Shown here: piece by piece, positions 1 through 64,000 of the stretch
Position numbering within the stretch: position 1 is the first letter of the stretch
How the letters are laid out: every line of letters starts with the position of its first letter
Origin: Methylotenera sp.
GTDB taxonomy: Bacteria > Pseudomonadota > Gammaproteobacteria > Burkholderiales > Methylophilaceae
Direction of reading: 5' to 3'
Length of the DNA stretch: 64,000 nucleotides
Assembly (NCBI RefSeq): GCF_029945535.1
Contig: NZ_JAQSCU010000013.1
Location: 249,522 to 313,521, forward strand
The notes under the pieces: generated by a model
Told to the model about the DNA's origin: nothing
Database searches by the model: none
What the model saw: the letters and a program-made list of their open reading frames with translations, nothing else
Made by a program: the position numbers and the translations under genes

Positions 1-798
1 TCAGCTGCTAACATTCAAGTAACGGGTGTGAGGCGCAGTGATGTAGCCATTAGTGGTGTGCATATTATTCAAGCCGACATTACCGAAGTCTCTAGTATAG
101 AGGTGCTTAAGCCAATCCAGCCCGACATTATTATCTATTGTGTTGCTGCGAATGGTCAAACAGATGAGCAGTACAAAGCAAATTACGTTGATGGACTTCG
201 CAATTTACTCGCTACACAGTCAGAAAATACAAATCTGAAGCATGTATTTTTTGTGTCTAGCACGCGCGTATACGGGCAAAAAACCGATGCGTTTTTAGAC
301 GAGTCTACGCCAGCGATAGCCGCGGACTTCGGCGGTGAGCGCTTGCTAGAAGCAGAAGCGCTATTAAATAAGCTCACATGTAATACCACGGTATTAAGGC
401 TTTCTGGCATTTATGGCGCGGGTCGTTTGCGTATGATTAATTTAGCAAAATCACCGCAGAATTGGCCTGCGCAAAATAGTTGGTCTAATCGAATTCATAA
501 GGATGATGCAGCAGCTTTTATGGTGTTTTTGGTGCTGCAGGTGTTGGCGAGTAAGCCTATTGGAGCTTGTTACATCGTCACTGATTCTAAACCAAGTACT
601 CAATATGAGGTATTAAGCTGGATTGCCAATCAAATGCAGATAAATAGTGACGTTACAATGCCAGCAATAGAAGGTGGTAAGCGCTTGAGTAACCAGTTCA
701 TGTTAAGCACTGGTTTTCAATTGCAATATCCTGATTTTATCTCTGGTTATCGAGCCTTATTGGCTACTACAGTAGCCACAGCTTCTGGTCTGGTATGA
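1..798 (+). CDS. NAD-dependent epimerase/dehydratase-like protein (SDR family), 5' end outside window
   Basis: The reading frame is open from the first base, so the gene begins left of the window and 265 residues are visible. The visible part looks like an extended or atypical short-chain dehydrogenase of the YeeZ/WcaG kind. There is a Rossmann strand ending in VTGVRRS, a later strand with VFFVSSTRVYGQ, and a C-terminal substrate lobe. Where classical members have the catalytic YxxxK, this protein reads FGGER, so it may bind NAD(P) without normal dehydrogenase chemistry. The glycine-rich nucleotide loop would lie in the missing N-terminus. The stop codon overlaps the next gene by four bases (ATGA), which suggests coupled translation. 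The substrate is unknown. Confidence 0.75.
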   Translation, partial: SAANIQVTGVRRSDVAISGVHIIQADITEVSSIEVLKPIQPDIIIYCVAANGQTDEQYKANYVDGLRNLLATQSENTNLKHVFFVSSTRVYGQKTDAFLDESTPAIAADFGGERLLEAEALLNKLTCNTTVLRLSGIYGAGRLRMINLAKSPQNWPAQNSWSNRIHKDDAAAFMVFLVLQVLASKPIGACYIVTDSKPSTQYEVLSWIANQMQINSDVTMPAIEGGKRLSNQFMLSTGFQLQYPDFISGYRALLATTVATASGLV

Positions 799-2141
799 GG
801 TTTATCGGTATTTTTAGTGTATTTTTCTGCGGCTTATTTGCAAGCCCAGCATTTGCACATGAAGACTTCAATATTTGGCTAAGTGAGTTGAGACAAGAAG
901 CTATAAGCGTAGGCATTACCGAAAAAACTGCCAGTGCTATCGTTAATCATGTGGAAATATTACCTAATGTTATTGAATTAGATCGCGCACAACCTGAGTT
1001 TGTTAGCCCGTTTCTTGATTATTATCAACGAAGAGTCAATACACTCAAAATCACTGAAGGCCGTAAGCTCCTTGTTCAACATGCTGAGTTGCTGGATAAA
1101 ATCGAGGTGCAATACGGCGTACCTAAAGCCTTGTTAGTAGCGTTTTGGGGAATGGAGTCTAATTACGGCCGTTATCAAGGCAATATTGATACCTTATCTG
1201 CCTTGGCAACCTTAGCCTACGATGGGCGACGCGCCAGCTTTTTCCGCAACCAACTTTTAGATGCAATGCGTATGGTAGATGCAGGCAATGCCAACACCGA
1301 GCAGTTTGTTGGGTCGTGGGCGGGCGCATTTGGCAATATGCAGTTTATGCCAACTACTTTTATTACTTATGCTGTTGATGGTGACGGGGATAAGAAAATA
1401 GATGTTATCAACTCTCAAGCCGACGCGTTCGCATCTGCAGCCAATTATTTATCCCAAGTCGGTTGGCAAAAAGGTCAGCCCGCGATGGTGGAAGTGCAAC
1501 TGCCCGCGGATTTTGAATGGCAAATGGCTCAGTACACTTTAAGAAAACCAGTAGGTGAATGGCGCAAGCTAGGTGTAAACACGATGCAGGCAAGCAATCT
1601 AACTGCTGCAGGTGGATTGACGCAGGTACATAGTGCAAATAAAAAGATAAAAACCAAAAAGCACAAAACAAACATACATCAGATTAATTTTAAAATAAAA
1701 AACTCTACGACTGCATTTGCTAGTACTCAGATTTTAGATGCTACTAAATCTGCGCTTCCTAACGTGTCAGGACAAGCGGCTATTATCTTGCCACAAGGTT
1801 GGCGTGGTCCAGCTTTTATGGTGTTTGATAATTTCGATGCAGTCATGGATTGGAATCGCTCAATCAATTATGCACTCTCAGTTATGCAATTAGCAAAGCG
1901 TCTTAATGGCGAGCCGCATATATTAGGAGGTCAGTTTGCAGAACTTGGTGCTTTGTCATTTCTGCAAATGAAGGCCTTGCAAATTGAGCTAAATAACCAT
2001 GGCTATGATGCTGGTGAACCAGATGGCTTTCCAGGCGTGCGTACGCAAGATGCGGTAAGGGCTTTTCAGCTAGCGCAACGTTTACCAGCAGATGGCTATG
2101 CTAGCCCGAATGTTTTTAACTATTTAAAAACTGCGCAATAA
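795..2141 (+). CDS. MltB-type lytic murein transglycosylase with peptidoglycan-binding domain
   Basis: This 448-residue periplasmic enzyme should cleave the MurNAc-GlcNAc bond of peptidoglycan. A Sec signal peptide ends at about residue 21 (ASPAFA before HED). The catalytic SLT_2/MltB domain follows, with the expected glutamate (about Glu121) in FWGMESNYG and the conserved GAFGNMQFMPTT and DGDGD segments. A PG_binding_1 domain occupies about residues 385-445 (FPGVRTQDAVRAFQ). There is no lipobox, so it is probably soluble. Between the catalytic core and the conserved GPAFMVFDNF block sits a lysine-rich, low-complexity insert of about 50 residues that I do not expect in typical members. The start ATG overlaps the stop of the preceding gene. 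Confidence 0.9.
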   Translation: MRFIGIFSVFFCGLFASPAFAHEDFNIWLSELRQEAISVGITEKTASAIVNHVEILPNVIELDRAQPEFVSPFLDYYQRRVNTLKITEGRKLLVQHAELLDKIEVQYGVPKALLVAFWGMESNYGRYQGNIDTLSALATLAYDGRRASFFRNQLLDAMRMVDAGNANTEQFVGSWAGAFGNMQFMPTTFITYAVDGDGDKKIDVINSQADAFASAANYLSQVGWQKGQPAMVEVQLPADFEWQMAQYTLRKPVGEWRKLGVNTMQASNLTAAGGLTQVHSANKKIKTKKHKTNIHQINFKIKNSTTAFASTQILDATKSALPNVSGQAAIILPQGWRGPAFMVFDNFDAVMDWNRSINYALSVMQLAKRLNGEPHILGGQFAELGALSFLQMKALQIELNNHGYDAGEPDGFPGVRTQDAVRAFQLAQRLPADGYASPNVFNYLKTAQ

Positions 2142-2190
2142 CAAACGCAATCGCGAATATATGCATATAACTCACGTTTGTTATTTGCGC
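2133..2190. repeat. Inverted repeat at the end of the transglycosylase gene
   Basis: The arm GCGCAATAACAAACG (2133-2147) spans the stop codon. Its complement, with one extra base, lies at 2175-2190, leaving a loop of 27 bases. No T-run follows on either strand, so it is not a standard intrinsic terminator. It may stabilise the 3' end or terminate weakly. Confidence 0.6.
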
Positions 2191-2219
2191 CAAACACGAC
2201 AATCAGCTAAAATCGCGCT

Positions 2220-2252
2220 CTGCTTGAAATTACACAGAATGTATTCAAGCAG
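2220..2252. repeat. Inverted repeat just upstream of tRNA-Val
   Basis: CTGCTTGAA (2220-2228) is perfectly complementary to TTCAAGCAG (2244-2252). It ends 13 bases before the tRNA and could be part of its promoter region or a processing hairpin. Its function is not known. Confidence 0.5.
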
Positions 2253-2265
2253 TTGATTAAAATAT

Positions 2266-2342
2266 AGGCGGTTAGCTCAGTTGGTTAGAGCGCTTGGTCG
2301 ACATCCAAGAGGTCAGCAGTTCGAGTCTGCTACTGCCTACCA
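2266..2342 (+). tRNA. tRNA-Val (anticodon GAC), CCA encoded
   Basis: The 77-base cloverleaf folds cleanly. The acceptor stem pairs AGGCGGT with ACTGCCT (one G-T pair). The D stem is GCTC/GAGC and the T arm has a TTCGAGT loop. The 3' CCA is encoded. The anticodon stem CTTGG/CCAAG encloses the loop TCGACAT, which places GAC at 34-36, hence valine. Position 33 is C instead of the near-universal U. The tRNA stands directly upstream of thrS, separated by a terminator-like hairpin. Confidence 0.93.
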
Positions 2343-2384
2343 AATTCTAAAGTACTGATTTTTAAGGTACTGAAAATTAAAGCT

Positions 2385-2408
2385 AAAGCCGTTAATTTAA
2401 CGGCTTTT
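2385..2408 (+). terminator. Hairpin with T-run between tRNA-Val and thrS
   Basis: AAAGCCGTT (2385-2393) pairs with AACGGCTTT (2399-2407), loop five bases, followed by a T-rich stretch. It should end the tRNA transcript. It finishes only about 20 bases before the thrS start codon, so it may also act in the thrS leader. Confidence 0.7.
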
Positions 2409-2428
2409 ATTATTTAATAGGAAATAAT

Positions 2429-4336
2429 ATGCCTGTAATTCGCTTGCCTGATGGCTCAGAACGTAGTTTCGATGCACCTGTAACCGTAGCGGATGTCGCT
2501 ATGAATATTGGCGCAGGTCTAGCAAAAGCTGCGCTGGCAGGTAAAGTGAACGGTGTATTAGTCGACACCTCATATTTGATTAGCCAAGATGCAGAACTTG
2601 CTATCATCACCGATAAAAATCCTGAAGGCGTAGATATTATTCGCCACTCAGCTGCCCATTTGTTAGCTTACGCAGTGAAAGAACTTTTCCCAGATGCGCA
2701 AGTGACGATTGGTCCAGTCATTGAAAATGGTTTTTTCTACGACTTTTCATACAAACGTGCTTTTACACCCGAAGATTTAATCGCCATTGAAAAGAAAATG
2801 GCTGAACTTGCTAAAAAAGATGAGCAAGTGACACGTAAAGTATTGCCGCGCGATGAGGCTGTGAGCTATTTCAAATCGATAGGCGAGCATTACAAAGCTG
2901 AGATTATTGCCAGCATTCCAGCAGGTGAAGATGTATCACTGTATACCGAAGGCAATTTTACTGATCTTTGCCGCGGTCCTCACGTGCCGAACACAGGTAA
3001 GTTAAAAGCCTTTAAATTGATGAAGTTAGCGGGTGCTTATTGGCGTGGCGATAGCAATAACGAGATGTTGCAGCGCGTGTATGGTACTGCATGGCGCAAT
3101 AAAGAAGAGCTAGAAGCCTATTTGTTCCAACTTGAAGAAGCCGAAAAGCGCGACCATCGTAAATTGGGTAAGCAGCTTGATTACTTCCATATGCAAGACG
3201 ATGCGCCAGGTATGGTGTTCTGGCATCCGCGTGGTTGGAGCATCTGGCAAGAAGTTGAGCAATACATGCGCAAAATGTTTCGTGATTACAACTATCAAGA
3301 AGTGCGCACACCTACCATCATGGATAGGACTCTGTGGGAGAAGTCAGGACATTGGCAAAACTACCGTGAAGGTATGTTCGTGACCTCGTCAGAAAGCCGT
3401 GATTACGCAGTCAAACCTATGAATTGCCCCGGTCATGTGCAGATTTTCAATAGCAGTTTGCATAGCTATCGCGACTTGCCTTTGCGTCTCGCAGAATTTG
3501 GCTCATGTCATCGTAACGAGCCGTCAGGCTCGCTACATGGCTTAATGCGCGTTCGTGGTTTTACGCAAGATGACGCCCATATATTTTGTACCGAAGAGCA
3601 GGTTGAAGCAGAGGTTGCCGATTTTATTAAGATGCTTTACAAAGCTTATGGTGACTTTGGCTTTAATGATGTGTTGGTGAAGTTATCAACTCGCCCTGAA
3701 AAACGCATCGGTACTGATGCTGACTGGGATAAAGCAGAAACCTCGCTTGCAAATGCACTTAAATTAAATAACCTTGATTTTGAATATCAGCCAGGAGAGG
3801 GCGCATTCTATGGCCCTAAGATTGAATTCACCCTCAAGGATTCTCTAAGTCGCTTATGGCAGTGCGGTACTATTCAATTAGACCCTAACTTGCCAGAACG
3901 ATTAGGTGCTGAATATGTGGCTGAAGATAATAGCCGTAAACATCCTGTGATGTTGCATCGCGCTATTGTTGGCTCTATGGAGCGCTTCATTGGTATTCTG
4001 ATTGAAAACTATGCAGGTGCTATGCCACTTTGGTTGGCGCCTGTGCAAGTGATGGTACTCAATATTTCTGAAAATCAAGCAGATTACGTGCGCCAAGTAG
4101 TTGAAATGCTAAAGAAAAATGGCATTAGATGCGAATTTGACTTGAGAAATGAGAAGATAACCTATAAAATACGCGAACATAGTATGCAAAAAATGCCTTA
4201 CTTGCTAGTTGCAGGTGAGCGTGAGATGCAAACGGGACATGTAGCCGTGCGTACCAGAAAAGGCGAAGACTTAGGTTCTATGCCGATTGAAGTGCTAATT
4301 GAGCGCTTAAAAGCAGAGATTGAAACTAAGGCTTAA
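2429..4336 (+). CDS. thrS: Threonyl-tRNA synthetase
   Basis: This class II synthetase of 635 residues charges tRNA-Thr in the cytoplasm and edits mischarged serine. In order it has an N-terminal TGS domain (about 1-60) and an editing domain with the HxxxH motif in HSAAHLLA (His73 and His77, the same positions as in the E. coli enzyme). A second additional domain and the class II core follow. The core has the zinc cysteine in MNCPGH (about Cys333) and the histidine in [11 protein letters not shown]. The C-terminal anticodon-binding domain starts near residue 540. A TAGGAA ribosome-binding site precedes ATG 2429. It leads the standard thrS-infC-rpmI-rplT-pheST-ihfA block. Confidence 0.98.
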
Positions 4337-4414
4337 GCTTGCTGAAAGCCACATTGAAGTTGGTTTTTAGTGTATTTCTGAAAATGCGCGGCTTAACTAT
4401 TTGGAGAATTTGAT

Positions 4415-4939
4415 ATAGCACAGGACAAAGAAACACGAATTAATGGCGACATTACAGGGTCGCAAATTCGTTTGGTGGGCATAGAAGGTGAGCCTTTGGG
4501 CATAGTAACGTTAGCTGAGGCTTTTGCGAAAGCTGAAGAAGCTGATATTGACCTAGTGGAAATTGCACCGAATGCGGTGCCACCAGTGTGCAGATTGATG
4601 GATTACGGCAAATTTAAATATGCCGAAAGCAAGAAGCAGCACGAAGTTAAGCTCAAGCAAAAACAAGTGCAAGTAAAAGAAATTAAGTTCCGCCCTGGTA
4701 CTGATGATGGCGATTACGCAATTAAAGTGCGTAATATTATTCGCTTCATTGAAGATGGTGATAAAGCAAAGATTACCTTGCGTTTTAGAGGTCGTGAAAT
4801 TACGCATCAAGAGTTTGGTTTAGCCTTACTTAGACGTGTAGAGGCAGATACAAAAGAAGTGGCGCTTGTTGAGCAGTTTCCAAAAATGGAAGGTCGCCAA
4901 ATGGTGATGGTGCTTGGCCCACATAAAAAAATTAAGTAG
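4415..4939 (+). CDS. infC: Translation initiation factor IF-3, probable AUA start
   Basis: IF-3 binds the 30S subunit, checks the start codon-anticodon pair and prevents premature subunit joining. Homology to IF-3 clearly begins at [12 protein letters not shown], upstream of the first ATG/GTG/TTG in frame (TTG at 4472). The only plausible start that keeps these residues is ATA at 4415, preceded by GGAG at 4403-4406 with an eight-base spacer, and by an in-frame stop at 4394. This gives 174 residues, close to the usual length. Non-canonical infC starts (AUU in E. coli) are the basis of IF-3 autorepression, so an AUA start fits the same logic. Confidence 0.93.
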
Positions 4940-5027
4940 TTAAGTTGTAAAAATTGTAGTAACCCCTGGAGTGATACGGCTAAACGGCATGCCTAAGCAT
5001 TCATAACTTAAGTTCAAGGAGAACAAA

Positions 5028-5225
5028 ATGCCAAAAATGAAAACCAAGAGCGGTGCTAAAAAGCGCTTCAAATTCTTGGGTAATGGTAAAGTGAAACGTA
5101 CTCACTCTCACTTACGCCATATCCTCACTAAAAAGACCACCAAGCAAAAGCGTAAACTACGCGGCACGGCGATCATCTCACCAACAGACGTCAAACGCGT
5201 TCGCGCAATGATGCCAACACGATAA
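5028..5225 (+). CDS. rpmI: 50S ribosomal protein L35
   Basis: This 65-residue, strongly basic protein begins [15 protein letters not shown], the hallmark of bL35. An AAGGAG site stands before the ATG. It lies 88 bases after infC and 10 before rplT, the conserved order. In enterobacteria L20 represses translation of rpmI and rplT through the infC-rpmI spacer. The spacer here holds a GGCATGCC palindrome but I cannot show an L20 site. Confidence 0.98.
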
Positions 5226-5235
5226 GGAGACCGAT

Positions 5236-5595
5236 ATGCCTAGAGTAAAACGTGGTGTCATCGCTCGCGCAAGACACAAGAAAGTATTAAAAGCCGCTAA
5301 GGGTTATCGCGGTCGTCGTAAAAACGTTTACCGCGTTGCTAAGCAAGCGGTAATGAAAGCTGGTCAATATGCTTACCGTGACCGTCGTCAGAAAAAACGT
5401 CAATTCCGCACATTGTGGATTGCACGTATCAATGCCGGTGCTCGTGAATTAGGCTTAACTTACAGCCGTTTCATGAATGGTTTGAAAATTGCATCAATTG
5501 AAGTGGATCGTAAAGTACTTGCTGACTTAGCAGTATTTGATAAAGCAGCATTTGCCAAATTTGTTGAAATGGCAAAAACAGCTTTAGCTGCTTAA
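5236..5595 (+). CDS. rplT: 50S ribosomal protein L20
   Basis: This 119-residue protein begins [16 protein letters not shown], diagnostic of bL20, which binds 23S rRNA early in large-subunit assembly and represses its own operon in related bacteria. AAGGAG precedes the start. The basic N-terminal arm and the globular C-terminal half are both complete. A strong terminator follows at once. Confidence 0.98.
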
Positions 5596-5637
5596 TTTGT
5601 ATAGTTTGAAATTTCAAATTTAAATTATCAAGTTTGA

Positions 5638-5667
5638 GTAAAAAGAGGCCTCGGCCTCTTTTTTTTA
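5638..5667 (+). terminator. Intrinsic terminator after rplT
   Basis: AAAAGAGGC and GCCTCTTTT form a tight GC-capped hairpin (from 5641) that runs into eight consecutive T residues. It separates the ribosomal genes from pheS, which therefore probably has its own promoter. A TAAAAT box at about 5687 is a weak candidate. Confidence 0.88.
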
Positions 5668-5702
5668 CTGTAAAATCAATGCATTGTAAAATATAGCTCT
5701 AA

Positions 5703-6731
<1,029 letters not shown>

Positions 6732-6761
6732 TAAAACTAAATTTAAGGTCACAAAAGCATT

Positions 6762-9116
6762 ATGCAGTTTTCAGAAAATTGGTTACGTAGCCTAGTAAAT
6801 ACTGAATTAGATAGTCAGGCTCTGAGTCACGCTCTCACTATGGCTGGGCTTGAGGTTGAAGAGATGCAGCCCGTTGCCGCGGCATTTAGCAAAGTGGTTG
6901 TAGCTAAAATACTTTCTGCTGAAAAGCATCCAGATGCAGATCGCTTACAAGTATGCAAAGTCGATGTCGGCTTAGCTGAGCCTTTACAAATTGTGTGCGG
7001 TGCAGCCAATGCACGTGCGGGTTTGCTTGCTCCTTGTGCGATGGTGGGTGCTGAGTTGCCTGGCATCTCAATCAAACAAGCTAAAGTGCGTGGCATAGAG
7101 TCTTTTGGCATGATGTGTTCATCTAAAGAGCTTGGTATTAGCGCTGAAGCGACAGGTTTACTAGAGTTAGATAGCAATGCAGTTGTTGGTCAAAGCATTC
7201 GTGAGCATTTAGATTTAGACGACAATCTACTCACATTAAAGTTAACGCCTAATCGTAGTGATTGCTTAAGTATCACCGGTATAGCACGTGATGTTGCTGC
7301 TATTACAGGCGCAGAAACACGTTTTGAAGCTATTGTAGCGGTGCCTGCAATGGTGACAGCAAGTAAAAATGTGATTGTGACTGAGCAAGCCGTTTGCCCA
7401 CGCTATTGTGGTCGATTAATCAGCGGTGTTAATGCGAAGGCAAATACACCTGATTGGATGGTTAAGCGTATTGAACGTAGTGGTTTACGCAGTATTAGCG
7501 CATTAGTAGATGTCACGAATTACGTGTTACTTGAGTTAGGTCAGCCTATGCATGCTTTTGATGCAAGCAAGCTCAATGGTGATATTACAGTTCGTTTTGC
7601 AAGTGCCAATGAATCACTAAGTTTACTTAACGATCAAACTGTGCAGCTAAAAACTGATGATTTAGTCATTGCTGATGCAAGCGGCGCTGTTGCGCTTGCA
7701 GGCATTATGGGAGGTAAGCCGACTTCAGTTGATGATGCCACAACTGAAATTTTCTTAGAAAGTGCTTTTTTTACGCCTTCAGTCATGGCAGGTAAAGCGC
7801 GTAGACTGGGCTTAAGTACGGATTCTTCTTACCGTTTTGAACGTGGTGTGGATTTTGGTAACGCAAGAAATGCACTTGAATATGCCACTAAACTGATTTT
7901 GCAAATCTGTGGCGGCCAAGCAGGTGAAGTGACAGAAATTGTTGGCAGCTTGCCAGTTCGTCAGCCTGTTAAATTAAGAATAGCACGCTTGGTATCAGTA
8001 TTAGGCATTGCCTTTGAAGAGGCTAAAGTCGCACAATTGCTTACGCAGCTTGGTTTTCAATTCGCGAAAGTGGATGGAATATTTACTGTTACGCCACCAA
8101 GCTATAGATTCGACATCAGCATTGAAGAGGATTTAATCGAAGAAATCGCGCGTTTGCATGGTTACGACCATATTCCAGCAACTGCGCCAGTCGCTAATTT
8201 GCTTATGTTACCTGCGCCTGAAGCAAGACTTCATCAAAACAAACTGCGCGATAGCTTAGTTGCAGTAGGTTACCAAGAAGTTGTGAATTACAGCTTTGTA
8301 GATGAGAGTTGGGAGCGGGATTTGCTTGGCAATGCCACGCCCATCAAACTTCAGAACCCTATTGCAAGCAATTTAAGTGTGATGCGTACTAGTTTGTGGG
8401 GTGGCTTGCTAGACACCTTAACTTATAACCTGAACCGTAAACAGGACCGTGCATTCTTGTTTGAAATTGGCGCTGTTTATTTTAAACAAGCTAATAGCTT
8501 TATTGAGACTGCACGTGTTTCTGGTCTTGCATATGGCAGCGCAAAGCCTGAGCAATGGGCTGCAAATAGTGATGATGTGGACTTTTTTGATATTAAAGCG
8601 CATGTTGATAGGTTAGTAGGCGCTAAAGTGACTTATGAGAAGGCAGAACACAATGCTTTGCATCCTGGACAAACGTCGCGAATTTTACTTGATGGCAAAG
8701 CTATTGGTTGGCTAGGTAAATTGCATCCAAAATGGCAACAACAATATAGCTTAACGAAAGCTAGCTATTTATTTGAGCTAGATTTAGAAGCAATAACTAG
8801 TCATCCAATACCAACTTACCAAGAAGTTTCTAAACTACTACCAATTCGTCGCGATTTGGCAGTTGTTTTGGATGAAAATATTGCCGTTGGTGAGGTCTTA
8901 AATTCGATTAAAAAAGCCGACATTCCATTGATAATTGACGTGGCATTATTTGATTTATACCAAGGTCAAGGGGTCGCTGAAAATAAAAAAAGCCTTGCAT
9001 TATCAGTACTTATGCACGATACTCAAAAAACATTAACTGATAGTGATGCCGACACAACCATTACTATTCTGCTAGAATTATTACAAAATAAATTTGCTGC
9101 AACACTTAGAAATTAG
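6762..9116 (+). CDS. pheT: Phenylalanyl-tRNA synthetase beta chain
   Basis: This is the 784-residue beta subunit (E. coli 795). It starts MQFSENWLRSLVNTELD. The domains in order are an EMAP/tRNA-binding domain (about 40-150), the B3/B4 editing domain that hydrolyses Tyr-tRNA-Phe, the B5 domain (about 400-470), a degenerate catalytic-like fold, and a C-terminal ferredoxin-fold anticodon-binding domain from about 690 (PIRRDLAVVLDE). It pairs with PheS. Nothing looks truncated or shifted. Confidence 0.98.
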   Translation: MQFSENWLRSLVNTELDSQALSHALTMAGLEVEEMQPVAAAFSKVVVAKILSAEKHPDADRLQVCKVDVGLAEPLQIVCGAANARAGLLAPCAMVGAELPGISIKQAKVRGIESFGMMCSSKELGISAEATGLLELDSNAVVGQSIREHLDLDDNLLTLKLTPNRSDCLSITGIARDVAAITGAETRFEAIVAVPAMVTASKNVIVTEQAVCPRYCGRLISGVNAKANTPDWMVKRIERSGLRSISALVDVTNYVLLELGQPMHAFDASKLNGDITVRFASANESLSLLNDQTVQLKTDDLVIADASGAVALAGIMGGKPTSVDDATTEIFLESAFFTPSVMAGKARRLGLSTDSSYRFERGVDFGNARNALEYATKLILQICGGQAGEVTEIVGSLPVRQPVKLRIARLVSVLGIAFEEAKVAQLLTQLGFQFAKVDGIFTVTPPSYRFDISIEEDLIEEIARLHGYDHIPATAPVANLLMLPAPEARLHQNKLRDSLVAVGYQEVVNYSFVDESWERDLLGNATPIKLQNPIASNLSVMRTSLWGGLLDTLTYNLNRKQDRAFLFEIGAVYFKQANSFIETARVSGLAYGSAKPEQWAANSDDVDFFDIKAHVDRLVGAKVTYEKAEHNALHPGQTSRILLDGKAIGWLGKLHPKWQQQYSLTKASYLFELDLEAITSHPIPTYQEVSKLLPIRRDLAVVLDENIAVGEVLNSIKKADIPLIIDVALFDLYQGQGVAENKKSLALSVLMHDTQKTLTDSDADTTITILLELLQNKFAATLRN

Positions 9117-9250
9117 ATCACAAAACTATGTGACTTGATTTTAATTATTTAGCACTGTTTTAATTTGTGACGTTGTAAATTTAACTTTTTAAAATAATAA
9201 TCTGTATATTAAAAATAAGCTCAAAAGCTAGAAATGAAATGGGAGTAGGT

Positions 9251-9544
9251 ATGACATTAACAAAAGCTGAACTTGCTGATTTACTCTATGAGCAAGTTGG
9301 GTTAAATAAACGTGAAGCCAAAGATATGGTTGAAGCATTTTTTGAAGAGGTGCGTATTGCGTTAGAAGCTGGTGATAGTGTGAAGTTATCAGGATTTGGT
9401 AATTTTGAATTACGCAAGAAATCGGAGCGTCCAGGCCGTAACCCTAAAACTGGCGAAGAAATACCAATTACAGCCCGTCGTGTAGTGACTTTTCATGCGA
9501 GCCAAAAGTTAAAAAGTAAAGTTGAAGCAAATTACCTTAACTAA
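9251..9544 (+). CDS. ihfA: Integration host factor alpha subunit
   Basis: This 97-residue DNA-bending protein pairs with IhfB. It has the HU/IHF fold with the DNA-intercalating arm at [14 protein letters not shown] and the conserved [12 protein letters not shown] chose ATG 9251 over the in-frame ATG at 9239 because GGGAG (9241-9245) sits five bases before it and because the family starts at M(A/T)LTKAE. The location after pheT and before a MerR gene is the standard proteobacterial arrangement. The 134-base gap upstream, AT-rich with a TCACA/TGTGA dyad, may carry its own promoter. Confidence 0.97.
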
Positions 9545-9570
9545 GTGAATGATTAAACAAATTTAACAGT

Positions 9571-10002
9571 ATGAGTGAACACAATATAAAAGTGCAGTTA
9601 CCGCCGATACCAGCAAAGCGCTACTTTACCATTGGTGAAGTCAGTGAGCTCTGCGGTGTAAAGCCCCATGTGCTCAGATATTGGGAGCAAGAGTTTACTC
9701 AACTCAAGCCTGTTAAACGTCGCGGTAATCGTCGCTATTATCAACATCACGAAGTACTGCTTATTCGTCGCATTCGCGAGTTGTTATACGAACAAGGCTT
9801 TACTATTAGCGGTGCACGTAACCGCCTTGATGGACCAGATGAAGCTGAGATTAAAGCCGATGCAGTGCAGGTACCTACACAATCAGATTTGAGCTTAAAC
9901 TCTTCACTATCTGCTAATAATAAAGAATTTGATTTCACTTCAGTTAAAACTGAGCTATTAGAGATTCTTAGTTTACTTCGTCCAGTAACAGTACCAGCTT
10001 AA
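9571..10002 (+). CDS. MerR-family transcriptional regulator
   Basis: This is a 143-residue MerR-like protein of the kind routinely found after ihfA in proteobacteria. The winged HTH lies at about residues 18-88 (YFTIGEVSELCGVKPHVLRYW, then RRYY and a helix EVLLIRRIRELLYEQGF). The C-terminal half is short and polar, without the metal-binding cysteines of true MerR or a recognisable ligand domain. It lies 26 bases after ihfA and is probably cotranscribed. Its targets are unknown. Confidence 0.92.
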   Translation: MSEHNIKVQLPPIPAKRYFTIGEVSELCGVKPHVLRYWEQEFTQLKPVKRRGNRRYYQHHEVLLIRRIRELLYEQGFTISGARNRLDGPDEAEIKADAVQVPTQSDLSLNSSLSANNKEFDFTSVKTELLEILSLLRPVTVPA

Positions 10003-10031
10003 ATACACACCGATTTATTTCTGAACGCCTT

Positions 10032-10060
10032 TTATTGCGACCAGCCTTTTACGATATAAT
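10032..10060 (+). promoter_or_regulatory. Promoter for tRNA-Pro
   Basis: A perfect TATAAT box (10055-10060) lies 36 bases before the tRNA. A poor -35 hexamer TTATTG (10032-10037) stands 17 bases upstream of it. Confidence 0.6.
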
Positions 10061-10095
10061 GACACCTTGTTGTGAAAATCATTACAACATCGGTT

Positions 10096-10172
10096 CGGGG
10101 CATAGCGCAGCCTGGTAGCGTACATGCCTGGGGGGCATGGGGTCGCAAGTTCGAATCTTGCTGTCCCGACCA
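10096..10172 (+). tRNA. tRNA-Pro (anticodon GGG), CCA encoded
   Basis: The 77-base cloverleaf has acceptor CGGGGCA/TGTCCCG (one G-T pair), anticodon stem CATGC/GCATG with loop CTGGGGG, T loop TTCGAAT and an encoded CCA. The anticodon at 34-36 is GGG, reading CCC and CCU proline codons. U33 is present as expected. It stands alone between the MerR gene and the convergent luxR-type gene. Confidence 0.96.
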
Positions 10173-10233
10173 AATTTAATTAAAAATCAATAGCTCGTAA
10201 AGCCTTAAAGTCGGATATTGTGCTGGGTATCTG

Positions 10234-10869
10234 TTATCTATTCCTACGGTACTCCAAAGCCAAGCTGACTAATTCATGCAGTTTGCGCACATCCATTTTT
10301 TTAAATACACTTTTTAAATATTGTCTGACAGTTTCGGTGCAAATTTCCATGACTTCAGCCACTTCTTGCACGCTTCTGCGTTCAGTGAGTAGGACTACGC
10401 ATTGGATTTCTCTGGGCGACATATTGAATCCTTTTTTTAAGCGTTCCGCCCAACGCTCATAGTTAAGTTCTAAATCTTTGATGATAATCAAGGCGCTATG
10501 GCCTTCGCGTCTTTCATCTAATTGTTTTTTTAATCGGCTTATAGATAAATAATAAGGCTTAGGTTGTTGATTGCGATGTATGTATAAGCCAACTGAGGTA
10601 TCTTGGGTCAGTTGCGCGTCAATTGCAGTTTGAATGGCTTTTTGCAGCCTTAAATTATCTGGTACTAAATCGGCTAACAAACTGTTATCGACTACACTTA
10701 ATCCGTTATTATTTTCTAGTAGCATTTCAGCGGCTTTAGAAGCAAACAATACCTCGCTGCGGCTAGAGACAATAATCACGGCTTGCCCGATCTGATCAAA
10801 ACCTTGTTCTAAAATTTTGCTATGCCAACTTTTTTCTAAGACTGCGACTGACTGATTAGTGAGCGTCAT
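10234..10869 (-). CDS. LuxR-family transcriptional regulator with N-terminal PAS-like sensor
   Basis: This 211-residue protein has a C-terminal GerE/LuxR helix-turn-helix at about 150-207 (MSPREIQCVVLLTERRSVQE, recognition helix in TETVRQYLKSVFKKM). An N-terminal region of about 130 residues resembles a PAS fold (AVIIVSSRSEVLFASKAAEM). It lacks a receiver domain and an acyl-homoserine-lactone pocket signature. It is the last gene of the secretion-like operon. Its GGAG ribosome-binding site overlaps the TAA stop of the preceding pilin-like gene, so translation is probably coupled. It is a natural candidate regulator of that operon or of the DUF336 gene upstream; this is inference. Confidence 0.9.
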   Translation of the reverse strand: MTLTNQSVAVLEKSWHSKILEQGFDQIGQAVIIVSSRSEVLFASKAAEMLLENNNGLSVVDNSLLADLVPDNLRLQKAIQTAIDAQLTQDTSVGLYIHRNQQPKPYYLSISRLKKQLDERREGHSALIIIKDLELNYERWAERLKKGFNMSPREIQCVVLLTERRSVQEVAEVMEICTETVRQYLKSVFKKMDVRKLHELVSLALEYRRNR

Positions 10870-10874
10870 ATTAG

Positions 10875-11432
10875 TTACTCCATGTCATTAGCTTTTAGAT
10901 TTTCATTGTTATTATCTTCTGTTGATTCTGTATTGGTGTCACCAGTTACCTGTTTTGGCTGAAACACAAATTGAATATCTACGTATCTTGGGTTCTCAGC
11001 ATCAAAGTTTTCTAGATCAAGGTTTTCTGCTACCGCTGGAATATTTTTTTTTGATAATAATGCCTCTTGCGATTGACTGTAAACGCCAATAATCTGGGCA
11101 TTTGGATTTTTGATGATGCTCCAGTTTTGTTGATGATTTAAAGGGTCACCATATAATTTTCGTAAATGCCGTACCGGCATAATAAAGCGGCTGTCTAATA
11201 GCAAATCCTCTAATTTAGTTGGGAGAGACTTGATGCCATTGGGCGATTGGTTGTAATAACTTTCTATAGCACGTTGGTATTGATTGCCAATAAATAGCCA
11301 GTCTTGTTCTTTTTCTCTTTTAACCAAAGTATCTTCATTTTGCGCGACCACTGCCATGCTTACTGATATCGCCACCACTAAAAAAAGCACGCCTATATAA
11401 GCAAATCCGTCATGATGAGTAGTGTTTACCAT
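10875..11432 (-). CDS. Pilin-like protein without Glu5 (possible minor/tip pseudopilin)
   Basis: This 185-residue protein has a type IV prepilin-like N-terminus: a short leader ending in HHDG, then FAYIG followed by a hydrophobic helix VLFLVVAISVSMAVVA. The glutamate normally found at mature position 5 is replaced by glycine, a property known from the tip pseudopilin GspK. The globular part is polar and the C-terminus is a highly charged, Asn/Glu-rich tail. It overlaps the preceding pilin-like gene by seven bases. GspK identity is not shown and the protein is much shorter than GspK. Confidence 0.72.
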   Translation of the reverse strand: MVNTTHHDGFAYIGVLFLVVAISVSMAVVAQNEDTLVKREKEQDWLFIGNQYQRAIESYYNQSPNGIKSLPTKLEDLLLDSRFIMPVRHLRKLYGDPLNHQQNWSIIKNPNAQIIGVYSQSQEALLSKKNIPAVAENLDLENFDAENPRYVDIQFVFQPKQVTGDTNTESTEDNNNENLKANDME

Positions 11433-11821
11433 GTGTTGTATGCCTCGCCATTGCGAGCACTTGTACTTGCACCGCTTGCAACATCATAAACTCTATTGCT
11501 GTTGTCGGGTGGCGAGGTCACTTGCCAGGTGTCGCTTGTCTCGGTAATGGGGTCAACTGGAATGAATCGCAAATAACGTTCTGATACTAGAGTTTGTAAG
11601 TTAGCGGGGTAGTCACCTTTGTCTGAATGATAGTGGTCTATTGCCTCACGCATTTCTTTTAGATTTTGTTTTAATGCAGTTTCTTTACTACGCTCTAAGC
11701 CATCAAAATAACGCGGCATGGCAATCGAGATAATACTGGCAATAATCGCCATTACCACCATTAGCTCGATAAATGTAAAGCCTTTGTTATTACTTTTAAT
11801 GGATGGTTTACCACTGCACAT
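11426..11821 (-). CDS. Type II secretion-like pseudopilin (GspG-like), second copy
   Basis: This 131-residue prepilin has the class III leader KPSIKSNNKG cut before FTFIELMVVMAIIASII, with Glu5 present. The C-terminal part resembles GspG (RFIPVDPITETSDTW, then YDVASGA) but lacks the full calcium loop. I start it at 11821 because GGAG lies six bases upstream of that ATG; an in-frame ATG at 11833 has no ribosome-binding site. It overlaps the neighbouring genes on both sides, so it is firmly inside the operon. Confidence 0.85.
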   Translation of the reverse strand: MCSGKPSIKSNNKGFTFIELMVVMAIIASIISIAMPRYFDGLERSKETALKQNLKEMREAIDHYHSDKGDYPANLQTLVSERYLRFIPVDPITETSDTWQVTSPPDNSNRVYDVASGASTSARNGEAYNTW

Positions 11822-12332
11822 ACGCGACTCCATTCAAGCCGACATCGCTGCTCAGTGAGTAAACATCGTAAACATCATCTCCTTCGCGTGGGTTTTCAGC
11901 ATCGCTGGCGTAGCTGCGTTTACCCCAAGTGTCTGCAGGATTAATCTCATCATTGGATGATAGATGCTGATTTTTTGGATACATCGGGTCAATTGGCAGC
12001 CTTCTTAAAAAGCGTAACTTCTTCTTTTGAGGGTCGGTGACATCCTCTACTCCTATGACTAAATTTTCTAAATGATGTGGGTAGCCGCTGTCCCCTATAG
12101 ATTTTTTGATTTTACCTTGGTCAGAGGCGGCCTTATATTCATCGATTGCAATGCGTATTTCACGCAAACTCTGCTTTAGCTCTAGCTCTTTCTTTCGCTG
12201 AATGTTTTTTTCAAGATAGGGTGTTGCTACAGCTGCAAGCAAAGCAAGTATCGCAATGACAAATACCAGTTCTACGTAAGAGAAACCGTATTCCTTTTTA
12301 ACTGTACTTGTTTTTTTAGTCACGCTGTTCAT
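11808..12332 (-). CDS. Type II secretion-like pseudopilin (GspG-like), first distal copy
   Basis: This 174-residue prepilin has leader KKTSTVKKEYG and mature N-terminus FSYVELVFVIAILALLAAVA with Glu5. After the long helix comes a GspG-type beta region (RRLPIDPMYP, DTWGKRSYASDAENP, DVYSLSSDVGLNG). It is larger than a usual GspG because of an insert around residues 70-110. With its downstream partner it forms a pair of GspG-like proteins distinct from the canonical GspG that opens the operon. Confidence 0.85.
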   Translation of the reverse strand: MNSVTKKTSTVKKEYGFSYVELVFVIAILALLAAVATPYLEKNIQRKKELELKQSLREIRIAIDEYKAASDQGKIKKSIGDSGYPHHLENLVIGVEDVTDPQKKKLRFLRRLPIDPMYPKNQHLSSNDEINPADTWGKRSYASDAENPREGDDVYDVYSLSSDVGLNGVAYVQW

Positions 12333-12339
12333 TTCTAAC

Positions 12340-14259
12340 TTATTCCGCGGGCTTAGTGATGGGTGCAGATTTTTGATCTGCGTTTAATCCGCCGCCAAGC
12401 GAGAACCCAGATGGTAAAGGCAGGTTGATATTCTTAGGCGTATCATCACGGCTTGCAGGCGCTGCGGCTGCTGGTGGTTTTGGCACCATAAATGGCGCTA
12501 CACCATCAACAAAAGCTGGCGATGGAGAATGACGGCCGACTTGACCTTCTGAGCCAGTCCAAATGTCGGCTTCGTGTGCTAGTTGTGGCGTGCGTTGGCG
12601 GATGATATGCGGTGTGATTGATAATACGATTTCTGTTTTAATTTTGTCGTCAGTTTGATTTGAGAATAATTTACCTAGCAAGGGAATTTTGGATAAGCCA
12701 GGTAGCCCGCTCATGTTTTTGCGGTCTTGGTCATCAATTAAACCTGCTAGCACTTGAGTTTCACCATCATGCAAACGTAATACAGTTGAGGCTAAACGCG
12801 TGCCAATACGAAAGGCGACACTTTCGCTACTGCTTGAAGTAGCCGTGACTTTATCGCCAATAGAGCTTACGTTTAAATTTACTTTGATCGTAATATCATT
12901 CGTAGCGCTAATCGTTGGCTCAACCTCTAGTTTTAAACCTGCATCAATATATTGTACGGTTTGTGAGGAAACGCCCGTAGAGGCCACATTAGCCGTAAAT
13001 ACTGGCACCTTTTCACCAATGTGAATTCTCGCAGTTTCTTTGTTTTTAACGCGAATGCGTGGATTAGCCAGTAAGTTAGCATCACCGTTAGTTGCGTTAA
13101 ACACTAGGCCTGGCAAGCCATTCACTACCAAAGAGTTTCCAGTCACGTTGCGTAAATCCCTTACTGTAAGAATCTTGCTGTCGGGTATTGGCACGCTTAC
13201 GCCAGTAGGTGGAACTACACCAAGGTTTTGCAAATAACTGCGTTTAATTTCCATGACTTGCAGCTCAAGCATGACTTCAGGGTCAGGTTTGTCTTGTGCG
13301 TAAATAATTTTCTCGGCAAGGGCTAAAATCTCAGGGGAATCTTTAATCAGTAAGGTATTTAGTCTAGAGTCAATTTCCATGCTGCGCATATTGAGCATGG
13401 TTCGCAATATGGTACTCATTTGTTTGGCATCGGCATAATCTAACGTAAAGCTTCGCACACTTAAATCTTTGTAATCGCGCTGGTGCAATATGTCATTCAC
13501 GTAAATAATGGTGGAGTTCTCACTTAATACTTTTTTCTCTAGTTGATTGGTTTCTAGCAACAAATCTAGCGCTTCGCCAAAAGGCACGGCTTTCAAAAAT
13601 ATGGTGGCATTTTGGTCGCTTGGTACATCTTTATCGAGTATGAAATTGATTTTAGTGGTCTTAGATAGTGATTCAAAAATCATTTTAAGATTTACATCTC
13701 TAAATTCCATAGTGATGGGCTGATTAAAACTTAATTTTTTGCTTGTTTTAGCTTTGGTGATTTCAGCTTGCTTGGCAAGTAAGTTGTTGTAAAGAGGTAA
13801 AGCTTTTTTGTGCTGCGGACTTTCTAAAAGTACAAGTCGCAGCTTAGCCATTGCTAGTTCATCATTAGCTTCATTTTGATTCATTAAACTTGCAGCCTCA
13901 GCAATGATGGCATCATGTTTTTTAGCGATTTCTATCATGGTGAAGCCTTGTGTTGCGCGTAAATTACCAGGGTCATATTGCGCTAAGGTCTCATAAATTC
14001 TAGTTAATGCATCGTAATCGTCACGTTGCCAAGCTTCATTTTCATCAGCCAGTAAGGCATTGATTCTTTGTTCACGCTCAGCAATATTTGCTAACTTCTC
14101 TGGCACTTGCGCCGCGTGAGTAGGGCTTTGTAAGCGGCTATCTACGTGTGCATCTGGTTCTAGTTTAGGTATAGGTGTTTGGCATGCAGTGAACTGCAAG
14201 ACCAGTAAATACAAGCCTATTTTTTTTAATTTTGTATTTTTCATGGCTAGATTTTCCAT
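12340..14259 (-). CDS. Secretin (GspD/PilQ/MshL-like outer-membrane channel lipoprotein)
   Basis: This 639-residue protein should form the outer-membrane pore. The leader ends in the lipobox LQFTAC, predicting a lipoprotein. A helical, TPR-like region occupies about 40-170. An STN/N-domain follows (MEFRDVNLKMIFESLSKTT) and then N-domain repeats with NMRSMEIDSRLNTLLIKD. The C-terminal secretin core includes VPVFTANV, the VEPTIS segment, and LAGLIDDQDRKNMSGLPGLS near the end. A Pro-rich tail closes it. AGGGAAG precedes ATG 14259. It stands between the GspC-like gene and the pilin-like genes. Confidence 0.93.
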   Translation of the reverse strand: MENLAMKNTKLKKIGLYLLVLQFTACQTPIPKLEPDAHVDSRLQSPTHAAQVPEKLANIAEREQRINALLADENEAWQRDDYDALTRIYETLAQYDPGNLRATQGFTMIEIAKKHDAIIAEAASLMNQNEANDELAMAKLRLVLLESPQHKKALPLYNNLLAKQAEITKAKTSKKLSFNQPITMEFRDVNLKMIFESLSKTTKINFILDKDVPSDQNATIFLKAVPFGEALDLLLETNQLEKKVLSENSTIIYVNDILHQRDYKDLSVRSFTLDYADAKQMSTILRTMLNMRSMEIDSRLNTLLIKDSPEILALAEKIIYAQDKPDPEVMLELQVMEIKRSYLQNLGVVPPTGVSVPIPDSKILTVRDLRNVTGNSLVVNGLPGLVFNATNGDANLLANPRIRVKNKETARIHIGEKVPVFTANVASTGVSSQTVQYIDAGLKLEVEPTISATNDITIKVNLNVSSIGDKVTATSSSSESVAFRIGTRLASTVLRLHDGETQVLAGLIDDQDRKNMSGLPGLSKIPLLGKLFSNQTDDKIKTEIVLSITPHIIRQRTPQLAHEADIWTGSEGQVGRHSPSPAFVDGVAPFMVPKPPAAAAPASRDDTPKNINLPLPSGFSLGGGLNADQKSAPITKPAE

Positions 14260-14269
14260 ATGGACTTCC

Positions 14270-14773
14270 CTAACTTCCTGTTTGTGCGCTTAAGGTTTGT
14301 GTTTGATTTAAAGGTAAATATAAAAACTGAATTTCTAGCGCACCTGCATTTTCGTGTACGGCTTGCACTTTGTATTGTCCTAGCAATACATCGCCTTGTT
14401 GGATAGGCGTCACTTCCCCCTGAACATTCAACATGACGCCGCTACCAGCGCCAACAAGCATGCGCCCTAAATACTTAAATGGCAGTGCTGGAGCGACTGG
14501 TTTAGGCGCAATAAATACAGTATTTCTTGCTTGAGGCGGTGCCTTTACTGGTGGTATGGAAAATAGATTTTCATTGCTGTCAGGTAAGTCTCTGGTTTTT
14601 AATATGAGCGGAGTATCGTTGCTTGCCAATTTTTGGCCGTTCAATTGCAACGTGTTTAAAACACGTGTGGGCTGTGATATTTCTATAGATTCCTCATGTT
14701 TGCGGCTTTGCAATGTAAGCCAAAGCGTTGCAAGCAGGGCAGTCATCAAAATAAGATTCCGTTTCGTTAACAT
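14270..14773 (-). CDS. GspC/PilP-like inner-membrane secretion protein
   Basis: This 167-residue protein has a single N-terminal membrane helix (about 8-22), a proline-rich linker (PPVKAPPQARNT) and a small periplasmic domain beginning PFKYLGRMLVGAGSGVMLN. That domain resembles the homology region of GspC or PilP, which connects the inner-membrane platform to secretin N-domains. Position directly before the secretin and after the GspM-like gene supports this role. Sequence similarity alone is modest. Confidence 0.7.
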   Translation of the reverse strand: MLTKRNLILMTALLATLWLTLQSRKHEESIEISQPTRVLNTLQLNGQKLASNDTPLILKTRDLPDSNENLFSIPPVKAPPQARNTVFIAPKPVAPALPFKYLGRMLVGAGSGVMLNVQGEVTPIQQGDVLLGQYKVQAVHENAGALEIQFLYLPLNQTQTLSAQTGS

Positions 14774-14776
14774 GAC

Positions 14777-15319
14777 TTATGTTCGCTTAAAAAATAACGT
14801 TAATTGAATACGCGCTTCCACGGCTTCATCTAGTGCGCTTGTTCGACTTAGATTGAGTGAGTCAATCGCGACAAAAGGCATGTTCTTGAGTACCGTATTT
14901 AAAAAAAGATGAATTTCAGCATACGATGCCAGCACGCTAAGTTCGACTTGGTAACGGCTTAATGGCTGCTGAATATTGCTCTCTGTTTTATACGTGACTT
15001 CATTCAGCAGTAATTGCTGTTGTTTTGCAATTGCAACCAACTCATTCAGTTTGCTTGCGCGTGTGGTGATGCTAGGGAAAGCGCCAATGTAACGGTTAAC
15101 CTCTGCATCTGATGAGGTTATAGGTTGGTTAGGATGCAACTGTTCAGTTGAATCTTGCTGCAAGCTGGCCAGTTTATGAGTGAGTGGTAGGTAGGTGAAA
15201 AAATAAGCCAATAAAGTCATGAGTATGAAAAACAGGCTGACTTTACCCAATAAGCTCAATGATTCTAACGACCTGAATAATCGCCATTTTGCTTGCATGA
15301 TGATGGTTGCGTTGTTCAT
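14777..15319 (-). CDS. GspM/PilO-like inner-membrane platform protein
   Basis: This 180-residue protein has one transmembrane helix at about 24-45 (LGKVSLFFILMTLLAYFFTYL), a coiled-coil stretch and a small ferredoxin-like periplasmic domain, the plan of GspM and PilO. It overlaps the GspL/PilN-like gene by four bases, which is also the family arrangement. It probably pairs with that protein to hold the assembly ATPase to the platform. Assignment rests on topology and context. Confidence 0.7.
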   Translation of the reverse strand: MNNATIIMQAKWRLFRSLESLSLLGKVSLFFILMTLLAYFFTYLPLTHKLASLQQDSTEQLHPNQPITSSDAEVNRYIGAFPSITTRASKLNELVAIAKQQQLLLNEVTYKTESNIQQPLSRYQVELSVLASYAEIHLFLNTVLKNMPFVAIDSLNLSRTSALDEAVEARIQLTLFFKRT

Positions 15320-16629
15320 ATACGCCAGCCTAGATTAAGCTCAAACACATACAGCAGTTTGGCTTGGTCATCTTCCAAATGTTGGCTGACTAATACTGCG
15401 TCGGTGAAGTTGCTATTGTTGCGTAACGCATCTAAGAAATTGGTGAGGTCAGAAAACTCTGCAGTTTGACCTGTAAGCTTGATTTCTGCGCGGCTTTTGT
15501 TTGGACTGATGCCCAAAATGGCAATGTTAGGATTCGCAAGTTTTACAGTTTCAAGTGCTTTTAACATTTGCATCCACGGTAAATCAAGTTGCTGTTGTGT
15601 TTGTTGCGCTAGCCTTAACTTATCTTGCATGGCTGGAGCCGCTGCTAAGTTAGGTTTAGCGTTGCTTTTGGACTGTGCTCGGTTTTCTGCTAAGTTGATT
15701 TGATCGCTTATTTTTTTGTTGGTGTCTTGGTATTGTGTATACAACAAAGTCATTGCCAGCAAAGTGATGGCGAGTATCCCCCAAGTCCACAAAGTGTTGT
15801 TTAGTTGTGTGTTTTCAGCAAAATCCAAGTTTATTTTTAGCGACTTGTTATGACAAGGCAGACCAGCCATCCATAAGGGGTGGGCTTGAGTTGAGTTGCT
15901 TCTGAGCACTATCTTTTGTAGCTTGCTGCTAGTTTTCTCCCAAACTTTGTGCAGTGCTGCAGAAACATAGCTGTTCACTTTGCTTGGCTGCTCGTTGGTT
16001 GCCATTTGCAATAAGTTGCGATTGATTAACTGTTCTGCATGCTGATATTCAAGCCCTGAGGGTGGCGAATCTATCACAGCTTGCTGCCACTCCTCGTTAT
16101 GTGTGCGGCATAACAGAATGCGTTCTGGTTCTGCAACTAATATCCAATCACGTTGAGGTTCTGCTGCGTTATTGAGTAATGTCATCAGCAGTGGCTGAAT
16201 AGAAGTTACTGTGAAGTTTAGTGCCTTTGCGCTAGCTTCAAGCTGTACAAAAAGACTTTCATCCATAGCGGCGGCGATCATTGTTTGCCCATAGTTACCA
16301 AAATTCACGGATACTTTCCATGCGTCAGCCGCTGCACCATATTGTTTGCGAAACTCATGCTGCGCAATCGACTGCCAATCTTGTTTGGTAAACACTTCGT
16401 TTTGCCAGGGTAATACTAAGTAACGAATCAATGTATTTGAAAGTAGCATCCGCACATGCTGGTGCTTAAGTAATGATTGATGCGCGTTGAGTATTTCAGC
16501 TAGTTGTGCAACATTTGTCCATGCTAACTTATTGTCTGTGAGTAGCTTAGATTGCCCATCAGCTTGTTTAAAAGCAATGCCCTGATGGCTAATCGCTAAC
16601 GTGCTTAGTTTAGACCATGGGAGCAACAC
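15316..16629 (-). CDS. GspL/PilN-like inner-membrane platform protein
   Basis: This 437-residue protein has an N-terminal actin-like cytoplasmic half (about 1-260), a membrane helix at about 272-292 (WGILAITLLAMTLLYTQY), a coiled coil and a periplasmic domain resembling PilN (ILGISPNKSRAEIKLTGQTA). That combination matches GspL, which recruits the GspE ATPase. The start is GTG 16629, supported by a near-perfect AGAGGAGGTG site five bases upstream, lying inside the end of gspE. Confidence 0.75.
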   Translation of the reverse strand: MLLPWSKLSTLAISHQGIAFKQADGQSKLLTDNKLAWTNVAQLAEILNAHQSLLKHQHVRMLLSNTLIRYLVLPWQNEVFTKQDWQSIAQHEFRKQYGAAADAWKVSVNFGNYGQTMIAAAMDESLFVQLEASAKALNFTVTSIQPLLMTLLNNAAEPQRDWILVAEPERILLCRTHNEEWQQAVIDSPPSGLEYQHAEQLINRNLLQMATNEQPSKVNSYVSAALHKVWEKTSSKLQKIVLRSNSTQAHPLWMAGLPCHNKSLKINLDFAENTQLNNTLWTWGILAITLLAMTLLYTQYQDTNKKISDQINLAENRAQSKSNAKPNLAAAPAMQDKLRLAQQTQQQLDLPWMQMLKALETVKLANPNIAILGISPNKSRAEIKLTGQTAEFSDLTNFLDALRNNSNFTDAVLVSQHLEDDQAKLLYVFELNLGWRI

Positions 16630-18298
16630 GTAGCACCTCCTCTAATGTGGTCTCGCCTCGGTAAGCCATTTCTAAGGCGGCATGGTGTAAAAAGCGCGTC
16701 CCTTTCTTAACAGCCAGTTCTTTAATTTGTCTGATGGATGCGCGGTTAGCAATCAGTTCTCTTAGCTCATCATCTAACAGTAAAATCTCGGCAACAGCAC
16801 GACGGCCTTTGTAGCCTGTGCCACGGCATGCACCACAACCTTTGCCACGTTTAAAGGTTGCATGGGCTGGAATAGTTAAACTCTGCATTTTTGCCGGCAG
16901 AGTGATAGTTTCTGGGCTGACTGGTTCTGCACAGTGGTGACAAACTGAGCGTAACAATCTTTGTGCGACGACAATATTGAGTGCTGAAACAAAACTATAT
17001 GGATCAACGCCCATATTTAAAAAGCGACCAATGACGTCAAAAGCATTATTGGCATGTACGGTGGTAAATACCAAATGCCCGGTAAGTGCAGATTGCACGG
17101 CGATTTGTGCGGTCTCAGCATCGCGAATCTCGCCCACCATAATACGGTCAGGGTCGTGTCGCAAAATAGAGCGCAAGCCTCGTGCAAAGGTGAGGCCTTT
17201 TTTCTCGTTGACGGGAATCTGCAAAACGCCTGCAAGTTGGTATTCAACAGGGTCTTCAATGGTAACGATTTTGTCATCGCCATGGTTTATTTCACTAATG
17301 GCGGCGTACAGCGTGGTGGTTTTTCCGCTGCCAGTCGGGCCTGTGACCAATACCATGCCATAGGGTAGGGTGAATTGTTCGCGCATGGTTTGCATGCTGG
17401 CGGCATCAAAGCCTAGTACGTCAAGACTTAGTCCACTGGCTTTATCAGCCAATGTTTGCTTGTCCAACACACGAATAACAACATCTTCACCATGAATGCT
17501 GGGCATGACTGACACCCTGAAATCTACATCACGACCACGGTACACAGAGCGGAAGCGTCCATCTTGCGGTACGCGTTGCTCGGTAATATCTAGCTCAGAT
17601 ATTACTTTAATGCGTGAAATCACTTGCTCTGCTAGTTTAGGGTCGCTGATTGCACCTACTTGGCTTAACACGCCATCAAGGCGATATTTAATCACTAAGC
17701 CGGTTGGCGCGGTTTCTAAATGAATATCACTGGCTTCTGCTTTGAGCGCATCGTAAAGAGTGGAGCGCACTAATTTGATGACGGGGCTGGCGTCACCCTC
17801 AATCATATTGAGTGACAACTCCTCGGTGGCATCCGCCTCATTTTTTGTAAGTGTAACATGGCCAATTGCCGTTTGTACCGTGCGTGTATCTTCTTCTTGT
17901 TTAGCAAGATAAGCCGCAATATCTGCATGGTGTGCTAAGTACGTCGTAAACGCACCGCCAATTCGTTCTGCAGCCCAAGTTTGCAGGCGCTGGTTGTAAA
18001 TGTCAGCAAAGACAAAAATGTTAGCATTATTTCCATGCAAGGAAACATCATGCAGTAGTACGCATTCGTTCTGTAAAGATTCTGAGAATGAAATACGGTC
18101 AAACGCTGGTTGTAGTGCTAGCATTTGCGTAAGTGTGAGGTAGGGGTAAGCAAGCGTATTAGCTAATTGTTGCGTGAATGCTTCTGCTGATAGTTGGCAA
18201 TTTTCTTGCAGCACTTCAATAGCTCGCTGCCCGCTAATTTTTGCAGTTTGAGCAGCTTGCAGCAGTATTTCGTTTAAATTGTGTTTGTTTTGAATCAT
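16610..18298 (-). CDS. gspE: Type II secretion / pilus assembly ATPase
   Basis: This 562-residue hexameric ATPase powers pseudopilus assembly at the cytoplasmic face. It has an N-terminal T2SSE_N domain (about 1-150) and an N2 PAS-like domain (SDIHLETAPTGLVIKYRLDG). Walker A is GPTGSGKTT near residue 320. The Asp box and Walker B include RHDPDRIMVGEIRD, and the His box is TGHLVFTTVHANN. A tetracysteine zinc motif (CHHCAEP, CGACRGTGYKGR) marks it as GspE/PilB type and not a retraction ATPase. It overlaps gspF by four bases. Confidence 0.95.
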   Translation of the reverse strand: MIQNKHNLNEILLQAAQTAKISGQRAIEVLQENCQLSAEAFTQQLANTLAYPYLTLTQMLALQPAFDRISFSESLQNECVLLHDVSLHGNNANIFVFADIYNQRLQTWAAERIGGAFTTYLAHHADIAAYLAKQEEDTRTVQTAIGHVTLTKNEADATEELSLNMIEGDASPVIKLVRSTLYDALKAEASDIHLETAPTGLVIKYRLDGVLSQVGAISDPKLAEQVISRIKVISELDITEQRVPQDGRFRSVYRGRDVDFRVSVMPSIHGEDVVIRVLDKQTLADKASGLSLDVLGFDAASMQTMREQFTLPYGMVLVTGPTGSGKTTTLYAAISEINHGDDKIVTIEDPVEYQLAGVLQIPVNEKKGLTFARGLRSILRHDPDRIMVGEIRDAETAQIAVQSALTGHLVFTTVHANNAFDVIGRFLNMGVDPYSFVSALNIVVAQRLLRSVCHHCAEPVSPETITLPAKMQSLTIPAHATFKRGKGCGACRGTGYKGRRAVAEILLLDDELRELIANRASIRQIKELAVKKGTRFLHHAALEMAYRGETTLEEVLRVAPMV

Positions 18299-19491
18299 TC
18301 GATACCACTCGCCAGTTCAAAGATTGGCATATACATCATCAACACAATGCCACCAATTAAGATACCAATAAGTGCCATTAATGTGGGTTCAAATATCTTA
18401 GTAAATCGGTCTACCCAGCGAATCATTTCTTCTTCATGAAAGCTTGCTGCGCGCTCCATCATTTTATCTAAAGTGCCTGTTTTTTCGCCTACGTTGAATA
18501 AGCGCATGGCGACTGGCGTGGTGAGTTCAGACTCAGATAGCGCTTGGGAAAACTGTTGACCTTCGGTAATGAGTTTTTTGGCTTTTTGTAGATTGTTTTT
18601 TAAGCCGGCGCCAAGCAAACTTTCTACCATGGCTAAGCCATTCATCACGGGAATGCCGCTTTTGAGCAGCATAGAAAATGTGCGATAAAATCGTGCTAAG
18701 TGATATACCCGAACCTTGTTACCAAAAAATGGAATCTTCCATAAGGCATCGTAAAGTTTGGCGCGTATTTCCGGGCGAGAAATCATGATGATCAGTGCGG
18801 CAATCATTGCGACTAATAGTCCTAAAATAATATAACCGTAGTGCTGTGAGAGATCGCCAATCTTCAGCAGAAATTTGGTGCTAGTGGAAATGTTTGTCAC
18901 TTGCGTTGCGTAAATCTTACTAAACTTCGGTATGACAAAAACCACTAGAAATGCCAATACCATTAAGCCGAAACTCGTGACGATGGCTGGGTAAACCGAT
19001 GCGCTGACAATACGTTTTTTGAGTAAATCGACATTTTCTAAATACTGGCTATAACGCAGCAAAGCTTCAGGTAAGTCGCCTGTGGTTTCAGCAGCGCTGA
19101 TTGTGGCAATAAACAAGGTGGGGAATGCGTTAGCATTAAGCGACATGGCTTGCGATAAGGTTTTACCTTCTTGCACAGATATGAGTAGCTGCTGCAATGT
19201 AAGCTTAATTGCTGAGTTATTTTCTTTATCGATGAGCGTTTGCAGCACATCCATGACAGATAAGCCAGCTTCGAACAAAACTCTAAATTCTTGGCAAAAC
19301 AGCATCAGCGGAAACTGGCTTTTTTTCTGGTTGAGTGTTTGCTGAATAATTAACGATACTGAGGTCTTAACTTGTAAAACAATTAAACCTTGTTGTTCTG
19401 CCTTGACTCTAGCGTCTTCAATAGAATTCGCATCAAGCTCAAATTGGTAGGGGGCTTGACCTTCACGAAGAACGCGTAGTTGATATTGCAT
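18295..19491 (-). CDS. gspF: Type II secretion inner-membrane protein
   Basis: This 398-residue polytopic platform protein has two tandem T2SSF domains (about 60-185 and 265-390) separated by membrane helices at about 165-187 and 215-237. A third helix lies near the C-terminus (LMALIGILIGGIVLMMYMP). The motifs FCQEFRVLFEAGLSVMDVLQ and YRTFSMLLKSGIPVMNGL are the repeated signature. It acts with the ATPase to extract pilin from the membrane. Confidence 0.95.
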   Translation of the reverse strand: MQYQLRVLREGQAPYQFELDANSIEDARVKAEQQGLIVLQVKTSVSLIIQQTLNQKKSQFPLMLFCQEFRVLFEAGLSVMDVLQTLIDKENNSAIKLTLQQLLISVQEGKTLSQAMSLNANAFPTLFIATISAAETTGDLPEALLRYSQYLENVDLLKKRIVSASVYPAIVTSFGLMVLAFLVVFVIPKFSKIYATQVTNISTSTKFLLKIGDLSQHYGYIILGLLVAMIAALIIMISRPEIRAKLYDALWKIPFFGNKVRVYHLARFYRTFSMLLKSGIPVMNGLAMVESLLGAGLKNNLQKAKKLITEGQQFSQALSESELTTPVAMRLFNVGEKTGTLDKMMERAASFHEEEMIRWVDRFTKIFEPTLMALIGILIGGIVLMMYMPIFELASGIE

Positions 19492-19503
19492 GATGATAGC
19501 CTA

Positions 19504-19929
19504 TTAATCGCTAATGTCTGCATTTTCATTAGTGCCACCAGCTCGACCGTCTGCCCCATAGGAGAATAAGTCAAACTCAGATTTTTCACCTGGAATACGA
19601 TAAATGTAAGGATGATCCCACGGATCATTTGGAATGGCTTTTTGCAAATATGGCCCTTGCCATTTGCTGTTACCTTGTGGTGCAGTCATTAATGCCTCTA
19701 AGCCTGCTTGTTGATCTGGATAGCTTCCAGTATCTAGGCGGTAGACATCTAGCGCTTTTCTTAATGAGTTAATTTGAGCTTTAGCTGTTTTTACTTCAGA
19801 TTTACTTAGTTGCCCAAAATAGCGAGGCCCGACATAGCTGACTAATAAGCCAATAATCACCATGACGACTAAAAGCTCAAGTAGCGTGAAGCCTTTGTTA
19901 ACTTTAATCCACTGGCGATCATTTCGCAT
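19504..19929 (-). CDS. gspG: Major pseudopilin
   Basis: This 141-residue major pseudopilin has a leader ending KVNKG, mature FTLLELLVVMVIIGLLVSYV with Glu5, and the canonical GspG beta region: PQGNSKWQGPYLQKAIPNDP, then SEFDLFSYGADGRAGG, which includes the calcium-binding loop. I start at ATG 19929, which has AAAGG seven bases upstream; a TTG at 19950 in frame has none. It is the first gene of the operon. No prepilin peptidase is present in the window, so processing must come from elsewhere in the genome. Confidence 0.95.
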   Translation of the reverse strand: MRNDRQWIKVNKGFTLLELLVVMVIIGLLVSYVGPRYFGQLSKSEVKTAKAQINSLRKALDVYRLDTGSYPDQQAGLEALMTAPQGNSKWQGPYLQKAIPNDPWDHPYIYRIPGEKSEFDLFSYGADGRAGGTNENADISD

Positions 19930-19960
19930 AAGAGAGCCTTTTAACAGCAAACTAATATTG

Positions 19961-19966
19961 ATTATA
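19961..19966 (-). promoter_or_regulatory. Candidate -10 box for the secretion-like operon
   Basis: On the minus strand TATAAT occurs about 32 bases before the gspG start, in an A/T-rich tract. I see no good -35 hexamer at the proper spacing, so an activator may be needed. Confidence 0.45.
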
Positions 19967-20003
19967 CTAGCTTGTTTTAATTGTTTTTATTGTTAGTTTT
20001 TCA

Positions 20004-20040
20004 CCAATAAAACTCCCATAAGGCTAGGGAGTCTTATTGG
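20004..20040. repeat. Long inverted repeat between the DUF336 gene and gspG
   Basis: CCAATAAAACTCCC and GGGAGTCTTATTGG pair over 14 positions with one mismatch around a nine-base loop. It follows the DUF336 gene on minus. No T-run follows the stem on the minus strand, so terminator function is possible but not standard. Confidence 0.6.
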
Positions 20041-20052
20041 CTTCCATCTTAA

Positions 20053-20784
20053 CTAAGGTGCTGAAGCTACGAAGCCTGATTGATCGCCAATTGCTCCACC
20101 AATACAAGCTGGATGGTCACCAAGCGCGGCAAAAGTAGCTGTTAATTTTAACTTCTCAACTTGAGTCACAGAAGCTAACGGCTCTAGCCCTAGTAAATTA
20201 CGCATTTTCCAAACAAATGCGTGGTCTGTGCATGAGGTGTCACCAGAGACACCAATGCCGCCAATTTTTACACCATTTTTGTAAAGTGGAAGACCGCCAC
20301 CGAATACGTTAATGCCACCAATCCTTTTACCTACTAATGGATCGTTAGTTTTACCAAAGTTAGTTGGTGAGCCTTTGTATGCGCCTTCTGCATCTACTGG
20401 GTTACTTTCTTGTAAACCATATAGACTGCCGCCTGGTTGAACCGCCGCATATAAAGCACCGCTAGAAATAGCTAGACCATCTAAACTGAAAGCATTGCCA
20501 GTATTGGCTTTTTGCGCAGAAATTACTCGGCTACCGAGCCATTGAGAGTTGCCTGCTAAAGAGCCTTTAGCCCCCGTATTGACTACAGCACAAACTTTAC
20601 CGGTTTCATCTACAAATGTAGCCCACATATTTAAAGATAAGCCACCTGTACTTGCAGAGGCAAGTGCGGTGTTTGCAGCTTTTTGTAGAGCACTATATGT
20701 AACATCTTGGCAGCCAGCGTTGGCATTTGCAGCAAATACGCTTGCTAGTAGTGCAAATGTTAAACCTGCGATTTTCTTGGTCAT
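20053..20784 (-). CDS. Periplasmic GlcG/HbpS-like (DUF336) protein
   Basis: This 243-residue exported protein has a Sec signal peptide ending at about residue 23 (ANANA before GCQDV). The body is a GlcG/HbpS-type domain (DUF336): SLNMWATFVDETGKVCAVV, RVISAQKANTGNAFS, and GKRIGGINVFGGGLPLYKNG followed by GGIGVSGDTSC. Family members bind haem or small cofactors, and many sit near oxidoreductase systems. The actual ligand is unknown here. Four cysteines remain in the mature protein, so disulfides are possible. AAGGAGAG precedes the ATG. It could be a substrate or accessory of the adjacent secretion-like operon; this is inference. Confidence 0.85.
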   Translation of the reverse strand: MTKKIAGLTFALLASVFAANANAGCQDVTYSALQKAANTALASASTGGLSLNMWATFVDETGKVCAVVNTGAKGSLAGNSQWLGSRVISAQKANTGNAFSLDGLAISSGALYAAVQPGGSLYGLQESNPVDAEGAYKGSPTNFGKTNDPLVGKRIGGINVFGGGLPLYKNGVKIGGIGVSGDTSCTDHAFVWKMRNLLGLEPLASVTQVEKLKLTATFAALGDHPACIGGAIGDQSGFVASAP

Positions 20785-21097
20785 TTAATTCTCTCCTTGA
20801 GAAATTAAGCTATTTAATAAAATGAGATATTGAATGTGGTGGAATATTTATTTGAAAAATATTACGAAATCAATAGTAGACCAAAATAATTGAATGAAAT
20901 ATCCCCTAAATAGGAGTATTCAGATGAACTTTTAGTGACAGGAGATTAGATTAAAGCAGGCGAAATCGGCCAGTTTGTGTAAAGGCAAGCTGCTGTAAAT
21001 GTTAGCTTAGATGGAGATACACTTGGGTAAAACGTTAGGACTTAGTCAATCTAGCTGGGTAAGCTAAAGACTCTAAGACTTGATGTGCTTAGCTTGT
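20785..21097. other. Intergenic region between the DUF336 gene and flgL
   Basis: 313 bases without a credible gene. The left part holds the promoter and a palindromic operator candidate for the DUF336 gene. The right part should hold the end of the flgKL transcript. An imperfect dyad AAGCTAA/TTAGCTT (21061-21095) is the only terminator-like structure I see there. Confidence 0.6.
20873..20916 (-). promoter_or_regulatory. Candidate activator-dependent promoter of the DUF336 gene
   Basis: On the minus strand a palindrome CTCCTATTTAGGGG (20903-20916; five of six pairs match) lies 24 bases upstream of a TACTAT -10-like box (20873-20878). The predicted start would be near 20866, so the palindrome is centred at about -43. 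That is where LuxR-type activators commonly bind. No good -35 hexamer is present. Confidence 0.45.
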
Positions 21098-22012
21098 TTA
21101 GATTAACTTAAACAGCGATAAACTACTGAGTTCCACAAATGACTTTTGAGCGGCTTCCATAATCGTTTGCTGTTTTGCGAAGTCTGAAAGCGCGCTGGCA
21201 TAGTCGGTATCTTGCAAGTCTGAAAGCGATTTACTGTATTGCAATGCGCGGTCAGAGCCTGCGGTGTCTAGATTGTCAATTTCATTGAGTTTTGCACCTA
21301 TGTCAGCACGTACATTTAACACGTTATCGACTGAGCCTTTTAAGCTAGTAATTGCTGTTGATATTCCAGTGTTATAGGCAGCTTGTGTGGCAGCATTAGT
21401 AATGGGTGTATTAAGCAGCGTGACTAGCTTGCTTAACGCAGCAAATACATCGTTACCATTACCTTGAAACACATTATCGCCAGTCGCGTTGACTGCCATT
21501 TGGCGTTGTGAATCTACCTGTAATAGTTGCTGATTACTATCCCCCGCATAGGTAGCCCCAGCGGCATTAGCAACAAACGGCGTGGTACTAGATTTAAAAC
21601 CAGCATACAGGTAGTTGCCAGAGGCATCTTGTGTATTGGCAAGTCCAATCAGCGCGTCAAGAGAGCCTTTTAATTCAGAGGCAATAAAACCTCTTTCTGT
21701 ATCCGATAGCGTGGCATTTCCTGCACCAACTAAGGTGGATTGGGTGGAAACGAGTAAATTAGTCACGCTGGTTAGGTTAGATTCTAAAGTGTTTAGTTTA
21801 AGCTGCGCTGTTTGGCGAGTATCGGCAAATTTAGTATTAGCACTTTGAGCAGATGAAATCTCTAGCGCGCGTGCAGCTGCAACAGGATCATCTGAAGGTG
21901 ATGATATACGACGACCAGTAGAAATCTGTTCTTGTAATTTGGCTTGTTCAGACTGTATGTTGCCGATTCTAGTAATGCCTGATTGGTAGATGCTATTTGT
22001 ACTTATACGCAT
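21098..22012 (-). CDS. flgL: Flagellar hook-filament junction protein FlgL (HAP3)
   Basis: This 304-residue protein joins FlgK to the flagellin filament. The N-terminal helix begins MRISTNSIYQSGITRIGNIQ with the flagellin-like TGRRISSPSDDP. The C-terminal helix region (SALSDFAKQQTIMEAAQKSF) completes the coiled-coil D0/D1 domains. AAGGA precedes the start. It lies 20 bases after flgK and is cotranscribed with it. Confidence 0.96.
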   Translation of the reverse strand: MRISTNSIYQSGITRIGNIQSEQAKLQEQISTGRRISSPSDDPVAAARALEISSAQSANTKFADTRQTAQLKLNTLESNLTSVTNLLVSTQSTLVGAGNATLSDTERGFIASELKGSLDALIGLANTQDASGNYLYAGFKSSTTPFVANAAGATYAGDSNQQLLQVDSQRQMAVNATGDNVFQGNGNDVFAALSKLVTLLNTPITNAATQAAYNTGISTAITSLKGSVDNVLNVRADIGAKLNEIDNLDTAGSDRALQYSKSLSDLQDTDYASALSDFAKQQTIMEAAQKSFVELSSLSLFKLI

Positions 22013-22032
22013 GATTTTTCCTTAAGCTAAGC

Positions 22033-23985
22033 TTATGCTCCCAGTTGTAATAGGGTGCTGAAGAGTTGAGAAGCGATTTGCATCATTTTTCCGGCTGCCT
22101 GATAAGCTTGCTGATAACGTAGCAGGTTAGTGGCTTCTTCATCTAAATTCACGCCAGATTCTGACTGCATTGCTGTGTTTGCTTGCTCTAATACTTTAGT
22201 CTCAGCAGCAGAGGTGATTTTCAACTCACGCGTTTTGTTACCCACACCATTCACGAGTTCAGCAAATGCGCTCGAATATGTGGTGGAGCTGTTATTGATG
22301 GTTCCCTGTTTTTGCAAGCCTGCCAATAATAGGCCGTTACGATTATCGCTGGGGCCGCTTGCAGATAATGTGAATTTATCACCATTTGCAGGTGTGCCGG
22401 TGATAGCGAAGCTTAGTCCTCCAACGGAAATGGTTGCACCACTGGTATAGGTGATTGGTGAGCCCGCTGGATAAACTGTAGGGACACCTGATACCGTCAC
22501 CGTCACGGGTTGTGTTGATGGGGCCATGGATAGCGTTCCAGGCACGCCACTTGAGTAGGTGAGACCTAAAGTACCCGTTAATGTGCTACCCGCTGGGGGT
22601 ACACTGATGCTTGCAGTGCCAGTATTGGTTGTATTCGCGACCGAACTTAGCGTGGCGCTACCAATAGCCAATTTTTTGGCGTCAGTAATAGCTAAGCTAA
22701 TGGTTGTGGCTACATCTCTTGTAGGGCGGATGACATATTCATCATTAGCAGCCATGCCTGCTGACACATTAAAGCTCAGACCATCTAATGATGTGGCTGG
22801 GGGCGTCGGTAAGCTTGCAGACGTAGGTGCGGCAGGGTCGTTATACAAGACCACATTATCCGAAAGACGAGAAATCTTATAGTTTGTACCGTCAAATTGT
22901 AAGCGATAGTCGCTGGTGGTGACGGCACGAGCATCCACAATCTGACTAGTCACAATGGCGGTGCCAGAATTGCTTCCACTAGCACTGACCGTTGGCGTTG
23001 CAATGTTAAATAAATTACCACCTGCATTGCCATTTAAATCTACACCTTGTTGGTGCTGTGTATTAAATGTGTCGCCCAGAACAAGCGCAATTTGACCTAT
23101 TTGATTTTGTATGGGGTCTAGTGATTCTGCTCTAAATTGTAATAAGCCGCCAATCGCACCGCCAGGTAAGCTATTCGTGCCTAAAACGGTGGATTTTCCA
23201 GATGATTGATATGCAACTTCCAATCTTGTCGGGTCTGTTGGTGAGCTTGAGGTGGTCAGCGACATCACGCTTTTACCAATGACCAATGGTAAGCCGTTAC
23301 CTACGTATATGTTGTAACTACCTTGTCCTTGCGGCACTACGGTGGTTTTAATTTGTTTGCTTAATTCAGTAACCAATTGATCACGTTGATCCATCAAATC
23401 ATTGGGGGTATTACCATTACTGCTGATCGCGGTTTCAATCGAATTGTTGAGTGACGCAATTTGTTTTGCATAGGTGTTGACTAAATTAACGCTCCCTGAG
23501 AGGGCGGTATTGATGTCACTTCTAACTTCATTCAGGCGACTGTTAGTGCTTTGTAGGCGGTTTATCAGCGATTGTGCAGAAGATAACATTGATTGACGGG
23601 TCGGAATATCGCTAGGGTTAGCCGATAGATCCGTCACACTACTAAAGAAGCTAGAAATGGCTGGATTTAAGCCTGCAGAAGCGTCAGACAGCATATTGTT
23701 AATGTTACTAAGCTGAGCCGCATAAGTTTCGCTACTAGCGCTACTAGCTTGGCTATTAATCACTTGTTTAGCTAGTATTTCATTAAAGGCGCGAGTGATA
23801 CTAGCGACCTCTGTACCTTGTCCAATATAGCCGCTTCCAGAGCTTTGAGCTTGTGCTGCAGCTTGTACAACGACTTGTCTTGAGTACCCAGGTGTAGATG
23901 CATTGGCGATATTGTGACCAGTCGTGCTGAGGCCAACCTGAGCTGCTGCTAGTGCGCTTTTTCCTATACTTAGTATGTCAGCCAT
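22033..23985 (-). CDS. flgK: Flagellar hook-associated protein FlgK (HAP1)
   Basis: This 650-residue junction protein caps the hook. The N-terminus (ILSIGKSALAAAQVGLSTTG followed by HNIANASTPGYSRQVVVQ) and the C-terminus (VNLDEEATNLLRYQQAYQAA) are the conserved rod/hook/HAP motifs. The middle 350 residues, rich in Ser/Thr/Gly/Ala, form the variable exposed domains. E. coli FlgK is shorter (547), the extra length being in this region. A sigma-28-like promoter lies just upstream. Confidence 0.97.
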   Translation of the reverse strand: MADILSIGKSALAAAQVGLSTTGHNIANASTPGYSRQVVVQAAAQAQSSGSGYIGQGTEVASITRAFNEILAKQVINSQASSASSETYAAQLSNINNMLSDASAGLNPAISSFFSSVTDLSANPSDIPTRQSMLSSAQSLINRLQSTNSRLNEVRSDINTALSGSVNLVNTYAKQIASLNNSIETAISSNGNTPNDLMDQRDQLVTELSKQIKTTVVPQGQGSYNIYVGNGLPLVIGKSVMSLTTSSSPTDPTRLEVAYQSSGKSTVLGTNSLPGGAIGGLLQFRAESLDPIQNQIGQIALVLGDTFNTQHQQGVDLNGNAGGNLFNIATPTVSASGSNSGTAIVTSQIVDARAVTTSDYRLQFDGTNYKISRLSDNVVLYNDPAAPTSASLPTPPATSLDGLSFNVSAGMAANDEYVIRPTRDVATTISLAITDAKKLAIGSATLSSVANTTNTGTASISVPPAGSTLTGTLGLTYSSGVPGTLSMAPSTQPVTVTVSGVPTVYPAGSPITYTSGATISVGGLSFAITGTPANGDKFTLSASGPSDNRNGLLLAGLQKQGTINNSSTTYSSAFAELVNGVGNKTRELKITSAAETKVLEQANTAMQSESGVNLDEEATNLLRYQQAYQAAGKMMQIASQLFSTLLQLGA

Positions 23986-24021
23986 GATATTTACTCTTTA
24001 GAAAAACTGTGTACAACTATG

Positions 24022-24048
24022 ATGACGGTCAGAAAATAGAAAACTTTA
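24022..24048 (-). promoter_or_regulatory. Candidate sigma-28 promoter for flgKL
   Basis: On minus, TAAAGTTT is followed after 11 bases by ACCGTCAT. The -35 half matches the extended sigma-28 consensus fully. The -10 half keeps the CCG core but only about half of the remaining bases. It ends 37 bases from the flgK start. Confidence 0.5.
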
Positions 24049-24145
24049 GACCACTCATCTTAATTTAATTAATTTTGATTTAATTAATTTTGGCCTTAAT
24101 GCTTACCTTACGTATTGTGATATTGCGGTTAGTACGTGGTAATTG

Positions 24146-25120
24146 TTAAGGGATCACTTTCTGTATCACGTTCGCCAGTTTGCTTGCGTAATTGGGGTCA
24201 GTCGCGTATCCAGCATTCTGCATGGCTTGCGCATAACCATTCACGCTATCTAAATTTGCCATCACTTTGTTGTAGCGTGGATTGTTATTCATCATATTGG
24301 CAAAGTCTTTGAAGGAATCGGCGTAGCTATCGTAAGCGCGGAATTTTTCGATACGTTTTTGTTTTACGCCGTGGATATATTCTGTAGTGGTGGCTTCTAC
24401 CACTTTGCCATCCCAATTGCCCGAAGCTTTAATGCCGAATAGGTTATTACTTGGTGTGCCATCTGCGCCTTTTAATTCGCGTTTGCCCCAACCACTTTCA
24501 AGCGCGGCTTGACCCAACATCAGATGGGCAGGCACGCCAGTAGTGCGACTGGCTTCTTCTGCATGTTTGGACATACGATTCTTGAACTCAGCTGCGCCAT
24601 CACTTAATGACTTAGCATCAACCTTGTTATTGATCAATGATGTATCTGTAGGCGAGCTTTTATAATCAATCAGTGCTTTAGAGTCTGGTAGATTATTGGT
24701 GGGTTTGTTACTGCTTGGTGATAAAGGGTTACTGATAATAGCATTAGACTTTGCGTCAGAGGCGGACGCTGATGGTGTATCAGTTACTGCTTGTTCCATG
24801 GTGTTATTGATGGGGTTGCTACCTTGACTAAGTTGCCTAACAAGTACATCCGAAAGACCTAACCCTTTTGAGGCTAGGTTGCTACTTAGTTGCTGATCCA
24901 GCATCGAAGTGAATGTACGGCTTTGCTCGTTATCAAAAGGATTATCTTGCGGTGAGGCTTCACGCATGCTTTTCAACATCATGTTCATGAAAATTGCCTC
25001 AAACTGCTTAGCAACGCCCTTAATGGCTTCTGGTGAATTTTCTTTTGCAGCATTCTTTAAGCCATTTAGACCATTGGCATCAAAGGCTACTCCTCCAGAT
25101 AAATCTGCACCGCTAATCAT
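24146..25120 (-). CDS. flgJ: Flagellar rod-cap protein and peptidoglycan hydrolase FlgJ
   Basis: This 324-residue two-domain protein caps the growing rod and locally digests peptidoglycan. The N-terminal rod-binding domain (about 20-105) contains AKQFEAIFMNMMLKSMREAS. The C-terminal glucosaminidase domain (about 180-322) has the catalytic region ALESGWGKREL and NLFGIKASGNW. A Ser/Asn-rich linker separates them. It is the last gene of the flgB-J series; 160 AT-rich bases with a duplicated TTTAATTAATTTTG separate it from flgK. Confidence 0.96.
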   Translation of the reverse strand: MISGADLSGGVAFDANGLNGLKNAAKENSPEAIKGVAKQFEAIFMNMMLKSMREASPQDNPFDNEQSRTFTSMLDQQLSSNLASKGLGLSDVLVRQLSQGSNPINNTMEQAVTDTPSASASDAKSNAIISNPLSPSSNKPTNNLPDSKALIDYKSSPTDTSLINNKVDAKSLSDGAAEFKNRMSKHAEEASRTTGVPAHLMLGQAALESGWGKRELKGADGTPSNNLFGIKASGNWDGKVVEATTTEYIHGVKQKRIEKFRAYDSYADSFKDFANMMNNNPRYNKVMANLDSVNGYAQAMQNAGYATDPNYASKLANVIQKVIP

Positions 25121-25144
25121 GATAAATTCTCTACGAAAGTCATG

Positions 25145-26269
25145 TTAAATCACTTCTAAATCCGCGTGCAATGAGCCAGCGGCTTTCATGGCTTGCAAAA
25201 TGGCAAGTAGGTCTTGTGGTGTTGCACCAATCGCATTAAGTGCTTTTACTACATCTGATAGATTAGCGCCGCTATTCAGTTTTAAAACCTTGCCCGGTTC
25301 TTTGTTGATTTCAATTTGTGAGCGTGCGGTTGATACGGTTTGTCCGCTTGATAGTGCGCCAGGTTGGCTAATAACAGGGTCTGTGTTGATGACTACAGAT
25401 AAATTACCGTGCGATACTGCGCAGTTTTCCAATGTGACAGCTTGGTTCATCACCACAGAACCAGTTCGAGCATTCATGATAATTCTTGCGGTAGTAGGGG
25501 CGGGTGCAACATTGATTTTTTCTAAATCGGCAAGAAAGCTTACACGGCTAGAGTTCGCAGGTGCTTGCACGCGAATAACACGCCCATCTTGTGCAAGCGC
25601 AGTGTTTTGACCAAAACGTTTGTTAATAGCATCTACGACTAAAGATGCAGTTGAAAAGTCTGATTCTTTAAGCTCTAAGTTAACGTTATCCGTTAGGTTG
25701 ATTGTATTTGGAATTGAGCGTTCTACTGTTGCACCATCAGAAATTCTACCGACGCTGAGGTGATTGATTTGTGTTTGGCTACCATTAGCTGAAGCGCCTA
25801 CGCCGCCGACCACTAAGTTACCTTGCGCCATGGCGTAAATCTGGCCGTCAGCACCTTTGAGTGGTGTCATCAAAAGCGTGCCGCCACGTAAACTTTTTGC
25901 ACTACCCATTGATGAAACGGTCACGTCTAAAGTTTGACCTGGTTGAGCGAAGGCGGGCAAGCTACCTGTAATAATCACAGAGGCCACGTTCTTCATTTGT
26001 ACGCTAGTGCCAGGAGGCAAATTCACACCCATTTGCTGCATCATACTAATCATACTTTGCACAGTGTAGGGCGTTTGGTCACCTGTGCCATCCAAGCCCA
26101 CAACAAGACCGTAGCCGATTAACTGGTTGTTTCTCACACCTTGAATTGTCGCTAAGTCTTTTAATCTTTCGGCATGCGCAGACTGAATAAACATCAAGCT
26201 GACGAAAAATAGTACGCAGCAGATGTAGCGCCATACATGAGAGTTATTTTTTGTGTGTTGATATGTCAT
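25145..26269 (-). CDS. flgI: Flagellar P-ring protein
   Basis: This protein of about 374 residues forms the periplasmic P-ring bushing around the rod. A signal peptide ends before ERLKDLATIQGVR (cleavage after QSAHA), and the conserved LIGYGLVVGLDGTGD follows. I prefer ATG 26269. A GTG at 26278 abuts the flgH stop and would add three residues. Neither has a clear ribosome-binding site, so translation is probably coupled to flgH. Confidence 0.95.
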   Translation of the reverse strand: MTYQHTKNNSHVWRYICCVLFFVSLMFIQSAHAERLKDLATIQGVRNNQLIGYGLVVGLDGTGDQTPYTVQSMISMMQQMGVNLPPGTSVQMKNVASVIITGSLPAFAQPGQTLDVTVSSMGSAKSLRGGTLLMTPLKGADGQIYAMAQGNLVVGGVGASANGSQTQINHLSVGRISDGATVERSIPNTINLTDNVNLELKESDFSTASLVVDAINKRFGQNTALAQDGRVIRVQAPANSSRVSFLADLEKINVAPAPTTARIIMNARTGSVVMNQAVTLENCAVSHGNLSVVINTDPVISQPGALSSGQTVSTARSQIEINKEPGKVLKLNSGANLSDVVKALNAIGATPQDLLAILQAMKAAGSLHADLEVI

Positions 26270-26277
26270 GATGTTCA

Positions 26278-26964
26278 CTAAAGCGCACCCATGCTTAAGA
26301 AAAAGCGTGCCACTAGAGCGGCAATACTTGCGGCATCCACTTTGGTATTGGTTCTATATTCAATACGTGCATCCGCTACTTTACTAGATGGTACAAAGTT
26401 GCCAACAGTGATGCTGTCTGGGCTTACCACACCTGAGAAACGTACGAACTCAGTGCCTCTATCGAATGAGATCTGTTTTTCACCGCTCACTGATAAGTTG
26501 CCGTTTGGCAATACATCAATCACCGTCACGGTAATCGAGCCATTGAATACATTGCTGGATTTAGCATCATCTTTTTCTTTGACTGAGTTAGATGAGCTGC
26601 CTGCAAAGCTAGCTGCAGGTACATTATGGCCAAATAAACTGGTAATTGAATTAGCTGCTTTACCGTCTTTACTACCATTGCTTTCAGAATTTTTGGTGGT
26701 GTTGGTATTTTCTGTAATGTTAATCGTGACAGTATCCCCCACATAGCGTGGGCGACGGTCTTCAAATAAAGGGTGATAAGCCGCTACATTAAAAATAGCA
26801 CCATTGTTGGATTTAACCGGAGCTACAGCGGCTGGCTTTGCTGTCATGGGTTGTTTTACAACGGTTTCTGGAGTAAAAGCGCAAGCGTTTACTAGTAAGC
26901 ATGATGCTAACGCAATGCCTTTTAAGGCTAGATTACACACTTTACGAGAATGAGTATTTAACAT
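26278..26964 (-). CDS. flgH: Flagellar L-ring lipoprotein
   Basis: This 228-residue outer-membrane ring protein is made as a lipoprotein. A signal peptide with lipobox LVNAC places the lipid cysteine at about residue 28. The mature part has the conserved LFEDRRPRYVGDTVTINITE and NGNLSVSGEKQISFDRGTEF, then GVVSPDSI. It ends with ARFFLSMGAL. It sits between flgG and flgI as expected. Confidence 0.96.
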   Translation of the reverse strand: MLNTHSRKVCNLALKGIALASCLLVNACAFTPETVVKQPMTAKPAAVAPVKSNNGAIFNVAAYHPLFEDRRPRYVGDTVTINITENTNTTKNSESNGSKDGKAANSITSLFGHNVPAASFAGSSSNSVKEKDDAKSSNVFNGSITVTVIDVLPNGNLSVSGEKQISFDRGTEFVRFSGVVSPDSITVGNFVPSSKVADARIEYRTNTKVDAASIAALVARFFLSMGAL

Positions 26965-27029
26965 ATTTAACTCTTTTTTTGCTTAAGTTGGATTCAATTA
27001 ATTTTCATTTAATTTTTATTGAGTCAACA

Positions 27030-27812
27030 TTACATCTGCGTCAATTTTTGTAACATTTGATCGGATGTGGTAATGGCTTTGCTGTTAATTTCGTACGCAC
27101 GTTGGGTTTGAATCATATTGACTAACTCTTCCACCACATTGACGTTAGAAGTTTCAACGTAGCCTTGTGTCAATAGGCCCGCACCATTAGCACCAGGCGT
27201 GTTAGCTGTAGGGTTGCCGGAAGCCGTTGTTTCTACAAAAAGGTTTTCACCTTTGCCTTGCAAACCAGCTGGATTAATAAATGTTGCCAGCTGCAAAGTG
27301 CCAATTTGTGTGGTGGCAGTTGAACCCGCAGTCGTGACTGAAACCGTACCATCGCGACCTACGGTAAAGCTTTGTGCCGTGGCTGGAACAGTAATCGCTG
27401 GTTGAACAGGAAAGCCGCTAGACGTTACTAATTGACCTTGGCTATCTACCTGAAAAGAACCATCGCGGGTGTAAGCCGTAGTGCCATCTGGCATCAACAC
27501 TTGAAAGAAGCCTGCGCCTTGAATAGCCACATCTTTGTCGTTGCTAGTTTGTTGTAAATTACCTTGGCTGAAAATTCGCTCTGTCGCCACAGGCCTTACC
27601 CCTGTACCTAGTTGTAAACCTGAGGGCAATTGTGTTTGTTGAGAGGTTTGTGCACCAGGCTGGCGAATGTTTTGATAGAGCAGGTCTTCAAACACGGCAC
27701 GGGAGCGCTTAAAACCATTAGTGCTGACGTTTGCCAAGTTATTGGCAATCACGTCCATTTGTGTTTGTTGGGCATCTAGGCCAGTTTTTGAAATCCATAG
27801 TGAGCGTATCAT
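27030..27812 (-). CDS. flgG: Flagellar distal rod protein
   Basis: This 260-residue protein has exactly the usual FlgG length. It begins [20 protein letters not shown] and ends with the conserved [21 protein letters not shown] use ATG 27812, preceded by AGAGGA; a TTG 15 bases upstream is in frame but unlikely. It forms the distal rod joined to the hook. The 65-base gap to flgH is A/T-rich and shows no terminator. Confidence 0.97.
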
Positions 27813-27909
27813 TTTATTTCCTCTCAAAAATCAGCAGATGTTTGTAATTAACTAATCAATGCTGATTGATATATCAGAATGCTATGAAACAATCTTAACC
27901 CAACTAGAC

Positions 27910-28650
27910 TCAACCCAAACTTAGGAGTTGAGAGGCTTTATTAGCGTTATTCTCAGCGCTTTGCATGAGCTTCATTTGAGTTTCAAACTGTCTGGCTAAA
28001 CTAATCATAGAAACCATCGCATCTATCACATTAACGTTACTGCTTTCCAGCGCACCGCCAACAACATGCACGTTTGCATCGACCTCTGCGGGGTTACCAT
28101 TGCTGGTTACAAACAAGCCATCTTCAGCGCGTACTAAGTCTGCTTCAGGTGGGTTGACTAGTTTTAAGCGGCCTAATACATTGGACGCACCTGGTTTAGA
28201 ACCATTCGCAACGGTTGATACCGTTCCGTCTTTGCCGATAGAAATTGCAACATCAGGCGGAATACTGATAGGGCCGCCATCGCCTAATACCGTTAAACCA
28301 GTAGCGGTTTGTAACACACCATTTTCACTGACTTTGAGGGAGCCATTACGCGTATAGCCTTCAGAGCCATCAGCTCGCTGAATGGATAACCAACCCTTAC
28401 CTTGAATCGCCACATCTAAATCACGGCTAGTCGATTGAATAGCGCCAGGGTTAAAGTCTGCGCCTACGGTAGAATCCACTACAAATGCACGGGTTGCTAA
28501 ACCTTCGCTGATCACAGGTACGGCCCTGAACGAATCAACTTGTGCCTTAAAGCCAGTAGATGTGACATTGGCTAAGTTATGGGCAGTTGTTGCCTGTTGT
28601 TCAAGTATGTGTTTTGCGCCTGTCATTGCGGTGTAAATCATGCGATCCAT
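27910..28650 (-). CDS. flgF: Flagellar proximal rod protein FlgF
   Basis: This 246-residue rod protein has N-terminal MDRMIYTAMTGAKHILEQQA, the HNLANVTSTGFKAQ motif and C-terminal SSNVNVIDAMVSMISLARQF. The length is near the E. coli protein (251). It is placed between flgE and flgG as in nearly all proteobacterial flg operons. Confidence 0.97.
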   Translation of the reverse strand: MDRMIYTAMTGAKHILEQQATTAHNLANVTSTGFKAQVDSFRAVPVISEGLATRAFVVDSTVGADFNPGAIQSTSRDLDVAIQGKGWLSIQRADGSEGYTRNGSLKVSENGVLQTATGLTVLGDGGPISIPPDVAISIGKDGTVSTVANGSKPGASNVLGRLKLVNPPEADLVRAEDGLFVTSNGNPAEVDANVHVVGGALESSNVNVIDAMVSMISLARQFETQMKLMQSAENNANKASQLLSLG

Positions 28651-28698
28651 AGCGGCTCTCCTAATTCTTTAAATAGCTTATTTATTAAGACTTATTTA

Positions 28699-29973
28699 CT
28701 AACGTAAGTTAACTAAAGTTTGTAAAACCTGATCTTGCGTTTTAATGGTTTGCGCATTGGCTTGATAGTAACGCTGTGCGGTAATCATGTTGACTAATTC
28801 AGCCGTTAGGTCGGTATTGGAGTCTTCAACGGCTGAGGATTGCAGTACACCTAATGTGCCTGTATTAGGAACGCCAGTCAGTGGTGTACCAGAGGTTGAA
28901 CTCTCACTCCATGCATTGCCACCGAGCGACTGCAAGCCATTAGGATTAGCAAAGCTTGATAGTACGACTTGTCCAAGCGCTCTTGATTGACCGTTGCTGT
29001 AGCGTCCAACGATGATGCCATCCGCGCCAGTATTAAATCCTGCAAGGCGTCCTGAAGTGTAGCCGTCTTGCGTTAGGCTATTAATGCTGTAGTCCGAACC
29101 AAACTGCGTACTAGCCGAGTAATCTATAGTAAGTGCCATTGCCGCTGCACCCGTTGCAATGGTTGGCGTTGTTGCAGGTGGAACTGGCGGTTTTAATGGT
29201 GCAAATGTTACTGGGGTTGGGCTCGGAGGTGAACTGGTAGGGCCAAGACCAGTGCCAGTAGCTGGGAATGTTAATGTTGCCGTTGCTGCAGGTAAGACGG
29301 TGGTGGAAATGCCATCTGCCGTTGTATAGACTTTCCAAACATTGGGTGCAGGGTCTTTAACAAAGTAGGTTTGCAAGGTATGAGAGTTACCTAAGCTATC
29401 AAATACTGTTACAGCGGTAGAATCGGTATAAGTAGTTGGGTCTGTAGGGACGAATGGTGTAACAGCAGGTGTTGCTTTGCGCGAATCTAAATTCACTAAT
29501 CCAACTATTTTCGCAGATGCTTTAGGCTGTAAGTCTGAGGTGTTAATTTTCAGGTCTACAGTTGCGCCTTTTTGTATAGCGCCATTGGTATCCGCCGCAT
29601 AGCCAGTCAGATGCTTACTTGCAGAATCTACAATAAAGCCATCTTTATCCATTTTAAATTGGCCATTCCGTGAATAAGTCACAGCGCCGTTATTGGTCAT
29701 GCGGAAAAACCCACCGCCATTGATAGCAATGTCTAAGGAGTTGTTAGTGCTAGTCACGTTTCCCTGTGTGAATTGTTGCGCAACGGTAGATAGATTGGTA
29801 CCAATACCAATTTGTGTGCCGCCACCGCCAGTGAGTGAGTTGGCAAATACATCCGCAAATTCTGCGCGTGATTGTTTAAAACCTACCGTGTTAGCATTGG
29901 CTACGTTATTGCCAATCACTTCTAACTGTTTTGATGCTGCATTTAAGCCGCTTAAACCTTGCTGAAAACTCAT
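28699..29973 (-). CDS. flgE: Flagellar hook protein FlgE
   Basis: This 424-residue hook subunit begins MSFQQGLSGLNAASKQLEVI with the NNVANANTVGFKQSRAEFAD motif, and ends DLTAELVNMITAQRYYQANA. A proline-rich stretch of about 30 residues at roughly 245-275 (TSSPPSPTPVTFAPLKPPVP and following) interrupts the surface domain, which is unusual for a hook protein. It should polymerise on the rod under the FlgD cap. Confidence 0.97.
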   Translation of the reverse strand: MSFQQGLSGLNAASKQLEVIGNNVANANTVGFKQSRAEFADVFANSLTGGGGTQIGIGTNLSTVAQQFTQGNVTSTNNSLDIAINGGGFFRMTNNGAVTYSRNGQFKMDKDGFIVDSASKHLTGYAADTNGAIQKGATVDLKINTSDLQPKASAKIVGLVNLDSRKATPAVTPFVPTDPTTYTDSTAVTVFDSLGNSHTLQTYFVKDPAPNVWKVYTTADGISTTVLPAATATLTFPATGTGLGPTSSPPSPTPVTFAPLKPPVPPATTPTIATGAAAMALTIDYSASTQFGSDYSINSLTQDGYTSGRLAGFNTGADGIIVGRYSNGQSRALGQVVLSSFANPNGLQSLGGNAWSESSTSGTPLTGVPNTGTLGVLQSSAVEDSNTDLTAELVNMITAQRYYQANAQTIKTQDQVLQTLVNLR

Positions 29974-30025
29974 GGTGTTCTCCTGTTATGTGTATTTAAT
30001 AGTTGCTATCAATATGGTGTGTAAA

Positions 30026-30703
30026 TTAGAAAATTTCTTTTACGTCGGTAGTACTTACGCTAGCTAAATTGCTTAAATTCAATTTAACACCGCTTGTGCC
30101 AGTAGAAACACTCATCACTTCGGCATAATTCAGTGCATCAGCTGTAACGCTCTGGCCTGCAGTGGTGGCGGTAACTTCGAATTTATAACTGCCAGTTTTT
30201 GCTACTGAACCGTCATCTGCAAAGCCATCCCATTTAAATGGCAAGGTGCCAGCATCTTGCGCACCTAGATTCAATGTTCTGATAGTTGAACCTGCAGAGT
30301 CTTTAATTAGCACGCTAAGCTTATCTGCACCTGTTGGTATATCTATGCCAAAGTAGCCGCCAGTGCCACTAGTGGTCACCGACGTACCAGGTACCAAAAC
30401 GTTATGGCCTATCATGTTGGCGGCCTGATAAGATTGCCCAGACTGCATGCTGCTCATCAGCGATTCCACCGTGCTATTTAGCTTGTTGATGCCTGTCACA
30501 GTAGAGAGTTGCGCCATTTGGCTAGTCACTTGTGCGTTATCCATTGGGTTTAATGGGTCTTGATTCTTCATCTGTGTGATGAGTAAAGTCATAAATCTAT
30601 CTTGAGCTGTATCTACGCTACTTTTAGCGGAGCTACTAGTACCATTTACGCTATCTAGTAATGCTTGGGAAGGAGTGTTGGTAGTACTTTGTACGGAGGC
30701 CAT
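30026..30703 (-). CDS. flgD: Flagellar hook assembly scaffold (hook cap) FlgD
   Basis: This 225-residue hook-cap protein has the conserved N-terminal block DRFMTLLITQMKNQDPLNPM followed by DNAQVTSQMAQLST. A C-terminal FlgD Ig-like/Tudor region follows (LPFKWDGFADDGSVAKTGSY). It is exported and discarded after hook completion. It lies 52 bases before flgE. Confidence 0.97.
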   Translation of the reverse strand: MASVQSTTNTPSQALLDSVNGTSSSAKSSVDTAQDRFMTLLITQMKNQDPLNPMDNAQVTSQMAQLSTVTGINKLNSTVESLMSSMQSGQSYQAANMIGHNVLVPGTSVTTSGTGGYFGIDIPTGADKLSVLIKDSAGSTIRTLNLGAQDAGTLPFKWDGFADDGSVAKTGSYKFEVTATTAGQSVTADALNYAEVMSVSTGTSGVKLNLSNLASVSTTDVKEIF

Positions 30704-30783
30704 AATATTTACCTTTGTATGTAAAATTTAAATGATTTAACTTGCTGTACTTTATTGATTAGGTCGGTCTATTCTTGTGCTCT

Positions 30784-31191
30784 TTATTGTTGTCCGATCG
30801 TCAGTGTTTTAAGTAGCATGGTTTTAGCGGCATTCATGGTTTCGACGTTGTTTTGGTACGCACGTGAGGCAGAAATCATATTCACCATTTCTTCTGTCAC
30901 ATTGACGTTTGGCATGGTGACGTAACCTTTATCGTTCGCCAGCGGATGCTTAGGGTCGTATACCACTTTGGCGGGTGAGTTATCTTCAATCACCTTTAGC
31001 ACCTTCACGCCACTTGCGTCTGGAGAGCCAGTAGGCGTTGCACTAAATACCACTTGTTTGGCCTTATATGGCGTTCCGTTGGCGCTAGTGGCGCTATCGG
31101 CATTGGCAAGATTACTGGCAACCGTGTTTAAGCGCTGTGCTTGCGCACTCATGGCTGAACCCGAAATATTGAATACGTTAAATAGAGACAT
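30784..31191 (-). CDS. flgC: Flagellar proximal rod protein FlgC
   Basis: This 135-residue rod component carries the N-terminal motif MSLFNVFNISGSAMSAQAQR, ASNLANADS, and C-terminal NVTEEMVNMISASRAYQNNV. The length is typical. It follows flgB by 23 bases. Confidence 0.97.
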   Translation of the reverse strand: MSLFNVFNISGSAMSAQAQRLNTVASNLANADSATSANGTPYKAKQVVFSATPTGSPDASGVKVLKVIEDNSPAKVVYDPKHPLANDKGYVTMPNVNVTEEMVNMISASRAYQNNVETMNAAKTMLLKTLTIGQQ

Positions 31192-31214
31192 TTTTTATCC
31201 TATCCCAATAAAAA

Positions 31215-31637
31215 TTAAGAACTTTGCAACGCTGCAAGCATTTGCTTTAACTGAGCGTTGATGAGCGTTAAGCTTGCTTCATAACGAATACCATTGTCGG
31301 CAAATTGGTTGCGTTCTACGTCCATATCAACCGTGTTGCCATCTACGCTGCCTTGAATAATTGGGCGAAATAAAGGTTCGCCCGGCGCAGCGCTAGTGTT
31401 ACTGTTGCTTGCACGAGAGCCATCTAGATGTAGTGGCGAAGTTTTTGCTGTTTGAAAAGCATCTTTATTAATGCCAGCAACCGCACTTTGCATAGCGGCC
31501 TTAAAGTCGATGTCGCGCGCTTTAAAGTTTGGGGTGTCAGCATTAGCAATATTCGCTGCAATCAGCTCTTGGCGCTGGCCGCGCACTCTTAATGCGTTTT
31601 GATGAAAACTTAAAGCTTCGTCTAATCTATTCAGCAT
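31215..31637 (-). CDS. flgB: Flagellar proximal rod protein FlgB
   Basis: This 140-residue protein is the first gene of the flgBCDEFGHIJ operon. It has the motif ANIANADTPNFKARDIDF and the C-terminal NGIRYEASLTLINAQLKQML. Its promoter should lie in the 232-base gap shared with divergent flgA, where a dyad also found upstream of flhB occurs about 150 bases before the start. Confidence 0.96.
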   Translation of the reverse strand: MLNRLDEALSFHQNALRVRGQRQELIAANIANADTPNFKARDIDFKAAMQSAVAGINKDAFQTAKTSPLHLDGSRASNSNTSAAPGEPLFRPIIQGSVDGNTVDMDVERNQFADNGIRYEASLTLINAQLKQMLAALQSS

Positions 31638-31681
31638 GATGAATTCCTTTTATAACGGCATAAACTTTTTTTAAACATTCT

Positions 31682-31708
31682 TAAAGAAAAGTCATTGATT
31701 GCCGATAA
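31682..31708 (+). promoter_or_regulatory. Sigma-28 promoter for flgA
   Basis: TAAA (31682-31685), exactly 15 bases, then a perfect GCCGATAA (31701-31708). This is the FliA consensus at consensus spacing, reading toward flgA 160 bases downstream. Confidence 0.8.
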
Positions 31709-31788
31709 CTTAGTTGCAAACCACTTTTTGCAAACAATTTGTATTACGTGCAAGTCTAGAATTAAAAGAGTGACTTTGATTGTTAAAG

Positions 31789-31815
31789 TAAAAGGGTAAA
31801 ACTTGCCCTTTTCTT
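31789..31815. promoter_or_regulatory. Dyad element A upstream of flgB (shared with flhB leader)
   Basis: AAAAGGG (31790-31796) and CCCTTTT (31806-31812) flank a nine-base centre. Read toward flgB, the core is AAAGGGC, two bases, GTTT, one base, ACCCTTTTA. The same pattern occurs at 48195-48219 upstream of flhB. It could be an operator, a leader hairpin or a terminator; I favour a shared regulatory element. Confidence 0.5.
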
Positions 31816-31869
31816 AATTTTGCTATGCGGCTAACGTCGTAGAATACATATTGAGTTTTTACCATTGCC

Positions 31870-32637
31870 ATGGGATTCGATATGTTCAAGCGCCATCAAT
31901 TTAATGTACTTACCGGTTTAGTAGTCTTTAGTTTAATCGGTGGTTTTATTAGCTCCGCAAGTAGCTTTGCCGAGTCTGCAACGCCTGTTACTGCCGTTGC
32001 GCCACCAATGACAAAGCAGAATTTGGCATTAATAAAAACAAAAATTACAGAATTTCTAGAAACACAGACCATTGGCTACCCTGGCAAGGTGAGCGTACGT
32101 GCTGGTTCAATAGACCCTAACTTAAAGCTAGCGCAATGCCCTGATATGCAAGTTTTTATGCCAACAGGCAGTAGGGCATGGGGTAAAACAAGTGTAGGCG
32201 TGCGTTGCAATGCTCCAAATGTTTGGACTATATATGTGCAAGCAACAGTTAATGTCATGGCGCAATATTTGGTGGCTGCATCACCATTGGCGCAAGGCCA
32301 AACGGTAACTGAGCAAGATATGATGTTTGAAACTGGCGATTTAACACAGTTGCCTGCAGGTGTATTTACTGAGCAATCGCAAGCGATTGGTCGTACCGTG
32401 AATATCTCTACGAATGCAGGTGCGGTACTTAGACAAGAGTTACTTAAAATTGCGCCTGTAGTACAGATAGGGCAAACCGTGATGGTGACGTCTAAGGGTA
32501 ATGGGTTTAGTGTTTCAGCCGAAGGTCTATCGATGGCAAAGGCTAACGAAGGGCAGGTTGTGCAAGTGAAGGTCGCGAGTGGTCAAATAGTGACAGGTAT
32601 TGCAAGGAATGGTGGTCAAGTAGAGGTTGGATTTTGA
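31870..32637 (+). CDS. flgA: Flagellar P-ring assembly chaperone FlgA
   Basis: This 255-residue periplasmic chaperone has a signal peptide ending near residue 35 (SSFAES) and a C-terminal SAF/FlgA domain (AQYLVAASPLAQGQTVTEQD, then QAIGRTV and GQTVMVTSKGNGFSVSAEG). It assists FlgI polymerisation. It opens a plus-strand unit flgA-flgM-flgN divergent from flgB. The start could be ATG 31870 or ATG 31882; neither has a good ribosome-binding site. Confidence 0.95.
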   Translation: MGFDMFKRHQFNVLTGLVVFSLIGGFISSASSFAESATPVTAVAPPMTKQNLALIKTKITEFLETQTIGYPGKVSVRAGSIDPNLKLAQCPDMQVFMPTGSRAWGKTSVGVRCNAPNVWTIYVQATVNVMAQYLVAASPLAQGQTVTEQDMMFETGDLTQLPAGVFTEQSQAIGRTVNISTNAGAVLRQELLKIAPVVQIGQTVMVTSKGNGFSVSAEGLSMAKANEGQVVQVKVASGQIVTGIARNGGQVEVGF

Positions 32638-32711
32638 CGTGAAGTTTAAAGCTAACTTCATAATTTAAAAACGTTAATTTATAGAGAATGAATAAAAAGC
32701 TTACAAAGTAT

Positions 32712-32738
32712 TAAAGTTCGCTTAAACTATGCCGATAT
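32712..32738 (+). promoter_or_regulatory. Sigma-28 promoter for flgM
   Basis: TAAAGTTC (32712-32719) and GCCGATAT (32731-32738) at the exact 11-base (15 from TAAA) spacing give 14 of 16 consensus matches. It starts flgMN transcription about 65 bases before the ATG, matching the known class III control of flgM. Confidence 0.85.
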
Positions 32739-32808
32739 AAGCAATATGAATGCGTTAGTTGTAGTTAAAAGTAGCGCAAGGTAATTTAAGCGAAAAGGAT
32801 AAATAGCC

Positions 32809-33129
32809 ATGAAAATTAATGACTCTATCAAGAATACAGCTGGCCTCGGTATTGATAAACCAGTCGCTGGAAAACTAGGCTCAGCTAATAATAAAAATGC
32901 ACAGGCTTCACAAGTTGATGCTAAATCTGCTGAAAGTGTCACACTATCGCCATTGTCAGCACAATTGAAATCACTTGAAGAAAAAGTCTCGGCTAGTAGT
33001 GTATTCGATGCTGAAAAAGTTGAAGCGATTAAATCGGCGATTGCGAACGGTCAATTTAAAGTGGATTCAGAAAAAGTCGCTGATGGTTTGATTAGCTCTG
33101 TGAAAGATTTCTTATCTACGCAGAAATAG
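32809..33129 (+). CDS. flgM: Anti-sigma-28 factor FlgM
   Basis: This 106-residue, largely disordered protein binds and inhibits FliA until it is exported through the finished hook-basal body. The C-terminal sigma-binding half is recognisable (DAEKVEAIKSAIANGQFKVD, then SEKVADGLI). AAGGAT lies before ATG 32809. The dedicated sigma-28 promoter upstream makes a feedback loop with FliA, encoded at 41750-42484. Confidence 0.95.
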   Translation: MKINDSIKNTAGLGIDKPVAGKLGSANNKNAQASQVDAKSAESVTLSPLSAQLKSLEEKVSASSVFDAEKVEAIKSAIANGQFKVDSEKVADGLISSVKDFLSTQK

Positions 33130-33164
33130 CGACAAAATAATGTACTAAATATAACGAGGACAAC

Positions 33165-33638
33165 ATGAACAAGCCAGCTTCTAATCTGATGATTACTTTC
33201 GAGCAAGACGCGAAATTAGTGAACAGTCTGCTAGAAGTATTAACGCGAGAGCAATCAAGCTTGGTGTTGTCTGATATTGACGCTATAGAAGCAGTAATGG
33301 AAGAAAAGTCTGTGTTATTGCAAAACATTAGTCTCACAGCTAATAGTCGTTATGCTGCACTTGCTGCAGGTGGTTTTGCACCGAATGAATCTGGTATGAC
33401 AGCTTGGCTTAAAAGCCAAACCAAACCTGCGTTAACCGAGTCATGGGAACGTTTTCAGAAATCAATCAGCCAAGCCAAAGAAATGAATCGGCTCAATGGC
33501 GTTCTCATCAATAAACATTTCAATCGCAATCAACAACTGCTCAATCACTTACAAGGTAGCTTAGATAATAGTGGCGTTTACGGCAAAAATGGCCAAGCAA
33601 AATCACAGTCTGGCTCTCGCTCATCTTTAATTGCTTAA
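33165..33638 (+). CDS. flgN: Flagellar export chaperone FlgN
   Basis: This 157-residue helical chaperone is expected to carry FlgK and FlgL to the export gate. It shows the FlgN pattern (LLEVLTREQSSLVLSDIDAI, NRLNGVLINKHFNRNQQLLN). GAGG precedes the ATG, 35 bases after flgM. The C-terminal Ser/Gly/Gln-rich tail is probably the substrate-binding end. Confidence 0.92.
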   Translation: MNKPASNLMITFEQDAKLVNSLLEVLTREQSSLVLSDIDAIEAVMEEKSVLLQNISLTANSRYAALAAGGFAPNESGMTAWLKSQTKPALTESWERFQKSISQAKEMNRLNGVLINKHFNRNQQLLNHLQGSLDNSGVYGKNGQAKSQSGSRSSLIA

Positions 33639-34033
33639 TGATTTTTTCTTGTTATAATTATGGCACTTTAATGGACTTAAAGTAGTCACTGTAACTTGCA
33701 ATTCGACTTAGTAAATTCTGCTTACTTTCATTAAAAAAGTAACGTGATTACTTTTCATTCAAAAATAATAATAAGTGTAAAGGAGCGTACCTGATGGCTT
33801 TGGTACCATTAAATGGTGATTAGTAAATTCTTATTACCTCTTGTATGTATGCTGCATGCCTTGGTTACGATGATTTGGCACATATATATATTGCTAGCAA
33901 CAACACCTCTAAACAATCTTTTTTGCCCCTTCAGTTTTAAGCATGTCATTTTAAATAGACCATTACGCTGTTCATATCAGCACTATTTACCAAGGTTTAT
34001 CTCACCTTTTTCTCTGAGTCGCGACTGTTCGCT
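33639..34033. other. Intergenic region between flgN and the giant sensor gene
   Basis: 395 bases. A perfect eight-base hairpin AAAAGTAA/TTACTTTT (33735-33755) may terminate the flgMN transcript. At 33794 an ATG with a strong AAGGAG site opens a nine-codon ORF (MALVPLNGD). A 74-codon ORF starting at ATG 33813 overlaps it and ends in an ATGA overlap with the sensor start. Its protein is hydrophobic at the N-terminus but resembles nothing I know. The sensor gene itself has no evident ribosome-binding site. Confidence 0.5.
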
Positions 34034-37000
34034 ATGAATGTAGGTCGCAAGTTAATGCTCATAGTAGTGGCTAGTGTTCTGCTAGTCATCATCCCCGCCG
34101 CCGCAGGCATTTATCTTTACTTAAAGCAAAGTCTGCTTGCAACTGAGGCGGCTACGCTTACCAATGAAACTCAGACTATTGTTACTAATAACACTCAAAC
34201 TCTACTCGGTTACGAGTTCAGCCTAAAAGCATTATCTAGTACGCTCGAAAAAACCTTAGCTGAGCCGCCTAAAGTGGGCGAAGCCGCAGCTTTTGACCGA
34301 TTAGTACAACGTTACCCAGATCAGGCATGGCGCAATCGACATGAAGGTTTTGATGGACGCACTGAAGCAGGGATGTTTTTACCATCAGATGCAGTTTTAG
34401 ATGCGGAGCAAAAAAGTCTGCATTTGCGAAGTAAGCATTTGTTAGATATTTACGGCACCTCAATTACCAATGCTTACGGCAATATATGGCTACTAACAAA
34501 AGATAAAACGGAAGTCATTTACGATCATTTGTATCCAGAATTTGCAGCGTTAATGAAAGCTGATACGGATTACACTTCAACTGCTTGGTTTACTTTAGGC
34601 GATCCTGCCACAAACCCTAAGCGTGAAGTGCGTTGGACGCCGCCACTGCTTGACCCAGTATCTAGCAGTTGGATCATCAGTGCGGTTTTACCGCTAGACG
34701 TTAATGGACGTTGGATAGGCACAATAGGGCGCGATATTAGCATTACTAAAGCACTTCCTTCTTTAATGCAAAAAAGTCAGCGCTACGCCGGTGAGCAGCT
34801 CTTTTTGATGGATGCAGAAGGTAATTATATCGATGCAGGGCCTTGGCAAAAGCAGCTCGAGGCTCATCCAGATACGTTTAAATTAGACTTAACTCAAGAG
34901 CCTGAGTTGGCTGAACTCTTAGGACATAAAGCATTAAGTTTGAGTACACATGTTTATGATAAGCATGTGAGATTTAATGGTCGTGAGTATTTGGCTATAG
35001 ATGCCCCTATGCCTTACCTAGATTGGCGCTATGTGCGCTTAGTGCCTGTGAATGAGATTTTGGCGCCTATGCGTCAGTTATTTTACTCATTAGTAGGCAT
35101 AGTGCTTGCTATTGGCTTGCTGATTGGCTTCTTGATTGACTTGGCTGTTCAGCGCAACATTATTAAGCGCCTGCAAACTTTAGCCGATGCTGTGCGCAGG
35201 TATGGTTTGGGTGATATGAAAGCCCGCGCAAATTTGCTGGGAAATGACGAGCTCGCTAAAACCTCGCAAGAGTTCGATACGATGGCTAAGCGCATTGAAA
35301 GCAACGAGCGTGAACTGAGTCTCGTGATGAACAATATCCCTGTTACGGCTTCTAGAGTAGACAACAACCTACGTTATATTTTTGTAAGCCACCAATATAC
35401 GGTCATTTTTGCTAAGCCTATGGAAGAGATTGTTGGGCATACCATGCAAGAAATTCTCGGCGAAGACTTATTTGCACAGGAAGAACCCTATGCCAGACGT
35501 GCAATAGCTGGTGAAGCGGTTAACTTTGAAATTAGAGCTGATATTTTAGGTTATGGTGAAATGTATGGTCTAGTGCACTTCACACCTAACTTGGATGAAA
35601 ATAATCAGGTTGATGGCTTCTTTATTAGCGTCGTTGACATTACCGAACGTAAGCGAATTCAACAAGACTTGATGGAGCGTGATGCGCGCTGGAAATTTGC
35701 CATTGAAGGATTTGGCGATTGCTTGTGGGATACCGATGAAGTCGCGCAGACCATTAATTACTCTAAAGCATGGTTTGACATGATTGGTTATTCTGAAAAT
35801 GAACTTAGTCATAGACTTGATGAGTGGGAGTTGCGCATACACCCAGACGACAAAATGTCCACACTTGCAAAGCTGCAAAGCTGCTTAGACGGCAACACGC
35901 CTACTTATGAGTGCGAATACAGAATGTTATGTAAAGATGGCAGTTATAAGTGGATACACGACCGTGGCATTGTGCTAAGTAGGGGTCATGATGGCAAAGC
36001 CTTGCGCATGATCGGCACTGCAAGTGACTTTAGCTTTCGTAAACAGCTGGAAGTTGACTTGAAAGCGAAAGATGATCTTTGGAAATTTGCGATTGAAGGT
36101 TCTGGCGATGGTGTTTGGGACTGGGATATTCAGTCCAATACGATAGAACACAGTGCACGCTGGAAAGAAATACTTGGTTATTCGTCATTAGATTCGCTTC
36201 CAACTGGTGAAGCTTGGGAAAATCGATTTCATCCTGATGATAAAGCGCGCGTGGAAGAAGAAATGCGTTTATATCTGGATGGAAAAACTTCCATTTATAG
36301 AGTTGAGTGTCGACTCAAGTGCAAAGATGGTAGCTATAAATGGATTCTTGGTCGTGGCATGGTCGTTAGTCGAGATGAGCACGGTAAGCCATTACGCATG
36401 ATTGGTACAAGTACCGATGTGAGTAAGCGGAAGCAAGCTGAAATTGAACTAAGTATCGCCGCAACTGCGTTTGAATCTCAGCAGAGTATCATTATCGCTG
36501 ATGCTAAACGTAAGATTGTGAGAGTGAATGCTGAGTTTACTAAAATTGCCGGATACTCTGCCGAAGAGATAATTGGCCAGTCTATCGACATACTTAAATC
36601 AACTAAACATGATACGAATTTTTATAAAGACATGTGGAAGACAATTAATGAGGTTGGCACATGGAGTGGTGAGGCTTGGAATAAGCGTAAAAATGGCGAC
36701 ATCTACCTTGGTCAGCTCACGTTAACTGCAGTAAAGGACGTGCATGGCCTCGTTAGCTATTATGTGGGCACGGTGCTTGATATTACTGAGCGTAAGAAAA
36801 CTGAAGAAGCTTTAATTGAAAGCGAATATCGTTCAAAATTTGCCATTGAGGGTTCAGGCGATGGCGTTTGGGATGTGAATATTCAGACTGATGAAGCGAC
36901 TTACTCTAAACGCTGGGCAGAAATGCTGGGCTATGAGCCAAGCGAAATTATGCCAACCCGTGACGAGTGGCGAGCACTTATTCATCCTGAAGATAAGCCA

Positions 37001-40000
37001 CGCGTTTTAGCGGCTGGTAATGCTTATATTGAAGGTGAAACAGAAGTTTATATGGTGGAGTATCGCATTCGCTGTAAAGATGGCGAGTACAAATGGATGT
37101 TGAGTCGAGGCATAGTGGTCAGTCGTAGTGAAGACGGTCGGCCTCTACGTATGATTGGAACGCAAATTGACATCACAGAACGTAAACTTGCTGAAGAAAA
37201 GCTAAAACGGATGCAATTTGAGCTATTGGAATCTCACGAGCGCTATGTCGATTTGTATGAATTTGCGCCTATTGGGTATTTATCTATTACCAAGCACGGC
37301 ATGATTACCGAGGTTAACTGGAAGGTGACCGCGATGTTAGGCTTACAGCGTAAAGATATTAATCAGCATCGATTTGAGGAGTTTGTCGTAGAGGACGACA
37401 AAGGTTTTTGGCGTCGCCAGTTCACAATGATTAAACAGCAGCAGGGCGGCGAAGAGTTAACCTTGTCGCTTAAGCTTGCTAGTGCAGATGGATCTATATT
37501 CAACGCAAATCTTCACTGCTTACGCATGGATAATGACGATGATCAGCCTATATTACGCGTAACGCTTGAAGATGTGACTCAGCTAAAACAAGCTGAACAA
37601 GTGATGCAACTACGCGAAAGTTACCAGCGCTCATTGTTAGACAACTTCCCATTCATGGTGTGGTTAAAAGACAAAAAGCATCGTTACCTTGCGGTTAACC
37701 AAGCCTTTACTCAAGCAAGTGGTTATGACTCAGAAGATTTATTACCGGGCTTAACTGATCTTGATGTATGGCCCAAGGAGCTAGCAAAAAAATATCGCTC
37801 AGATGATATTGCGGTATTAAGAAACGGTGTGCCAAAAGCTTCAGAAGAGATTGTTGAAATAAATGGTCAGAAAAAATGGTATGAAATCTATAAGTCACCA
37901 GTCACGATTGATGGTGATGTAGTTGGCACTGTTGGTTTTGCACGTGATATAAATGAACGTAAACACGCTGAAATGTTTGAACAATTTCGTAGCCATATAC
38001 TAGAGCTATTAATTGCCGATTTAACACTGCAAAATATTCTGGAGGCAATAGTACTTGGCGTAGAGCAGTTTAACCCTGAAATGCTGTGTAGCATATTGCT
38101 GCTTGATGCAGAAGGTAAGCGTTTGGGTAATGCTGCGGCGCCAAGTTTACCTACATTTTATAACTCTGTAATCGATGGTGTTGAAATTGGCTTGGGTGCT
38201 GGGTCTTGTGGTACGTCAGCTTTCACTGGGGAGCTTGTTATAGTTGAGGATATAGAAACGCATCCTTATTGGGAGGGCTATCGAGAATTAGCGTTTAATT
38301 CTGGCTTGGAAGCTTGTTGGTCGCAGCCTATTTCGGCTCCCAGTGGAAAAATACTAGGTACATTTGCAATCTATCATCGTAAACCTAACACCCCAACCCC
38401 ACGAGATATTACTTTGATTGAGCAGTCAGCTAATCTAGCGAGTATTGCCATTGAACGTAAGCATGCTGAAGATGATTTGCGCATCGCCTCAATTGCTTTT
38501 GAGTCGCAAGAAGGCATGATGGTGACTGATGCAAAAAATATCATCTTGAAAGTCAATCAGGCGTTTTGTGATATTACCGGCTATACCACTGAAGAGGCGG
38601 TTGGGCATACGCCACGTTTGTTAAGTTCTAGCCAACACAGTGAAGGTTTTTATGATGCCATGTGGGAATGTGTGCATGCGACAGGTCATTGGGCGGGTGA
38701 GGTTTATAACCGCCGCAAAAATGGTGAGGTTTTTCCACAACATTTAACGGTTACCGTAGTTAAGAATGCCTACGGTATTGTGACCAACCATGTGGCCACT
38801 TTAACTGACATCACCATGAATAAAGCCGCTGCCGAAGAAATTAAACATCTGGCTTTCTATGACTCTTTGACAGGCTTGCCTAATAGACGCTTGATGGTGG
38901 ATAGATTAAACCAAGCTTTGGTATTCAATGCACGTACAGGTAGAGATGGCGCGGTATTGTTCTTAGACTTAGACCACTTCAAGACATTGAATGACTCTTT
39001 AGGTCATGATGTTGGTGACTTGTTGCTACAACAGGTTGCGGAGCGCTTGGTCAGTTGCGTGCGAGAGGGCGATACTGTCGCTCGTTTGGGCGGTGATGAA
39101 TATGTGGTTTTACTGGAAGGCTTAAGTGAAGACGCTCCAGAAGCTGCGACTCAGGTTGAGGCTATCGGTGAAAAAATTCTTGCCTCGTTGAATCAAGCCT
39201 ATCAACTTGGTCAACATGAGTATCACTGCACACCGAGTATAGGCGTGGCATTATTCAGTAATCATAATCAGTCACAAGAAGAGTTGCTGAAACATGCAGA
39301 TATTGCCATGTATCAGGCGAAAAAAGCAGGCCGTAATACCATACGGTTTTTTGATCCAAAAATGCAAGAAGTGATTAATACTCGGGTAGACCTAGAGCGC
39401 GAGTTACGTAAAGCTATCGATAAGCAACAGCTACATTTGTATTACCAAATTCAGGTAGATGTTGCTGGGCGCCCGATGGGGGCGGAAGCACTTATTCGCT
39501 GGCTGCATCCTGAGCATGGCTTGGTTTCACCATTCCATTTTATTCCGCTCGCTGAAGAGACTGGTTTGATTCTACCCATAGGGCAGTGGGTGCTAGAAAC
39601 TTCATGTCATCAGCTTAAAATGTGGGAAAAAGACGCGATGACGCGCGCGCTTACTTTGTCCATAAACGTAAGTGCTAAGCAGTTCCGACAAGCTGATTTC
39701 GTTAATCAGGTACAAGAAGCTGTTAAGCGTTACGATGTTAACCCCATGCTGCTCAAATTAGAGCTTACAGAGAGCATGTTGCTAGACAATATTGAAGATA
39801 CTGTGACCACCATGAACCGGTTGAAAGAGGTCGGTATTCGCTTCTCTTTAGATGACTTTGGTACTGGCTACTCTTCACTGCAATACCTTAAACGCCTACC
39901 TTTGTATCAACTGAAAATTGACCAGTCATTTGTGCGTGATATTGCCGTGGATAGTAGTGATCAGGCGATTGTAAGGACAATTGTTGCGATGGCGCACACG

Positions 40001-40147
40001 CTTAATTTGAACGTTATTGCTGAGGGTGTAGAAACTGAAGAGCAACAAGGCTTACTGCTTAACAATGGATGTACGCACTACCAAGGTTATTTCTTTGGAA
40101 GACCAGTACCTATCGAGCAATTTGAGGTACTGCTTAAATCTCAATGA
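34034..40147 (+). CDS. Giant membrane c-di-GMP sensor: Cache-HAMP-PAS x8-GAF-GGDEF-EAL
   Basis: This 2037-residue inner-membrane protein could make and/or degrade c-di-GMP. The domains in order are: TM1 (about 7-29), a periplasmic Cache-type sensor (40-345), TM2 (350-373), HAMP (373-428), and seven PAS domains starting near 430, 550, 680, 806, 931, 1069 and 1196. A GAF domain (about 1315), an eighth PAS (1483), GGDEF (1611-1775) and EAL (about 1790-2035) follow. The cyclase site reads GGDEY, a conservative variant, with FLDLDHFK. The phosphodiesterase keeps EALIRW, DDFGTGYSSL and KIDQSF. PAS 2, 3 and 5 share near-identical blocks (KFAIEGSGDGVWD, GxPLRMIGT), indicating internal duplication. 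Its place beside flagellar genes suggests control of motility. Confidence 0.93.
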   Translation: MNVGRKLMLIVVASVLLVIIPAAAGIYLYLKQSLLATEAATLTNETQTIVTNNTQTLLGYEFSLKALSSTLEKTLAEPPKVGEAAAFDRLVQRYPDQAWRNRHEGFDGRTEAGMFLPSDAVLDAEQKSLHLRSKHLLDIYGTSITNAYGNIWLLTKDKTEVIYDHLYPEFAALMKADTDYTSTAWFTLGDPATNPKREVRWTPPLLDPVSSSWIISAVLPLDVNGRWIGTIGRDISITKALPSLMQKSQRYAGEQLFLMDAEGNYIDAGPWQKQLEAHPDTFKLDLTQEPELAELLGHKALSLSTHVYDKHVRFNGREYLAIDAPMPYLDWRYVRLVPVNEILAPMRQLFYSLVGIVLAIGLLIGFLIDLAVQRNIIKRLQTLADAVRRYGLGDMKARANLLGNDELAKTSQEFDTMAKRIESNERELSLVMNNIPVTASRVDNNLRYIFVSHQYTVIFAKPMEEIVGHTMQEILGEDLFAQEEPYARRAIAGEAVNFEIRADILGYGEMYGLVHFTPNLDENNQVDGFFISVVDITERKRIQQDLMERDARWKFAIEGFGDCLWDTDEVAQTINYSKAWFDMIGYSENELSHRLDEWELRIHPDDKMSTLAKLQSCLDGNTPTYECEYRMLCKDGSYKWIHDRGIVLSRGHDGKALRMIGTASDFSFRKQLEVDLKAKDDLWKFAIEGSGDGVWDWDIQSNTIEHSARWKEILGYSSLDSLPTGEAWENRFHPDDKARVEEEMRLYLDGKTSIYRVECRLKCKDGSYKWILGRGMVVSRDEHGKPLRMIGTSTDVSKRKQAEIELSIAATAFESQQSIIIADAKRKIVRVNAEFTKIAGYSAEEIIGQSIDILKSTKHDTNFYKDMWKTINEVGTWSGEAWNKRKNGDIYLGQLTLTAVKDVHGLVSYYVGTVLDITERKKTEEALIESEYRSKFAIEGSGDGVWDVNIQTDEATYSKRWAEMLGYEPSEIMPTRDEWRALIHPEDKPRVLAAGNAYIEGETEVYMVEYRIRCKDGEYKWMLSRGIVVSRSEDGRPLRMIGTQIDITERKLAEEKLKRMQFELLESHERYVDLYEFAPIGYLSITKHGMITEVNWKVTAMLGLQRKDINQHRFEEFVVEDDKGFWRRQFTMIKQQQGGEELTLSLKLASADGSIFNANLHCLRMDNDDDQPILRVTLEDVTQLKQAEQVMQLRESYQRSLLDNFPFMVWLKDKKHRYLAVNQAFTQASGYDSEDLLPGLTDLDVWPKELAKKYRSDDIAVLRNGVPKASEEIVEINGQKKWYEIYKSPVTIDGDVVGTVGFARDINERKHAEMFEQFRSHILELLIADLTLQNILEAIVLGVEQFNPEMLCSILLLDAEGKRLGNAAAPSLPTFYNSVIDGVEIGLGAGSCGTSAFTGELVIVEDIETHPYWEGYRELAFNSGLEACWSQPISAPSGKILGTFAIYHRKPNTPTPRDITLIEQSANLASIAIERKHAEDDLRIASIAFESQEGMMVTDAKNIILKVNQAFCDITGYTTEEAVGHTPRLLSSSQHSEGFYDAMWECVHATGHWAGEVYNRRKNGEVFPQHLTVTVVKNAYGIVTNHVATLTDITMNKAAAEEIKHLAFYDSLTGLPNRRLMVDRLNQALVFNARTGRDGAVLFLDLDHFKTLNDSLGHDVGDLLLQQVAERLVSCVREGDTVARLGGDEYVVLLEGLSEDAPEAATQVEAIGEKILASLNQAYQLGQHEYHCTPSIGVALFSNHNQSQEELLKHADIAMYQAKKAGRNTIRFFDPKMQEVINTRVDLERELRKAIDKQQLHLYYQIQVDVAGRPMGAEALIRWLHPEHGLVSPFHFIPLAEETGLILPIGQWVLETSCHQLKMWEKDAMTRALTLSINVSAKQFRQADFVNQVQEAVKRYDVNPMLLKLELTESMLLDNIEDTVTTMNRLKEVGIRFSLDDFGTGYSSLQYLKRLPLYQLKIDQSFVRDIAVDSSDQAIVRTIVAMAHTLNLNVIAEGVETEEQQGLLLNNGCTHYQGYFFGRPVPIEQFEVLLKSQ

Positions 40148-40184
40148 CTAGGCAAATAGGTAGATTATTGATAACAGAATAGTC

Positions 40185-41003
40185 TTATTTTGCGATGGTT
40201 TTAGGGGTGATTTCTAATGCGGCATCTTTTTGATTGGGGGTATCGTAAAGAATCATAATCGATACACGACGATTTTTAGCGCGTCCTAGCTCTGTATTGT
40301 TTTCAGTGATAGGTTGAGTAGCACCAAAGCCTAATGCGCTTAATCTAGCCTCAGCAACGCCAGTATCGCTCAACATTCTCACTACGCTGCTTGCACGTAC
40401 GGCTGAAAGCTCCCAGTTTGAGTAAAATAAGTCATTGTGAATGGCAATATTATCCGTATGACCTTCTACCTGAATCATGCGGTCATTATCTTTAATCATC
40501 GGTGCTATTTCACTTAATACGGTTGAAGCTGCGGCAGCCAGCTCCGCTGAACCTGGTGTGAATAATAAGCTGTCATTAATGTCGATACGAATGCCGCGGT
40601 TGTTTTGCATCACGCGAACCTTACCTTCGTTAATAAGAGGTGAGAGTTTGTTGGATAAGTCTATGCCCATCTTTGTCAATGACTCTCGTTCTCTGCGTAT
40701 TTTTTCATTGTAAAGGTACGTCAGCGGTAGTGGTTTAATCAGTGATCCTGCCTGATTTTGAGTTTTGTTCTTAATATTTGGGTTAATGTTTCCATTGGTT
40801 TTTAAGTGCCCAGTGCCACCTTCACCCGTAAATGCGGTTCCCATTGAAGACATCAACTCATTATATTTACCTTGATTGACCGATGAGATTGAATACATCA
40901 CCACAAAGAATGCAAAAAGTAACGTGATGAAGTCAGCATAGGAAACCAGCCAGCGCTCTGGGTTCTCATCATCATCGTCTAGGGGTTTTCTTCTTACTAA
41001 CAT
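40185..41003 (-). CDS. motD: Flagellar stator protein MotD (MotB family)
   Basis: This 272-residue protein has one membrane helix containing the proton-carrying aspartate in ERWLVSYADFITLLFAF (about Asp23) and a C-terminal OmpA-like peptidoglycan-binding domain (IQVEGHTDNIAIHNDL, SNWELSAVRASSVVRML). It lies 24 bases after motC, and the pair follows fliA, matching the Pseudomonas MotCD arrangement. A second stator pair is encoded at 51008-52840. Confidence 0.93.
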   Translation of the reverse strand: MLVRRKPLDDDDENPERWLVSYADFITLLFAFFVVMYSISSVNQGKYNELMSSMGTAFTGEGGTGHLKTNGNINPNIKNKTQNQAGSLIKPLPLTYLYNEKIRRERESLTKMGIDLSNKLSPLINEGKVRVMQNNRGIRIDINDSLLFTPGSAELAAAASTVLSEIAPMIKDNDRMIQVEGHTDNIAIHNDLFYSNWELSAVRASSVVRMLSDTGVAEARLSALGFGATQPITENNTELGRAKNRRVSIMILYDTPNQKDAALEITPKTIAK

Positions 41004-41027
41004 AATGTTGGCATTGATCTAAATAGA

Positions 41028-41768
41028 CTAACGAAGATAAGCCAGTAATCGTTCTTCAACGACTCTAGGATGATCACCACTGGCAATAGAAACCCATGCG
41101 TTTAGCAGCATTTCTCTGCGCATCATTTCGTGCTGAATCAATCCTTTAAGCTTGTTTGAAATAGGCAAGAATACCAAATTGGCTAAGCCAACACCGTAAA
41201 TAGTGGCAACAAACGCCACGGCAATACCGCTTCCTAGCCTGCTTGGGTCAGATAAATTCTCCATTACATGAATCAAGCCAAGCACTGCACCCAAAATACC
41301 GACAGTCGGCGCATAGCCGCCAGCGGCACTCCAAATTTTGGCGGAGTTACGCTCTTGAATCTCGAAAAAGTGCATATCAATAGCAATCACCTGCCGAATT
41401 TTCTCTGGTGGCGTGCCATCTATCATTAGTTTTAGGCCTTTTTGAATAAAAGGATCAGTTTCTTTTTTTAAGTAAGTTTCCAGCATGAAAATGCCTTCTT
41501 TGCGGGCAAAGTTGCTCCAAAGAATGATGCGATTGGCAAGGGCTTTCCTGTCATCTAATGGTGGAGAAAATACTTGGCGTACCATCTTCAAGCCAGCGAT
41601 AAAGCTGTTTAAATTTGTTTGTAGTAATACGGCACCGAACGTGCCGCACATCACAATCAAGAATGCGGCAGGCTGTATGAGTGAGCTTATTTGCCCACCT
41701 TCGATGGCTTGTCCGAGCAGTATGCCTATTAAGGCAAGTGCTAAGCCGCCTAAACTGCTCCAGTCCAT
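41028..41768 (-). CDS. motC: Flagellar stator protein MotC (MotA family)
   Basis: This 246-residue MotA/ExbB-type protein has four membrane helices (about 5-22, 30-50, 150-172 and 182-202). The conserved GGYAPTVGILGAVLGLIHVM and the cytoplasmic charged loop interact with the rotor. The start lies 19 bases inside the end of fliA, so the stator genes are translationally linked to the flhB-fliA operon. Confidence 0.94.
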   Translation of the reverse strand: MDWSSLGGLALALIGILLGQAIEGGQISSLIQPAAFLIVMCGTFGAVLLQTNLNSFIAGLKMVRQVFSPPLDDRKALANRIILWSNFARKEGIFMLETYLKKETDPFIQKGLKLMIDGTPPEKIRQVIAIDMHFFEIQERNSAKIWSAAGGYAPTVGILGAVLGLIHVMENLSDPSRLGSGIAVAFVATIYGVGLANLVFLPISNKLKGLIQHEMMRREMLLNAWVSIASGDHPRVVEERLLAYLR

Positions 41769-42484
41769 GATTTCTCTTTTAGATTAGAACGCAGCCTAGC
41801 AACTGCTTGGCTATGTAGTTGGCAAACGCGTGATTCAGAAACGTTCATCACCGCACCTATTTCTTTTAAGTTTAGCTCTTGCTCGTAATATAGCCCCATC
41901 AGTATTTTTTCACGCTCAGGCAAGGCGGTAATTGCACCTACCAATGCATCGCGGAAGTCGCCTTCCAACAAGCTTTTAATGGGGTCGCCCCTATTATCAG
42001 CATTAAATCGATCAAGAAAATGCTCACCGTTCTCTGACTCATGAAAATCTTCATAGTAAATCAGTTGGTGTCCACTGCAATCACCCAGCATGTCGTAGTA
42101 GTCATTCAATGAAAGTTGTAGTTTTTTAGCCACTTCATTTTCTGTGGGCGGCTTGCCTAACTGTTGCTCTAGCTGACTAATTGCTATCTCTACATCTCGC
42201 ATGCTCTTGCGCACGCTGCGCGGCAACCAGTCTGCGCTGCGCAGCTCGTCTAGCATAGAGCCGCGAATTCTTTGTGCAGCATAAGTCTCAAACTGTGCGC
42301 CATGTGTGTCTTCATAACGATTAATCGCATCGAGTAAGCCCATCATGCCAGCCTGGATTAAGTCATCTAGTTCAACACTAGGTGGCAGTTTGGCTTTAAG
42401 CTGATAGGCGAGCTTTTTAACCAAAACGGCATGCTTGTTTAGCAGCTCGTCTTTCTGGTCTTTTTTTCCATGAATGGTATACAT
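41750..42484 (-). CDS. fliA: RNA polymerase sigma-28 factor FliA
   Basis: This 244-residue flagellar sigma factor has region 2 (LDDLIQAGMMGLLDAINRYE, AQRIRGSMLDELRSADWLPR), region 3 and region 4 (LPEREKILMGLYYEQELNLK, then VSESRVCQLHSQAVARLR). It reads the TAAA-N15-GCCGATAA promoters found upstream of flgA, flgM and elsewhere in this window. It is held by FlgM. It lies 14 bases after flhG. Confidence 0.97.
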   Translation of the reverse strand: MYTIHGKKDQKDELLNKHAVLVKKLAYQLKAKLPPSVELDDLIQAGMMGLLDAINRYEDTHGAQFETYAAQRIRGSMLDELRSADWLPRSVRKSMRDVEIAISQLEQQLGKPPTENEVAKKLQLSLNDYYDMLGDCSGHQLIYYEDFHESENGEHFLDRFNADNRGDPIKSLLEGDFRDALVGAITALPEREKILMGLYYEQELNLKEIGAVMNVSESRVCQLHSQAVARLRSNLKEKSWTGAV

Positions 42485-42498
42485 AGTGAACCTTTAGC

Positions 42499-43335
42499 CT
42501 AATTGATAGATGCCATGTGGTTGATGGCGGCGCTATCCTGTTTGTAATTTAATCGTTGCGCAATCTGCTTGAAAGCGGTTGAGGCGCTTGCTAATGGAAA
42601 TGCATCAATCACTGAGCGACCAAGTTTGGCGGCACGGCTTAGGTGGTCATCGCATGGAATCGAGCCAAAGAACTCAAGCTCGATTTGCATAAAGCGTCGT
42701 GCAACTTGCGATATATTGCGGAATACGATTTGCGCCTGAGCGTCAGTCGCGTTGTCTACAATAATGCCAAAAGAGCGTCTGCCTAGTTGGCTGCAAATTT
42801 GTTTGATAAGCGCGTATGCATTAGTAATCGATTCGGGCTGACGCGTTAACTGAATGATGATTTCGCCATTATTTAGAATTTTAAGCGGCAATAGCTGATT
42901 TTTATTCAGTGTGGCGTCCACCAGCACGATTTCATATTGATGGGCTAACTCACCCAAAAGCTGATTAGTCAGCTCGCATTCATCACTATCCATCGCAAGA
43001 TTAAATTGATTTTTTTGCATAAGCTTCCCAACATTAAAGCCATAGCTAGTGCTGCTAATAGCGTCAGATAGCGAAAGTACTTCGCTATTCATTTCAATAA
43101 TTACATCAAATAATGAGGGTGATTTATCTACGCCATATTTAACTTCACGTGAATCCTGAGAGGCATGCACCACCAGCACATTGCTACCTTGGCCGAATAT
43201 GGAAGCGGCTAAGTTAGTCATCATGCGTGGTTGATCTTGTGTGCTAGCAGCAGAGATAATCGACACCACTCTTGGCTTTGGTGCAGCCATAATGCGGCGT
43301 AATCCAGCGGCTTGATCATGATGAAAGTTAGACAT
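42499..43335 (-). CDS. flhG: FlhG/FleN-like MinD-family protein with degenerate ATP site
   Basis: This 278-residue protein is recognisable as FlhG/FleN by position after flhF and by the C-terminal half (RQPESITNAYALIKQICSQL, FFGSIPCDDHLSRAAKLGRS, AFPLASASTAFKQIAQRL). The N-terminal deviant Walker A (normally GKGGVGKT) reads AASTQDQPRMMTN at about 29-41, with no glycine or lysine, and the following DADLG-type motif reads HASQD. Only the Walker B aspartate (IVLVDA) remains. ATP-driven dimerisation is therefore unlikely. It overlaps flhF by eight bases. Confidence 0.88.
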   Translation of the reverse strand: MSNFHHDQAAGLRRIMAAPKPRVVSIISAASTQDQPRMMTNLAASIFGQGSNVLVVHASQDSREVKYGVDKSPSLFDVIIEMNSEVLSLSDAISSTSYGFNVGKLMQKNQFNLAMDSDECELTNQLLGELAHQYEIVLVDATLNKNQLLPLKILNNGEIIIQLTRQPESITNAYALIKQICSQLGRRSFGIIVDNATDAQAQIVFRNISQVARRFMQIELEFFGSIPCDDHLSRAAKLGRSVIDAFPLASASTAFKQIAQRLNYKQDSAAINHMASIN

Positions 43336-44815
43336 GGCTTAACCCCGCTAATTGAGATTGGATCGTGCTGCCAACAGTATTACCCATGACAAAGGGTAGT
43401 TCATCACTCAAGAATTGGAATGGTTGATTGTTAATAGACTTAAGTTTTAATGCATGCTGAATCAAATAAGCTTTATTGGCGAGATGGATATCTTCTGGCA
43501 CACGTTGGCCATTTGCTACATAGTACAGTTTTAATTTCTCTCTAATCACTACATCCAAAGCGTTACCTATTGTTGCCGCTTCATCTAGTTTAGTGATGAT
43601 GCAGCCTTCTAAGCCTTTGCGTTTGTAGGCTTTAATGACATCGGTAAGTGTTTCGCCAGTGCTAGTTGCATTCAGACATAGCAGTTTTTTTACTGGCATA
43701 TTGGTGCTAGAAAGCATGGCGATTTGCTCTGCCACCATACGGTCGCGTTGACTTACACCTACTGTATCAATTAGCACTGTATGTTTGTTTTTTAGTTCGT
43801 TAAGCGCAATTTTTAAATCAGCTTCATCTTTCACTGCATGCACCATCACACCTAAGATTTTGCCGTAGATTCTTAATTGTTCATGACCGCCGATACGATA
43901 AGCATCTGTGGTGATAATGCCCAAGTTTTCTGTGCCATGTTTCATCACATAACGCGCTGCAAGTTTGGCCGTAGTCGTAGTTTTACCAACGCCAGTTGGG
44001 CCAATAAGAGCAAAAATACCACCTTGGTCTAATACTTCAGTTTCATTTTCTATCGTGTTTAAATTGATGCTGAGAATGGCTTTAATCCATGCCATAGCTT
44101 TTTCTTCACTTAGATTTTCAGGCATTTTCTCTGTGAGTTGTCTAGATAGCGCCGCGCTAAAGCCAGCAGATAATAGCGTGCTTAACATTTTTGATTTGAT
44201 AGGGTCGCGCTGTTGTATGTTGCCCCATGAAATGGCAGTGAGCTGCGATTCAATCACGCTACGCATATTGCGCATTTCATTCAGCATGTCAGTCATTTGT
44301 TGGCTAGACTGTATGCTAGGCAATGCGTTAGGGCTAGCAGGCTGACGAACAGGCGCTGCTGGACGGCTAGCTTGTTGCATAGCTGGCTTTTGTTGCGCAG
44401 CTGGTCTTATTGGTGCAGTCGGTCTTGGTTGCGCAGCCTGTTTTTGAACTTCAGCTTGCCTATTTATGGCAACGTTATTTTTTAATTCAGCACGCCTTAC
44501 AATCTCGTCGTAATCTTCGATTTCAGCTGGCAATGATTCGCTGTTATCCATATGTGTATCAGCCGCTTTATTGCGATTGTTTTTGCTGAGTAAAGACAGC
44601 AGAGTAGGGGCATCATTACTCTCTTCACTAAATGAACGCTGTTGATTCTCATCTCTGGCAACCATCGCATTCATGTCTTCTTCTTTGAAAGCCATGATCT
44701 CATTGCCACCGTTCATCGCGCGGTTAGATAAAATGACCGCATTTTCTCCCAGTTCTTTACGCACCATGCTTAGTGCTTCCCGTGAGTTTTTTCCGAAAAA
44801 TCGTTTAATGTTCAT
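43328..44815 (-). CDS. flhF: Flagellar biosynthesis GTPase FlhF
   Basis: This 495-residue SRP-type GTPase sets flagellar position in polar flagellates. The N-terminal basic segment is MNIKRFFGKNSREALSMVRK. A Pro/Ala/Gln-rich linker runs from about 130 to 180. The NG domain has the P-loop IGPTGVGKTTTTAKLA (about 268), TTDAYRIGGHEQLRIYGKIL and ITKLDEAATIGNALDV. All catalytic motifs look intact, in contrast to the neighbouring FlhG. It overlaps flhA by four bases. Confidence 0.95.
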   Translation of the reverse strand: MNIKRFFGKNSREALSMVRKELGENAVILSNRAMNGGNEIMAFKEEDMNAMVARDENQQRSFSEESNDAPTLLSLLSKNNRNKAADTHMDNSESLPAEIEDYDEIVRRAELKNNVAINRQAEVQKQAAQPRPTAPIRPAAQQKPAMQQASRPAAPVRQPASPNALPSIQSSQQMTDMLNEMRNMRSVIESQLTAISWGNIQQRDPIKSKMLSTLLSAGFSAALSRQLTEKMPENLSEEKAMAWIKAILSINLNTIENETEVLDQGGIFALIGPTGVGKTTTTAKLAARYVMKHGTENLGIITTDAYRIGGHEQLRIYGKILGVMVHAVKDEADLKIALNELKNKHTVLIDTVGVSQRDRMVAEQIAMLSSTNMPVKKLLCLNATSTGETLTDVIKAYKRKGLEGCIITKLDEAATIGNALDVVIREKLKLYYVANGQRVPEDIHLANKAYLIQHALKLKSINNQPFQFLSDELPFVMGNTVGSTIQSQLAGLSHV

Positions 44816-46896
44816 GCTGAACCTCCAATAAGACTAGTGACACGTATGGTTTTTGAATCAGGTAATTCGTCGTGTGACAACACACGAAGATGCGGTACAG
44901 CGCGGCGTAAAAATTTAGATAACGCAGCGCGAAGTGGAGCTGAAACCAGTAATACTGGCGTCATACCCATTTGTTCCTGTTGTTTAGCAGCAGTTTCTGC
45001 TTGTCTGGACAATGTTTCTGCCATGCCTGGCTCAATTGCTGAGCCTGCTGTGCCATTACCTTGCATTGCTTGGGTTAATAAGCGTTCAAGGTTGCTATCA
45101 AGCGTCATCACAGTGACTTCATTACCAGTAGGGAATAGTTGTTGCACGATGGCGCGGCCAAGTTGAACACGCACTACAGCGGTTAACTCGCTAGTATCTT
45201 GCGTTTGCGTTGCGTATTCAGAAAGTGTTTCTACAATAGTGCGCATATCGCGAATATGTACACCTTCAGACAATAAGTTTTGCAGTACTTTTTGAATCAC
45301 TGAAAGTGACAATAGTTTTGGTGTTAAGTCTTCAACCAATTTTGGTGAATCTTTGCTGATATGGTCTAGTAATTGTTGTACTTCTTGGCGACCAAGCAAT
45401 TCAGCAGCGTGAAGTGAAATAATGTGATTCAAATGAGTTGCAATCACAGTGCCAGCATCAACTACGGTGTAACCCATGTTTTGCGCTTCATCTTTAATGT
45501 TGCTCTCTATCCATACTGCAGGTAAGCCAAACGCTGGGTCTGTCGTCATGGTGCCAGGCAATGAGCCAGATACCATGCCTGGGTCAATGGCTAAAAACTG
45601 AGCATAATTAGATTCACCGCTAGCAATTTCCACACCTTTAAGTGTGATTTTATAGCTAGAAGGTTTGAGTTCTAAGTTGTCACGAATATGCACAGTCGGT
45701 GCTAAGAAACCAACTTCTTGTGCAAATTTCTTACGTAAACCTTTGATGCGTTTAAGCAAATCACCGCCTTGCGCTTTGTCTACCAATGGAATCAAACGGT
45801 AGCCAACTTCAAGGCCGATTAAGTCAACAGGCGTTACATCGTCCCAAGTGGCTTCTTCTAACGTTGAAACCACTTCAACTTTTTCTTCTACTACAGGCTC
45901 AGCATCTTCAATTTTTTTCTGTTCAGCGATAAAGTAAGCCATGCCAGCCAATATTGCAGCCAACAACAAGAATGCAAAGTGAGGCATACCTGGAATGGCA
46001 CCCATGCCGCCGATGATGCCGGCGGTGACATACACCACTTTTGAGTTTGAGAATAACTGTGTAACTAACTGACCACCAATATCTTCATTATTAGCCACGC
46101 GTGATACCACCACACCGGCTGCCACTGAAATAATGAGTGACGGGATTTGTGCCACTAAACCATCACCAATGGCTAACATGGTGTAGTTTTTAACTGCATC
46201 AGCAAACGCTAGATCATGCTGCACGATACCTACCACTAATCCGCCTACAATATTAATGATGATGACCATGATGCCGGCAACTGCGTCACCACGTACATAT
46301 TTACTTGCACCATCCATCGCGCCGTAGAATTCTGACTCTTGACCAACTTCAGCACGGCGACGGCGTGCCTCATCTTCGCCAATCAAACCTGCGTTTAAGT
46401 CAGCATCAATTGCCATTTGTTTGCCAGGCATTGCGTCTAAGGTAAAACGTGCGCCAACTTCAGCAATACGTCCAGCACCTTTAGTCACAACTGTAAAGTT
46501 GATGATAGTTAAAATCACGAAAACTACGATACCAACTGTGTAGTTACCACCGATTAAGAAGTGACCAAAAGCTTCAATCACTTTACCCGCAGCGTCAGGA
46601 CCATTGTGACCTTCAGCTAACACTACGCGAGTTGAGGCTACGTTAAGTGATAAGCGCAACATAGTTGTCATGAGTAATACGGTAGGGAACGCAATGAAGT
46701 CGAGTGCTTTTTTGGTTTGTAGACCAATGAGCAATACCATGATCGAGATAGCGATATTGAAACTAAACAACACATCTAGAATAACAGCGGGTAGTGGCAA
46801 TATCATCATTGCTAAAAGCAAGACGATAATAGCTGGTGCCGCAATATTACGGCTTGCGAACTTGTTCATCCAAGGTGGTAGATTAAGCCCGTTCAT
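44812..46896 (-). CDS. flhA: Flagellar export gate protein FlhA
   Basis: This 694-residue export-gate component has about eight membrane helices in the N-terminal half with the conserved FHIPEP signature region (DAMPGKQMAIDADLNAGLIG, EDEARRRRAEV). A cytoplasmic half of about 350 residues binds chaperone-substrate complexes (THLNHIISLHAAELLGRQEV). The length matches the family. The start overlaps the flhB stop by one base. Confidence 0.97.
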   Translation of the reverse strand: MNGLNLPPWMNKFASRNIAAPAIIVLLLAMMILPLPAVILDVLFSFNIAISIMVLLIGLQTKKALDFIAFPTVLLMTTMLRLSLNVASTRVVLAEGHNGPDAAGKVIEAFGHFLIGGNYTVGIVVFVILTIINFTVVTKGAGRIAEVGARFTLDAMPGKQMAIDADLNAGLIGEDEARRRRAEVGQESEFYGAMDGASKYVRGDAVAGIMVIIINIVGGLVVGIVQHDLAFADAVKNYTMLAIGDGLVAQIPSLIISVAAGVVVSRVANNEDIGGQLVTQLFSNSKVVYVTAGIIGGMGAIPGMPHFAFLLLAAILAGMAYFIAEQKKIEDAEPVVEEKVEVVSTLEEATWDDVTPVDLIGLEVGYRLIPLVDKAQGGDLLKRIKGLRKKFAQEVGFLAPTVHIRDNLELKPSSYKITLKGVEIASGESNYAQFLAIDPGMVSGSLPGTMTTDPAFGLPAVWIESNIKDEAQNMGYTVVDAGTVIATHLNHIISLHAAELLGRQEVQQLLDHISKDSPKLVEDLTPKLLSLSVIQKVLQNLLSEGVHIRDMRTIVETLSEYATQTQDTSELTAVVRVQLGRAIVQQLFPTGNEVTVMTLDSNLERLLTQAMQGNGTAGSAIEPGMAETLSRQAETAAKQQEQMGMTPVLLVSAPLRAALSKFLRRAVPHLRVLSHDELPDSKTIRVTSLIGGSA

Positions 46897-48080
46897 TAGA
46901 TGAATACTCCTGCATCTTCAATATCATTCACACTAGGCGCTGGTAATAGGCTATGTGGATCAAGCGCATCAGGTACAGCAAGTGTTGTTGGAATTTCTGG
47001 GTAGAAACCACCATCCTTTTTAAAGATGCGCATTTGGAATACATAAGCCAATATTTCAGCCACTGCCGAATATAAAGCTTCAGGAATTTCGTTACCAAGT
47101 TCTGTGTGTGCATACAAAGCACGTGCCAATTTTGGTGACTCCATGATTAATACTTTATGCTCACCAGCAATTTCACGAATTTTTAGTGCAACCTCATCTG
47201 CACCTTTAGCCACCACAACAGGTGCGCGCATGCCCTCATCTTGATATTTAATCGCAACTGCATAGTGGGTAGGGTTGGTAATCACTACGTCTGCATTTGG
47301 AATTTCAGACATCATTCTGCGTTTAGCCATCTCACGTTGTTGTTGGCGAATTTTGGCTTTAATTTCTGGGTTACCGTCAGACTCTTTAGATTCTTGTCGA
47401 ACCTCTTCTTTAGTCATTTTTAGCTTGTTAGCGTAGTGATAAAGTTGATATGGCACATCAATCGCAGCAATAAATACTAAGGTGCTGACGATGGTTAAGA
47501 AGCCAGTCAACATCAAACTACCTACTTGAGAGATGCTGGATTTTAATGGCAACGTAGAAAGTGTAAGGATAGGTTCCATATCATGTGATATGACAACATA
47601 TGCCACTATTCCAACGAGCAATACTTTGGCAATGGATTTAACTAACTCAACCAGTGAATTTTTAGAGATGATATTGCTTAACCCTTTAATAGGGTTTAGG
47701 CGGTTAAATTGAGGTACGAATGCTTTACCACTAAATATCCATCCACCAACCAATATTGGCGCAGCAATCGCAACTGCTACTAAAATTAAAGCTAGCGGCG
47801 CAAATGCCGTTAAGAGTGAAGAGATTGAATCTGCGGTTCTCATTAGTAACACCGTAGGTTCAAAAGCTGCAGTGCGATCAAATTGTAAACCTGAGCTCAT
47901 GGTGGTTTTCAATGCTTGATTAAGATGTTCGCTCATCATCAGTATGGTTAAGCCAGCGGTGAAAAGCACAGTGACAGTGGCCAACTCGCGAGAGCGTGGC
48001 ACATCGCCTTCTTTCCGAGCTTCTTCTAAGCGCTTGGAGGAGGCCTGTTCTGTTTTTTCTAAATCGCTGTCTTCTGCCAT
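46896..48080 (-). CDS. flhB: Flagellar export switch protein FlhB
   Basis: This 394-residue protein has four membrane helices and a cytoplasmic domain with the autocleavage motif NPTH near residue 269, which switches export from hook to filament substrates. The N-terminus MAEDSDLEKTEQASSKRLEE is typical. The C-terminal tail after FQMRIFKKDGGFYPEIPTTL is slightly extended. It is the first gene of the seven-gene operon ending in motD. Confidence 0.97.
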   Translation of the reverse strand: MAEDSDLEKTEQASSKRLEEARKEGDVPRSRELATVTVLFTAGLTILMMSEHLNQALKTTMSSGLQFDRTAAFEPTVLLMRTADSISSLLTAFAPLALILVAVAIAAPILVGGWIFSGKAFVPQFNRLNPIKGLSNIISKNSLVELVKSIAKVLLVGIVAYVVISHDMEPILTLSTLPLKSSISQVGSLMLTGFLTIVSTLVFIAAIDVPYQLYHYANKLKMTKEEVRQESKESDGNPEIKAKIRQQQREMAKRRMMSEIPNADVVITNPTHYAVAIKYQDEGMRAPVVVAKGADEVALKIREIAGEHKVLIMESPKLARALYAHTELGNEIPEALYSAVAEILAYVFQMRIFKKDGGFYPEIPTTLAVPDALDPHSLLPAPSVNDIEDAGVFI

Positions 48081-48194
48081 GACGATTCCTAAAGTTTGTT
48101 CAAATCAACATTCAAGTAAAAAATATTTTTTGTTACTTTGTTGACTACATGGAATGAATTATCAGGCGAATTGATGCGATTGCATCTTTGGAAT

Positions 48195-48219
48195 AAAAGG
48201 GTGAAACCAGCCCTTTCTT
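48195..48219. promoter_or_regulatory. Dyad element B upstream of flhB (matches element A at flgB)
   Basis: AAAGGG (48196-48201) and CCCTTT (48211-48216) flank a nine-base centre, the same size as in element A. Read toward flhB it shares AAAGGGC, GTTT and ACCCTTTTA with the flgB copy. It lies about 115 bases before the flhB start. Confidence 0.5.
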
Positions 48220-48356
48220 GAGTGCCTAGCGTTAAATTTAGCTAGATTTGATGACTTATACAGCTCTTTTTGAAAATATTTTTATAAATATTTATAATTA
48301 AATTCATTTACTTAGAGTTATCTTTAAAAATATTTAATATTTATTTGAAATTTTCC

Positions 48357-48383
48357 TAAAGTTTTCTAAAGTGTTGCCGATAA
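48357..48383 (+). promoter_or_regulatory. Perfect sigma-28 promoter pointing toward flhDC
   Basis: TAAAGTTT (48357-48364), 11 bases, GCCGATAA (48376-48383): all 16 positions of the extended sigma-28 consensus match. The next gene in this direction is flhD, 433 bases downstream. Confidence 0.8.
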
Positions 48384-48512
48384 ATATTTATTAGATGAAA
48401 CCGAAAGTGTTTTTACACATTATTTTGTAATCGGATTAAAGAAATTGAAATGAATGCCGTTACAACTCTTAAGGTATTGAGTTTTAGCACAGAAATTAAT
48501 ACGTAAACAGTA

Positions 48513-48539
48513 GTAACGGTAAAGCTTTGTAAAACTTTA
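48513..48539 (-). promoter_or_regulatory. Sigma-28-like promoter pointing toward flhB
   Basis: On minus, TAAAGTTT, 11 bases, ACCGTTAC. The -35 half is perfect and the -10 half matches five of eight, similar to the candidate at flgK. Transcription would reach flhB after about 425 bases. Confidence 0.4.
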
Positions 48540-48650
48540 GAAAAATTTTAGGATATTTTTTAGAATGAAATTACATATTTAACACACTCTTACACACACT
48601 TAAGTTATTTTATATTTCTTAAGTGATTGATATATATAGATTCCATTAGC

Positions 48651-48687
48651 CCCTTGTAGGTGTTTGTAAGACAAACACCTACAAGGG
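48651..48687. repeat. 17-bp perfect inverted repeat with triloop upstream of flhD
   Basis: CCCTTGTAGGTGTTTGT (48651-48667) is exactly complementary to ACAAACACCTACAAGGG (48671-48687) with AAG between. In RNA this is a very stable hairpin about 130 bases before flhD. No T-run follows, so it is not a classical terminator. Confidence 0.85.
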
Positions 48688-48815
48688 TGCGTCCGCTTAT
48701 CCTACCGAATTAACCGACAAACCCTAATTGTTAAGAAGTGTTAACAAGCTCAAAGTACAACTCATACGCGCAACACATTATTTACAACCGAAGTAAAAAT
48801 GAATGGGGAAATAAA

Positions 48816-49136
48816 ATGAACGAATTTGAAATGATGGCAGAAATTAAAGATGCAAACTTAAATTACTTAATGTTAGCTCAACAGTTAATTCGTTCAGATA
48901 AAGCCACTGCAATTTTCCGCTTAGGTATCAGCAAAGACATCGCAGATTTGCTTGAAGGTTTAAGTAACTTACAGTTACTTAAACTCAGCAATGCCAACAT
49001 GATGCTAGCACGCTTCCGTTTTGATGATAGCGCAATTTTGGGCATGTTAACAAACTACACAAAAGATCGTGCACAAGCTCACTTGCATACTGCCGTTTTA
49101 ATGGCAGGCCAAAACGCCGAAGCAATGGCACATTAA
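48816..49136 (+). CDS. flhD: Flagellar master transcriptional regulator FlhD
   Basis: This 106-residue subunit of the FlhD4C2 activator turns on class II flagellar operons. It starts MNEFEMMAEIKDANLNYLML with GGGGA six bases before the ATG; an upstream ATG at 48738 would add 26 unrelated residues. The conserved QLIRSDKATAIFRLGIS and ITNxxLLKLS-like segments are present. flhC follows by 49 bases. Confidence 0.97.
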   Translation: MNEFEMMAEIKDANLNYLMLAQQLIRSDKATAIFRLGISKDIADLLEGLSNLQLLKLSNANMMLARFRFDDSAILGMLTNYTKDRAQAHLHTAVLMAGQNAEAMAH

Positions 49137-49185
49137 TCAACATGAGTTAGCGAGTAGTATTTGACTATAAGTTAAGGGGAATATA

Positions 49186-49743
49186 ATGGAAAAGAAAAGT
49201 GTAGTGAACGAAGCAGAACAAATCCAACTAGCGATTAAAATGATTAAACTAGGTGCTAGATTACAACTGCTGGAATCTCAAACAACCTTATCTCGTGAAC
49301 GCTTAATCAAACTATACAAAGAGCTAAAAGGCGTATCGCCACCAAAAGGGATGTTGCCATTTTCTACTGATTGGTTCTTAACTTGGCAACCAAATATTCA
49401 CTCATCTATTTTCTTTAATATTTATAAATTCATGGTGGATTACACCGATGAAAAAGGCATACATGCCATCATTAAAGCTTACAGTCTTTACTTGCAACAA
49501 GTTGAACAAGAGGGCGAAGAAGAACCAGTATTGTCAATGACACGTGCTTGGACATTGGTACGTTTTGTTGAAAGCAAAATGTTGAAAATGCAAAGTTGCA
49601 ATTGCTGTGGTGGTAGTTTTATTGTGAATACCTATGACTTAAATCACAAGTATGTATGCAATTTATGCCACGTGCCTTCACGCGCAGGTAAAACTAAAAA
49701 GGCTAAAGAATTGACTTATAAATTAGTCGCTATACCAGCATAA
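49186..49743 (+). CDS. flhC: Flagellar master transcriptional regulator FlhC
   Basis: This 185-residue DNA-binding subunit of FlhDC has the zinc-binding cysteine cluster near 139-162 (CNCCGG and CNLC). The conserved N-terminal helix region is LGARLQLLESQTTLSRERLI and the block GMLPFSTDWFLTWQPNIHSS is typical. GGGGAA precedes ATG 49186. Confidence 0.97.
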   Translation: MEKKSVVNEAEQIQLAIKMIKLGARLQLLESQTTLSRERLIKLYKELKGVSPPKGMLPFSTDWFLTWQPNIHSSIFFNIYKFMVDYTDEKGIHAIIKAYSLYLQQVEQEGEEEPVLSMTRAWTLVRFVESKMLKMQSCNCCGGSFIVNTYDLNHKYVCNLCHVPSRAGKTKKAKELTYKLVAIPA

Positions 49744-49792
49744 ATATCGAGTAAGCGACTTGTTATAACGCTATTGGTTATCAATATAAATT

Positions 49793-50740
49793 ATGCAAAA
49801 AGTGCTTAATAAATATGGTTTGAAATATGAGGTTAAATCTAGTCTGGCGCAATCGCAGTTAGAGCCGAAATCTCAGCTACGAAAGCCAGTAGGTCAGAAG
49901 TATTTAGACAAAAAATCATTGTTAAAGAATGATAAAAATAAGTTACGAACGATAGTTAGGCCAAATATGCGCTTAGTACCAGCAACACTTGCGGTGTTGA
50001 TTCAATGTGCCGCGTTGCTGATAGTAGCTGCAATCACGTGGGCGGTGAATTTTGCTGCCACATCCTATTTTGGCGTGAACTTAAATATTTCAATTTTTAC
50101 GTTAGTATTGATGCAGGCACTGACAGCCGCGACATTTTCTTATGTTGCAGGCATGGCAAGTTGGTGGCGTTGGATACACTTATGCTTTCCGCTCGCCGCA
50201 TGGGTTATGTTCCAATGGCATATCCCTAATGCGGTTTATCTTGTCGGTTTCGTTATCAGCTTGAGTCTATTTTGGACGACATTTCGCACTCAAGTTCCAT
50301 TTTTTCCATCTCGCCCCGTGGTTTGGCAGCAAGTAGCCAACATCATTCCGCAAGATAGTCCTGTGCGTCTTATCGATATTGGCAGTGGCTTAGGTGATAT
50401 GTCTATGTATATGGCTAAAACAAGGCCAGATAGCCAAATTGAAGGTATCGAAATAGCACCATTGCCGTGGATAATTAGCTTTATTCGCGCTAAATTCCGC
50501 AGGTCTTCAGCTACATTTATCTTGGGCAATTATCAGGCCTTGGATTTTGCAAATTATGATGTCATTTTTGCTTATCTATCACCTGCAGCAATGCGCATGT
50601 TGTGGGATAAAGCCAGCCAAGAAATGCGTCCTGGTAGCTTATTAATCAGTCTTGAATTTGAGATTCCAGATGTGCCAGAAAGTATGCGTATTCTCGGTAA
50701 CAAGAATACACCAGAAATTTATGTTTGGAAAATTGCTTAG
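49793..50740 (+). CDS. Membrane-anchored class I SAM-dependent methyltransferase
   Basis: This 315-residue protein has a basic, polar N-terminal tail (1-58), about four membrane helices (61-163), and a Rossmann methyltransferase domain (about 175-315). SAM motif I is LIDIGSGLGDMSMYMA near 193 and an acidic IEGIEIAPLPW forms the second strand. An ATG at 49967 with TAGG six bases upstream would give a 257-residue protein lacking the tail, and may be the true start. The substrate is unknown. It sits between flhDC and motAB, so a link to motility is possible but unproven. Confidence 0.85.
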   Translation: MQKVLNKYGLKYEVKSSLAQSQLEPKSQLRKPVGQKYLDKKSLLKNDKNKLRTIVRPNMRLVPATLAVLIQCAALLIVAAITWAVNFAATSYFGVNLNISIFTLVLMQALTAATFSYVAGMASWWRWIHLCFPLAAWVMFQWHIPNAVYLVGFVISLSLFWTTFRTQVPFFPSRPVVWQQVANIIPQDSPVRLIDIGSGLGDMSMYMAKTRPDSQIEGIEIAPLPWIISFIRAKFRRSSATFILGNYQALDFANYDVIFAYLSPAAMRMLWDKASQEMRPGSLLISLEFEIPDVPESMRILGNKNTPEIYVWKIA

Positions 50741-51007
50741 CCAGCCTTAGTGTTTATTTTCTAGCAGATTTACTCAGTTTTAATTTACGCTAGTTTTTAT
50801 CTTCCAGCTTCATTGCTAAGCGCCTTTCTCTGCATTTCTACACTTATTGCTTAGTCTTCTTGCTAAGTACTAATCACAATATAAGCCTAAAAATAGCCCT
50901 TTATTCCACAGATTGATTTGCCTAGTAGCTTGATATTCTTAACTCAATTAGATAACCGTAATTATCTAGCCCTACAAATTTATTGATCAAGTCTGGAGTA
51001 ATCAAAC

Positions 51008-51868
51008 ATGTTTGTCATTATCGGATACGTTGTTATATGCGGAACGATTTTTGGTGGCTACGCTATGGCTGGCGGCCACTTGGGTGGCTTGTGGCAACCG
51101 TTAGAATTACTGATGATTTTTGGCGGGGCGCTAGGGTCTTTTGTAGTGGGTAATGACACTAAAGCACTTAAGGCGACACTCAAGGCTTTGCCGACTTTGT
51201 TTAAAGGTTCTAAATATAACAAAACACTTTACTTAGATTTACTGGCGATGCTATTTGAGATTCTCGCCAAAATCCGCAAAGACGGCATGATGTCGATTGA
51301 AAATGATGTTGAAAATCCTGAAGCCAGTCCGTTATTCAGCAAGTATCCAAAACTATTACACGATCACCACCTAACAGAGTTTATTACCGATTATTTGCGT
51401 TTAATGGGTTCTGGAAACATGGACGCTTTTCAGATTGAAACATTAATGGAAAGCGAGATTGAAACGCACCACATGGAAGGCCATGTGCCAGCGCATTGTA
51501 TTGCCAAACTTGGCGATGCCTTGCCGGCATTCGGTATTGTGGCAGCCGTGATGGGTGTAGTGCATACCATGGAAAGTTTGAGTTTGCCACCTACTGAATT
51601 AGGTATTTTGATTGGTCACGCATTGGTGGGTACGTTCTTAGGTATCTTGCTAGCTTATGGCTTCGTTGGTCCGCTTTCTGGCTTGTTAGAACAGAAGTTA
51701 GAAGAAAGCACCAAAATGTATAACACCGTAAAAGTCACGTTGATTTCTAGCTTAAATGGCTACGCACCTGCGATTGCCGTTGAGTTTGGTCGAAAAATTC
51801 TTTACTCAACAGAGCGCCCAGGTTTTGCCGAGCTTGAAACGCACGTTAAACAAGCTAAAGGCAAATAA
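51008..51868 (+). CDS. motA: Flagellar motor stator protein MotA
   Basis: This 286-residue enterobacterial-type MotA starts MFVIIGYVVICGTIFGGYAM. It has four membrane helices and the conserved PAFGIVAAVMGVVHTMESL. It is longer than MotC in this window and belongs to the other MotA subfamily. GGAG precedes the start. It pairs with motB 39 bases downstream. Confidence 0.97.
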   Translation: MFVIIGYVVICGTIFGGYAMAGGHLGGLWQPLELLMIFGGALGSFVVGNDTKALKATLKALPTLFKGSKYNKTLYLDLLAMLFEILAKIRKDGMMSIENDVENPEASPLFSKYPKLLHDHHLTEFITDYLRLMGSGNMDAFQIETLMESEIETHHMEGHVPAHCIAKLGDALPAFGIVAAVMGVVHTMESLSLPPTELGILIGHALVGTFLGILLAYGFVGPLSGLLEQKLEESTKMYNTVKVTLISSLNGYAPAIAVEFGRKILYSTERPGFAELETHVKQAKGK

Positions 51869-51907
51869 CTAATTGTTAAACAACAATTACTGAATACGGA
51901 GCATGCA

Positions 51908-52840
51908 ATGGCTGAAGAACGCGTAAGACCGATTATTGTAAAAAAAATTAAAAAAGGTGGTGGCGGCCACCACGGTGGTGCATGGAAAATTGCTTACGCC
52001 GACTTTGTTACCGCCATGATGGCGTTCTTTTTACTGATGTGGCTGCTAGGGTCAACCTCAAAAGCGCAAAAAGAAGGTATATCAGAATATTTTAAAACAC
52101 CGCTAAAGCAAGTCTTAATGGGACCGTCAATGGGTGCAAGTGACACCATTATTAAAGGTGGTGGTGGTAAAGATTTTACGAAAAAGTCAGGGCAAGTTAA
52201 AAAAGTGGAGGGGCCTGATGGTAAGAAAACAGCAGTTGATGCGGAAGATGCTAAAAAAGCTTTAGAGCAAGTTGAAAAAGTGAAGTTAGAAGAGCTTAAA
52301 AAGAAAATCGAAAAAGCGATTGATGAAAGTCCAACTTTAAGCAAGTTTAAAAACCAATTGTTACTGGATATTACCTCCGACGGCTTGCGTGTGCAGATTG
52401 TGGATGAGCAGAATCGTGCCATGTTTAACTCATCTAAAGCTGATATGCAGCCTTACGCCAAACAGATATTGCAGGAGTTGGGTAAGACTTTAAATGATGT
52501 GCCTAACAAAATTAGCTTATCAGGACACACCGACGCAACCCCATATCCTAACGGTGAAAAGTCTTATAGCAATTGGGAGTTGTCATCTGACCGGGCTAAT
52601 GCATCTCGTCGAGAGTTGGTAGCCGGTGGTATGGATGAAACCAAGTTGTTAAGGGTGGTTGGGCTTTCTTCTGCGAGTTTGTTTAATAAAGAAAACCCAT
52701 TTGATGCGACCAATCGACGTATCAGCATCATCATTATGAACAAACATGCTGAAGAAAATGCTTTAAAAGATGGGGCTGCCGTGAATGTGTCTTCTGAGTC
52801 TAAGGGCGCGGATTTAAGTGCAGCGATAAAAGTGCCGTAA
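51908..52840 (+). CDS. motB: Flagellar motor stator protein MotB
   Basis: This 310-residue protein has a basic N-terminus (IIVKKIKKGGGGHHGGAWKI), a single helix with the proton-accepting aspartate in AYADFVTAMMAFFLLMWLL, a Lys/Glu-rich linker with plug, and the OmpA-like domain (KISLSGHTDATPYPNGEKSY, SNWELSSDRANASRREL). It anchors the stator to peptidoglycan. Confidence 0.97.
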   Translation: MAEERVRPIIVKKIKKGGGGHHGGAWKIAYADFVTAMMAFFLLMWLLGSTSKAQKEGISEYFKTPLKQVLMGPSMGASDTIIKGGGGKDFTKKSGQVKKVEGPDGKKTAVDAEDAKKALEQVEKVKLEELKKKIEKAIDESPTLSKFKNQLLLDITSDGLRVQIVDEQNRAMFNSSKADMQPYAKQILQELGKTLNDVPNKISLSGHTDATPYPNGEKSYSNWELSSDRANASRRELVAGGMDETKLLRVVGLSSASLFNKENPFDATNRRISIIIMNKHAEENALKDGAAVNVSSESKGADLSAAIKVP

Positions 52841-52932
52841 TAGATGTTTAAACATAAAAAATAAAAAATTGAATAGATTAGTTTTACTAGTTGTATTCAC
52901 ACAATTGAAATTAAACACATTGGAACATGATT

Positions 52933-53481
52933 ATGCATATGAATACTCCACCAATTTTAAAGTTAAGACACCTGCTTACTGACGTTTCAGATCACGGTAA
53001 GCAGCATCTGATGCGAGTTGAAGCTGATTTGTTGCAGACTACCTATTTACTCAATAAAGCGATTGAAGACCTAAGTGCAAGCTTCATTTCGGTACATGAC
53101 TCAGTCACTAAGCAGCAGCAAATATTAGATTCATTAGTTGAGCAGCATCATTTTAATCATGAGGAAACTAAGCAGCTCGAAGTATTTAAGCAAAACATAG
53201 TCAATGAAGTGAATGCTGTCATTACTGGCTTGCAATTTCAAGATCTAACGAGTCAGTTGCTGACTAGAACTGTCAATCATGTGAATGGGTTAAAAGATTT
53301 GTTGCAAGAGCTAGTCACGCATGACGATGCAATAGTGCCAGGCAATGAGCAAGAGCAGTTGATTAGCTTCCTTGAAGAGGTCGACCGTAAATTGCATGCT
53401 AGCAGTCATAACTTGGCCGCAGGTTCGCGGCCTTCAGTTAAGTCAAAGGATATGGCGACAGGCGACATAGAGTTATTTTAA
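52933..53481 (+). CDS. CheZ-like chemotaxis protein (probable CheY-P phosphatase)
   Basis: This mostly helical protein of 182 residues lies between motB and cheY. The helix VITGLQFQDLTSQLLTRTVN contains DLTSQ, matching the DxxxQ catalytic pattern of CheZ (Asp143 and Gln147 in E. coli, in DLTGQ). The C-terminus GDIELF is acidic-hydrophobic, comparable in kind to the CheY-binding tail of CheZ. It is shorter than CheZ (214). Three ATGs are close together; I chose 52933 because GGAA lies seven bases upstream. The alternative is an uncharacterised helical adaptor. Confidence 0.65.
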   Translation: MHMNTPPILKLRHLLTDVSDHGKQHLMRVEADLLQTTYLLNKAIEDLSASFISVHDSVTKQQQILDSLVEQHHFNHEETKQLEVFKQNIVNEVNAVITGLQFQDLTSQLLTRTVNHVNGLKDLLQELVTHDDAIVPGNEQEQLISFLEEVDRKLHASSHNLAAGSRPSVKSKDMATGDIELF

Positions 53482-53576
53482 TAAATGCGGCTAAATATTA
53501 AGCATTATCGGCCAGTAATTAATGTGAGTTAACCCTTAAAACGCTTTAAAAATGATACGTGAGTTTTGGTGCTTAA

Positions 53577-53623
53577 TTAACAATAAGCAAGTTTAACAAT
53601 GAGCAAGATTAACAACGAAAAAG
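53577..53623 (+). repeat. Three tandem 16-bp repeats before cheY
   Basis: TTAACAATAAGCAAG, TTAACAATGAGCAAG and TTAACAACGAAAAAG follow one another at a 16-base period. The last copy ends 12 bases before the cheY start. Confidence 0.7.
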
Positions 53624-53635
53624 TGAGTAAATGAA

Positions 53636-54004
53636 ATGGCAAAAACAATTCTAGCAGTAGATGACTCAGGTTCTCTTCGCCAGATGGTGGCATTTAGTCT
53701 TAAAGCCGCTGGCTATGATGTGGTGCAGGCGGTTGACGGCCAAGATGGCCTAGATAAAGCAAAAGAGAAGACAGTAGATCTGGTACTGACTGACCAAAAT
53801 ATGCCAATTATGGATGGCTTGACGCTGATAAAAAACTTGCGTGAGTTAGGTTCATATCAAAAAGTGCCAATTTTAATGCTCACTACCGAATCAAGCGATG
53901 AAATGAAAGCTAAAGGCAAAGCCGCTGGCGCCAATGGTTGGTTAGTAAAACCTTTTGACCCAAAACGCCTAATTGAAGTGGTACAAAAAGTGATTGGTTC
54001 TTAA
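53636..54004 (+). CDS. cheY: Chemotaxis response regulator CheY
   Basis: This 122-residue single receiver domain has the acidic pocket Asp9/Asp10, phosphorylation site Asp53 in LTDQNMP, Thr83 or Thr84, and Lys105 in LVKPFD. There is no output domain, so it acts by binding the flagellar switch. It is phosphorylated by CheA, encoded 99 bases downstream. Confidence 0.95.
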   Translation: MAKTILAVDDSGSLRQMVAFSLKAAGYDVVQAVDGQDGLDKAKEKTVDLVLTDQNMPIMDGLTLIKNLRELGSYQKVPILMLTTESSDEMKAKGKAAGANGWLVKPFDPKRLIEVVQKVIGS

Positions 54005-54102
54005 GTTTTTCGTTAACTCTTTCCTCAATGCAGGGAAGGGCTTAAGTAAGTATTGATGGTAATTAAGTAATAAAGCAGTAAATACATAATTGGAGTACAG
54101 CA

Positions 54103-56493
54103 ATGACAATTGATATGAGTCAGTTTTACGAGGTCTTCTTTGATGAGGCAGAAGAGTTATTGGCTGAGGCTGAGCGTTTACTTCTTGGCATAGACATAGA
54201 TAGCCCCGATGACGAAGAGCTCAATGCGATTTTCCGCGCAGCCCACTCAATAAAAGGTGGCGCTGCCACTTTTGGTTTTATGGACATGACCGAAATTACT
54301 CATGTGCTAGAAAACTTACTTGATAAAATTCGTAAACATGAAATGGCGCTCACTGCCGAACATGTGGATGCTTTTTTAGCGGCTAAAGACGTGTTGAAGA
54401 TGGAAGTTGACGGACATAGATTAGCCACAGCGGTAGACCAAGAGCAAGTGGCTGACGTAAAAATGGTACTCAAATCACTATCAGAGGCAGGCAGTATAGT
54501 TATTTCTGCAGTCCCGGTTGCGCATGTGCCAGAAACTGTTGCAACTGCTCCAGTGGTTGAAGCTCCTAAGCAAGCCGAACCTGTTGTAGCGCAAACAGCA
54601 GTGCCCGATGACGGCTTAACTCATTTTAATATTGAATTGCCTGAAGTTTCAGAAAAAGACATGTCCAACCTAAAAGATGAATTAGGCTTATTGGGGGATG
54701 TGGTATCGAGCAAAAATGATAAAGGTCGTTATGTCTTTAAATTAGCAACTGACTCAACGCAAGCCGATATTATTTCAATCTGCTCATTTGTATTAGACCC
54801 TGATGATTTAGTCATTACTATTAGTGCAAGTATTGCAACAGCTAGTGCGCCAGTTGAGGCTAAGCCAGCCATCGTTGAAGATGCTGGTTTTGGTTTATTT
54901 GAAGATGACGATGATGTGAAGGTTGTTACAACCAGTGCGTCGACCGAAGAAGATAAAGACAGTAAGTCTGGTGTGAAAATACATGAAGAAGTTGGTTATG
55001 GTTTATTTGCTACAGAAGGTAAAGAGAATGTGGAAGAAGGTTACGGCTTCTTTGCACCATTCAGGCCACACAAAGATGCTGAGGTTGCTGAATTAATCGG
55101 TGACGAGACGGTAGTCACTGAAGCTAATTCAGGAGCTATAGACGTTGCTAAAGATGAAGTTACCGCCTCTGTAGCTGTTATTGCAGGTGCGCCAGATGGT
55201 ATTGAAAGAAGAAGCCCAGGCCGCCGTGAAACTGATAAATCTGCAGCTACTGCAGAAACTACTTCGATTCGTGTAGGTATCGAAAAAGTAGATCAACTCA
55301 TTAACTTAGTGGGTGAGTTGGTGATTACGCAGGCGATGATAGAACAGCGCATTAGTAATTTAGATCCAGTGCTGCATGAGCCACTCATTAATAGTGTAGG
55401 GCAACTCACACGTAATACGCGCGATTTACAAGAGTCCGTGATGTCAATTCGTATGATGCCTATGGACTTCGTGTTCTCACGGTTCCCTCGCATGGTGCGA
55501 GATTTAGCGGCTAAGTTAGGCAAAAAATTAGACTTTGTAACGGTTGGTGCAGCTACTGAATTAGACAAAGGGTTAATTGAGCGTATTGTCGACCCACTCA
55601 CACATTTAGTGCGTAACAGTGTGGACCATGGTATTGAAACCCCCGCAGGACGTAAAGCTTCTGGTAAGCCTGAAACCGGCACGCTAACACTCTCAGCTGC
55701 ACACAAAGGCGGCAGTATTGTGATTGAAGTGACAGACGATGGTGCAGGTTTAGACCGCAATAAATTATTGGCAAAAGCCGCAAAAAATGGCTTGCCCGTT
55801 AGCGAGAGTATGAGCGATACGGATGTGTTTAATCTGATATTTGCACCGGGTTTTTCAACCGCAGAAGTTGTCACCGATGTTTCAGGTCGTGGCGTGGGGA
55901 TGGATGTAGTAAAACGAAACATTACCGCCATGAATGGTGTAGTAGAGATTCGTTCTGCGCTAGGTTACGGCACCACTATTTCCATTGCATTACCACTGAC
56001 ACTTGCAATCTTAGATGGTATGTCTGTGTCACTAGGCAATAGTATTTACGTTATTCCGCTCAACCTCATTGTAGAAACGTTACAGCCACGTGCTGAAGAT
56101 ATTAAAACGGTGACTGGTGAAGGTCGCATGGTGCACGTGCGAGGTGAGTATTTACCGATTATTGCATTACATAGTCTGTTTAATCACCACACTGATATCA
56201 CTGATCCAACGCAGGGGGTATTAGTGTTGCTGGAGTCAGACGGTAAGAAGTCAGCCTTGTTTGTTGATAGATTAGTCGGACAGCAACAAGTCGTGATTAA
56301 GAGCTTGGAAACTAACTACAGAAAAGTGCCTGGCGTATCAGGCGCCACTATCATGGGTGATGGCGGCGTGGCATTGATTCTAGATGTTTCAGCCATTATT
56401 CAAATGGGACAAACCAGCAACTATCTCACTGGTGCACCACCATTTGCACATTACCAAAATGCCCAATCAATTGAAAAAAATAGTAATCCATAA
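54103..56493 (+). CDS. cheA: Chemotaxis histidine kinase CheA
   Basis: This 796-residue kinase has a P1 Hpt domain with His48 in AIFRAAHSIKGGAATF and a P2-like region. A linker with repeated short motifs follows (GFGLF, GYGLF, GYGFFAPF at about 265-330). The P3 dimerisation helices (EKVDQLINLVGELVITQAMI), the P4 ATP-binding domain (HLVRNSVDHGIE, DDGAGLD, GRGVGMDVVKRN) and a C-terminal P5 CheW-like domain complete it. GGAG precedes the ATG. It is followed by cheW after 12 bases. Confidence 0.97.
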   Translation: MTIDMSQFYEVFFDEAEELLAEAERLLLGIDIDSPDDEELNAIFRAAHSIKGGAATFGFMDMTEITHVLENLLDKIRKHEMALTAEHVDAFLAAKDVLKMEVDGHRLATAVDQEQVADVKMVLKSLSEAGSIVISAVPVAHVPETVATAPVVEAPKQAEPVVAQTAVPDDGLTHFNIELPEVSEKDMSNLKDELGLLGDVVSSKNDKGRYVFKLATDSTQADIISICSFVLDPDDLVITISASIATASAPVEAKPAIVEDAGFGLFEDDDDVKVVTTSASTEEDKDSKSGVKIHEEVGYGLFATEGKENVEEGYGFFAPFRPHKDAEVAELIGDETVVTEANSGAIDVAKDEVTASVAVIAGAPDGIERRSPGRRETDKSAATAETTSIRVGIEKVDQLINLVGELVITQAMIEQRISNLDPVLHEPLINSVGQLTRNTRDLQESVMSIRMMPMDFVFSRFPRMVRDLAAKLGKKLDFVTVGAATELDKGLIERIVDPLTHLVRNSVDHGIETPAGRKASGKPETGTLTLSAAHKGGSIVIEVTDDGAGLDRNKLLAKAAKNGLPVSESMSDTDVFNLIFAPGFSTAEVVTDVSGRGVGMDVVKRNITAMNGVVEIRSALGYGTTISIALPLTLAILDGMSVSLGNSIYVIPLNLIVETLQPRAEDIKTVTGEGRMVHVRGEYLPIIALHSLFNHHTDITDPTQGVLVLLESDGKKSALFVDRLVGQQQVVIKSLETNYRKVPGVSGATIMGDGGVALILDVSAIIQMGQTSNYLTGAPPFAHYQNAQSIEKNSNP

Positions 56494-56505
56494 GGAGCTT
56501 ACAAA

Positions 56506-57024
56506 ATGAGTACAGAAAACGTTAGTAGCGCAACAAATTCAACAACCTCTTCTGGTAAATCAAAGAATGCTGCAGGTGAATATTTAACCTTTGTATTGGG
56601 TGAAGAGCAATACGGCTTAGAGATTTTAAAAGTACAAGAAATTCGTGGTTACGATGCAGTTACGCAAATCTCTAATACACCAGAATTTATTAAAGGCGTG
56701 GTAAATCTGCGAGGAAAAATCGTGCCTATTGTCGACTTGCGTATCAAGTTTCACTTAGGAAAAGTTGAATACGATGAGTTCACCGTAGTGATTATTCTTA
56801 ATTTAAGCGGCCGCGTTGTTGGTATTGTGGTAGATGGCGTTTCAGATGTGATGGCGCTTAAAGAGGAGCAGATTCGTGATGTGCCATCTTTGGTATCAAA
56901 CATTGATACCAAATACATTGTGGGTTTAGCTTCTGTAGAAGAGCAAATGTTTATTTTAGTGGATATTGAACAGTTGATGAGCAGCCAAGAAATGGCGCTC
57001 ATGGATTCAATAGCAGTACATTAA
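56506..57024 (+). CDS. cheW: Chemotaxis coupling protein CheW
   Basis: This 172-residue adaptor links receptors to CheA. The CheW fold is clear: [61 protein letters not shown] short Ser/Thr-rich N-terminal extension of about 25 residues precedes it. AAGGAG stands before the ATG. Confidence 0.97.
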
Positions 57025-57099
57025 TTTACATGTTGCTGAATTGAAAGAATAACAAAAATAAATATTCATCATATTTAAGAAGTTAGAGGGAAGCCCATC

Positions 57100-60000
57100 A
57101 TGAAAATCAATATGCCAGTCACAAATAACGAAATCACTTTTGATGATTCACAGTTTATGTTGACTAAAACAGACCTAAAAGGCGTAATTACTTACGCTAA
57201 TAAAGACTTTATCAATGTCAGCGGTTTTAGTGAGGCTGAGCTTGTAGGCAGCAACCATAATATGGTGCGCCATCCTGATATGCCAGTAGAGGCATTTGAG
57301 GACATGTGGAATGACCTTAAAGCGGGTAAGCCTTGGACAGGCATGGTGAAAAACCGTACCAAAGCGGGTGATTTTTATTGGGTAGAAGCTAACGAAACAC
57401 CTGTTTTTGAAAGCGGAATTGTGACTGCCTTTCTATCTGTGCGCAGGAAACCTAGCCGCCAACAAGTGGAAGAGGCAGCAGCTGCATATCGCTTATTTAA
57501 AGATGGTAACGCTGCAGGTTTAAGTATTGTGCATGGCAGAGTCGTTAAAAAATCCATACTCAGTCCACTCAAAAATAAGATACAGAACATTCAAGTAGGT
57601 CAGCGATTGGCTGGCATCATCTTGTTGGGAGTAGCCGCTTTAGTAGTGCAAGCTGCAATTGGTCTGTATGAAATAAGCGTATCAAATAAAGCCATTAAAA
57701 CAGTACAAGAAGACCGTTTAATCCCCACCAGAGATTTAAGCCAAATCGTTAAATTGATGCTGGAAAATAACACCTCGTTGAGAACTGCGCTTAGTAACGT
57801 AGAAATTAGTACGGTTGCTAAAAAATCCGTATTGGTATTAAAACCTGAAGAGGCAATAAAAGCCGCCGATGCGATTGATAAAAATATTGAAACTATTACT
57901 GGCATATGGAAAGCTTACATGGCGACGTATTTGACGCCAGAAGAAAAAGTACTGGCAACTAATTTTTCTGAAAGCCGTGGCAAGTTTGTTAAACAAGGCT
58001 TAAAGCCAGCCATACTAGCGCTCCGAGCAAATAATTATGACGAAGCAACAAAATATGCGGATATTGCCCAAGGCTTATTTAACAACACGGCTCCAGTAGT
58101 TGATCTGTTACTTAGATTGCAAAATGATGTAGCTAAAAAAGAGTTTGACTCAGCACAAGCACATTATAAAAATATCCAGTTACTCACATTTGCAGGCTTA
58201 GGCCTTATTACAGCACTTTTAATGTTAATTGGATGGTATGTGTCACGTTCAATCACCAAGCCTTTAGACAAGTCTGTAGGTGCTTTTAGTCAAATTGTTT
58301 CAGGAAACTACCTTACTGCGATTGACGTAGACGGTGATAATGAGTTGGGTAAAGTGCTGCAGGCATTAAAAACTATGCAAACCATGCTAAGTGTGAATGA
58401 GCATATGCTAAAAGAGTCAGCTAGACATACTTTAGAGCAATCTACGCAATATGAAAATCAACTCGCGGCGATTAATAAATCAACCGGTGTGATTGAATTT
58501 AGTATGGATGGGAATGTGATTGCTGCCAATGATATTTTCTTGAAAGTATTGGGTTATAGTCGTGAAGAGGTTATTGGCCAACATCACAGTACTTTTGTTG
58601 AACCAGCATACAAAACAAGCGCTGAATACAAGGCATTTTGGGACAAACTTAATAGCGGCGAGTCTATTACATCTCAGTTTCTACGCCTAGGTAAAGGGGG
58701 TAAAGAAATCTGGTTAGAAGCTACCTACAACCCAATTTTATGTGCTGCTGGCAAACTCTATAAAGTGGTGAAATATGCAGCCGACATTACCGAGCAAAAA
58801 CTTAAAAATGCTGACTTTGAAGGTCAAATGGCCGCGATTGGTAAATCTCAAGGCGTGATTGAGGTAAGTTTAGATGGCATTGTGCTTAAGGTTAACCAAG
58901 TGTATTTAGATATGCTCGGCTATACAGAAAAAGAACTGCTTGGTAATCATGCCAGCATGGTGTTAGACCCAACTTTTGCTAAGAGTGAGGCTTATAAAAC
59001 CTTGTGGGGTAAGTTGGTAAATGGAGAAACTGATTCTGGCGAACACAAACGTATTACCAAAGATGGTCGTGAAGTATGGATTCAAGCTTCTTACAACCCA
59101 GTTTTAGATTTAAAAGGTAAGCCTTTCAAAATCGTGAATTACACCATGGATATTACCGCAGCTAAATTACAAACGGCTGATAATGCTGGCCAAATCGGAG
59201 GCATACATAAAACACAAGGTGTGATTGAGTTTGATTTAACAGGTAAAGTGCTGTCAGTGAATGACATATTTGCAGGTGTATCTGGATATTCCGAAAAAGA
59301 AATCGTAGGCAAACATCACAGCATGTTTGTAGAACCTGCTTACCGTAACAGCCATGAATATAAAGCTTTTTGGGATGCCTTAGGTCGTGGTGAGGAGCAA
59401 GTTGGCCAATTCAAACGTATTGGTAAAGGGGGTGCTACAGTTTGGTTGCAAGCCATTTACAACCCAATTGCAGATATGAATGGGAAGCCATTCAAAGTGG
59501 TGAAATATGCCACAGATATTACCGAGCAACGTAACAGCGCGACGATTTTGGATGAAGCCGTGGAAGAAACTCAAGTCATCATTGAAGGCGCGAAAGTAGG
59601 TGATTTAAGTAGCCGCGTGTCGCTAGAAGGCAAAACTGGCGCTATTGCCAGCCTATGTGACGGCGTGAATGCCCTCATGGACAAAATGACCGAAGTGATT
59701 GTACAAGTGCGTGAAGCAGGCGAAACCATTAACACCGCAGCAGGTGAAATCTCCTCTGGTAATAATGACTTATCACAACGTACCGAACAACAAGCCTCTA
59801 GCCTAGAAGAAACTGCTGCAAGTATGGAACAGCTAGCATCAGCCGTTAAAAATAATGCTGAAAATGCTAAACAAGCCAATCAGCTTGCAGTTGCAGCCTC
59901 AGGTGTTGCAGTAAAAGGAGGTGAAGTAGTTTCTCAAGTGGTTAATACCATGAGTGCCATTAACAGCAGTGCAAAAAAGATTGAAGACATTATTTCAGTC

Positions 60001-60606
60001 ATTGACGGTATTGCCTTCCAAACCAACATACTTGCATTGAATGCCGCGGTAGAAGCAGCCAGAGCAGGCGAACAAGGCCGTGGTTTTGCAGTTGTTGCAG
60101 GTGAAGTGCGTAACCTAGCGCAACGCTCTGCCACCGCAGCTAAAGAGATTAAAGAGTTAATTTCTGACTCAGTGAGCAAAACAGCAGAAGGTACAAGTCA
60201 AGTTGAACAAGCTGGTAAAACCATGCAGGAAATTGTGTCATCAGTGCAACGCGTGACTGGCATCATGGGGGAAATTACTGCTGCTTCAGTAGAACAAAGC
60301 GCAGGCATCGACCAAGTGAATACCGCTGTAACCAGCATGGATGAAGTCACACAACAGAATGCGGCATTAGTTGAAGAAGCTGCTGCTGCTGCTGAATCCC
60401 TTGTTGAGCAAGCCGAAAGTTTAATTGATGTGGTGAGTGCGTTCAAATTAATGGGCGGCTCTCCATCATCTTCTGGTATGAATAAAAGCCGAGCACCGTT
60501 ACGTTTAGCTTCAAACCATACTAAACCTAAGCCTGCCGCAAGGACAGCATCTAATAAGGTATTAGCTAAAACTGGCACAGATGATAACGAGTGGGCAGAG
60601 TTTTAG
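57100..60606 (+). CDS. Large chemoreceptor: Aer-like PAS, two TM helices, HAMP, three PAS repeats, MCP signalling domain
   Basis: This 1168-residue receptor begins with an Aer-type PAS (about 20-125, TYANKDFINVSGFSEAELVG). TM1 lies at about 168-190, a helical-bundle extracytoplasmic domain at 190-365, TM2 at 366-388 and HAMP at 388-440. Three PAS repeats follow at about 458-823 with an exact 122-residue period. A second HAMP-like stretch and the MCP signalling domain (hairpin tip [20 protein letters not shown]) complete it. The last five residues, EWAEF, fit the xWxxF tether that recruits CheR/CheB in other receptors. GAGGGAAG precedes the ATG. The PAS domains suggest redox, oxygen or small-molecule sensing. 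Confidence 0.94.
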   Translation: MKINMPVTNNEITFDDSQFMLTKTDLKGVITYANKDFINVSGFSEAELVGSNHNMVRHPDMPVEAFEDMWNDLKAGKPWTGMVKNRTKAGDFYWVEANETPVFESGIVTAFLSVRRKPSRQQVEEAAAAYRLFKDGNAAGLSIVHGRVVKKSILSPLKNKIQNIQVGQRLAGIILLGVAALVVQAAIGLYEISVSNKAIKTVQEDRLIPTRDLSQIVKLMLENNTSLRTALSNVEISTVAKKSVLVLKPEEAIKAADAIDKNIETITGIWKAYMATYLTPEEKVLATNFSESRGKFVKQGLKPAILALRANNYDEATKYADIAQGLFNNTAPVVDLLLRLQNDVAKKEFDSAQAHYKNIQLLTFAGLGLITALLMLIGWYVSRSITKPLDKSVGAFSQIVSGNYLTAIDVDGDNELGKVLQALKTMQTMLSVNEHMLKESARHTLEQSTQYENQLAAINKSTGVIEFSMDGNVIAANDIFLKVLGYSREEVIGQHHSTFVEPAYKTSAEYKAFWDKLNSGESITSQFLRLGKGGKEIWLEATYNPILCAAGKLYKVVKYAADITEQKLKNADFEGQMAAIGKSQGVIEVSLDGIVLKVNQVYLDMLGYTEKELLGNHASMVLDPTFAKSEAYKTLWGKLVNGETDSGEHKRITKDGREVWIQASYNPVLDLKGKPFKIVNYTMDITAAKLQTADNAGQIGGIHKTQGVIEFDLTGKVLSVNDIFAGVSGYSEKEIVGKHHSMFVEPAYRNSHEYKAFWDALGRGEEQVGQFKRIGKGGATVWLQAIYNPIADMNGKPFKVVKYATDITEQRNSATILDEAVEETQVIIEGAKVGDLSSRVSLEGKTGAIASLCDGVNALMDKMTEVIVQVREAGETINTAAGEISSGNNDLSQRTEQQASSLEETAASMEQLASAVKNNAENAKQANQLAVAASGVAVKGGEVVSQVVNTMSAINSSAKKIEDIISVIDGIAFQTNILALNAAVEAARAGEQGRGFAVVAGEVRNLAQRSATAAKEIKELISDSVSKTAEGTSQVEQAGKTMQEIVSSVQRVTGIMGEITAASVEQSAGIDQVNTAVTSMDEVTQQNAALVEEAAAAAESLVEQAESLIDVVSAFKLMGGSPSSSGMNKSRAPLRLASNHTKPKPAARTASNKVLAKTGTDDNEWAEF
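58471..59568 (+). repeat. Three direct PAS-encoding repeats, period 366 bp
   Basis: Equivalent positions recur at 58471, 58837 and 59203, exactly 366 bp (122 codons) apart, each encoding GVIE, a HxSM/HxST-type loop and a DIT ending. Copies 1 and 3 look closer to each other than to copy 2. Confidence 0.85.
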
Positions 60607-60613
60607 TGCTGAC

Positions 60614-60656
60614 ATAGCAATGTAGTAAAAAAACAGCACCTTTCGTTGCTATTTTT
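60614..60656 (+). terminator. Possible terminator after the multi-PAS receptor
   Basis: ATAGCAA and TTGCTAT can pair across about 24 bases, with a run of T residues immediately after. An alternative shorter stem AGCA/TGCT uses the same 3' arm. Confidence 0.5.
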
Positions 60657-60713
60657 TGTGACTATTCATTAAATAGTTATTTTCAATATTTACTCGAAAT
60701 TTAAAAAGCTAAG

Positions 60714-60786
60714 GTAGGGTGAGCTCTTGAAACCACGCGTCACCAACCTTGAAGTATTCAACGCGTGGGGTTAAACCTCACGCTAC
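60714..60786. repeat. REP-like nested palindromic element
   Basis: The outer arms GTAGGGTGAG (60714-60723) and CTCACGCTAC (60777-60786) pair at nine of ten positions. The inner arms CCACGCGT (60733-60740) and ACGCGTGG (60761-60768) pair perfectly. The 73-bp element has the look of a dispersed intergenic REP/MITE, but no second copy occurs in this window. Confidence 0.65.
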
Positions 60787-60872
60787 AAAAATTGAATTTT
60801 TTGATAAAAAAGTTATGTTTAAAGTTATGTATGAATATCTATAAATTTTTACAAATTATTTTCAATATTTTC

Positions 60873-60899
60873 TAAAGTTTTAAAAAGAAACGCCGTAAT
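60873..60899 (+). promoter_or_regulatory. Sigma-28-like promoter for the small secreted protein
   Basis: TAAAGTTT (60873-60880), 11 bases, GCCGTAAT (60892-60899). The -35 half is perfect and the GCCG core is intact. It ends 109 bases before the next start codon. Confidence 0.55.
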
Positions 60900-61008
60900 A
60901 ACACACATGAGGCTTTGCGATTATTGTTCCTAGCATAACCTCCCGCCTCTTTGCCGTGTTGAGGTGTTATGAACGGCAAAAATGAAATTTATAGAAATGG
61001 ATTAACAT

Positions 61009-61245
61009 ATGAAAAAACTAGTAATTACAACCTTAGCAACCACTTTATTAACAGTAGCTTCACTTAATTTATACGCAGCAGAGGTATGTAAAGTTTCAAT
61101 GATGGGACGTATTTGTTTTGAAGAAGGCAGCCCAGAAGCAACAGCAGCACATATGAAAGGTGATGCGGTAGCAGATTCTACTAAGCGTAAAGAAGCTGCA
61201 AATGAAAAAGATGATGCTTCAGCTAAAAAAGTGGCTACAAAGTAA
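61009..61245 (+). CDS. Small exported protein of unknown function
   Basis: This 78-residue protein has a Sec signal peptide ending at about residue 24 (NLYAA before EVCK). The mature peptide of about 54 residues has two cysteines eight residues apart (CKVSMMGRIC), probably a disulfide, then a charged Lys/Glu/Ala-rich tail without structure. I do not recognise the family. It lies alone between two chemoreceptor genes behind a sigma-28-like promoter, so it may be made with the late flagellar genes. The ORF is short, but the signal peptide makes it credible. Confidence 0.7.
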   Translation: MKKLVITTLATTLLTVASLNLYAAEVCKVSMMGRICFEEGSPEATAAHMKGDAVADSTKRKEAANEKDDASAKKVATK

Positions 61246-61611
61246 CATCAACGTAAACCAAACCAAACCAGGCTAAGTTTATTTAGCATCATCAACACAA
61301 AGCCCTCTGAATCACTTCCCGAGGGCTTTGTCGTTTCAGTGGCTACTTTTAACGCATCAGCTATGACTAAACCAAACAGGCTAAACCTTAAAAATGATGT
61401 GCATTTATTGCTTTATTTGACAATTCAAATATGACTACTGCAGAGCAAAATCACTATATGGAAATTGTATTCAAGCTTTAGGTAAAGCTGACGTAAATAT
61501 TAAGGTAATGGCATTAGGTAGGCGTTTAAGTGGTTTTTAAATGCTGAGGTTAGTTTTGAAAAACACTGGTGAATCCACGTTATAAACAGCTAAATAAATT
61601 GGAGTAATAAA
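61246..61611. other. Intergenic region before the poly-HAMP receptor
   Basis: 366 bases. The first third holds a terminator and a twice-occurring AAACCAAAC-AGGCTAA motif (near 61255 and 61370). The rest shows no promoter I can defend and no credible ORF. Confidence 0.55.
61298..61336 (+). terminator. Terminator after the small secreted protein
   Basis: AAAGCCCTC (61299-61307) and GAGGGCTTT (61321-61329) form a perfect nine-base stem with a 13-base loop. The T-tract after it is short and interrupted (TTTGTCGTTT). Confidence 0.7.
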
Positions 61612-64000
61612 ATGAGTATGGCAAAAAAAATGTACCTGTTGATTCTAGCTGCGGCTTTAGGATTAGTGTCGTTGGCTGTTATTGGCTTATATAAAGTTAA
61701 CAAGGTGTATGAAATCACCAACTTTGCCAATACTAACTCTGTACCTAGCGTGCAATTGTTAGATGAAGCATTAGCGGATTTTGAAAAAATGAACGGCTTA
61801 ATTTGGCAGCATATGGCTAGTACAGATAATGCCAAAATGGTAGATATTGAAGGTAAGGTAGCAGCTGCGCATAAAGCGCTCACCGACAATCTAGACAAGT
61901 ATGAAAAGACTATGGTTAGCGATAAAACCGATGCTAACTTAGTAGCGGCAGATCGCGCTGCGCTGACTGCGTTTGATGAGATGGGTGGCCAAGTACTAAC
62001 AACGTCTTTAGCTAATAAGAAAAATGATGCGCGTACCACTTTGTTAGCAGGTGGAGATGCTATTTCTGGTGTACAAAAAGCCATTAGCAATCACCGTCAA
62101 TACAACGTTAAATTAGGCACTGATAGTGCTGAAAAAGCCGCTTCAATTAAAAACGCGACAGTGTTTGAGTCTTTAATCATGTCAAGCTTAGTTTTGTTAA
62201 TAGTTGTTGTACTTGGCTTGTACATTACAAGAAGTTTAATGAAGCAGTTGGGTAATGACCCCGCGGATTTGGCTTTTTTAGCCAAGAATTTTGCGGATGG
62301 TAATTTAACTCAAAAAATCATTGTGGCTGAAGATGATAAATCGAGCGTTGCTTACTCAATCAAGACATTACAAAAGACATTAGATGGCATTGTGCAATCA
62401 TTGCAATATGTTAGCGCGCAGCATGATGCTGGCGATATTGATGTTGATGTAGACGTCAGTCGCTTTAAAGGTGGTTACGCAGATATGGCGGCTGGTGTGA
62501 ACAAGATGGTGGCAGGTCACATTGATTTAAATAAAAAAGCAATGGCGGTTGTGAAAGCTTTTGGTGAGGGTAATTTTGATGCGCCATTAGAAAAATTTAC
62601 AGGTAAGAAAGCTTTTATTAATGAAACGGTCGAGCAGGTTCGTAGCAACATTAAAAACTTTGTGGCTGAAATGAATAGCATGTCAGCTGCACATGATGCG
62701 GGTGATATTGATGTAAGAATGCAAGAAGAGAAATTCATTGGTACTTATCGCGAAATGGCACAGGGCTTAAACGCCATGGTCAATGGTCATGTAGACATGA
62801 ACACCAAAGCGATTGCGGTTGTACAAGGTTTTGGTGAAGGTAACTTTGAAGTTTCATTAGAAAAATTAGCCGGTAAAAAAGCATTTATTAATGATGCTAT
62901 TGAAAGTACGCGCAGCAATATTAAAACGTTTGTGACTGATATGAATGCTATGTCGTCAGCACATGATGCTGGTGATACTGATATTCAAATGGACGAGGCT
63001 AAATTCAAAGGTACTTATAAAGCCATGGCGCATGGCTTAAACAGCATGGTTGCTGGTCATATTGATATGAATAAGAAAGCAATCGAAGTTGTAGAAGGAT
63101 TTGGTCATGGCAATTTTGAGTTGCAATTAGCGCAATTACCAGGCAAAAAAGCATTCATTAACAAGGCGATTGAGCAAGTGCGTAGCAATCTACTAGCGTT
63201 AAGTCGAGATGTGAATATGTTGTCTGAAGCTTCAGCAGATGGTCGAATAACTGAACGTGCTGATGCAACGCAACATCAGGGTGACTTCCGCAAAGTGATT
63301 GAAGGTTTTAACGCTACTTTAGAAACCATCGTCACCCCAATTATCGCGGTCAAAGAAGCCATAGAAACCATTACCACTGCAGCCAATGAAATTGCCACTG
63401 GTAACAATGACCTCTCACAACGTACCGAACAACAAGCCTCTAGCCTAGAAGAAACCGCGGCTAGTATGGAACAACTCGCCTCAACCGTTAAAAACAATGC
63501 AGAAAATGCCAAACAAGCCAATCAGCTAGCCGTCGCCGCATCAGGCGTCGCTGTAAAAGGTGGTGAAGTCGTAGGTCAAGTCGTCAGCACCATGAGCGCC
63601 ATCAACAGCAGTGCCAAAAAGATTGAAGACATCATCTCCGTCATTGACGGTATCGCCTTCCAAACCAACATCCTTGCACTCAATGCCGCTGTAGAAGCCG
63701 CCAGAGCAGGCGAACAAGGCCGAGGCTTTGCCGTAGTCGCAGGCGAAGTACGCAACCTAGCGCAACGCTCAGCCAGTGCAGCCAAAGAAATTAAAGAATT
63801 GATTTCAGACTCAGTCAGCAAAACCGCTGAAGGCACAGCACAAGTAGAACAAGCCGGTAAAACCATGCAAGAGATAGTCGCCTCTGTACAACGAGTGACA
63901 GACATAATGGGTGAAATTACAGCCGCCTCAAGCGAGCAAAGCGCAGGTATCGACCAAGTCAACGCCGCGGTCACCAGCATGGACGAAACCACCCAGCAAA
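61612..64000 (+). CDS. Poly-HAMP methyl-accepting chemotaxis protein, 3' end outside window
   Basis: The frame is open from ATG 61612 (GGAG seven bases upstream) to the window edge, giving 796 visible residues. It has TM1 (about 7-27), a helical extracytoplasmic ligand domain with a 4HB look (28-180), TM2 (187-208) and a HAMP domain. Three 90-residue HAMP-type repeats follow, each with HDAGD(I/T)D and GKKAFIN, then a fourth diverged copy ([13 protein letters not shown]). The MCP signalling domain starts near 583 and includes the hairpin tip [20 protein letters not shown]. The signalling domain is very similar to that of the preceding receptor. The ligand is unknown. Confidence 0.94.
62422..63231 (+). 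repeat. Three direct HAMP-encoding repeats, period 270 bp
   Basis: The codon for the histidine of HDAGD recurs at 62422, 62692 and 62962, exactly 270 bp apart. The aligned position in a fourth, diverged copy is 63232. Confidence 0.9.
63373..64000 (+). repeat. Second copy of the MCP signalling-domain sequence (first copy near 59737-60364)
   Basis: The DNA of the signalling domain closely matches that of the receptor at 57100-60606, with identical runs including the stretch encoding [12 protein letters not shown]. Differences are mostly at third codon positions. Confidence 0.85.

Follow-up and report, generated by a model that had tools for sequence, protein, structure and literature searches.

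The region between flhB and flhD

The window, by which the whole 64,000-nucleotide stretch of Methylotenera DNA analysed here is meant, carries flhD and flhC on the plus strand and, divergently orientated to them, a row of genes that begins with flhB and includes fliA. The flhB start (48080, minus) and the flhD ATG (48816, plus) are separated by 735 bases. Pfam confirms FlhD, FlhC, FlhB, FlhA, FlgM and FlgK, and FliA is supported by Pfam and NCBIfam (321 bits against a cut-off of 201). The features are as follows.

41750..42484, minus: fliA (sigma-28), further down the flhB row (Pfam and NCBIfam)
46896..48080, minus: flhB, first gene of the divergent row (Pfam)
48191-48219: dyad block A before flhB, GAATAAAAGGGTGAAACCAGCCCTTTCTT; a similar block, AAGTAAAAGGGTAAAACTTGCCCTTTTCTT, at 31786-31815
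48357..48383, plus: putative sigma-28 (FliA) promoter, TAAAGTTT-N11-GCCGATAA, directed toward flhD, expected start near 48390
48390..48815, plus: predicted FliA-dependent leader or non-coding RNA
48513..48539, minus: facing sigma-28-like site, TAAAGTTTTACAAAGCTTTACCGTTAC, three mismatches, 23.5 bits with a fliC-trained matrix
48651..48687, plus: hairpin with a perfect 17-bp, covarying stem and no T-tract after it
48666..48682, plus: 17-base dyad GTAAGACAAACACCTAC, a motif found before flhD in many families and a candidate operator
48750..48757, plus: conserved TCAAAGTA, candidate -10 element of flhD's own promoter
48816..49136, plus: flhD (Pfam)
49186..49743, plus: flhC (Pfam)

The intergenic region contains further conserved blocks and many inverted repeats. 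The dyad block at 48191-48219, next to flhB, is kept in relatives and recurs at 31786-31815 between flgB and flgA; the pair is a candidate for the FlhDC (class II) operator of the genus. A reading of block A as a terminator was rejected, as its unpaired positions are conserved too and it is like the block between flgB and flgA.

The minus-strand site at 48513-48539, which is absent from the earlier note on this DNA, faces the one at 48357-48383 and points at flhB-flhA-flhF-flhG-fliA and MotC/MotD-type genes, flhG being called from gene order and a weak MinD-type match. Transcripts predicted from the two facing sites would overlap by about 115 bases. Within the genus the facing site has three mismatches or fewer in 14 of 25 loci and reaches at least 20 bits with the fliC matrix in 13 of the 23 loci scored. 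It is degenerate in two close relatives of the window species (L021 and L006) and is thus less constrained.

The sigma-28 motif and its conservation

The plus-strand motif at 48357-48383 reads TAAAGTTT-TCTAAAGTGTT-GCCGATAA with a spacing of 11 and matches the sigma-28 consensus at 16 of 16 positions, as the earlier note had claimed; that note's placing of flhD as the next gene behind a 433-base leader also holds, the ATG at 48816 lying 433 bases past the end of the -10 element and about 426 bases from the predicted start near 48390. Its 16 defined positions are identical to those of the FliA-dependent tar promoter of E. coli as given in Table 2 of PMC4183435. A scan of the window at up to three mismatches returned seven sigma-28 matches against 0.84 expected, and only this one is without mismatch. 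No other exact match occurs in the whole genome (3.0 Mb), for which base composition predicts 0.003. At up to three mismatches the genome yields 79 matches against 71 with a reversed control pattern, which is the level of background, so weak sigma-28 matches prove nothing by themselves. At two mismatches the pattern marks fliC (two sites), fliD and flgM of the same genome, and such matches also fall inside unrelated genes.

A matrix suited to the genus was derived from the regions upstream of 24 flagellin genes, each from a different genome. Nearly all of these regions contain two sites, CCTAAA(G/C)TTT-N11-(A/T)CCGATA or CCTAAAGATTT-N11-ACCGATA, which deviate from the E. coli consensus at two to four positions and in a few cases at one. 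The matrix comprises 38 unique fliC sites from the 23 other Methylotenera genomes, with the spacer unscored and with the window genome's own two sites and one doubtful site left out. On both strands of the window it places 48357 first (27.1 bits) and the facing site at 48513-48539 second (23.5 bits). The next ranks are taken by 32712 at flgM (14.5), 24022-24048 on the minus strand preceding flgK (13.4), 60873-60899 on the plus strand (11.4) and 31682-31708 on the plus strand preceding flgA (11.3), after which the score drops to 5.2. The site at 60873-60899 lies upstream of a 78-aa ORF (61009-61245) that has a signal-peptide-like start, sits between two chemoreceptor genes and is possibly a new late gene.

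FlhD is present in 28 of the 52 Methylotenera genomes. Twenty-five loci were scanned, of which ten carry the site without mismatch, nine with one, one with two and three with three; the other two were not judged, one having too short an upstream sequence (L003) and one being interrupted by N (L028, which shows no notable match within 750 bases and a two-mismatch site at -813), and both were left out of the matrix scoring. Outside the 25 stand L009, not judged with 148 bases of upstream sequence, and L026 and L027, in which no FlhD was found other than a copy that lacks a sigma-28 site. Second flhD copies in L029 and L030 are without the site as well, and this other type of copy (L026, L027, L029 and L030) is preceded by GTAAGACAAAC-type motifs. 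None of 300 dinucleotide shuffles equalled the genus sites at zero or one mismatch. Among 21 sequences including the window, mean pairwise identity is 0.97 for the -35 element with its CC and 0.90 for the -10 element, against 0.65 for the spacer and 0.17 for positions 48426-48510.

Beyond the genus, 90 loci of the order were compared, a set that is not random as it consists of the 30 best-scoring and 60 hand-picked loci from 148 genomes with FlhD. A site with up to three mismatches and more than 200 bases before flhD occurs in 32 of them, eight at exactly three mismatches. The positive loci belong to other Methylophilaceae (6/7) and to the families f7 (9/13), f24 (6/10), f33 (9/11), f28 (1/1) and f47 (1/2); the other 16 families sampled (one to eight loci each, 46 in total) have no such site more than 200 bases before flhD. 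In several other families of the order the site is directed at flhD from about 230-640 bases upstream. Family f33 probably includes Sulfuriferula, since the best match of L163 is the same as that of the named locus L105 (S. multivorans). Among named loci outside the genus, 17 of the 43 readable ones (45 in all) have the site, namely those of Undibacterium (2/2), Herminiimonas (3/3), Noviherbaspirillum (1/2), Duganella (1/2), Herbaspirillum (1/7 readable), Keguizhuia, one Janthinobacterium MAG, three Oxalobacteraceae MAGs and, at three mismatches, four Nitrosospira. Two sites per locus are present in L111, L161, L171 and L185, and up to three can be made out by eye in L167. The gene upstream varies between families (exonuclease, M18 peptidase, amidohydrolase, pilin, GGDEF protein, RelA/SpoT part or divergent flhB; two of ten such neighbouring ORFs scanned are without a family), and the sigma-28 site therefore goes with flhD.

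In Thiobacillus- and Hydrogenophilales-type loci the best match, with three to four mismatches, is at -86 to -91, a different position that was not counted. Twelve loci (L116-L121, L125 and L129-L133) share a sequence like TTAACTTT-N11-(G/T)CCGA(A/T)AA at 86-91 bases before flhD, and the sequence at this position could be a shifted promoter.

Taken with the fliC-trained matrix, the conservation within the genus and across families and the flagellar controls of the same genome lend strong support to the sigma-28 reading of the earlier note, and the motif at 48357-48383 is, as judged from sequence, very probably a genuine FliA promoter.

Structure of the predicted transcript

Between the promoter and flhD lies a hairpin whose arms, 48651-48667 and 48671-48687, form a perfect 17-bp stem around a three-base loop. 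Its 27-base core has no other match in the genome at up to three mismatches except its own reverse complement, and as a single-copy sequence it is ruled out as a repeat element. Across 31 Methylophilaceae sequences 12 of 18 stem pairs are changed on both sides and 95.2% of cells pair, figures neither of which is reached by any of 500 shuffles, and sliding the partners by one to three columns lowers pairing to 34-52%. Even the core of the stem is changed on both sides in L171, L187 and L189. Such covariation suggests a structure in RNA, and so some transcript would cross 48651-48687 from a start further upstream, as the FliA promoter would give. The stem symmetry could alternatively be kept by a DNA dyad, against which the two-sided core changes of L171, L187 and L189 speak. 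Wobble cells inside the stem do not discriminate between the strands (five G-U cells on the plus strand against three on the minus). The 17-base dyad GTARG-N7-CYTAC, which overlaps the hairpin, also precedes flhD in families that lack a sigma-28 site, so that a DNA operator may overlap the hairpin. It looks like a response-regulator operator and presumably resembles RcsB-type sites.

The hairpin is followed in the window by TGCGTCCGC and not by a T-tract, and is thus not a canonical terminator in this species. A consensus scan of 48060-48900 for intrinsic terminators on the plus strand found none, and neither did a second scan. In some relatives the hairpin at this place is followed by a T-tract, for example in Undibacterium (L095 and L098), another member of the Methylophilaceae (L189) and Methylotenera itself (L005). 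Rfam gave no match at E<=1 for 47900-49300, and in the loci of eight relatives a single tRNA stood above its cut-off and six other matches below theirs. Inverted repeats 85-235 bases before flhD are longer in loci with a sigma-28 site (10.4 bp, n=74) than in those without (6.0 bp, n=83), and leaving out the f1g1 rows the mean for loci with a site is 7.6 bp (n=50, p about 0.001). An ORF of at least 40 aa lies between site and flhD in 29 of 68 loci with the site, at scattered positions.

The most explicit indication of what such a transcript might do comes from family f24, in which 49 of 74 loci (73 readable) have the sigma-28 site. The sites (loci within L277-L336) lie about 230-390 bases before flhD, and the count excludes those closer than 150 bases (L281, one mismatch at -121). 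The predicted RNA opens with a hairpin. Its loop, in most cases GUCCCCUUGC or GUCCCCUCGC, is the complement of the Shine-Dalgarno sequence of flhD, which reads GCAAGGGGAC or GCGAGGGGAC. This loop motif is found in 43 of the 49 loci and falls within the hairpin loop in 42. The longest complement to the own flhD start averages 7.96 bases, compared to 4.55 for shuffled sequences and 6.62 with permuted partners (none of 5000 permutations reached 7.96, a result inflated by the relatedness of the loci), and is only three to five bases in several loci. In 38 of 49 loci the 3' part of the RNA has a folding energy of -8 kcal/mol or lower, and it often ends in T, as a terminator would; these are single-sequence folds, cut at the next GTA(A/G), which shortened some of the 3' hairpins. 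No pairs emerged when 28 f24 RNAs were folded as a consensus (alignment A1), and a model drawn from the same alignment (R1) was sequence-only and was not used. That the loop varies along with the flhD start suggests a negative feedback of FliA on flhD, probably exerted by a separate RNA that ends before flhD.

In the first 60 bases of the predicted Methylophilaceae transcripts the anti-Shine-Dalgarno complement is 5.07 bases against 5.21 shuffled (n=30), and in the window the duplex with the flhD Shine-Dalgarno sequence has a p of 0.78 and shows no pairing beyond shuffles; the mechanism of f24 is therefore not claimed for the family of the window. The corresponding values are only slightly above shuffled sequences in Oxalobacteraceae-type loci (5.57 against 4.79, n=21) and in f33 (5.89 against 5.04, n=9). 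Single strong complements occur in L111 (11 bases) and in L096 and L097 (seven bases each), on which nothing is built.

Proposed feedback on flhDC and its alternatives

It is proposed that the FliA promoter at 48357-48383 makes the flhB-flhD region a feedback node that reaches flhDC, a mechanism that as a whole is judged marginally probable. Once FlgM leaves, FliA would be free and RNA polymerase would start near 48390. The resulting RNA would include the conserved hairpin and at least part of it would continue into flhDC, and transcription from the facing promoter on the minus strand would simultaneously run toward flhB and the row that contains fliA. Both the transcription and its reach into flhDC are predictions, and read-through is favoured by the scans, which detected no terminator in the window species. 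The sign of the feedback in Methylotenera is probably positive. Against the mechanism, transcription across flhD's own promoter could interfere with that promoter, and by analogy a long sigma-28 leader need not be translated; the degenerate state of the facing site in L021 and L006 also counts against it.

The closest rival, which the analysis rates as possible and somewhat short of probable, is a separate non-coding RNA, some 300 bases long, with its 3' end at 48651-48687 that would regulate flhDC or other flagellar messages. It gains from the covarying hairpin, from the T-tracts past the hairpin in L005, L189, L095 and L098, from the longer inverted repeats upstream of flhD in loci with a sigma-28 site, and from the FliA-type RNA of f24 with its terminator-like 3' hairpin before flhD; given these T-tracts and the f24 RNA, the ancestral product may have been a separate RNA. 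It is opposed by the tail of the window hairpin, which is TGCGTCCGC and not T, by the poor conservation of much of the RNA body in the genus (0.17) and by the lack of pairing to the flhD Shine-Dalgarno sequence above shuffles. The earlier note had offered feedback on flhDC or an RNA of this size as alternatives, and either may be right: the absence of a terminator in the window favours read-through, the T-tracts of relatives and the f24 RNA favour the separate product. A FliA-dependent leader into flhDC is favoured as the simplest reading. It is very improbable that an f24-like RNA acts here by repressing flhD through pairing with its Shine-Dalgarno sequence, as the loop motif (43/49) and the complement of 7.96 bases against 6.62 permuted and 4.55 shuffled that speak for it in f24 have no counterpart in the Methylophilaceae (5.07 against 5.21, n=30; p 0.78 in the window). 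It is equally hard to credit that the motif is due to chance or is another regulator's operator resembling a sigma-28 promoter, for although genome matches at up to three mismatches are at background and the region is rich in inverted repeats and has further conserved blocks, the match is exact, scores highest with the fliC matrix, keeps its spacing of 11 over a freer spacer and recurs before flhD in several families.

The FliA-dependent leader has partial parallels. In EHEC, as the title of Clarke and Sperandio (2005) has it, QseBC and sigma-28 (FliA) control flhDC, so that there too the master operon is under feedback from a late sigma factor; that control is coupled to QseBC, whereas here there are an exact promoter, several betaproteobacterial families and a facing second site. 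FliA ChIP-seq in E. coli MG1655 lists 52 sites (PMC4183435); one lies within flhC, and the region upstream of flhDC has none. The sigma-28-dependent small RNAs MotR, FliX, UhpU and FlgO tune the flagellar cascade of E. coli, and in this they are like the RNA considered here; UhpU raises flhDC indirectly via LrhA, and the available text of PMC10578931 describes none of the four as upstream of flhD (PMC10578931). The f24 RNA, unlike these four, would target flhD itself. In Salmonella a translationally inert sigma-28 transcript at fliA is named in the title of Tanabe et al. (2011); FliA likewise transcribes its own regulatory tier there, but in a fliAZ operon, whereas here the flhBAFG-fliA row and flhDC are served from one intergenic region. 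Among the matches listed in a search of the open-access literature, no title or beginning of an abstract describes, for betaproteobacteria, an RNA or a sigma-28 promoter upstream of flhD, and a facing sigma-28 pair was not found among them either.

More tentatively, and at present as a possibility short of a probable one, betaproteobacteria may share an ancient FliA-dependent RNA before flhD that signals completion of the hook to the top of the cascade, acting by base-pairing in one family and in Methylotenera as either a structured leader or a separate RNA; in that genus the facing promoter would also boost the fliA row. The FlhDC cascade is usually drawn one-way, with flhDC at the head, FliA next and the filament genes last. 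Methylotenera and many of its relatives probably have a late-gene switch before the first flagellar gene, by which the end of assembly reports to the start. If this is true, a FliA promoter conserved before flhDC across betaproteobacterial families turns the cascade into a loop. The f24 lead suggests that the loop can also be negative and RNA-based, stopping the building of flagella, and a stop of this type would be a complement to the sigma-28 small RNAs known from E. coli.
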